DNA of 29,254 nt from a virus. This document shows positions 1 through 29,254 of this stretch, piece by piece. Numbering within the stretch: position 1 is the first letter of the stretch; every line of letters begins with the position of its first letter. The position numbers and the translations under genes are program-made. Below the pieces are notes generated by a model. That model saw only the letters and a program-made list of their open reading frames with translations. It did not search any database and was not told the DNA's origin. The stretch is from positions 1 through 29,254 of the IMG/VR virus record IMGVR_UViG_3300049847_000698. One strand, given 5' to 3'.

Positions 1-479
1 AATCCCACCTGCCGCCACACGGCCTTGGCCCGCGCGATGCCCCACATATGGCGGGCCTCGCGCCCCATGGCGAGTTTTGCTGTGGTCACCGCAACAGCTT
101 CGGAGGTGATGGACCAGGGATTGCCAGCGCCGTCATAGGCGGGGTCACTGCCGGGCATAGTGTAGGAACCGGTTTTGCGTAGTGCAGGCAGCACCTCATG
201 CGCCAGCCAGCGCTTGAACCGCTCGGCTTCCGGCTTGCGGGAACCGAAGATCAGACGGAAAATGCCCGCCTCGCAGACGACAATCATGGTTTGTTCACCC
301 CGAGGGGTAGGTATACTATACCCACCCCTCTCATCAGGATCGAGCCGTTCCAAGGCTTGGCTGTGATCTTTGATGCCGAGAACTTGGCAAACATCCTTGC
401 CAACGAACCAAGGAGCCTCGTCAATCTGGACACTGCGAACCAGTTGATCTTCAAAAACATGTGGGACAAGAGCATTCAT
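1..479 (-). CDS. BRO-family (Bro-N) antirepressor-like protein, truncated by the window edge
   Basis: The reading frame is open from an ATG at 479 to the left edge (159 codons), so the C-terminus is missing. The first ~110 residues match the Bro-N fold seen in phage antirepressors and baculovirus BRO proteins. Visible marks are WFVGKDVCQVLGI near residue 24, ALERLDPDE, a hairpin region ending EAGIFRLIFGSRKPEAERFKRWL, and HEVLPALRKTGSY, the usual end of Bro-N. A good Shine-Dalgarno (AGAAGG, about 7 nt upstream) fixes the start. Bro-N proteins bind DNA and, in phages, often relieve repression or carry a second effector domain; that second domain would be off the window. The gene lies downstream of the scaffold gene on the same strand, where a capsid gene would be expected, so it may be a late-inserted moron. 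Domain call is firm; the biological role is inferred. Confidence 0.88.
   Translation of the reverse strand, partial: MNALVPHVFEDQLVRSVQIDEAPWFVGKDVCQVLGIKDHSQALERLDPDERGGYSIPTPRGEQTMIVVCEAGIFRLIFGSRKPEAERFKRWLAHEVLPALRKTGSYTMPGSDPAYDGAGNPWSITSEAVAVTTAKLAMGREARHMWGIARAKAVWRQVG
302..330. repeat. 29-bp near-perfect palindrome inside the BRO gene
   Basis: Arms 302-315 and 317-330 are reverse complements at 13 of 14 positions around one central base. The mismatch is at 309/323. It lies in the coding sequence for the variable loop of the Bro-N domain (the GGYSIPTPRG stretch). It could be an RNA hairpin, an operator or a chance feature of a loop-coding segment. Confidence 0.7.
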
Positions 480-728
480 GCTATCACCTTCTCTGACGGT
501 TGATGGCACCACGGGCTGCGCATTTTCAGACGCAGCTTGGTGGCGGGGGTTGAAAACCTGTTCAGAGACAGGCGGACTTCTTGGGGCTTTCGCCTTATCC
601 GTCGCACCCCCGCCATATAAGGCAAAATCCGCAAACTATCGGGACGGAGGACCGCTCTGAATTTGGTGGTTTTCAGCCACGCCTGCAATCTGCTAGCGTT
701 CACGTGACTTGTCAAGAAGGGTTCAGTC
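480..728. other. Intergenic region upstream of the BRO gene
   Basis: I see no convincing gene here. On the minus strand a perfect -35 hexamer TTGACA lies at 715-710, but the -10 at the usual distance is weak (CAGATT). A small inverted repeat CCTGT-N6-ACAGG lies at 557-572. The region probably carries the promoter and leader of the BRO gene on the minus strand and of the small plus-strand gene at 729. These assignments are tentative. Confidence 0.35.
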
Positions 729-992
729 ATGACGGAAATTCGGTTGGCGTGTGCCATTGCTGCGGGTGTATTTGGTGGCATGTCAGCTTGGTCGCTGAGC
801 TTCCCACCACATGGCGACAGCGCCAGCGCCACGTCGGCGCTATTTCAACAGGCGCAGTTCAACACGCAGCAAGATGCCATTAAGGTTTCGATTGTTTCGC
901 ACTCACTGATCGATGCGCTGCCAGTGACGTCGAAAGACATCGAACCATGTGGCAGTCACATGAACCCCTGCTACGTCGCGATCTCCCCTTAA
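729..992 (+). CDS. Small putative exported protein, unknown function
   Basis: This 87-residue frame starts with a short charged segment followed by a hydrophobic stretch (LACAIAAGVFGGMSAWSLSF, residues 6-25) that could be a signal peptide or single membrane anchor. The remainder is polar with two cysteines near the C-terminus (EPC and NPC). A Shine-Dalgarno AAGAAGGG lies 7 nt upstream of the ATG. It runs opposite to all neighbours and ends tail to tail with the scaffold gene, the two stop codons sharing the TTAA at 989-992. Its strand, size and position between structural genes suit a phage moron expressed on its own. I do not recognise the family; a chance ORF remains possible. Confidence 0.5.
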   Translation: MTEIRLACAIAAGVFGGMSAWSLSFPPHGDSASATSALFQQAQFNTQQDAIKVSIVSHSLIDALPVTSKDIEPCGSHMNPCYVAISP

Positions 993-1918
993 TTGCCGTT
1001 GCCAAACTTCTGCCGGTACTGCTGTTGCAGGGCGGCGTGCTTGGTCTTGTAGTCAGGGGCCGATTGGTCCAGCGCGGCCATTTGCGCTTTCAGGCTTTCG
1101 GTGCTCACAGTGCTGCCCGGCTGGCCAACATTGCCCGGTTGCTGCCCTGTGCCACCCTGCACCTGGGCCGCCATCCATTCAAAGAACTGATGCCCCTTGG
1201 CACTGTCGCCCAGCATCAGCTCGGCATATTGGCGGGCTTCCGCTGGCATGCCCTTGTTCTGCACCATCAGATCGAGAAACGCGTAATTGTCGGTCATGCG
1301 CTTTTCAATGGCCAGGTCTTGTGCGTCTTTCGGCAAGGCCTTTGCGGCCTCGGGCAACAGGGCGGCGCGTTCGGCCACCGTGTCCACCGGGTTTTCCAGC
1401 AGCCCCGCTTCCTTCATGGCATTGAGGCCCTGCTGGTACATGTCCAGCATCGCGGCTTTCGGCACACCATGTTTGAGCGCACTTTCCGAAATTGCCTTGA
1501 AGGCGGGGTCGGTTTTCAGCACATCGAAGTGCGGCTGGTTTTCCGGCGCAATCTTGAAATCGCCCAGCGCCTCGAAATTGGTATATTCGCCCACATCCTT
1601 GGGCACCACGCGCTGTGCATCCTTGTCGCGATAGCCCTTCAGCGCCTTGGCCATGTTGTCGAGTGTCGCCTTGGCATCAGCGCCCTTGAATTGCGGGTCA
1701 AGGCCTTCCGGGTAATAGTCAGCCGCAGGCGGTGGTGCAGGAGGTGTTGCGGGTGGAGTTGCCGCCGCCGGTGGGGTCGCAGCCGGGGCAAGCGGCGCGG
1801 GATCACCACCGGCAGCAGGCACAACAGGTGGCGTTCCGCTACCACCTGCTGCAGGTGGCGTGGCACCCCCGCCAGCACCACCATCCGGATTGCGTACAAG
1901 GTCGTTGAAAAGTTTCAT
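989..1918 (-). CDS. Capsid scaffold/assembly protein (podovirus type)
   Basis: A 309-residue acidic protein lying directly after the portal and a Bbp19-like gene, the place of the scaffold in BPP-1-like and T7-like phages. Residues ~12-67 are a low-complexity Pro/Ala/Gly linker. The middle is predominantly helical (PEGLDPQFKGADAKATLDNMAKALKGY and onward). The C-terminus (SLKAQMAALDQSAPDYKTKHAALQQQYRQKF) is a short helical, positively charged hairpin of the kind scaffolds use to bind the capsid shell. Start ATG at 1918 overlaps the upstream stop as ATGA. The role would be to template procapsid assembly and then leave the shell. Identification rests on position, length and composition, not on a recognised motif; the capsid gene expected next is not visible. 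Confidence 0.72.
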   Translation of the reverse strand: MKLFNDLVRNPDGGAGGGATPPAAGGSGTPPVVPAAGGDPAPLAPAATPPAAATPPATPPAPPPAADYYPEGLDPQFKGADAKATLDNMAKALKGYRDKDAQRVVPKDVGEYTNFEALGDFKIAPENQPHFDVLKTDPAFKAISESALKHGVPKAAMLDMYQQGLNAMKEAGLLENPVDTVAERAALLPEAAKALPKDAQDLAIEKRMTDNYAFLDLMVQNKGMPAEARQYAELMLGDSAKGHQFFEWMAAQVQGGTGQQPGNVGQPGSTVSTESLKAQMAALDQSAPDYKTKHAALQQQYRQKFGNGN

Positions 1919-2292
1919 GGGGTTGGTCCTTTCGTGGCTTCATCAAGAAGCCGGTTGCCCTCAACAATGGCCTTCACCAGCACCATGCCGATGGAGGCGC
2001 GGCCGGCATGCTTGGCAGCGGCAATCGCCGCTTCCTCCATGTTCCGGAAATCAGTCGGGAAGGGTGCCAGATCAGTGATGGCGCGCAGCCAGTCGACAAG
2101 CTTCACGCCATCCATTCCCCGTGCAATGCGCGCAATCGCCATCAATGTTTCATCGGCTGGCCGGAACGGATCAGGCATCACTGCCGGATCCATCATCTTG
2201 CGCAAAGCATCAAACCCCGAAGGGCTGGTGATCATCTCGTTCAGCTGTTGCGTCATGCGCTGATTGGGCAACGCGCCAATGGGGCCACTCAT
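1915..2292 (-). CDS. Bbp19-like phage structural/assembly protein
   Basis: A 125-residue protein between portal and scaffold, coupled to both by ATGA overlaps. In Bordetella phage BPP-1 and relatives this slot holds Bbp19, a small conserved virion-assembly protein. The C-terminal half (AIARIARGMDGVKLVDWLRAI, then GRASIGMVLVKAIVEGN) fits the two-helix pattern of that family: a Gly followed by a helix ending in WL, then a Gly-Arg helix. I recognise the fit only loosely, so position carries much of the weight. No catalytic motif, signal or membrane segment is seen. Confidence 0.55.
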   Translation of the reverse strand: MSGPIGALPNQRMTQQLNEMITSPSGFDALRKMMDPAVMPDPFRPADETLMAIARIARGMDGVKLVDWLRAITDLAPFPTDFRNMEEAAIAAAKHAGRASIGMVLVKAIVEGNRLLDEATKGPTP

Positions 2293-3920
2293 GCAGCTTG
2301 TGCCCCTGCTCCACCTTCAATCACCTTGAAGGCACCTGCCGCCACTTGTGGGGCGGCTTTCACGGCGGCTTCACTCAGCACCGCCTGCTGTTGCTGTTGC
2401 GCATTCGCCTCGCGAATATTCGCACGCTGGTCTGTGTCAGGGCGCAAGCGCTTGGGGATCATCAGCGCATCGCCGATTTCATCGAGTGCATCATCCATCA
2501 CCAAATGTTCCGGCACGGCTTGCGGGCCAACCAGTGCGCCCACCATTTCGGCATAGCGCGCAATGTTCACCACGCGGTCGGCTTCCAGTGCAGCGGCCAT
2601 CGGCGAGCGCACACCAACAGAAACGATGAGCTGGTTGAAATTCATCAGGCCGCCGAGATAGCCGAAGCTGTCAAGAATTTCGGCACAACGCGGAATGATG
2701 TCCGGGTGCACTTCGCGCCACAGCCGCATGAAACCGCCAAGATGCACCCGCGCATTCTGGCTCATGAGGCCCGCCACTTCGGAAGCACTCGCCGGTGTGC
2801 CCTGCTTGGGGCGCAGCCTGGTATCCATCATCGCCGCACGGATCTGATCCTGCGTGCCTTCGATCACGAGCTGCGCCACATCAAAGCGGCCAGAGGCCGG
2901 ATCAATGCGCGTCACGTCAGGCCCCAGAATGCCGCCGGTTGATTGCATCGGCCAAAACGTGCCGGGCGAAAGTGCCGCCGTATCCGGGTTGAAACCGGAA
3001 TTGGCACGGTAAGCCCAGATGCCAAGCATCTGGATGGCAGCGGCTTTGAGGGCCAGTTCCTGCGCCGTGTTCACTGTTTTGATGGAAGGCATCGCAATCA
3101 ATATCGGGCCACGGCCCCGCATTTCGCCAGCCACCCGGTAATAGCGCGGCGTGGCAATGGGCTTGGTGCGATAGGTTTCGGATGCAATGAGTTCGACGCA
3201 ATGTTGATCAGTGAAAGCCTTGAAGCGCCACAACCCATCCGGGCCAAGCTCGAAATCCTGATACAGCGTGCACTCGTTATGGCCGCCATTGCCCTTGGCT
3301 GCCTTTCTGAATTCGTCCGAGAATTTTCCCTGCGGAAACGCATCAAGCAGCGCAGCCCGCGCCACATTGCGCCGCCAGCTCACATAGTTCACGCGGCCAT
3401 AGGCATCGCCACCCAGTGCCACTTCATCGGCGGGTGGCGTGTGAAAGATGATCGGTTGATCAGGTGTGCCGCGCATGGGAATGATCACGCCAGTACCAAC
3501 ACCAAGGTCGATGCACATTTCGTGCGTGGCGGTTTCAAGGTCGCCCGCTTCCATGAAGGGATAGATAAATTCGCCAGTGCGTTCCAGCTCGCGTTCGAGC
3601 TGGGCCAGTTTCTTGGCACCCATGGCACCTTCACCGGCAAAGGCCTGTTTGGTGAGTGCACCTGGCACCAATGTGGGCGGCTGCGAAAACAGCAGGCGCT
3701 GCAATTCACCGGCAAGGTTCATGGCACTTTCCGGTGCCGTCATGTCGAACAGCGCATCGGCCACGCGCTTCGACTGGCTCAGGCCACCGGGTTTGCGGTG
3801 CGGAATGGCATAGGCATAGGCATCGGCATAGATTTGTTCCCAGCCGGAATTGGCAGCCCACACGCGTTCGCTTTTGGCTTTCTGTGTGGCAACGATGGTT
3901 TCAGTTTGCTGGCTCGCCAT
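2289..3920 (-). CDS. Portal protein (T7-type head-to-tail connector)
   Basis: The 543-residue product is of typical length for the podovirus head-tail connector family (about 500-560). It forms the dodecameric ring at one capsid vertex through which DNA is packaged and ejected. Support: an N-terminal W..IYADAYAYAIPHR segment like the W-x-x-Y-x-P opening of the family, the central GVGTGVIIP and TPPADEVALGGDAYGRVNYV stretch, a long C-terminal helical wing (TRLRPKQGTPASASEVAGLM, then a Met/Ala-rich helix), and a Gln-rich tail (AQQQQQ). The previous gene ends at 3920, giving a TGATG overlap, so I prefer the ATG at 3920 over the GTG at 3923. It lies in the canonical order terminase, portal, scaffold. 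Confidence 0.9.
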   Translation of the reverse strand: MASQQTETIVATQKAKSERVWAANSGWEQIYADAYAYAIPHRKPGGLSQSKRVADALFDMTAPESAMNLAGELQRLLFSQPPTLVPGALTKQAFAGEGAMGAKKLAQLERELERTGEFIYPFMEAGDLETATHEMCIDLGVGTGVIIPMRGTPDQPIIFHTPPADEVALGGDAYGRVNYVSWRRNVARAALLDAFPQGKFSDEFRKAAKGNGGHNECTLYQDFELGPDGLWRFKAFTDQHCVELIASETYRTKPIATPRYYRVAGEMRGRGPILIAMPSIKTVNTAQELALKAAAIQMLGIWAYRANSGFNPDTAALSPGTFWPMQSTGGILGPDVTRIDPASGRFDVAQLVIEGTQDQIRAAMMDTRLRPKQGTPASASEVAGLMSQNARVHLGGFMRLWREVHPDIIPRCAEILDSFGYLGGLMNFNQLIVSVGVRSPMAAALEADRVVNIARYAEMVGALVGPQAVPEHLVMDDALDEIGDALMIPKRLRPDTDQRANIREANAQQQQQAVLSEAAVKAAPQVAAGAFKVIEGGAGAQAA

Positions 3921-4135
3921 CACGCCACCGTTGCTGGCAGGTCAGCCACGGCGGCATCGGCAAACAGGCGGCGTCCGCGCGGGTTGCGGCGCACCGGCGC
4001 ATCGGCGGCGGCTTGCGTGTTCAGCACCGAAAGCTGGCGCGTTTGTTCAACGGCCTGTTGCTTGCGCCCGATTTCGGCCTCGCGGCGCGCGCGCTTGGCA
4101 CCAGCGCCGGTAATGCCATCAATGATCCCGCTCAT
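3920..4135 (-). CDS. Small basic phage protein between GNAT-like gene and portal
   Basis: 71 residues from the ATG at 4135, which overlaps the upstream stop as ATGA; an in-frame upstream start at 4168 is less likely. The N-terminus MSGIIDGITGAGAKRARREAEIG is followed by a helical Lys/Arg/Gln/Glu segment and a basic C-terminus. Short proteins of this kind are common just upstream of podovirus portals. Their function is generally unknown, and some are internal virion or head-completion proteins. No motif recognised. Confidence 0.7.
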   Translation of the reverse strand: MSGIIDGITGAGAKRARREAEIGRKQQAVEQTRQLSVLNTQAAADAPVRRNPRGRRLFADAAVADLPATVA

Positions 4136-4539
4136 GTTTGCGCTCTCCGTTTCAACCGCCACAGCCATATGCTGCGGTCTGCCATCAATCCCGGCGTGAA
4201 GCCCGCAAGCGCAGCAAGCCTTTGTCCGGCCTGCCAGTCGCCGCGCACATGCGCCTTGATGAGAACGCCATCATAAGCCATCTTGCGACACGTCAAGCGC
4301 GCCAGCCTGGTCAGGCGCACCAGCTGGCCTCGCGCACCGGGCGCAAACACCACAGCGAGTTCAGCCAGGCCCTTGCGCACCGCAAAGACCATGGCCAGTG
4401 CCACGGGCGTTTCACCCACCAACACCAGCAGCGCATGCGAGCGCCGCACCTGGTAGAGCAGCGCCTTGCGATACACACTGCGCCCGCCGGCAAAGGCGAG
4501 CGCATCCGAAAGTGTGGCGGGGCGAAGGGTCAACGCCAT
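4132..4539 (-). CDS. GNAT-fold protein in the head module
   Basis: 135 residues from the ATG at 4539, placed on a TGATG overlap with the large terminase stop (a GTG at 4542 is also in frame). The pattern of an N-terminal LRPATLSDALAFA helix, a strand LLVLVGETPVALAMVF, then LAELAVVFAPGARGQLVRLTRLA resembles the GNAT acetyltransferase core, including a motif-A-like turn. GNAT-like genes sit between terminase and portal in several podoviruses, where they are thought to be structural or to act on host or phage proteins. A clear R/Q-x-x-G-x-G/A acetyl-CoA signature is not present, so enzymatic activity is uncertain. Confidence 0.55.
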   Translation of the reverse strand: MALTLRPATLSDALAFAGGRSVYRKALLYQVRRSHALLVLVGETPVALAMVFAVRKGLAELAVVFAPGARGQLVRLTRLARLTCRKMAYDGVLIKAHVRGDWQAGQRLAALAGFTPGLMADRSIWLWRLKRRAQT

Positions 4540-6185
4540 CACCGACCCCGCATAATTGAATGCACATCAAAGCCGGTCTTGGCCTGCACCACGCGCGCCA
4601 TCGGCACCACATTGCCGGCGCGGCCAATTTGTGCGGCTTGCGTCATCACGCCCATGCGGCCGCGGTGGCCGTAGCACAGGTATTGCAGCGCATCGTGCAC
4701 GTGGCTGTATTCGTTTTTCGCCACCATCAACCGGTCAGTCGCACCCGCCGTGGTTTGCTTCGTCAGCTTGTAGTGCGCGGCAAAACCGCCAATCAGCATG
4801 CGGCATGACGGGTCAACGATCATGCGCGGCGTGTGTGCATCGATGCGGCCCAGATAGAACTTTACCGCCTCATGCCGCAACGTGACTTCGTTGCTTTCGG
4901 TTGGCATCACTTGCAGCGACAGCGCTTGCGCCACGATTTTTATCCAGGCGAGTTCACCCGCTTTTTCGTCCGCTCCATACCAGCTGGATGGATCGGCAAA
5001 GGCCTCGCGCACCGGCATGTTGGGGAATTCACGCAGCAATAATTCGAAGGCCATCATCGCGAACCGTTCAGGGCCAGTGCCCGCATCTGCGCAGATTTCG
5101 CGATAGATGCGCAGCTGCCCATTCGGCATGAACTGCCCCACCACCATGGCAGGCGAGCCACCGGCATCGATGCCAAGGGCCAAAGGCAATTCCGGCACCA
5201 CGCGCAAGGGCGCATCAGCGCGGTGGGTTTGCAGCGCGAAGTCTTCACGGTACACGGGCAGTCCGTCCTGGGCATAGCCGGGCTCGCCATGCACAAAGCG
5301 GCGCGCATCGTTTTCGGTCATGTTGGCCAGATCCTGCTCATAGGCAGAACGCGGCTTGCCCACGCGGTTTTCGGCATTGTGCGCAAGGCCGGATGGCTGG
5401 CGGTAGAGGTGATAGAGCGGCCATTTTTCCGGCTCGTCAATCATCCGCTTCACCACCCAGTTGTCATAGTCGGGCGGGTTGCAGTCACCCCACAGCAAGC
5501 GCGGCAAAACAATTTCGTTTTGATCCACGTTCATGCCCGAGGCGCGCATCACTTTCAGCAAGGGCTGTGTGACACGCGACAGCTCTTGATCCGTGTACTG
5601 ATCAAGTGCGGGATAGCGGCCGGTGCGCGAAAACATCAGGCCGGGAATGCGCGCGCCCAGCATGTCGCATTCGTTCAGCCACACATAGGTGGGCTCATAG
5701 CCCTTGGCGAATTGTTCCGGGTTGGCATCACCGATCGCCGCGAAATGCGCTTGCAGCTCGACCGGCACAAACGTCTTGTCGCGGATGGTCGTCCACTTCA
5801 GGTGATGCTTGACGGGGCGATCCTGCCCACCTTCGTAATGCGTGGTCCACGGGTGCTCAATCGGAAACAGGCGTTCATGGTGCCAGCTTTCCAGCGCTGT
5901 TACGGCCAGCTGGCGATAGGTGTCACGCAGCACGGTCAGCTTCACACGGATCACGCCATCACGGCACACCGGCGCGAAGGTCGAGGCCATGTGGACGGGC
6001 TTGTACGCACTCGCCACGGTTTTCCCGGAACCCGCCGGTCCCATGATGATCGAGATCGGGTGCGTGCTGTCGATGAATGCCGCCGCAATCGGCCCAGGCG
6101 GAACGTAGACTTGATGCTGGTAACCCAAAACCCTATGCCCTTTCGGAACCAGCAGGCGGCTTGCCCGCACCCCGCGTGGTTCCAC
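4539..6185 (-). CDS. terL: Terminase large subunit (packaging ATPase/nuclease)
   Basis: A 548-residue packaging motor that pumps DNA into the prohead through the portal and cuts concatemers. The ATPase half shows Walker A GPAGSGKT at 49-56 and Walker B YVWLNECD at 167-174, with catalytic Glu172. The nuclease half shows the RNase-H-like acidic residues: LGIDAGG (D340), FADPSS (D397) and SHVHDALQY (D497). The start is a GTG at 6185, since an in-frame stop lies three codons upstream and no ATG is near; its Shine-Dalgarno is weak. Length and motif spacing match podovirus large terminases. It is separated from the small-subunit candidate by 236 bases and coupled to the GNAT-like gene downstream. 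Confidence 0.95.
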   Translation of the reverse strand: MEPRGVRASRLLVPKGHRVLGYQHQVYVPPGPIAAAFIDSTHPISIIMGPAGSGKTVASAYKPVHMASTFAPVCRDGVIRVKLTVLRDTYRQLAVTALESWHHERLFPIEHPWTTHYEGGQDRPVKHHLKWTTIRDKTFVPVELQAHFAAIGDANPEQFAKGYEPTYVWLNECDMLGARIPGLMFSRTGRYPALDQYTDQELSRVTQPLLKVMRASGMNVDQNEIVLPRLLWGDCNPPDYDNWVVKRMIDEPEKWPLYHLYRQPSGLAHNAENRVGKPRSAYEQDLANMTENDARRFVHGEPGYAQDGLPVYREDFALQTHRADAPLRVVPELPLALGIDAGGSPAMVVGQFMPNGQLRIYREICADAGTGPERFAMMAFELLLREFPNMPVREAFADPSSWYGADEKAGELAWIKIVAQALSLQVMPTESNEVTLRHEAVKFYLGRIDAHTPRMIVDPSCRMLIGGFAAHYKLTKQTTAGATDRLMVAKNEYSHVHDALQYLCYGHRGRMGVMTQAAQIGRAGNVVPMARVVQAKTGFDVHSIMRGR

Positions 6186-6421
6186 CGGAGTTTAAGCTGG
6201 TTCCAGTGTCGTCAAGCGCGGATCAAGCCGGGTGTGTGGAAAAGCCGGTGTGTGTGACGGAGCACCCCCATACGGGGGTAGCGCGGTCGGCGTTTTGAAA
6301 TTCGGCTTTGCAATTGCAGGATGCGGCGCGAGGTGGGGGAGGGGTGCGCAGGCTGTACCCCCGATATGGCGAGGTGTCGAGGCAGGTGGCGAGGCTGTTG
6401 CCACCATTAACCCGCTGATTT
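6186..6421. other. Intergenic gap between the two terminase genes
   Basis: I see no convincing gene. A short perfect hairpin ACCCCC-ATAC-GGGGGT lies near 6265-6280. A second inverted repeat GCTGATT-TTC-AATCAGC at 6414-6430 overlaps the stop codon of the upstream gene. Neither is followed by a U-tract on the minus strand, so they are not obvious terminators; they may be mRNA processing or pausing sites. A 77-codon TTG-started frame here (6192-6425) is proline-rich and unlikely to be real. Confidence 0.4.
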
Positions 6422-7126
6422 TCAATCAGCTGCTTTTGATGTGTTAACTATTTGATTATTCTCGATAAGTATCGTCTCGTGCGACTGCCCTTCCGTCTGT
6501 CGCACGGATAAGGCATTGAATTCATTGGCACCGTTGGTGGGATCGAGGCCTCGCACTTCGCCGGGCAATCCAGCACTCATCCTGCCCGCCACGAACAGGT
6601 GCATCTCCTTGTTGGTCTTCTCGATCTTCAATTCCTGCCGCTTGGCAAACTTGTAGGGCATCAACTCAGCCGCGAACTTCGCCTGCATGGCCAGCACCTG
6701 CATGGCCCTGTCATAGGTCGGCTGGCCACCCAGCGCCTGGATCAATTCCAGTGGATCGGCGCTGATGATTTCCATCAACCGCACCTCAGGGGCCTTGAAG
6801 CCACGCGCCTCCAGGTAGTCGAACATTTCGGCATTGCGGCGGTTGGCACTGCCTTCCGGTCTCCCCCTGGCCCTGCGTTTGGCGTTTGTTTGTTCTGCCG
6901 CCTTGGCCAGCGTGTCGAGCATGTCGGGATCGGACAGGGGCAATTCTGGCTCGGTTTTCGTCTGCCTCAGCAGCTCCAGGATTTCCGCTGGCAGCACCGG
7001 CCCGTCCACCTGGCCAGAATTCTGGCCAGGCTTGGCCAAATTTTTCGGCGGTGTGCCTGCCCCACCATGCCCCTGTTCGGCCTCGAAAAGCGGGGTCTGA
7101 ACCTCAGTCATCGCCTTGATCCGCAT
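6422..7126 (-). CDS. Terminase small-subunit candidate
   Basis: A 234-residue protein immediately upstream of the large terminase on the same strand, the standard place for the DNA-recognition subunit. The N-terminal ~85 residues are polar and low in complexity. A basic patch KRRARGRPEGSANRRN (near 82-98) is followed by a helical central region (EMFDYLEARGFKAPEVRLME, then a Met/Ala-rich helix with AKFAAELMPYKFAKR), plausible for DNA binding and oligomerisation. The ATG at 7126 has GGAA 6 nt upstream; a second ATG at 7111 is possible. Small terminases diverge quickly, so the assignment is by context. The repeat array just upstream could be its recognition (pac/cos-like) site. Confidence 0.65.
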   Translation of the reverse strand: MRIKAMTEVQTPLFEAEQGHGGAGTPPKNLAKPGQNSGQVDGPVLPAEILELLRQTKTEPELPLSDPDMLDTLAKAAEQTNAKRRARGRPEGSANRRNAEMFDYLEARGFKAPEVRLMEIISADPLELIQALGGQPTYDRAMQVLAMQAKFAAELMPYKFAKRQELKIEKTNKEMHLFVAGRMSAGLPGEVRGLDPTNGANEFNALSVRQTEGQSHETILIENNQIVNTSKAAD

Positions 7127-7178
7127 AGTTTATTCCGATTTTGTAGGGCAACAAGCCCGCGCAAAGGCTCTGGGTGAA

Positions 7179-7411
7179 TGGTAACTAAGTGGCAACCAAG
7201 TGGCAACCAAAAAAGCTATTATAATTCATTTACATACCTCACGTAGTTGCCAAGTTACCAAGTTACCATACCCCTCACGCGCGCCTCCGCGCATGCGCGC
7301 GCGCGTAAGAGGGTATATTTCTGGCAACTTGGCAACCAAGCGGGTCAACTCAATGATTTCCTTAATGTTTTGCGGTTGCCATCCGGTTGCCACTTGGTTG
7401 CCATGGCAACC
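7179..7411. repeat. Array of ~12 TGGYAAC repeats in both orientations (iteron-like)
   Basis: Block A: three abutting 11-bp direct repeats of TGGYAACYAAR at 7179, 7190 and 7201. Block B: three abutting 8-bp repeats AGTTRCCA, in the opposite sense, at 7245, 7253 and 7261. Block C: TGGCAACT at 7322 and TGGCAACCAAG at 7330. Block D: GGTTGCCA at 7374, 7385 and 7396, exactly 11 bp apart. The last copy abuts TGGCAACC at 7404 to give a 16-bp perfect palindrome (7396-7411). Between A and B is an AT-rich stretch (7208-7237) holding TATAAT in both senses. The design resembles an iteron origin or a multi-site binding region for a phage protein. It lies between the terminase and replication blocks. Confidence 0.85.
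7268..7316. repeat. Imperfect inverted repeat with alternating CG tract, centre of the array
   Basis: ATACCCCTCACGCGCGC at the left pairs with the complement of GCGCGCGCGTAAGAGGGTAT at the right, around a short GC-rich centre. Most of the arms are alternating purine-pyrimidine (CG), which can extrude a cruciform or adopt Z-DNA under negative supercoiling. It sits between repeat blocks B and C. Confidence 0.7.
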
Positions 7412-7524
7412 GCTGCCTTGGCCTCCCTGCACCCGATGCCAGCCGCAGCTGGACGTGTCTCAGAACCGTGGCAGCATGGCGCAAATCGAACCCTGTCAAG
7501 TGCCTGTCATGGCCCGCAGGGCCT

Positions 7525-7552
7525 AAAATGCCGCGCGCACCCCGCGCGCGGC
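7525..7552 (-). terminator. GC hairpin, possible weak terminator on the minus strand
   Basis: A perfect 9-bp stem (GCCGCGCGC at 7530-7538 with GCGCGCGGC at 7544-7552) with a 5-nt loop is followed on the minus strand by ATTTTAGG. The U-run is short, so it may be a pause site or mRNA stabiliser rather than a full terminator. Confidence 0.35.
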
Positions 7553-7737
7553 CGCATAAACTCCCATCGCTCAGGACGAAATATCCATCCAAAGACGACT
7601 GGGGCCGGGGTTATGGTGATGATGGTGGTCAAGTGAGGGGTGCGGGCAGTGGATATTCAGAGCATGGCGACACTTGATTATTCATGGCTGTTTCGACGTA
7701 ACGCTTGATCCGTCGCATGGCTGCATAATTCATGCAT

Positions 7738-7768
7738 AAAAAACCCGCTGCCTTGGTGGGGCAGCGGG
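7738..7768 (-). terminator. Rho-independent terminator after the replication operon
   Basis: On the minus strand CCCGCTGCC (7768-7760) pairs with GGCAGCGGG (7752-7744) around a 7-nt loop and is followed by six T (7743-7738). It lies 28 nt past the stop codon of the helicase gene and would end the early/replication transcript before the repeat array. Confidence 0.88.
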
Positions 7769-7795
7769 CAAGGTGCGGGGAGATTGTTCAGTCAG

Positions 7796-9754
7796 TTAAA
7801 ACGGCGTCTCATCAATCTCGGCATCGGCGGCAGCCTGCGCCTTGGTGCGATAGGGCTTGTCATCCATGGTGGCTTCCTGGCCACCGGCGGCGTGGTCCTG
7901 GAAGGCTTTCAGGTCGATCAGCAGGCAGCGCTTGGCCGCACCATTGATCTTGACCGTGGTATATTGCCGTTCGCGCACCACAATGCTCTGTGGCGCTTGT
8001 TTCAGCGTGGCATACCACACGCCGCGGTGCCAGTTGGTGTTGCGGAACAAGGCCTGCAATTGCGGGCCATCGGCGGGCACAGCGAGGTATGGTCCTGCGC
8101 CGGGCTGGCCACAGGTGCCACGGTCACGCACACCCAGGTTGACGAGTTCCAGCCGGTCGCGCGCCTCATCCACTTTCAGATAATCGGTGCGAAGGCTTTC
8201 CAGCACACCACCCACCGTGGGTTTCTTGCCTTCGCGCCAGCTTTCAATGGTGCAGCTCAACAGGTGGTTCACCAGCTTGTGCCACTCATCCACAATTTCT
8301 TCGCGGTCCACGCGCGTGGCCTCACCCAGAATGGCTCCCAGCTGCTTGAAGTCATCGAGCGGCAACCCGCAATCAATCAGGGCCTTGGTGCCCACCATGA
8401 TTTCGGCACAGGCGAGAAGCGTGCCATAAGTATCGATGGCTCGGCTGTCGAGGTGCTGTTCGGCCAGCACATCCCACCAGCGCTGCATGGTCTCCGGGAA
8501 ATCTTTCCAGCCATCCATCATGCGCCGCAGGATCATCTGGCCTTCGGTTTCGTTGCGCACCGCCAGGTCGCGGCCCACGCCATTTTGCGCCTCGAGCCGC
8601 TGCAGGTTCAAAATCGCCATGCGCGTCTTGTCCTGCTCACCCAGATAAGGCCGGTTGATGGCCGAGAACATGAAGCTGGAATGCATGGCAAAGGAAACGC
8701 CTTGGTGGTCCTGCCCGCCGCGATCAATGTTGCCGCCGCTATAAGCCACGCGCGCCAGCTCAATCACACTTTCGGCGCGGTCATTGCCCTGCTTGCTTTC
8801 AAGTTCATCCACCATCACGGGCAGGCTGTCCTGCTTCATGCGTTGATAGATGCCAGCTGCCGATGTGTTGACGGATGAGAACACCACGTTTTCCAGCACA
8901 TATTTGATCATGCTTTGCAGGGTGGATTTGCCAACACCAGCGCCTCCCGTGGTAAACACGATTGGTCTGGCTTTCAGCGCACCGCCATAAAAACAGGTGC
9001 CAATCCAGCCCAGCACCAGCAAGGGGTCAAGGTAAGGCCGTTCCCAGTTCCATGTTTTCAACGCTTCGAGGATCCGCTGTCCGGGGCATTCTTCGGGCGA
9101 CACCGGCCCTTCCCACGGCTCGATGGTGGCAGGCTGGCGGGTATAGAGATAGCTGTCATGCTCGGCCGGTTCCACATGCTGCAATGTGGCGCCTTCCACA
9201 CTCCACATGAACTTGCCGGAATGCCAGATGAAGCGGCCCTGATAATCCTTCCAGCCGCCACGGCCGCGATGCTGCTTTTCAGGGTCGAAAATCGGCAGGC
9301 GCGCAGCCTGGTTGCTCAGGCACATGAACACCTTGTTGACCTGAATACGGTCAATGATGGCGCGCTCAATGATTTTGGTTTCGCCGTCCGGCCCCTGCTC
9401 TTCCACCTTGGACTTGCCCCAGGCTGGCCAGGCCCAGAAGGCATAATTCAACTGCGGCGCAAACAGATCGGTGATGGTCTTGGCATCCCATTTCTCAATG
9501 CCGCGCAAATCGCCCATGGCATTGCGACACCACACCATGCCGCTGGCATCGCGGCCAATCACCCGCACCGGGCAGTTGGGTGGCATTTCGTCATGCGGTG
9601 CACCTTTCCATTTGCCGGGCTTGATGCCATCGCGCGGCCAGTGCGGGTCAGGGTCCAGCGCTGCCGCCTTCTGGTCTTCCTCCAGCTGGCGGCGCGACTT
9701 GGCCCAGATGTCGCGAATGGCCGCGACACCGGTCTTGGTGTGTGATGGGGGCAA
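7796..9754 (-). CDS. Phage replicative helicase / P-loop ATPase
   Basis: A 652-residue protein with Walker A TGGAGVGKST at 269-278 and Walker B LPVMVDELES at 311-320 (D316, E317). This is followed by an arginine-rich sensor region (SAINRPYLGEQDKTRMAILNL), an arrangement typical of the D5/SF3-like helicases of phage and plasmid replication modules. The N-terminal ~230 residues lack a recognised primase motif; the separate Toprim gene upstream provides that candidate. The start is a TTG at 9754: an in-frame stop lies just upstream, and GGAA lies about 8 nt before it. The C-terminus is acidic and disordered (EIDETPF). It is last in the replication operon and followed by a terminator. Expected role: unwinding the phage origin and replication fork. 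Confidence 0.82.
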   Translation of the reverse strand: MPPSHTKTGVAAIRDIWAKSRRQLEEDQKAAALDPDPHWPRDGIKPGKWKGAPHDEMPPNCPVRVIGRDASGMVWCRNAMGDLRGIEKWDAKTITDLFAPQLNYAFWAWPAWGKSKVEEQGPDGETKIIERAIIDRIQVNKVFMCLSNQAARLPIFDPEKQHRGRGGWKDYQGRFIWHSGKFMWSVEGATLQHVEPAEHDSYLYTRQPATIEPWEGPVSPEECPGQRILEALKTWNWERPYLDPLLVLGWIGTCFYGGALKARPIVFTTGGAGVGKSTLQSMIKYVLENVVFSSVNTSAAGIYQRMKQDSLPVMVDELESKQGNDRAESVIELARVAYSGGNIDRGGQDHQGVSFAMHSSFMFSAINRPYLGEQDKTRMAILNLQRLEAQNGVGRDLAVRNETEGQMILRRMMDGWKDFPETMQRWWDVLAEQHLDSRAIDTYGTLLACAEIMVGTKALIDCGLPLDDFKQLGAILGEATRVDREEIVDEWHKLVNHLLSCTIESWREGKKPTVGGVLESLRTDYLKVDEARDRLELVNLGVRDRGTCGQPGAGPYLAVPADGPQLQALFRNTNWHRGVWYATLKQAPQSIVVRERQYTTVKINGAAKRCLLIDLKAFQDHAAGGQEATMDDKPYRTKAQAAADAEIDETPF

Positions 9755-9766
9755 AGGTCAGTTCCG

Positions 9767-10027
9767 TTATGAGCTGGTGGCCATGCCGAGTGCAGCAAGG
9801 TAAACATCAATCAACGCTTCTTCTTCCTGACGGTCAGAAGCATCTTTTTTCCGCAGGGCAAGCACCTTGCGCAAAATATTCACGTCATAGCCATTGGCCT
9901 TCACTTCAGCGAACACCTCTTTGATGTCATCCGCAATGGTCTTTTTGTCTTCTTCCAGCCGTTCAATGCGTTCAACCAGGCTGCGCAACTGGCCTTGTGC
10001 AAAGGTGGTTTTGGTTGCTTCACTCAT
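9767..10027 (-). CDS. gapR: GapR-family (DUF2312) nucleoid-associated protein
   Basis: The 86-residue product matches GapR almost end to end: [57 protein letters not shown] and DVYLAALGM. In Caulobacter GapR is a coiled-coil DNA clamp that binds AT-rich overtwisted DNA ahead of replication and transcription complexes and stimulates type II topoisomerases. The long N-terminal helix and conserved RKKD..RQEEE segment are present, and the length is normal. The gene sits between helicase and RyR-domain genes, coupled upstream by an ATGA overlap (10024-10027). That points to a replication role for the phage copy: relieving torsion on phage DNA or competing with host GapR. Family assignment is firm; the phage role is inferred. 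Confidence 0.93.
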
Positions 10028-10866
10028 GACTGCCTCGTCATCGCCTGACCAAGGCCCGACAGCTCGCCACGGCCCTTGTCGGCCTGGTAGGAAAGCGTGT
10101 CGGGATCGGGCTTGCCGCGTGCGGCGGCAAGCGTTTCATTGTCGAAACGGGCTTGGGCGTCCGCAGCATCGGCGCGCTCAAATTCCGCAAGGCCCGCAAT
10201 CACCACTTTCAAAGCCCGCAAGGCCAGGTTCAGCTTGCGCGGCTCAAAGCGGTCTTCCAGGTGAATGTTCAGTTTCATGCGCACCTGCTGCACCCCGGCA
10301 TTGGCCGGTGCATCCGGGTTGGCGCGGATGAAGTCATCGAGACACGCAGCACAGGCCATGGCCTCGGTTTCGGTCAGGGAATTGGCAAAGCTGCCCTGCC
10401 CTGTGGTGCTGGCCATGATGCTGCAAAAGCGCAGCATCACATCATCCATGTCTTCAGCGTCCACATCATCATGCAGCTGTTTTTCGCCGGTCTCATCACT
10501 GGGCAGCAAAACATCCATGATTGTATCGCGGAAAATGTCATCTTTCATGCGCTGGGCTTCCGGCAGTTCAGCATAGGGCACCAGGCACGGATGCGTCTTG
10601 GCGTCGGCATCTTTCACCTCGCCATAAACCCAGCCATCGGCCAGCTTCACTTTCATCCAGTTTTCATGCATCGCTTCCGGCAGCGGAAAGTCATTATCAA
10701 TGGCAAAGCGCACACCATCGAGCGCGCTGTGCTTTTGCCAATCCGGCGCATCATTCCACGCGGGCTGGCTCATGTCGCCGATGCTTTCGCAGTATTCCTT
10801 GTTTGCCTGGTGCGCGGCGCTGGCAGCCAGCCATCTCTGTTCTTCAGTGAAAGGGTGTTTAGCCAT
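10024..10866 (-). CDS. RyR-domain protein in the replication operon
   Basis: A 280-residue protein whose residues ~35-120 carry the RyR (ryanodine-receptor repeat) signature: [22 protein letters not shown], then [20 protein letters not shown] and KDDIFRDTI. The upstream helix ([26 protein letters not shown]) is the usual lead-in of the bacterial and phage version. The C-terminal half (~130-280), rich in acidic residues and helices, is not recognised. RyR modules are found in eukaryotic calcium channels and in many phage and bacterial proteins, often next to nucleotide-related domains, but their phage role is unknown. Coupled to gapR downstream by overlap; primase lies 9 nt upstream. Confidence 0.85.
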
Positions 10867-10875
10867 GTCAGTCTC

Positions 10876-11973
10876 CTAAGCCAGGTCATTGAAATCATCG
10901 CCCACGTGGCTGGCAATCACGGTGAGAGGTTTGTTGAATTCGGCCAGCTTGATCAGCCCGGCATTGAGTTGTTTCTGCGCCTGGGCATTGCCCACATTGT
11001 TGTCGCGGGCCACGGTAATGTCGGAAATACAGCCAAGGCCAACCGGTGCCGATCCAAAGCCATTCAGGCTGCCAGCCGCCCACACGCGCGCTTCCGGCGC
11101 TGCAATGGCCAGTGTGGCGGCGGTTTCAATCCCTTCCGCAATGATCAAGGGGTGTGGGGTCAAGGCCCGCCAGAAGGGCTTTCCTTCCGGCCCCATGGAA
11201 ATTTCGATCACCGCTCCCGTGGCCTCTCCAAACATCAGCTTGGCCGGGGTGACCGGCGCTTTGGCAGGCCGCACCGGGTCCAGAAACGTCACATGGCAGC
11301 AGGTCACAATCCCGGTTTTGACGCGCATGGCGGAATGGATGGCGGGAAAGCGCGGGCCTTCCTTCTGCTTGAAGCGGTTGCGATCTTCACTGGTCCACTC
11401 AGCGCCCTTCCACCATTCGGTGGCATCGCCAAAGCGAAAGGTCATGGGGTTCAGGTTTTGCACCATTTCCAGCGGGCAGGCGCGCGCCCGGAAATAATCC
11501 ATGGCATGGGCTTCGGCCACGGTGCCGCAGCCCAGCTCGTCACCTTCAAGGAAAATCTCACCGGCACGCTTCAGCTTGAAGGCGCGGTTTTTCTCGCTGC
11601 GGCGCGCCTCGTCACGCGCCCGGTTTTCGGATTGCGCCCGCAGTTTTTGCCGCTCATCGGCACTCATGTTGCGCAGGCCCAGAAAATCGCGGGCCCAGTT
11701 CATGGCATCCTTGAAGTCACAAGCCAACGCATATTCGATGAGGCGCAGGCAGTCGCCCTTGGCGCCATCGCGATAGTTTTTCCAGGCACCCTTGTCGCCG
11801 CGCAGGGCCACTTTCAGGGCTGGCAGCTGGCCGCGCGCATCTTCTGGCGTGTTGGTCACAAACAGGCGGCCTTCCACATGGCCTCCTGGATAGAGCTTGG
11901 AACACACTTCCAGCATGCGGTCTTTCAGCAGGCCCTTCACTTCGTCCACCTGGCGCTTGGTTTCAGGTGTCAT
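10876..11973 (-). CDS. Toprim-domain DNA primase
   Basis: 365 residues from the ATG at 11973, which overlaps the end of the upstream gene by 11 nt; longer starts to 12009 are possible. The C-terminal Toprim module shows the hallmark EGIETA (280-285) after a hydrophobic strand, then VWAAGSLNGFG and the metal-binding segment ARDNNVGN (322-329). In that segment the usual D-x-D reads R-D-N, so the first acidic residue may be replaced. The N-terminal ~100 residues (GKNYRDGAKGD-like region with CLRLIEYA) resemble the short N-terminal part of phage primases lacking a CxxC zinc ribbon. Expected role: primer synthesis for phage replication with host polymerase. Confidence 0.8.
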   Translation of the reverse strand: MTPETKRQVDEVKGLLKDRMLEVCSKLYPGGHVEGRLFVTNTPEDARGQLPALKVALRGDKGAWKNYRDGAKGDCLRLIEYALACDFKDAMNWARDFLGLRNMSADERQKLRAQSENRARDEARRSEKNRAFKLKRAGEIFLEGDELGCGTVAEAHAMDYFRARACPLEMVQNLNPMTFRFGDATEWWKGAEWTSEDRNRFKQKEGPRFPAIHSAMRVKTGIVTCCHVTFLDPVRPAKAPVTPAKLMFGEATGAVIEISMGPEGKPFWRALTPHPLIIAEGIETAATLAIAAPEARVWAAGSLNGFGSAPVGLGCISDITVARDNNVGNAQAQKQLNAGLIKLAEFNKPLTVIASHVGDDFNDLA

Positions 11974-12481
11974 CGGCAAACCTGTTGAAATAGCTGTCCA
12001 GCTCATCAATCACGGCGGCAAAGGCCGGGTGCTGGTCATAAAGCTGGTCAATGCCCTTGATGGCCAGATGCATGGCTGCCCGCGTCACCATGGCCGCGCG
12101 CGCCACTTCCACTTGCGGCACATTGCAGATCACGTTCAGCACATAGGCCGTCACATGGCGCAGAAACGCATCGCGCTGGCGAAACGCCTGGTCGGCATCG
12201 CGGGTGGTGCCCACATCGCCCAGATCGACGCTCGCAGGGTCAACACCAAAGCGCGTGCACACCATGGCCAGTGTGGCGCGATAATTCAGGGTCAGGTCGC
12301 GGTCGCGGTTTTTGCTGGCATCGCACAGCTTGCGCAAGGCGGGTTTCAGGGCACGCAGGGTTTCATTCACCACGCTTTTGCCCCGCTTGGCATTGGCAAT
12401 TGTCTGAACGCTCACCCCGGCATAGTTGGCAATTTCCCGGTTGGAAACCCAGAATGGATCAGGAAATGCCAGGTCATGCAT
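11963..12481 (-). CDS. HTH protein with a DnaA domain IV-like C-terminus (origin-binding candidate)
   Basis: A 172-residue protein with two recognisable parts. Residues 13-35 (SNREIANYAGVSVQTIANAKRG) form a lambda/Cro-type helix-turn-helix. Residues ~100-165 (RQRDAFLRHVTAYVLNVICN, VPQVEVARAAMVTRAAMHLA, then IDQLYDQHPAFAAVIDELDSYF) track the pattern of DnaA domain IV as found in alphaproteobacterial proteins: an R...AMYL helix, a turn, an R-T-x-V/A-x-H-A helix, and a C-terminal ED..DP.F helix. No AAA+ domain is present, so it could bind an origin but not by itself act as a DnaA ATPase. It lies directly upstream of and overlaps the primase. Function is inferred; a regulator is the alternative. 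Confidence 0.6.
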   Translation of the reverse strand: MHDLAFPDPFWVSNREIANYAGVSVQTIANAKRGKSVVNETLRALKPALRKLCDASKNRDRDLTLNYRATLAMVCTRFGVDPASVDLGDVGTTRDADQAFRQRDAFLRHVTAYVLNVICNVPQVEVARAAMVTRAAMHLAIKGIDQLYDQHPAFAAVIDELDSYFNRFADDT

Positions 12482-12546
12482 GGGTCAAAGGCCTCAGAAA
12501 AATGAAAGGGGTACGCAACGCAACACACATTTCCCAGGGAGGAAAA

Positions 12547-12837
12547 CTAAGGCAGGTCCCGCCACCAATAGGGTTCGGGATCAATCTTGCGGGCTTCGGC
12601 AAACAGCGCCATGGCGCATTGCAGAAAATCGTAAACCCTGGCCGATGACTTGTGCAGCGACAGGAACACCTGAAGTGCATGCACCAAAGCCAGCTCGTGC
12701 ACTTCCATGGTGCCTTCCGGCACATCGCGCACCACTTTGGCCACCTGGTAGCGCGCATCGGCGCGGTGCACATCGGTGGCAGCGGGCATCAACACCATGC
12801 CAGCCGCAGCGAGAAGTGATTTGAAGGGATCACTCAT
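12547..12837 (-). CDS. Hypothetical early protein
   Basis: 96 residues, starting at an ATG that overlaps the wHTH stop (ATGA at 12834-12837). A helical acidic/hydrophobic protein (EVHELALVHALQVFLSL, VYDFLQCAMALFAEARKIDP) ending WWRDLP. No motif recognised. It is separated from the DnaA-like gene by 65 nt, a likely leader with its own Shine-Dalgarno for that gene. Confidence 0.7.
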   Translation of the reverse strand: MSDPFKSLLAAAGMVLMPAATDVHRADARYQVAKVVRDVPEGTMEVHELALVHALQVFLSLHKSSARVYDFLQCAMALFAEARKIDPEPYWWRDLP

Positions 12838-13202
12838 CGGCGTGGCACCTGTCGCAGGGGCAGGCCCGTGTCGATATCAACGAGCCGCCACAATTGCTGG
12901 CGCAGCCGCACAATGCGCAAACCCAGAACGCCGATGCACGCGCGAATGTCGCTCAACCATTGTGCCATAACCACGCGGGGGTTCGACGGCCCGCCATCGG
13001 CACGCTCACCCCACAGAAAGTCCACAGCGCCCGGCAGTGTGGCGGCGGCAGCACAGGCCAGATAGGTGAACAGCCGGAATTGTGATTTGGTCAACTTCAC
13101 GGCAACGCCATCACGCCGCACCACTTGGTGCGAGAAGACCAGCACCAGCGCATGGCGCGGGGCAGGCTTGCAGCTCGGCACAGATTGCAGGATCACGGTC
13201 AT
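12834..13202 (-). CDS. Winged-helix DNA-binding protein (OmpR/PhoB C-terminal fold) without a receiver
   Basis: 122 residues. VAVKLTKSQFRLFTYLACAA, followed by SNPRVVMAQWLSDIRACIGV and RIVRLRQQLWRL, is the trans_reg_C winged-helix pattern: opening beta-sheet, LT..EF.L...L helix, recognition helix, final I.TVR-like hairpin. There is no response-regulator receiver or phosphoacceptor domain, so it acts as a bare DNA binder. Coupled by ATGA overlaps on both sides within the early operon. It could regulate the early/late switch or modulate host promoters. Confidence 0.7.
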   Translation of the reverse strand: MTVILQSVPSCKPAPRHALVLVFSHQVVRRDGVAVKLTKSQFRLFTYLACAAAATLPGAVDFLWGERADGGPSNPRVVMAQWLSDIRACIGVLGLRIVRLRQQLWRLVDIDTGLPLRQVPRR

Positions 13203-13843
13203 GCGACCGCCCCATTAACGTTAACGGCCTGCCCCAGCGTATAGACGCTGTTTTTGACCATGAGTTCCTGCCCCGCCAGGCACAGCATGTCGCCGAGTGC
13301 GGCAAGGTCGCGCAGCATGGCGGCGCGGTCATTGTCCCACAGCGGCAGGGCGCTGGCAGTGGCCACCTTGCCGTTGGTTTGCAGCATTTCGTAAAAGGCT
13401 TCCTGCTGTTCATTCAGGTCGAGCTTGGATGGCGGCAGCTGATATTCGCCGGGTGCAGGCACATAGCCCGGCATGGCCCAGGTGGGCAGCGCCATCACCA
13501 GCTGCGTGGTCTGGCCTCTGTCGCCCTCAGTGCGCCAGGCCACATATTCTTGCCGCTCGCCCGCAAATACGTCGGCAGGTGCCATCACCCGCACGGACCG
13601 CACAAAAGCCAGATGCGCCACATTGGTGGAAGCGCCGGGCTGAATGGCAATCAGGCCACGATGCTCGCCCGTGCCAATCAACACGTCGCAGGTCTTGGGG
13701 TCAGCCGGGAAGTGCTGCAACCACACAACCTTGGGAACGCTGAAACCATAGGATACCCGGCCATGCCGGTCGCGGAAGACGCGCACCGAAACTTGGGTGC
13801 GGGTTATGTTTTTCGTGAGAGGTTGAAGCGTATCCCAGCTCAT
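13199..13843 (-). CDS. Hypothetical early protein
   Basis: 214 residues from the ATG at 13843, which overlaps the upstream stop as ATGA and has GGGAGG about 8 nt upstream. An upstream in-frame start at 13858 is disfavoured. The N-terminal half is strand-rich (TQVSVRVFRDRHGRVSYGFS, DVLIGTGEHRGLIAIQPG, FVRSVRV). The C-terminal half is helical (QEAFYEMLQTNGKV, AAMLRDLAALGDML). I do not recognise the family. It is cotranscribed with Cro and the small gene 13840-14043. Confidence 0.75.
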   Translation of the reverse strand: MSWDTLQPLTKNITRTQVSVRVFRDRHGRVSYGFSVPKVVWLQHFPADPKTCDVLIGTGEHRGLIAIQPGASTNVAHLAFVRSVRVMAPADVFAGERQEYVAWRTEGDRGQTTQLVMALPTWAMPGYVPAPGEYQLPPSKLDLNEQQEAFYEMLQTNGKVATASALPLWDNDRAAMLRDLAALGDMLCLAGQELMVKNSVYTLGQAVNVNGAVA

Positions 13844-14043
13844 GCCTGCCCCTCCCACAGGTCAAAGGCAGCGGTGGCGAGGTGGCTTATGCCTTCGCGG
13901 GCCATTTGTGCCATGCTGCGCACCCGCCCCAGCGGAAAGCGCAAGGCACGGCCGTTGTGCGCGGTTTCAAAACAGGCGCGCTGGATCATTGGTCGCGAAG
14001 CCTGTTTTGCCTCGCGCAGTTGCTTCACAATATCTTCCGTCAT
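13840..14043 (-). CDS. Small basic early protein
   Basis: 67 residues from the ATG at 14043, overlapping the Cro stop as ATGA. A longer upstream frame (to 14298) would read through the Cro gene and is not credible. The product is basic and helical (IVKQLREAKQASRPMIQRA, RSMAQMAREGISHLATAAF). It is the second gene of the rightward-switch operon on the minus strand, in the position of lambda CII or other early regulators, but no HTH is clear. Confidence 0.7.
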   Translation of the reverse strand: MTEDIVKQLREAKQASRPMIQRACFETAHNGRALRFPLGRVRSMAQMAREGISHLATAAFDLWEGQA

Positions 14044-14243
14044 GCCATTTTGCCCTTGCTTGTTGCCTTGTCGTGTGCGGCGAGGGCTTTGGCGATGCGG
14101 CCCAGCACATGCGCCGTGGGGCGGGTGCCACGGGACAAGGCCTTGAATATCGTGCTTTCCGACAGTCCGGCCCGGCGCGACAATTCCGCCCGTGACCAGT
14201 TGCGCCGCTTGCGCTGTGTCTCGATTTGTAACCATGTTTTCAT
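14040..14243 (-). CDS. Cro-like XRE-family repressor
   Basis: 67 residues dominated by an XRE helix-turn-helix: QRKRRNWSRAELSRRAGLSE, then STIFKALSRGTRPTAHVLGR and IAKALA, an HTH covering ~15-45. It is divergent from the S24-type repressor at 14343 with a 99-base gap, the classic Cro/CI arrangement. A Shine-Dalgarno AGGAG lies ~10 nt upstream of the ATG. It heads the early minus-strand operon (through the helicase). The expected role is to repress the lysogeny repressor and commit to lytic growth. Promoter candidate at 14298-14270. Confidence 0.85.
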   Translation of the reverse strand: MKTWLQIETQRKRRNWSRAELSRRAGLSESTIFKALSRGTRPTAHVLGRIAKALAAHDKATSKGKMA

Positions 14244-14269
14244 GGGACACTATCTCCTTGCGTCCCGTG

Positions 14270-14298
14270 AATAGCCGTGATTTGCTCCACGCTGTCAA
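14270..14298 (-). promoter_or_regulatory. Candidate promoter of the Cro/early operon
   Basis: TTGACA at 14298-14293 is separated by exactly 17 bases from GCTATT (14275-14270), a fair sigma-70 pair with a good -35 and moderate -10. The -35 overlaps the motif ACTTGACAG that recurs in the downstream control region. Two CCGTGA half-sites 10 bp apart (14265 and 14275) flank the -10, so repressor or Cro operators probably overlap this promoter. Confidence 0.6.
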
Positions 14299-14342
14299 GT
14301 AGTGAATTCAGCGGTGCGGCTTGGAATGGGTTTCGTTAGTTC

Positions 14343-14945
14343 GTGTTTGTGGAAAATGTCAGGCGTAAACAAGTGGCGTGGATCGAAGCGATCCTGCGCA
14401 TCAAGGCGTGGAAACCTTACAGGTTGGCAAGCGAAGCCGACATCAGCCATGCCACCCTCTCAAAATTCCTCAATGACCCGGCAGGGGCTGCCCAGCTCAA
14501 TTCTTATTCTGTGGAAAAGATCGCCGCCGCAGCGGGCATGCCGCCCTACATCACCGTTGCGCCACAGCTGCAACGCGGTTTTGCCGAAACGGAAGCCGAG
14601 CCTTATGTGGCCGAACCCGAAGATCCATTGCAGGCCGCCATTGCCGCCATCATTGCAGGCCGCAATGGCATTGATCCCTGGGTGATGAAGTCACGGGCGC
14701 TGGAAGCCGCTGGCATTCTGCCCGGCGACATCATGATTGTGGATCTGAATGCCGGGCCGGTGGATGGCAGGCCGGTTTGTGCCCAGCTGTATGACCGGCA
14801 GGGCCGCGCCGAAACCGTGTTCCGGCTTTATGAAAAGCCCTTTCTGGTGGCGGCCTCGCATGATGCCGCATTGCGCCGCCCTGTGCTGATTGATGATGAA
14901 CGGGTCATCATTCGCGGCACCGTCATCGCCTCACTGCGAGCCTGA
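14343..14945 (+). CDS. Lysogeny repressor: XRE HTH plus S24/LexA-like C-terminal domain lacking catalytic residues
   Basis: Up to 200 residues. The HTH lies at ~25-45 (YRLASEADISHATLSKFLND). The C-terminal half (from ~110) shows the S24 core: LEAAGILPGDIMIVD, DGRPVCAQLY, a strand with TVFRLYEKPFLV, and DDERVIIRGTVIASL. Aligned on GD (128-129), the position of the autocleavage Ser is Ala119. The position of the Lys, expected in a TVKRL-like segment, is Phe160. RecA-stimulated self-cleavage is therefore unlikely, and induction may need an antirepressor such as the BRO protein. Start is uncertain: GTG at 14343 has no clear Shine-Dalgarno (GTG 14349 and a later GTG also fit) and could be leaderless. 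Divergent from Cro. Confidence 0.85.
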   Translation: MFVENVRRKQVAWIEAILRIKAWKPYRLASEADISHATLSKFLNDPAGAAQLNSYSVEKIAAAAGMPPYITVAPQLQRGFAETEAEPYVAEPEDPLQAAIAAIIAGRNGIDPWVMKSRALEAAGILPGDIMIVDLNAGPVDGRPVCAQLYDRQGRAETVFRLYEKPFLVAASHDAALRRPVLIDDERVIIRGTVIASLRA

Positions 14946-14949
14946 CCGC

Positions 14950-15181
14950 ACTTGACGGAAAATCAAAGTTGCGGGGTCAAAACCCGTTCCTAGATAAAAA
15001 TTTTTAGTCCTAGGCGCGTTTTTTCCCCCTTTTTCCAAACATCAATGACTTAGCACCAGAGTTACTTGACAGAAAATCAAAGTGCCTGTGGCGCGCCGGG
15101 CTCTTGCCGAATTGCGCAATTTGACAATTGGCCATTTGCGACACGTCATGTCGCAAAAGTTACTTGATAAAAAATCAAAGT
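14950..15181 (+). repeat. Three 20-bp operator-like direct repeats
   Basis: Copies at 14950-14969 (ACTTGACGGAAAATCAAAGT), 15064-15083 (ACTTGACAGAAAATCAAAGT) and 15162-15181 (ACTTGATAAAAAATCAAAGT). All are in the same orientation, spaced 114 and 98 bases start to start. Each is a near-palindrome (ACTTGA ... TCAAAGT), as expected for a dimeric regulator. No -10 element follows any copy at 16-18 bases, so binding sites are likelier than promoters. Confidence 0.8.
15135..15157. promoter_or_regulatory. Perfect 9-bp inverted repeat, likely operator
   Basis: TTTGCGACA (15135-15143), 5-base spacer CGTCA, TGTCGCAAA (15149-15157). The symmetry and size suit a dimeric HTH or winged-helix regulator. It lies between the second and third 20-bp repeats upstream of the excisionase-like gene. 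Confidence 0.7.
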
Positions 15182-15204
15182 TGCCTTCACCAATTTTCCA
15201 GCAC

Positions 15205-15265
15205 TTCACGGTGTCCCGTGAAACGTGTTGACATGCTTCACGGTTTTTGACACACCATCACGTGA
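15205..15265. promoter_or_regulatory. TTCACGG half-site cluster upstream of the AlpA-like gene
   Basis: TTCACGG (15205-15211) and CCGTGAA (15216-15222) form an inverted repeat with a 4-base gap. A further TTCACGG lies at 15237-15243 and TCACGTGA at 15258-15265. The same GTCCCGTGAA string occurs in the Cro promoter region (14262-14271). Two TTGACA hexamers (15228 and 15247) occur, but neither has a convincing -10. Confidence 0.55.
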
Positions 15266-15277
15266 AAGGTGATTTGC

Positions 15278-15631
15278 ATGCGGCAACATCCATTCATGTC
15301 TCTCACAGAACTCAGCCTCCACACGGGGCGGAGCGAGGCCTGGTGGCGGCGCAACTGGCGGGCCATGCATGCCGATCATTCTTTCCCGCGCAAACTGCCG
15401 GGCCTGTGGAGTTGGCCGTCAGAAGGCGTGGACGCATGGTGCCACCTGCACAGCCCCTCCCTTGCTGGCGCAGGTGTGATGGCCGCACCCGTGCCAACAC
15501 CGGCAAATGAGAACCACCGTGCCGGGCCGCCCCCGGACGGCATGGTGGCCTCACCCCCTGCACATAACTCCACAGTCAGTACCAGCGTTCAATTGCTCGA
15601 TGCCCTGTTCGGCATCGGGCACCCTCACTGA
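15278..15631 (+). CDS. AlpA/excisionase-like winged-helix protein
   Basis: 117 residues from the ATG at 15278, which has AAAGG about 8 nt upstream; a GTG at 15269 lies inside that Shine-Dalgarno. The first ~55 residues (MSLTELSLHTGRSEAWWRRN then MHADHSFPRKLPGLWSWPSEGVDAW) follow the MerR/AlpA-like wing-helix pattern: a short HTH, then FPR.LP..W....V..W. Such proteins act as excisionases or regulators of the integrase. The rest is Pro/Ala-rich and probably disordered. It heads the plus-strand operon that ends with the integrase, fitting an Xis or transcriptional activator. Confidence 0.75.
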   Translation: MRQHPFMSLTELSLHTGRSEAWWRRNWRAMHADHSFPRKLPGLWSWPSEGVDAWCHLHSPSLAGAGVMAAPVPTPANENHRAGPPPDGMVASPPAHNSTVSTSVQLLDALFGIGHPH

Positions 15632-15643
15632 CAGGAGAAGATG

Positions 15644-16024
15644 ATGTGGGATTGGATATCAGCCTCTGCCCCCTGGGCGGCGGTGTTTCTGGCAGGCGGC
15701 ACCATGGGTGCCTCTTGCGTGCTGCTCTGTTGCAGCGAGAGTGACGAGGACGTGAAGCGCCACGACATGCGCGAACGCCTCATCAGTGCCGAGCGCCGCC
15801 GCACCCAAACCTTGCTGGCCGAAATGCGCCAGCTGCACAGCGCGGTGGAGCGCCAGTGGAACCGCATCGCCCAGGATTATGAGCTGGCCCTGCTGCAAGC
15901 CTGGCACGGCCTGAAAGCGCCCGCCTCATGGCGCAAGAAAACCCTGGCAGAGTTTGAAGCTCTGCCCGTGGTGCAGCGCGCCATCATGAAGCCGGTATCA
16001 GTGGAGGACATGCAAAATGCATGA
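15644..16024 (+). CDS. Small membrane-anchored coiled-coil protein
   Basis: 126 residues from the second ATG (15644). AGGAG is ~6 nt from it but only 3 nt from the ATG at 15641. One N-terminal hydrophobic segment (ISASAPWAAVFLAGGTMGASCVLLCC) is followed by a long charged helix (KRHDMRERLISAERRRTQTLLAEMRQL, then VERQWNRIAQDYELALLQAW). This is the architecture of a membrane-anchored coiled coil. No family recognised. Its place in the integration operon suggests a lysogeny-expressed accessory (moron) rather than a lysis protein. The stop overlaps the next start by 8 nt. Confidence 0.65.
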   Translation: MWDWISASAPWAAVFLAGGTMGASCVLLCCSESDEDVKRHDMRERLISAERRRTQTLLAEMRQLHSAVERQWNRIAQDYELALLQAWHGLKAPASWRKKTLAEFEALPVVQRAIMKPVSVEDMQNA

Positions 16025-16301
16025 TGCTGCAAAGTGGAGCGACCAGTGCGAAGAGTGGCCCTATCGCGCCCACCTCACCAAGTCCAACGGGCAAATTAAG
16101 GTGGCACGCATTCCCACACCATTCATTGAGCTGCGCCTGGAAGACGGCCGCATGTTTGCCCTCGATCCAAATTACGATGGCAAGAACACCTTGGTCATCT
16201 ATCGCGAAAGCGGTGCCTGGCTGGTGCGGCCCGAACATTTTTTCCGGCAGGACCAGCCCGCCACAAAACCCGCAACCGAACCACAGGAAGGCCTGCTATG
16301 A
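16017..16301 (+). CDS. Hypothetical accessory protein
   Basis: 94 residues. Strand-rich centre (RAHLTKSNGQIKVARIPTPF, IELRLEDGRMFALDPNYDGK, NTLVIYRESGAWLVRPEHFF) followed by a Pro/Gln/Thr tail. Small beta-barrel-like proteins of this kind occur in phage accessory clusters, but no family is recognised. Overlaps both neighbours. Confidence 0.65.
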   Translation: MHDAAKWSDQCEEWPYRAHLTKSNGQIKVARIPTPFIELRLEDGRMFALDPNYDGKNTLVIYRESGAWLVRPEHFFRQDQPATKPATEPQEGLL

Positions 16302-16684
16302 AAAGCTTTGAAGAAGACTGGGCGCAAACCATGGCGATCATGCGCAGCCACCAGCCTAAATCCAAGACCAGCGAAGAACAGATCATCCTTTCTGCCGGTG
16401 CAATGTGTGGGTGGTATGCAGGCGTGCAGCTGTTGTTCAACACTCGCCGCCCATTCAGCATTGAAGATGTGGATGCTTGCTTGGTGGTTTTCACTGGCAG
16501 CATCCTGCGGTCAATGATGGAAAGCCTTGAGCCGGAAAAGCGTGAAGAGGCACGGTCTTATGTCCACCACAGCACACTGCCCCGATTGGTCAATCACATT
16601 TTTGAAAGCCTGCGCGATGCGCAGCCCGACGACGTTGTCTACGATACGGGAAACGTAATCGTGCCCGAAGGTGGCCGCGCATGA
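16298..16684 (+). CDS. Hypothetical helical accessory protein
   Basis: 128 residues, starting at an ATGA overlap. Predominantly helical (EEDWAQTMAIMRSHQ, ILSAGAMCGWYAGVQLLFN, EDVDACLVVFTGSILRSMME, REEARSYVHHSTLPRLVNHI). The Trp-Tyr-rich helix could be amphipathic or membrane-associated. Function unknown. Confidence 0.65.
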   Translation: MKSFEEDWAQTMAIMRSHQPKSKTSEEQIILSAGAMCGWYAGVQLLFNTRRPFSIEDVDACLVVFTGSILRSMMESLEPEKREEARSYVHHSTLPRLVNHIFESLRDAQPDDVVYDTGNVIVPEGGRA

Positions 16685-16884
16685 GCAAGCCATTCAGCAA
16701 TCAATGCGCCAATAACAATGTGGACAATCACTGGACTTGTCCAGCCTGCTACACAGACCTCGGCAACATTGGCGGAGGTGAGCACCGCTGTCCGCAGTGC
16801 GGACGGCAGGTATTGTGCTCACTCGAACATTTTCCGAGTTGCCTCACGCGGCTGGCTGTGGATGAGAACGATGAGCATGAGTGA
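16681..16884 (+). CDS. Zinc-ribbon protein
   Basis: 67 residues with two CxxC knuckles, CPAC (C20, C23) and CPQC (C37, C40), separated by 13 residues, a classic zinc ribbon. The C-terminus is acidic (DENDEHE). Coupled by ATGA overlap with the gene before it. Small zinc ribbons in phages act in nucleic-acid or protein binding; its target is unknown. Confidence 0.75.
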   Translation: MSKPFSNQCANNNVDNHWTCPACYTDLGNIGGGEHRCPQCGRQVLCSLEHFPSCLTRLAVDENDEHE

Positions 16885-17089
16885 TCTGCGCTACTTCGCT
16901 GAGAACATGCGCAGCCTTATCTCGGCAGAAGCGCGCCTGCGCGAGATTGAGGCCAACGCCACCCAATATCTCAATGCATGGCAAACAGCGACGGCAGAAA
17001 CTGCCTGCGTTGCGCCCGAACATTTTCGGCACAGTCGAAATGAAGGCCAAAATGCCGCGCGCATCATCATGCAAAGGAGACAGGCATGA
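16877..17089 (+). CDS. Small helical accessory protein
   Basis: 70 residues from the ATG at 16877, which overlaps the zinc-ribbon stop; an ATG at 16871 is also in frame. Mainly helical (DLRYFAENMRSLISAEARLREIEANATQYLNAWQ), coiled-coil-like. No motif recognised. Its stop overlaps the next start (ATGA at 17086). Confidence 0.55.
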   Translation: MSDLRYFAENMRSLISAEARLREIEANATQYLNAWQTATAETACVAPEHFRHSRNEGQNAARIIMQRRQA

Positions 17090-17292
17090 GCAAGCTCACC
17101 CCCGGCGAGGCCAGCAATGTGCAGGTCAAGGCCAAGCTGTCGGCATCGCAGGCCGCAGACCTGGCCAACTTTGCGAAGTTTCATCAGATCAGCATTGCCG
17201 AAGCCATCCGCCATTTGCTGGCGCGATCACTTTACGAGGAAGCCGCAGCCCGCGAGAACGCCTCATTGATCCAAAAGAAAAACCGCGCTTAA
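17086..17292 (+). CDS. Ribbon-helix-helix (Arc/MetJ-like) DNA-binding protein
   Basis: 68 residues. VQVKAKLSASQAADLANFAKF then HQISIAEAIRHLLARSLYEE is the RHH pattern: a short strand that pairs in the dimer, helix A, turn, helix B with the SIAEAIR motif. Such proteins repress their own operon or activate promoters. Immediately upstream of the integrase (9-nt gap), it is a good candidate for controlling integration or the accessory operon. Confidence 0.75.
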   Translation: MSKLTPGEASNVQVKAKLSASQAADLANFAKFHQISIAEAIRHLLARSLYEEAAARENASLIQKKNRA

Positions 17293-17301
17293 ACCCCCGC
17301 C

Positions 17302-18474
17302 ATGTCCAGCTCACATCCGCATATCATCTGGCGCAAGGGCAGGCCGCGCTTCTCGCCGGGGCCTGCACTTCGCGCAGCTGGCCACAAGGGCCGCGATCTC
17401 ATCCATGCGGAAGGGCCGCGCGCGGGCCAATGGTTCACGCGCGGCGAATGTGTGGACTGGTCCATTGCGTTTCGGGCCAGCCTGCCAAAACCCGAGGCGC
17501 GCAAACCCGGTACGCGTGCCACAGTACAGCACATCACCGTCGGCAAGATGGTGGAACAATGGCAGTTGCGCTCTGCCCGCTGGCTCGATGGCCCGAAGCA
17601 GATGGCGGCGAACACGCGGCGCGACTACCTGCAAAAACTGAAAGTCCTGCAGGATGATTTCTGGACACTGTGGTGCTCGCCAGCCATCGCCGTGCAGCCG
17701 CATCACTTGCAGGCCTGCTATGACCAGATCGAGCAACGGCGCGGCCTGGCCACGGCGCGTGGATCCATCACCGTGCTGGGCATTGCCTATAAGTGGGCCA
17801 TCACGCGCGGCGTCATCCGCCATCACGTGAACCCCGCCGCAGGCCTCGACAAGTCCATGCCAAAGCCCCGCATTCGCTTTGCCACGCGCGAGGAAGTGGC
17901 AGCACTCATTGCCGCGGCGGATCGCATCGGCCTGCCCCAGATTGGCGATTGCATCATGCTCGGCTTGTGGACGGGCCAGCGCCAGGCCGACAGGCTGGCC
18001 CTGAAAGCACATGACCGCATTGGCCGCAGGCGCGTGTTCAAACAGGCCAAGACGGGGGCCATCGTGCACATTCTGGAAGCGCCGGAACTGGAAGCCCGCA
18101 TCGCCGCATCAGCCTTGCGGCGCAAGGCCTCAGGCATCATCGACCCGCATGTCATCCTGATGGAACGCGACAGCTGGAAGCCTTACGGCTCGGACCACTA
18201 CCGGCATCACTTTGCCATGGTGCGGAAGGTTGCGGCCAAGGGCCTGCCCAGTCTCAACGATTTTCATGATGCCGACCTGCGCGACACCGCCGTCACCTGG
18301 ATGGCGCTGGCAGGGGCCACCATTCCCGAAATTGCATCGGTCACCGGCCACAGCGCCGAAACCGTGCACCAGATCATGAAACACTATCTGGCCATGCACC
18401 CCGCCATGGCCGACGAGGCGATCCGCAAGATGATCACCTGGTACGACGCGGGCGGCGAAACGGAGATTGGATGA
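17302..18474 (+). CDS. int: Phage integrase (tyrosine recombinase)
   Basis: 390 residues. The catalytic domain shows Arg227 (WTGQRQAD), Lys250 (KQAKTGA), Arg327 in ADLRDTAVTWMALAG, His350 (GHSAETV) and the nucleophile Tyr362 (MKHYL), all in family order and spacing. The His usually three residues before Arg327 is Ala324, a substitution seen in some integrase lineages. The N-terminal ~170 residues contain the arm-binding/SAM-like core-binding region (MVEQWQLRSARWLDGPKQMA onward). It integrates the phage at the tRNA-Lys core 260 bp downstream. Codon composition matches its neighbours. Confidence 0.95.
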   Translation: MSSSHPHIIWRKGRPRFSPGPALRAAGHKGRDLIHAEGPRAGQWFTRGECVDWSIAFRASLPKPEARKPGTRATVQHITVGKMVEQWQLRSARWLDGPKQMAANTRRDYLQKLKVLQDDFWTLWCSPAIAVQPHHLQACYDQIEQRRGLATARGSITVLGIAYKWAITRGVIRHHVNPAAGLDKSMPKPRIRFATREEVAALIAAADRIGLPQIGDCIMLGLWTGQRQADRLALKAHDRIGRRRVFKQAKTGAIVHILEAPELEARIAASALRRKASGIIDPHVILMERDSWKPYGSDHYRHHFAMVRKVAAKGLPSLNDFHDADLRDTAVTWMALAGATIPEIASVTGHSAETVHQIMKHYLAMHPAMADEAIRKMITWYDAGGETEIG

Positions 18475-18773
18475 TGATTTTGGGCGGATTATTCCCTGAG
18501 CTTCTGGCGCGCCCAGGTTGGGCCACAATACCTGTTTGCGACGTGGTGGGTGTTGAAGATGCGGGCGATCACACGCGACTTCACCTAAAAGGCACACGGC
18601 CATCATGGGTTAGTGTGTCTGAAAACGCAGATATTGCCTTGGCCAAACTGTGCGACCATGCGACGCCAGCGTCGTCGTTTACGCACGAAAAGAACAAACC
18701 GGAACGCGACAACGGCTTGAATTCTTTGCCTGAATTGGTGGGCGCAGTAGGACTCGAACCTACGACCCGCTGA
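18471..18773 (+). CDS. Possible small protein between int and attP
   Basis: A 100-codon frame coupled to the integrase stop by an ATGATGA overlap. The first ~78 residues (LARPGWATIPVCDVVGVEDAGDHTRLHLKG then RPSWVSVSENADIALAKLCD) look protein-like. The last residues LVGAVGLEPTTR are just translated tRNA core. If real, its C-terminus is fixed by the attachment core. Equally it could be non-coding attP arm DNA. Confidence 0.35.
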   Translation: MMILGGLFPELLARPGWATIPVCDVVGVEDAGDHTRLHLKGTRPSWVSVSENADIALAKLCDHATPASSFTHEKNKPERDNGLNSLPELVGAVGLEPTTR

Positions 18774-18780
18774 TTAAGAG
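18736..18780 (-). other. attP: Phage attachment core (attP): 3' segment of a tRNA-Lys(CUU) gene
   Basis: Read on the minus strand, 18780-18736 gives anticodon loop CTCTTAA (anticodon CTT, Lys), the 3' anticodon stem TCAGC, variable loop GGGTC, T-arm GTAGGTTCGAGTCCTAC, 3' acceptor TGCGCCC, discriminator A and CCA. The 5' half (acceptor, D-arm, 5' anticodon stem) is absent: from 18781 the sequence no longer fits a tRNA. A tRNA 3' segment beginning at the anticodon loop and lying 260 bp from a tyrosine integrase is the standard attP core. The host attB would be tRNA-Lys(CTT). Not a functional tRNA gene by itself. Confidence 0.88.
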
Positions 18781-18852
18781 TTATGATGGTGCTGAATGAT
18801 TTCAACACCTTGCATGGCATCACCCCACAATGTCGCACGAAACGGGACGACA

Positions 18853-18987
18853 ATGATTTTCTTCTTTCTGCTTGCCTGCATCGCCATCTGGGGCGCAACG
18901 AACTACTCACACCCCCGTGCCTCCAAGGTCTTTCTGATGCTGGCCATGGTGGCCTTGGCCATCCTGACATGGCAATATCCGTTGTGA
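18853..18987 (+). CDS. Very small two-helix membrane protein
   Basis: 44 residues from an ATG at 18853 (longer frames from 18796 are also open): IFFFLLACIAIWGATNY, then SHPRASKVFLMLAMVALAILTWQYP, two hydrophobic segments joined by a short polar loop. It is transcribed opposite to the tail genes and ends just before their terminator. No clear Shine-Dalgarno. Could be a lysogeny-expressed small membrane protein; moderate to low certainty. Confidence 0.4.
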   Translation: MIFFFLLACIAIWGATNYSHPRASKVFLMLAMVALAILTWQYPL

Positions 18988-18990
18988 CCT

Positions 18991-19018
18991 AAAAAAACCC
19001 CGGCGCGAAGCCGGGGTT
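18991..19018 (-). terminator. Rho-independent terminator of the tail operon
   Basis: On the minus strand the stem AACCCCGGC/GCCGGGGTT (19018-19010 with 19004-18996) has a 5-nt loop (TTCGC). The T-tract TTTTTTT at 18997-18991 overlaps the base of the stem. It lies 46 nt past the stop of the last tail gene (19064) and protects attP and int from late transcription. On the plus strand no U-tract follows, so it is one-directional. Confidence 0.92.
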
Positions 19019-19063
19019 GAGGTGCTGGCGGGAAACCAATCAAAACCGCCAGGGAGGAAACTC

Positions 19064-21505
19064 TCACATGTCGCGCTCGATGACGAGGCTTGCGATATCG
19101 AGGCCGACAGCCAGCAGCGTGGCGTTGTTGGTGCGCCAGGCGCATGGGGCCAGCAGCGTGGTGTTGAGCGGCAGGTTGGTGCCGGGCGTGGTGTTCACCA
19201 GCTGGCCTTCCGCAATGAAGGATGTGCCCAAACGCTCCACACGATAATTCACCACGTTGGCCACCTTTTGCGGGCTCCACAGGCGCAGCTCATAAATATC
19301 CGTCGACAGGCCATTAGCCGGGAAGTTCACGCCAAGATCGATGGCGGCTTGCGCGGCACTGCCACCATAGACAATCTGCAGGTTGTTGGATGTTGAGAGC
19401 TGCGCCACACCAATGAAGTTCGTCTGCGCTGTCGGCTCGATATTGGTGGGGGCCGCAACCGCATTGCGCATGCCAATGAACATGCGGGCACCCGCCACCG
19501 CAGCCGCATCCGACGGCACGAAGATGTAATTCATCTCGAAGCCGCCATCCGTTCCAGTGCCGACGGTGTATTGCGCAACCACCTGATACTGCCCGGCCAT
19601 CGCCCCTGCCGTGGCGGCAGAGACATAGCCAAGGCGATTGGCACGCGTGGCCTTGCTGGTTGTCGCAACCGTGCGAAGGGTGGCTGTGCCCAAAGCCGTA
19701 AAGGCCGCAAGCCCGTCAACACCTGGCAATGTGGCACTGTTGCCCGGTGGTTTCCATTTGGCCACCTGGCGGCGCGCAATGGATTTCTGGAAGGGCTGCC
19801 AGGTGGCAAAGCTGGTGAGCATGCCCTGCACAGGTTCACCACCATAGAGATAGGTGAACTCCGTCACATTGGTGCCAGCAGGGGCCGCGGGCAACACCGT
19901 GTCGGATGTTGATGTGATGTCGCCGCTCGCCGGATCAATGAGAATGGCGGCCGCCTTGATCACCTTGCCGTTGGTGCCGCTGAACAGCGCAACAGCATTG
20001 TCAGAAGCGGATGCAGGCCCCGCCACATCGCCCGTGCCAGAGACTGTTGCATTCACCCAGTTGGTGCCATCAAAGCGCAGCAATTGCCCGGTGGCGGGCG
20101 TGGTGATCACCACATCGGTGAGGCTGTCAAGGTTGCCAGCAGCACCGCCGCCCGGAATGGTCACTGTCAAGGTGCCCGTGGCAAAACTCGCGGTCACACC
20201 AGCACCAGCAAAGTTGACCGTGGTCACGCCGCCGGAAGTGCCAGCCGCAACGGCCTCATCCTGAAACTGGATGTTGCCCTGCTTGGCCGTAATGCCAGCC
20301 ACCACGCGCGCATCGGCCGCCGTGTTGAAATCCGAAATCGTGGCGGCCAGCTGCGTGCCGGTATGATTGGCGCGGGCGCGATCGGTGGCATGGAAGTGCA
20401 GCGCGGTGTCCACGCCGTCATCCAGCGCATTCAGGTTGGCTACCGTCATGGTCACATCGGTGACATTGGCCAGCGTGTGGGTGTGCACGCTGGCAGCCCT
20501 CGCGGTGATCTGGCCTTGGATCTTGCCGAGTGCGGCCAGAAGCGTGTCCGTGGCGGCCAGTGCTGTGTTGGCACCCGCAGCATAACCCGTCAGCACCAGT
20601 GCAAGAGATGTGCTTGCGAAGTCGGAAATCGTGGCGGCCAGCTGCGTGCCGGTGTGGTTGGCGCGGGCGCGGTCCGCATCATGAAAATGCAGTGCCGTGT
20701 TCACGCCATCATCCAGCGTGTTCAGGTTCGCCACCGTCATTGTCACATCGGTGACATTGGCCAGCAAATGCGTATGCGCCGTGCCGGACTTGCCATCGAG
20801 CACGGCTTGCAGGCCCGTCACATCCGCAATCACATGGCTGTGTACCGCAGTCGCAAAGGCGGTGCTGGCAGATGTTGCCGCGGTGCCAAGGCCCAGCGTG
20901 GTGCGGGCGGTGGCAGCATCGGCATCATCAAGCAGGCTCAGGCCAAAGGCCGTGGCCTGGCTGTCATCCATCTTGGCATTGAGCGCGTTTTGCAAATCTG
21001 TTTGTGCCGACAATGTGCCGGTGATGGATCCCCAGGCCGGCGAACCAGACCCGCCTGGAATGGTGATGTTCAACTGCCCGCCAGTCACCGCCGCCGTCAC
21101 GCCAGCCCCGATGAAATTGACAATCGTCACACCGCCAATGGCACCAATGCCAATGCCTTCATCCTGAAACAGCAAAGCCGCCTGCAAGTTGGCCGCAGCA
21201 ATAAGTCCATTCACCGATGCATTGAAGCCCGTGACTTGCGCCACCGGGTGCGTGTGCGCAAGGGGCGCATAGGCCAGATCAGCTTCAGCTGGAATGAGGC
21301 TGGCATCCAGTGCCGCCTGCAAGCCCGCCACATCCGCGATGGCATGGCCATGCGACAGCCCGGCATAATTGCCAGCCACCTGCTTGCTGTCGAGCGCAAT
21401 CTGCAAATCAGTTTGCGAGTTGAGCGTGCCGGTGATCGTGCCCCATGTGCCACCACCTCCGCCTGTTGGCGACGGCCCGAAGGAAACGGTTACATCCACT
21501 GTCAT
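19064..21505 (-). CDS. Long tail fibre with HxH repeats
   Basis: 813 residues. Residues ~50-400 repeat short modules of the form HxH-(A/V)-I-A-D-V-T-G-L-Q, with HSH, HTH, HGH and HFH motifs, as in trimeric fibre shafts where stacked HxH motifs bind a metal ion along the axis. A 52-residue unit (HTHLLANVTDVTMTVANLN, LDDGVNTALHFHDADRARAN, HTGTQLAATISDF) occurs twice, 97 residues apart. Residues ~400-500 form Gly-rich turns. The C-terminal ~250 residues are a beta-rich globular domain (YLYGGEPVQGMLTSFATWQP onward; MFIGMRNAVAAPT; YELRLWSPQKVANVV), probably the receptor-binding head. Last gene of the late operon, next to the terminator. Confidence 0.85.
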   Translation of the reverse strand: MTVDVTVSFGPSPTGGGGGTWGTITGTLNSQTDLQIALDSKQVAGNYAGLSHGHAIADVAGLQAALDASLIPAEADLAYAPLAHTHPVAQVTGFNASVNGLIAAANLQAALLFQDEGIGIGAIGGVTIVNFIGAGVTAAVTGGQLNITIPGGSGSPAWGSITGTLSAQTDLQNALNAKMDDSQATAFGLSLLDDADAATARTTLGLGTAATSASTAFATAVHSHVIADVTGLQAVLDGKSGTAHTHLLANVTDVTMTVANLNTLDDGVNTALHFHDADRARANHTGTQLAATISDFASTSLALVLTGYAAGANTALAATDTLLAALGKIQGQITARAASVHTHTLANVTDVTMTVANLNALDDGVDTALHFHATDRARANHTGTQLAATISDFNTAADARVVAGITAKQGNIQFQDEAVAAGTSGGVTTVNFAGAGVTASFATGTLTVTIPGGGAAGNLDSLTDVVITTPATGQLLRFDGTNWVNATVSGTGDVAGPASASDNAVALFSGTNGKVIKAAAILIDPASGDITSTSDTVLPAAPAGTNVTEFTYLYGGEPVQGMLTSFATWQPFQKSIARRQVAKWKPPGNSATLPGVDGLAAFTALGTATLRTVATTSKATRANRLGYVSAATAGAMAGQYQVVAQYTVGTGTDGGFEMNYIFVPSDAAAVAGARMFIGMRNAVAAPTNIEPTAQTNFIGVAQLSTSNNLQIVYGGSAAQAAIDLGVNFPANGLSTDIYELRLWSPQKVANVVNYRVERLGTSFIAEGQLVNTTPGTNLPLNTTLLAPCAWRTNNATLLAVGLDIASLVIERDM
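20334..20780 (-). repeat. Duplicated ~155-bp segment in the long fibre gene
   Basis: 20334-20489 and 20625-20780 are near-identical in their DNA and encode the HTGTQLAATISDF / HTHTLANVTDVTMTVANLN unit twice, offset 291 bases (97 codons). It is a recent in-frame duplication that lengthens the fibre shaft. Confidence 0.85.
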
Positions 21506-21507
21506 GG

Positions 21508-23913
21508 CTATGCCGCCTTCTTTGCGACCATGCGGTCATAGCCGGCAGCCTGGCCAAAGGTGAAGGCAAAGCCGGAACCATTGAAGGCCACCGAAATTTT
21601 CAGGTAGCGCGCATAGCTCATGGTGATGGAGTGGAAAATGTCGAGGCTGTTGTTCACCGGCCCGGCATCCAGCTGCTTCCATTCCAGTGTGGCAGCACCG
21701 GGGTTCTCGCACAGGTAAACACCCATCACGCCATTGACGAAGCCTGCGATCACCAGTGCAGGATAATCCACACCGGGCTTGTTCTTGCCGAAGGCAAAGC
21801 ATTTCACCTCCCACACATCAGGGATCACGCTCCAGTCACGGCCATAATTTGTGGTGCGGAAAAACCCGTCGGTCTGATAGGCCGTGTCGGGTCCAATGTC
21901 GCCACTGCCCATCCACATGTGGCCATCGCGATTGGTCAGGCCTGCAATGCGCGGCGTGAACATCAGCTTGCCGTGATAGCTCGCCCAGTTGCAGGGCGGC
22001 CTTGTGCTGGGCGCTGGCGCACCATTGATGTTGACCGGGTACAAGGCCCATGTCGCACCCGCATCGGTGCTCTCCGCAATGCCGCCCAGCCAGTGCCACC
22101 AGAAAATCCGGTCAGGGTTGGCAGGGTCTTGGGCAAAGGCCACTTTTCGCGTGGTGTAGTCACCGCGAAAATTCTTCGTGTCCATGCCATTGCCGGTATA
22201 GTTTTTCGAGATGCCGGGAAAATTCATCTCCGTCCAGGTGGTGCCGCCATCGGCCGTGCGCACCGGGTGGCGCTGCGCGCACGGTTCCCACAGGGCGATG
22301 AGGCCGCTTCCCCCCATCTTGACGGGATGAAAATTGCCGCCGCCATTACCAAAGCCGCCACTCTCGGACCACACAGTCGGGCTGTCATAGGAGCGCAGCG
22401 TGGGATAGCTGTTCAGCAGGTTCCATGTCTGCCCGCCATTGGTGGAATATTCCGTGCCGCCAGGCTGCGAGCCTTCCTGAAACACCGATGTGATGGCGAG
22501 CAAATCCTTATCAGCTGTGCTCAGCCCCATGTACTGGCCATGGCGAATGGCCGCACCGCGATTGCCAAAGTAAACCGATGGCTGCACGCGTGGCCTGTCA
22601 ACCGGCACCAGTGCAGCATCATGGCACAGGCCCCACAGCTTGCCGTTATAGTCTTCCGTCATGTGCTGCACCACCAGCTGGATGATGCCCTTGGAAAACG
22701 AGTTGAACACCATGGTGGTGGGAATGGTGGTGCCCGGCAGATCAAGTGTATACACGCCAATGCCGTTGGGGCACAGCACGCGGTCCTGCTGGTACTTCAC
22801 AAAGCCGGTGCCGCCCAGCGACATCCAGTAGACATTGTTCGGATCACTCGGTGTGCGCGCACCCATCAGTGGCACATCACCATTCACAAACTGGCGCAGG
22901 CGGCCCGGTGGCCACACATGATCAATCCAGTTGGCACCGGCATCCGTGGTCAGGGCCCAGTCACCACCTTGCGCAACCAGCAGCCAGCGATTGGCATTGA
23001 ACGGATCAACGCTGATATAGTGCAGGGTGCGATTGCGGATTTCCGCCAGCTGTGCGGAGGCCGTCAGGTTGGTCCACACGCCGGTGCTGATCACCAGTTT
23101 CCACAGTTTGGTGCTGCTGCCATATTCAACGCACAACAGCGTGTCGGCATTGACCAGGCAGGCATCATAAACTTCCGAGGTCACAGGCCCGCCTGCAATG
23201 GCCGTCCATGTGTCGCCGCCATCCCCTGACTTGTAATAGCCGCGGCCAAACACATGCGCGTACACTTTGGCCTTGCGCTGCGATCCCGTCACGCCACCGG
23301 TGGACACTTGCCCCGCGGTGAAATTGTCAATCACAATGCCGCTGGTGCCTTGCTGCGATCCCGTGCGGCCAATGGGCAGCGGCAGATTGCAGGATTTGAA
23401 ATTCTGTGTGCTGCCCAGCTTGCGCCACAAGCCACCCTTGGTGGCGTGGCCAATGCGGCCCGTCAGATAAACCACTTCGGCATTGCTGGGGTCCACCTTC
23501 ATCTTGTGGCGCGCCAGCTTGTTGAAGTTGTAGTTGCTGTTGAAGTCGTCGGCGTTCGGTGCATCATCAAACGCGATCGATGCCCAGGCCTTGCCTTTGG
23601 TGGCCGAGCGAAACACCTTGCCCACCTGGTTCACCATCCACAGCACACTGCTGTTGGATGGCGCAATGGCCACGGCATAAATGCCCCAGTTGTCAATGCC
23701 GTGATGAATGGGCAGACCCGTGGCCGGAAGCTCGCTTGCCACCACCAGCGGTTCCCACGCGGTTTTTGCGGCATTGGCAATGTAAGCGCCATAGGTATCG
23801 CACCAGCACACCAGCGTGCCATCGGCATGGTCATCAAAGCCGGTGACCCAGCCCATGGCATCCATGGCACCGGTTTCCCATTGAAGCGGCATTGCTGTAA
23901 CTGTTGCGGGCAT
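21508..23913 (-). CDS. Asp-box beta-propeller virion protein (possible glycan depolymerase)
   Basis: 801 residues with at least five clear Asp-box/BNR motifs (S/T-x-D/N-x-G-x-x-W): SGDGGDTW 229-236, TTDAGANW 322-329, STNGGQTW 490-497, TADGGTTW 553-560, STDAGATW 615-622. Degenerate copies lie at ~103-110 and ~687-694. Motifs spaced ~60-160 residues across the whole length are the mark of sialidase-like, VPS10 or GH74-type propellers; the length fits a two-propeller GH74-like fold. No signal peptide. It lies between the long fibre and the Ig-like repeat gene in the late operon, so it is probably a virion tail protein that binds or cleaves surface polysaccharide. Catalytic residues cannot be placed from sequence alone. 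A good Shine-Dalgarno precedes the ATG. Confidence 0.75.
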   Translation of the reverse strand: MPATVTAMPLQWETGAMDAMGWVTGFDDHADGTLVCWCDTYGAYIANAAKTAWEPLVVASELPATGLPIHHGIDNWGIYAVAIAPSNSSVLWMVNQVGKVFRSATKGKAWASIAFDDAPNADDFNSNYNFNKLARHKMKVDPSNAEVVYLTGRIGHATKGGLWRKLGSTQNFKSCNLPLPIGRTGSQQGTSGIVIDNFTAGQVSTGGVTGSQRKAKVYAHVFGRGYYKSGDGGDTWTAIAGGPVTSEVYDACLVNADTLLCVEYGSSTKLWKLVISTGVWTNLTASAQLAEIRNRTLHYISVDPFNANRWLLVAQGGDWALTTDAGANWIDHVWPPGRLRQFVNGDVPLMGARTPSDPNNVYWMSLGGTGFVKYQQDRVLCPNGIGVYTLDLPGTTIPTTMVFNSFSKGIIQLVVQHMTEDYNGKLWGLCHDAALVPVDRPRVQPSVYFGNRGAAIRHGQYMGLSTADKDLLAITSVFQEGSQPGGTEYSTNGGQTWNLLNSYPTLRSYDSPTVWSESGGFGNGGGNFHPVKMGGSGLIALWEPCAQRHPVRTADGGTTWTEMNFPGISKNYTGNGMDTKNFRGDYTTRKVAFAQDPANPDRIFWWHWLGGIAESTDAGATWALYPVNINGAPAPSTRPPCNWASYHGKLMFTPRIAGLTNRDGHMWMGSGDIGPDTAYQTDGFFRTTNYGRDWSVIPDVWEVKCFAFGKNKPGVDYPALVIAGFVNGVMGVYLCENPGAATLEWKQLDAGPVNNSLDIFHSITMSYARYLKISVAFNGSGFAFTFGQAAGYDRMVAKKAA

Positions 23914-23922
23914 CGACGACCT

Positions 23923-25965
23923 CTATGCTTTGGCGATGGTGAACACGGCCAGCACGCCGCTTTGCGCAGCGCTCAGTGTCACCGTGGGCTGGAAGGCCAG
24001 CGGGGTTGCACCCGCCGTATTGTCTTTCTTGACGATGGAGCAATACATGCCGCCAAAGGCTTGCGCGTCATCAACCACGCCATCGCTCCAGCTGGGAGCC
24101 GTGCTGCTGTTGTACATGCACACGGCATAGCCCATGCCACCTGCCGGAATGTTTTGCGCGGCCAGCTGCTTGGTGCTTTCGCCAATCAGGTTCGCAGCGG
24201 CAAAGGTGCCAAGCGCCCCGGCATTTTCAAGCTGGGCGAGCGATGCAAAACTCATGAAGCAGGCTTCCGTGGTGCCGCCGCCATTTTGATATTCGGTCGA
24301 GAAGGCCGCAACCGTTGAGCTGGCATCGGCAAACAGGAACAGTTTGAGGTTATAGCCCGGGAAGGCCTGGATGAATTCCGCCACCGAAGCGCGCGGCGCA
24401 CCCACAATTTGCGTGTTGACCGGACGAATGGAATTGTCACCGCGCACCAGTGCAAGGCCCAGCAATTTGCGGCTGGCATGGGTGTTGGGAATGGCGAAGT
24501 TGGCAAAGTTCTGCGTGCCGGAGGCAAGGAAGTCGCCATCGGCAATCACCGTGGTGCGCGCCAGCAAGGTGGTGCTGGCAGCCCCCACAACGAAGCTCAC
24601 CACGTTGGAAGCCACCGGACCGGCACCGCGCGTCCAGTGCAGTTGCGCGTAATAGGTGCCATTGGCAAGCACGGGAATATTGCTGAAAATCGCCTCGGCA
24701 TTGGTCAGCATGCCATTGGTAATGGGCACGGTCTGGTCCAAAAGCTCGCCCGCTGTTGGCGGGTTGGTGGCGGAAATGCGCAGGCGCGCCGTATCGCCCA
24801 CCAGCATGTTGGGCTGCACATCCATGTTGAATTGTGGTGTCTGGTTCACCACCGGCAGTTCCACACCCAGCAGCACGCCGGTGATGGTGGCGGTATTGGC
24901 CAGCGTGAAGGCGAGCGGCGTTTGCGGATACCAGATGCCATCGCCATTGACTTCGGCCTGGGCATAATAGGTGCCAACCGCCAGATCAGGCGTGATGGTG
25001 AAGCTGGACGATGTGCCCGCCGGATTGGCAACATTGGTCAGAATGGTGGCCCCGGTCATGGCCGCAGCGGTGGCATAGCGCAGCTTCACCGTCATGCCGT
25101 CAATGCCGCTGGTATAGGAGGCCGTGAAGGACGGCGAAAAATCATTGGCGGGCGTATCCCAGTTCAGCGCCGTCAGCGTGGGCCGTGTCAGGGTAATCTG
25201 CAGGGGCACGGCAGGATACCATACACCGCCATCGATGTTGGCCTGCACATGCCAGGTTTGCGCCGCCCAGGTGGTGGCGGCAGTAAAGGCTTCGGTTCCG
25301 TTCACCACATCGGCCACTTGCGGAATTTCTATCGCATCGAGCATGGCCGCCGTGCTGCCAAAGCGCAGCTTGATGGGCGATGTGCCAGCCACAGCCCCGG
25401 TATAGGTCACCGCAAAGGATGGCGTGCGGTCATTCGGATCAGCCGATGTTGTCCATGTCAGGCCGGTCACGGCGGAACCTGACACTGCACCCACTGTCCA
25501 GGTGACGGTGTTGCTGGGCCCGGCGGGCGCAAAGCCCGCGCGCTCATGCCAGACACGCGCCTTCCATGTGCCGTCGACCAATGATGCCAGCATGCCATTG
25601 AACAGCGCCTGCAGGGTTGGCATGTCATTTGGCACCGTGATGCTCGATGTATATTCAATCGCCGTGAACACCGAGCGGGTGAATTCAAACCGCAACACGT
25701 CGCCACCACGCAAGCTCGCCACCTGCACGGACAGTTTTGGCGTTGCGTCACCCTCCACAACTGCAAGAACCGGCACAACCGGATCGGCAAAGGTCGCATC
25801 GCCACCACCGCCGCCGCCACTGCCTTCACCGGTCAGGATCAGGGTGGCATCATGGCCTGCCTCAATTTGCAGCATGGCCCCGTTGCTGGCTTCCAGCACA
25901 AAGGCGGCATCACCGGGTCCGTCAATGACCAGTTCGGCATCCGGATTGGTGATCAGGCTGGCCAT
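23923..25965 (-). CDS. Virion surface protein with Ig-like repeats
   Basis: 680 residues. About four ~95-residue beta-sandwich repeats lie between ~60 and ~460, with recurring WKARVW/WHVQANIDGGVWYPAV/YYAQAEVNGDGIWYP/YYAQLHW strands and T-x-T openings. An N-terminal linker is Gly-rich (GEGSGGGGGGDATF). The C-terminal ~200 residues (TTVIADGDFLASGTQNFANF, LGLALVRGDNSIRPVNT, FMSFASLAQLENAGALGTF) are an unrepeated beta-rich domain. Ig-like repeats are common on phage heads and tails, where they bind surface carbohydrate weakly. Start at TGATG overlap with the upstream gene. Confidence 0.7.
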   Translation of the reverse strand: MASLITNPDAELVIDGPGDAAFVLEASNGAMLQIEAGHDATLILTGEGSGGGGGGDATFADPVVPVLAVVEGDATPKLSVQVASLRGGDVLRFEFTRSVFTAIEYTSSITVPNDMPTLQALFNGMLASLVDGTWKARVWHERAGFAPAGPSNTVTWTVGAVSGSAVTGLTWTTSADPNDRTPSFAVTYTGAVAGTSPIKLRFGSTAAMLDAIEIPQVADVVNGTEAFTAATTWAAQTWHVQANIDGGVWYPAVPLQITLTRPTLTALNWDTPANDFSPSFTASYTSGIDGMTVKLRYATAAAMTGATILTNVANPAGTSSSFTITPDLAVGTYYAQAEVNGDGIWYPQTPLAFTLANTATITGVLLGVELPVVNQTPQFNMDVQPNMLVGDTARLRISATNPPTAGELLDQTVPITNGMLTNAEAIFSNIPVLANGTYYAQLHWTRGAGPVASNVVSFVVGAASTTLLARTTVIADGDFLASGTQNFANFAIPNTHASRKLLGLALVRGDNSIRPVNTQIVGAPRASVAEFIQAFPGYNLKLFLFADASSTVAAFSTEYQNGGGTTEACFMSFASLAQLENAGALGTFAAANLIGESTKQLAAQNIPAGGMGYAVCMYNSSTAPSWSDGVVDDAQAFGGMYCSIVKKDNTAGATPLAFQPTVTLSAAQSGVLAVFTIAKA

Positions 25966-26288
25966 CAGTAATCTACCTCGATCATGGCCGAGCCGTGCAG
26001 CAACAATGTATTGTCGGCATTCCAGATGTTGATGGTGGTCTGCACCAGATCACCCTCGCCAGCCCCCAGCGTGGTGAGGTTGGCCTGCGTCACATCATAG
26101 ACAAACAGGCCGGGTGGCCCGCCCACGGCATCAACGCCAGCGCCTTGCGTCAGTGTCACTTTCTGGGTGCCAAACTGGTGCACCACAATCACCGTCTTTC
26201 CTGCGAGTGGTTGCGGCACCCCCGCCAGCACCGCCGTGCAGCGAATGCGCGTTGTATGCGAAAGCTTGTAAACCGGATGATCAGCCAT
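25965..26288 (-). CDS. Small tail-associated beta protein
   Basis: 107 residues from the ATG at 26288 (TGATG overlap). Strand-rich: RIRCTAVLAGVPQPLAGKTV, VVHQFGTQKVTLTQGAG, LFVYDVTQANLTTLGAGEGD, NADNTLLLHGSAMIEVDY. The pattern resembles BppU-like or Ig-like N-terminal adaptor domains that hold receptor-binding proteins; similarity is loose. It precedes the Ig-repeat protein, fitting an adaptor role. Confidence 0.6.
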   Translation of the reverse strand: MADHPVYKLSHTTRIRCTAVLAGVPQPLAGKTVIVVHQFGTQKVTLTQGAGVDAVGGPPGLFVYDVTQANLTTLGAGEGDLVQTTINIWNADNTLLLHGSAMIEVDY

Positions 26289-26419
26289 CAATGAGGCCCC
26301 ATGTGTCTGTAGGCATAAAGGACGGGCCGCATGATGTGATCGAGCACATCAAGGCCATAGAGAACGACCAGCACATAGGCCGCCACAACGGCAATTGCGG
26401 TGAGCGCGCTAAAGCGCAT
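26288..26419 (-). CDS. Small single-membrane-segment protein
   Basis: 43 residues from the ATG at 26419 (TGATG overlap with the gene upstream); longer starts at 26455 or 26485 exist. One hydrophobic helix (FSALTAIAVVAAYVLVVLYG) then a short charged tail (LDVLDHIMRPVLYAYRHMGPH). Part of the lysis or membrane cluster; role not known. Confidence 0.55.
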   Translation of the reverse strand: MRFSALTAIAVVAAYVLVVLYGLDVLDHIMRPVLYAYRHMGPH

Positions 26420-26739
26420 CACCGGATGATCGGAAGTACCGGATTGTTTGACCATTTTCGCACCATGTTGATTGCCGTCCGACACAGATACATCGCCGTC
26501 ACACCGAGCAGAAAACCGGTGGCATTCTCAGTGGCATTGTCCACCGGCACCGGCAGATACTTGATCGCCACCGCATAGACCGGCACAGTCAGGTAAGCGG
26601 CTGTCGCAAGCCCCACCATGACGTAACCAAAGCTTTCACCCTTGGTGCCTTTCATCAGAATGGCATAGACGGAACCGCCCGCCATGCCCGCCAGAAGATT
26701 GGTCAGCTTCACGCCAATCCATGTTTGAACAGGATCCAT
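26419..26739 (-). CDS. Holin-like membrane protein
   Basis: 106 residues with about three hydrophobic segments (VKLTNLLAGMAGGSVYAILM, FGYVMVGLATAAYLTVPVYAV, ATGFLLGVTAMYLCRTAINMV) and a basic C-terminus. Size and layout are those of a class I holin, which makes membrane holes that release the endolysin. Located near the endolysin, with a lipoprotein gene beside it. Confidence 0.65.
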   Translation of the reverse strand: MDPVQTWIGVKLTNLLAGMAGGSVYAILMKGTKGESFGYVMVGLATAAYLTVPVYAVAIKYLPVPVDNATENATGFLLGVTAMYLCRTAINMVRKWSNNPVLPIIR

Positions 26740-26940
26740 TCACCGCCCCCGGTTTTGGAATTTGTCGAACAGCGCCTGCGCCAGCCCGCCGCCAATTTGC
26801 TGCACGGGCGTTGCCGGTTCAGGAGCCATGGTCACGTTGCAGGTCTTCACGCCAATGCAAATGGCCAGGCCACCCACCAGCGGCTTTGCAGCGCAGCCCG
26901 TGAGCAGCATGGACATTGCAATGGCGAGAAGTGGTTTCAC
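26740..26940 (-). CDS. Small lipoprotein (Rz1-like spanin candidate)
   Basis: 66 residues from a GTG at 26940 (GTGA overlap). A lipoprotein signal MKPLLAIAMSMLLTGC has the lipobox LLTGC, so mature Cys16 would be acylated. The remaining ~50 residues are Pro/Ala-rich with one cysteine pair (C28 and C34). A short lysis-cluster lipoprotein is the form expected for an outer-membrane spanin, but no partner inner-membrane spanin is evident. Confidence 0.65.
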   Translation of the reverse strand: MKPLLAIAMSMLLTGCAAKPLVGGLAICIGVKTCNVTMAPEPATPVQQIGGGLAQALFDKFQNRGR

Positions 26941-27155
26941 TTCGGCGCAACCGGTGCCGGTTTGCCAATCGGCTGCTTGGCCTTGGCCCGGCCAATGGCA
27001 GCACCGAGGCCGCTCATGCCTGCCACAACGGCACCCATGGCGGCTTCAAAATTGCCGCCCTTGTACGAGATATAGGCCGTGCCGAAGCTGGCCATGGCCG
27101 CACCAATGCCACTCATAAAGCCGAGCGAGGCATACCACGGTTTGTTGTCTTCCAT
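26937..27155 (-). CDS. Small Gly/Ala-rich membrane protein, holin candidate
   Basis: 72 residues: MEDNKPWYASLGFMSGIGAA, MASFGTAYISYKGGNFEAAM, GAVVAGMSGLGAAIGRAKAK, then a Pro/Lys tail. Two short Gly-rich hydrophobic segments. Strong Shine-Dalgarno AGGAG with an 8-nt spacer; the 14-nt leader CAACAGGAGAACGT is shared with the next gene (27453-27466). Could be the holin or antiholin. Confidence 0.6.
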   Translation of the reverse strand: MEDNKPWYASLGFMSGIGAAMASFGTAYISYKGGNFEAAMGAVVAGMSGLGAAIGRAKAKQPIGKPAPVAPK

Positions 27156-27158
27156 CTT

Positions 27159-27172
27159 ACGTTCTCCTGTTG
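27159..27172 (-). promoter_or_regulatory. Repeated ribosome-binding leader (copy 1)
   Basis: CAACAGGAGAACGT, identical to 27453-27466 on the same strand. Each copy precedes a small lysis-cluster gene, setting a strong and probably equal translation rate. Confidence 0.6.
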
Positions 27173-27181
27173 CGTTGATGA

Positions 27182-27448
27182 TCAGGCGGCAGTTGGTGTC
27201 TGTGGAGCATCAACAGCGGGCAGCGAAACGGGCTCGCTGTCGAAATAGTACAATGCGCCCAGCTTGTAGCTATCCATCACAGCCGGATTGGTGACAAAAA
27301 TCTTCAGTTCACCACTTGGTGTGGCAGCCATAAAACGCTGATCTTCCGGGATTGAACTGTCGTATTCCGGGCGGAACACAAACGTTTTTCCGGGACCCCA
27401 TGCATGGCTTGTGATGTCACAGAGCTTCATCTTGCAGCGAATTTTCAT
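27182..27448 (-). CDS. Hypothetical late protein
   Basis: 88 residues from the ATG at 27448, 9 nt past AGGAG; the GTG at 27454 is too near the Shine-Dalgarno. Strand-rich with a Pro/Thr tail (KTFVFRPEYDSSIPEDQRFM, ELKIFVTNPAVM, ALYYFDSEPVSLPA). Position in the late operon suggests a small virion or lysis-accessory protein. Not recognised. Confidence 0.65.
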   Translation of the reverse strand: MKIRCKMKLCDITSHAWGPGKTFVFRPEYDSSIPEDQRFMAATPSGELKIFVTNPAVMDSYKLGALYYFDSEPVSLPAVDAPQTPTAA

Positions 27449-27452
27449 AGTC

Positions 27453-27466
27453 ACGTTCTCCTGTTG
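27453..27466 (-). promoter_or_regulatory. Repeated ribosome-binding leader (copy 2)
   Basis: CAACAGGAGAACGT, identical to 27159-27172. It decides the start of 27182-27448: the GTG directly after AACGT is too close to AGGAG, so the ATG six bases on is used. Confidence 0.6.
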
Positions 27467-27607
27467 TCAAACACATCGGTCGGCAAGGTCGCGGAGGATC
27501 CACGCCATCGCGCCAAGCACTGCGAAAATGCAGAAGATCAGCGTTACACCCATCATGACGGCGGGATCGCTGTGGCCTTCCGGCACCTCAAATTCATGGT
27601 TCTTCAT
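27467..27607 (-). CDS. Small single-helix membrane protein
   Basis: 46 residues from the ATG at 27607, overlapping the endolysin stop as ATGA. An acidic N-terminus (MKNHEFEVPEGHSDPAV) is followed by one hydrophobic helix (MMGVTLIFCIFAVLGAMAWI) and a short basic end. Directly downstream of the endolysin; candidate pinholin or lysis regulator. Confidence 0.55.
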   Translation of the reverse strand: MKNHEFEVPEGHSDPAVMMGVTLIFCIFAVLGAMAWILRDLADRCV

Positions 27608-28029
27608 GCCACCCCCCTTGCGCGCGGATACTGGCGCAGCGGCAATTGCCAGTGATTGGTATCCTTGAAGCCCTTGAAGTTGTGGCCCCACTCAATGAAC
27701 AGGCCGAGTTTGGCTGCAGATTTTGTCAGCGCCACATCCATCAGCTTGAACTTGTCGAAGTGCTGCCAGGCAATCTCGCGCTTGCCGTTCACGCTCACCA
27801 GCGGGGCCATGTCCACGGCACAGCTCATCTTGCAGGCGTTGAACTCCGGCACGTGGCGCGAATATTTGGCGCGGCTCGCACCACTCGCCAGATTGGCCTG
27901 ATGCTCGGCAATCGTGCGCACACCCTGAATGAGCTGCACATCAAACGGCAGCGACGGCACGGCATCCAGAATGATGCGGCACAGTTGATCATGCACGCCC
28001 TTCAGGCGTTCGGGACGAAGCAGCATCAT
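27604..28029 (-). CDS. Endolysin, M15 (VanY-like) peptidase
   Basis: 141 residues. QGVRTIAEHQANLASGASRA, then SRH (S57-R58-H59), a short insert with two cysteines, AVD (D73), and DTNHWQLP (H126) give the zinc ligands His59, Asp73 and His126; Glu113 in FIEWGHNF may be catalytic. It cuts L-Ala-D-Glu or D-Ala-D-Ala peptide bonds in peptidoglycan at lysis. The ATG at 28029 overlaps the tail-fibre stop. There is no signal peptide, so it needs a holin to cross the membrane; several small membrane-protein genes follow. Confidence 0.87.
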   Translation of the reverse strand: MMLLRPERLKGVHDQLCRIILDAVPSLPFDVQLIQGVRTIAEHQANLASGASRAKYSRHVPEFNACKMSCAVDMAPLVSVNGKREIAWQHFDKFKLMDVALTKSAAKLGLFIEWGHNFKGFKDTNHWQLPLRQYPRARGVA

Positions 28030-29135
28030 GGCACCCTGTACATGCCGTGCGCATGCACGATCACGTCCTGTATGTTGGCCGCCAGCGCAAGGTCAGAACG
28101 AACCATTGCAAGCTCGCGCGACCCGTCGAATTTCTGAATGCGAAAGCTGACCTGATTGAAAATCACGCGCCCGGATACGCGCCCCGGCGTCAGCTGCTGG
28201 CTGATGCTGACGGAGCATGGAAATTTTCGGCCCGAGGCATCATCAACCGCCACAAAAGGCAGGCCTTCAAGCGACAGGCCGTCAATGCCAACATTGGAAA
28301 TTGCATCAACCCGCACAATGGCCTGAAAGAATATGGTTTTGCCAACGCGCGTGTAATAGCCCGAGGCCTCCAGTGCCGTTTGCGCGGCAGTGCCAATCAT
28401 CAACACCGGCGTGAACGTGCCTTCCAGCGGCGTGATCGCATCCAGCTGTTGCTTGACCACCACCTCGCCAGCAGCCGTGCCGGGCGCATAGTTCACGCCC
28501 GTGTTGCCACCGCCATTATTGGCCGTGGCCGGCACCCATGCATCATTGTAGCGAATGTTGCGGGCACCAGTGGCGGTGTTGAACCACTCATCACCCGCCT
28601 GCAGGGGCGAGCCGTCAATGCGGGTGGTGGGTGGCCCCGATGTGGGCGGCAGAAAACGCAGGTCATAGCGCAGCACACTGGCAATCACCGCCGCAGCAGA
28701 AGCACTTGATCCCGGCGGAATGGCAAAACTGCGCGCGGCCAGGTCGTCCAGGTCGCGGCGCTGCTCTTGTTCGACAACGGCAATCTTGGACAGCTCGGCT
28801 TCCAGCGCACGGGCATTGATGGTGGTGCCCTTGGTCACGGCCACTTCGCGCTTGTGGGCGCGCAGCCCCGTCACCTGAAATTGCGTGGTCGATGGAATGG
28901 CCGTGGCAAAGGTGATGGTGAAGGTGGAATAAACCGCCGCCGGATTGACCTTGGCCACAGTCACGCTGGCAGGCGCAAAGGCGGCATCGCCTTGCGCCTT
29001 GGTCATCACCTGCACATCGGCAATGTCAAACACGCCCCAGCCTTCACCGAAGGGGCCGTAAGTGGTGCCCCCATTGCCGGTGAGCACCGGCGTTTTGCGG
29101 GGCGATGCAGGAATGGGATAAGGGGTCACAGCCAT
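28026..29135 (-). CDS. Podovirus tail fibre with T7-type N-terminal anchor
   Basis: 369 residues. The first ~140 residues (TFTITFATAIPSTTQFQVTG, REVAVTKGTTINARALEAEL, EQEQRRDLDDLAARSFAIPP) match the T7-fibre N-terminal anchor family that attaches to the tail tube. Next is a Gly/Ala/Ser linker, then WFNTATGARNIRYNDAWVPA and a beta-sandwich (YYTRVGKTIFFQAIVRVDAI, NVGIDGLSLEGLPFVAVDD) resembling head-binding or receptor-binding tips. It heads the late cluster seen here; the promoter candidate is just upstream. Confidence 0.82.
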   Translation of the reverse strand: MAVTPYPIPASPRKTPVLTGNGGTTYGPFGEGWGVFDIADVQVMTKAQGDAAFAPASVTVAKVNPAAVYSTFTITFATAIPSTTQFQVTGLRAHKREVAVTKGTTINARALEAELSKIAVVEQEQRRDLDDLAARSFAIPPGSSASAAAVIASVLRYDLRFLPPTSGPPTTRIDGSPLQAGDEWFNTATGARNIRYNDAWVPATANNGGGNTGVNYAPGTAAGEVVVKQQLDAITPLEGTFTPVLMIGTAAQTALEASGYYTRVGKTIFFQAIVRVDAISNVGIDGLSLEGLPFVAVDDASGRKFPCSVSISQQLTPGRVSGRVIFNQVSFRIQKFDGSRELAMVRSDLALAANIQDVIVHAHGMYRVP

Positions 29136-29141
29136 GGCGGC

Positions 29142-29168
29142 ATTCTAACCCGGTTTCAGACCCGTCAA
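29142..29168 (-). promoter_or_regulatory. Candidate late promoter upstream of the tail fibre
   Basis: TTGACG (29168-29163) with a 15-base spacer and TAGAAT (29147-29142). The -10 ends only 6 bases before the ATG, so a transcript would be leaderless or nearly so. The 15-mer GACCGCACTTGACGG around the -35 (29176-29162) is identical to one at 14944-14958 in the immunity region, hinting at shared control. Confidence 0.5.
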
Positions 29169-29193
29169 GTGCGGTCCGGGGGAGAGGTGCGCG

Positions 29194-29254
29194 TCAGTCG
29201 CCGGAGGCGGGTGCTACAGCGTGTTTCTTGCGCTTCATGGCAGTTCCGTCCATT
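29194..29254 (-). CDS. C-terminal end of a gene running off the right edge
   Basis: A minus-strand frame is open from the right edge to a TGA at 29196-29194. The visible end reads MKRKKHAVAPASGD. It is short and basic; too little is present to name it. It is the last part of the gene before the tail fibre, probably from the missing virion-structure region. Confidence 0.35.
   Translation of the reverse strand, partial: MDGTAMKRKKHAVAPASGD

Follow-up and report, generated by a model that had tools for sequence, protein, structure and literature searches.

A predicted Rep-ori type replication origin of temperate phages and phage-plasmids, whose repeat word appears to change with an adjoining AAA+ helicase

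SaPI Reps bind iterons located directly 3' of rep via their C-terminal domain, apparently as two hexamers, and Cch2 likewise binds direct repeats downstream of its own gene via its C-terminal domain (PMC7581432). In PICIs, the order is pri-rep-ori, sometimes followed by terS, and two sets of iterons are placed around an AT-rich region (PMC6092414). Here we describe an array of short repeats in a virus record of 29,254 bases (the window) that shares several features with the rep-ori regions of these satellites, including those of SaPIbov1 Rep, SaPI5 Rep and the E. coli PICI Pri-Rep. Its proposed initiator, termed hel, belongs with the D5/Cch-type helicase-initiators at the level of fold, and the repeats are located 3' of the helicase gene, directly after hel in phage-plasmids and with accessory genes in between in some relatives. 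There are two iteron sets, with six plus six sites being the mode in 38 loci; a primase gene is found upstream and terS downstream, as in some PICIs. Unlike the satellite origins, the array occurs in complete temperate phages and phage-plasmids, its core is GC-rich and alternating where PICIs have an AT-rich centre, with AT-rich spacers inside the halves, and it contains an IHF-like site. Moreover, PICI and SaPI Reps carry DUF927 or D5_N/Primase_Cterm, whereas hel of the window has no Pfam match at E 0.5. Since the AT-rich centre is absent and hel falls outside these Pfam families, the array was not filed as a member of the PICI/SaPI rep-ori group. What is new is that it occurs in temperate phages that are complete, that its core is CG instead of AT-rich, and that specificity is exchanged.

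Two further systems are close to the locus. SCCmec Cch (5dgk) is the PDB structure closest to the AlphaFold2 model of hel (pLDDT 82), which also matches poxvirus D5/E5, NrS-1 and SaPI helicases, all of these being partial fold matches with TM 0.43-0.52; however, Cch2 has three iterons, in contrast to twelve in a fixed grammar here. hel has no NCBIfam match, and its sole library label is PHROG 'DNA primase'. P4 alpha with ori/crr is similar, by description only, in being the helicase of a phage satellite that works at its own cognate origin, where short repeats are found; it differs in that primase and helicase are fused in alpha, and in that P4 is a satellite (PMC6092414 and general knowledge).

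An earlier sequence-only reading of the window had reported about 12 copies of TGGYAAC in five blocks of alternating orientation, with exact 11-bp or 8-bp periods and a perfect 16-bp palindrome formed by the last two units, all of which we could confirm. Exactly 12 of the 19 exact copies in the window are located within 233 bp at 7179-7411, starting at 7179, 7190 and 7201 (+), 7246, 7254 and 7262 (-), 7322 and 7330 (+), 7375, 7386 and 7397 (-), and 7404 (+), with periods of 11 bp in the outer blocks and 8 bp in the inner ones. No more than 4 copies per 233 bp were obtained in 1000 order-1 Markov sequences of the same dinucleotide make-up, and the 7 copies outside the array are scattered singly and are not above chance, the expectation for the window as a whole being 11.3. 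The AT-rich gap between blocks that was also reported is present at 7208-7245, but it is located inside one of two six-site halves (7322-7411 and 7179-7268), which are divided by a CG-rich tract. From the hel side to the terS side, the array consists of the following features:

7396-7411, no strand assigned: 16-bp palindrome GGTTGCCATGGCAACC, the inverted first site pair of the hel-side half, sites 7397 (-) and 7404 (+)
7375-7403, minus strand: block 1, sites 7375, 7386 and 7397, 11-bp period
7346-7358, minus strand: IHF-like site AATCATTGAGTTG in the spacer that separates block 1 from block 2, differing from WATCAANNNNTTR at one position
7322-7336, plus strand: block 2, sites 7322 and 7330, 8-bp period, bringing the hel-side half to six sites
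7269-7321, no strand assigned: CG-rich tract at the centre, including 20 bp of alternating purines and pyrimidines; a hairpin is also possible (z -2.8)
7246-7268, minus strand: block 3, sites 7246, 7254 and 7262, 8-bp period
7208-7245, no strand assigned: AT-rich spacer between blocks 3 and 4, candidate unwinding element as read from the letters
7179-7207, plus strand: block 4, sites 7179, 7190 and 7201, 11-bp period, bringing the terS-side half to six sites

The central tract is 67% GC, and its alternating run of 20 bp compares with 6 in shuffles. The inverted first pair was also found in four other loci (L139, L141, L144 and L175). No cluster of DnaA-type boxes was detected, with three TTWTNCACA in the window and none in the array, and an Rfam search gave no match. 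A GC-skew switch at the array, suggested earlier as a check, was looked for and gave no signal.

On the minus strand, the genes are ordered as HTH protein, Toprim primase, RyR-domain protein, GapR, hel, then the array, a terS-like gene and terL. The elements relevant to the array are:

10876-12009, minus strand: Toprim / DUF7146 primase, presumed partner of hel, present in 29/29 records compared
7796-9754, minus strand: hel, 652-aa D5/Cch-like AAA+ helicase (primase-helicase), proposed array-binding initiator
7743-7769, minus strand: intrinsic-terminator-like hairpin just 3' of hel, between hel and the array, a consensus match only
6422-7126, minus strand: terS-like gene starting 53 bp past the array, apparently not the specificity partner
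4539-6185, minus strand: terminase large subunit (TerL), used as the query for relatives

The hel stop codon is 385 bp from the array in the window, and the C-terminal domain of the protein spans residues ~491-622. Like the primase, hel, terS and terL are present in all 29 related records, the HTH protein in 27 and GapR in 22. The protein with two HTH-like regions (window 11963-12481) is fast evolving and has no Pfam match above the cut-off.

A TerL profile search retrieved 53 viral contigs and three further loci, which belong to Stappia, Roseibium and a Rhodobacterales strain. Wherever the sequence of a relative extends far enough upstream of terS, the same noncoding gap is occupied by an array whose repeated word is 6-7 bp long. 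Absence of the array from all close relatives, which the earlier reading had named as a refutation, was not observed, but the words are others: besides TGGCAAC of the window we observed TGGTTAC, GGTTAG, GGTTGA, GGTTGAC, GGTAGAC, AATTAGA, GGTTACC and CGTTACC, among others. When 38 loci were scanned with position weights, each showed 9-14 sites at nearly constant offsets, the usual layout being four plus two sites, the CG tract, and then three plus three or two plus four. Six is the modal count for both the left half (27 of the 38) and the right half (28 of the 38), and about ten loci depart from it by the site caller used. The alternating purine/pyrimidine run of the core is mostly 12-31 bp long in relatives, versus ~6 in shuffles, an IHF-like site with no more than one mismatch is found in the first spacer of 30/38, and the spacer between blocks 3 and 4 is AT-rich in most relatives too. 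Across related phages, the repeat word changes together with hel and the layout is retained. The distant TerL relative Burkholderia phage BcepC6B has no such array at its terS. A scan of viral contigs with the single hel protein gave no matches, a nucleotide search of known phages matched only the GapR/DUF2312 gene, and a scan of the collection for TGGCAAC repeats returned mostly unrelated repeats. In a different alphaproteobacterial-type phage, 12-13 GTTGCCA were found in ~300 bp directly 3' of another Toprim/AAA primase-helicase gene (L012:1210-1512 and L013:4387-4690), perhaps an independent origin sharing the word. In phages of other types (L006, L010, L015 and L016), TGGCAACCAAGTGGCAACC occurs within a replication-protein-like gene, followed in some by AT-rich TAGTATAG-type repeats, and these are candidate origins embedded in a gene.

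Two pairs of relatives are the most informative about the protein that may read the sites. Phages G007 and G026 are 94% identical in TerL, 92% in TerS, 96% in the primase and 85% in the HTH protein, but only 57% in hel; their motifs, AATTAGA and GCGTTACC, are unrelated, and the array forms a sharply bounded dissimilar island of 292 bp between flanks that are 80% and 90% identical. Conversely, G004 and G026 have a motif in common, and hel is their best conserved replication gene, at 85% versus 66% for TerS, 70% for the primase and 72% for the HTH protein, although ~2 kb between hel and the array are unrelated. When all pairs are taken together, distance-based correlations stay weak (partial Mantel r 0.16, p 0.045) because motif similarity saturates, so close pairs were used; the primase correlates somewhat better over the full set. 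For the 86 pairs in which TerL identity was 60% or higher, a shared motif was predicted with an AUC of 0.93 by hel, 0.82 by TerS and 0.78 by TerL, and the difference between hel and TerS exceeded zero in 99% of bootstrap samples. The best predictor was the C-terminal domain of hel (0.96), which is also encoded nearest the array; as hel adjoins the array and this domain lies at the near end, part of the correlation could reflect linkage. However, terS is nearer to the array than hel and yet is the poorer predictor. By these comparisons, the motif is coupled to hel rather than to terS.

The primase-helicase was missing from the candidate binders of the sequence-only reading, and those that it named did not hold up. 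TerS and the 'DnaA-like' HTH protein are disfavoured by their high identity in the G007/G026 pair; the latter has no Pfam DnaA domain, and its N-terminal HTH resembles that of the phage sharing the motif less (60%) than that of the phage whose motif differs (65%). The incomplete occurrence of GapR speaks against it, and the primase, too, was rejected or disfavoured given its conservation in the same pair.

Independent contexts were obtained by tblastn with hel, which led to Phaeobacter and Leisingera phage-plasmids whose terminases are unrelated and of other types. There, a gap of ~327 bp directly 3' of the hel relative follows the same site grammar, the word being cGTTACGC. The arrangement also recurs in a faecal phage that is only distantly related (28% identity in TerL and 29% in hel), with about twelve sites of GGTTCT type. 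In Azospirillum plasmid TSH58_p02, which has a hel relative, no array was found with the seed used.

Taken with the layout and the model of hel, these data suggest that the array is most probably a lytic replication origin of Rep-ori type, bound by the adjoining upstream-encoded AAA+ helicase hel and loading two hexamers. The option of an iteron origin in the earlier reading is thereby supported. Two hel hexamers would each bind one of the six-site halves through their C-terminal domains, and melting may be helped by an IHF-like bend and the AT-rich spacer within the halves, together with torsion stored in the central CG tract. The two helicases would then depart in opposite directions, and the Toprim primase would prime synthesis.

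Lambda cosB likewise combines repeats and an IHF site upstream of terS. The array could by analogy be a packaging site (cos or pac) where TerS binds the repeats, IHF bends the DNA and the GC-rich core by terS is cleaved, and both its distance of 53 bp upstream of terS and the IHF-like site between blocks fit such a role. We regard it as improbable, since the motif does not follow TerS: it is unrelated between the nearly identical TerS proteins of G007 and G026, the same motif accompanies TerS proteins only 57-68% identical, and the same arrangement recurs in phage-plasmids with other terminase types. A late-promoter control region, at which the two-HTH protein or hel would bind the repeats and switch the terS-terL operon, is a decidedly improbable sole function. 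A weak promoter-like match is located at 7206-7178 (-), and the position of the array between the putative terminator and terS implies that a late promoter is probably in or near the array; however, the motif does not follow the HTH protein, and a six-plus-six symmetry with AT-rich and CG elements exceeds the needs of a promoter. A late-operon promoter role could hold in addition to origin function. Very improbably, hel and the array co-travel merely as neighbours and another protein is the binder, as their adjacency in the window and the better correlation of the nearer 3' part of hel might suggest, but terS is closer yet decoupled, the G004/G026 pairing persists despite unrelated sequence between hel and the array, and the pairing recurs in phage-plasmids.

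For the preferred reading, an origin bound by hel, we tentatively propose a wider one, in which the locus is a portable cassette of initiator and origin that temperate phages and phage-plasmids carry. Six sites per half would template one hexamer, a Z-DNA-prone CG tract would replace the AT-rich centre, swapping of the hel-array pair would create replication compatibility groups, and the pri-rep-ori-terS order could relate to the source of the PICI module. With so close a counterpart in phage-plasmids and complete temperate phages, satellites become connected with full phages. The many natural specificity variants on one scaffold could be used directly to test how an origin is read by a self-loading helicase and whether six sites per half count out a hexamer, and the motifs could help to predict which phages and satellites replicate each other.

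Several minor elements were noted around the array. A GC-rich inverted-repeat element is located between hel and the array (window 7480-7570), and many relatives have a likely counterpart (GCGGAGCCCGCGC...GCGCGGGCACTTAA). The elements CCCNCGCCC and GCAnTTGAC/GCACTTAAC are repeated around accessory genes between hel and the array (window 7620-7660; upstream of block 1 in many loci) and are possible gene-exchange boundaries. In one prophage (L137:1-5306), two large genes that by eye resemble restriction or helicase systems adjoin the array, which suggests that its neighbourhood is a cargo site.
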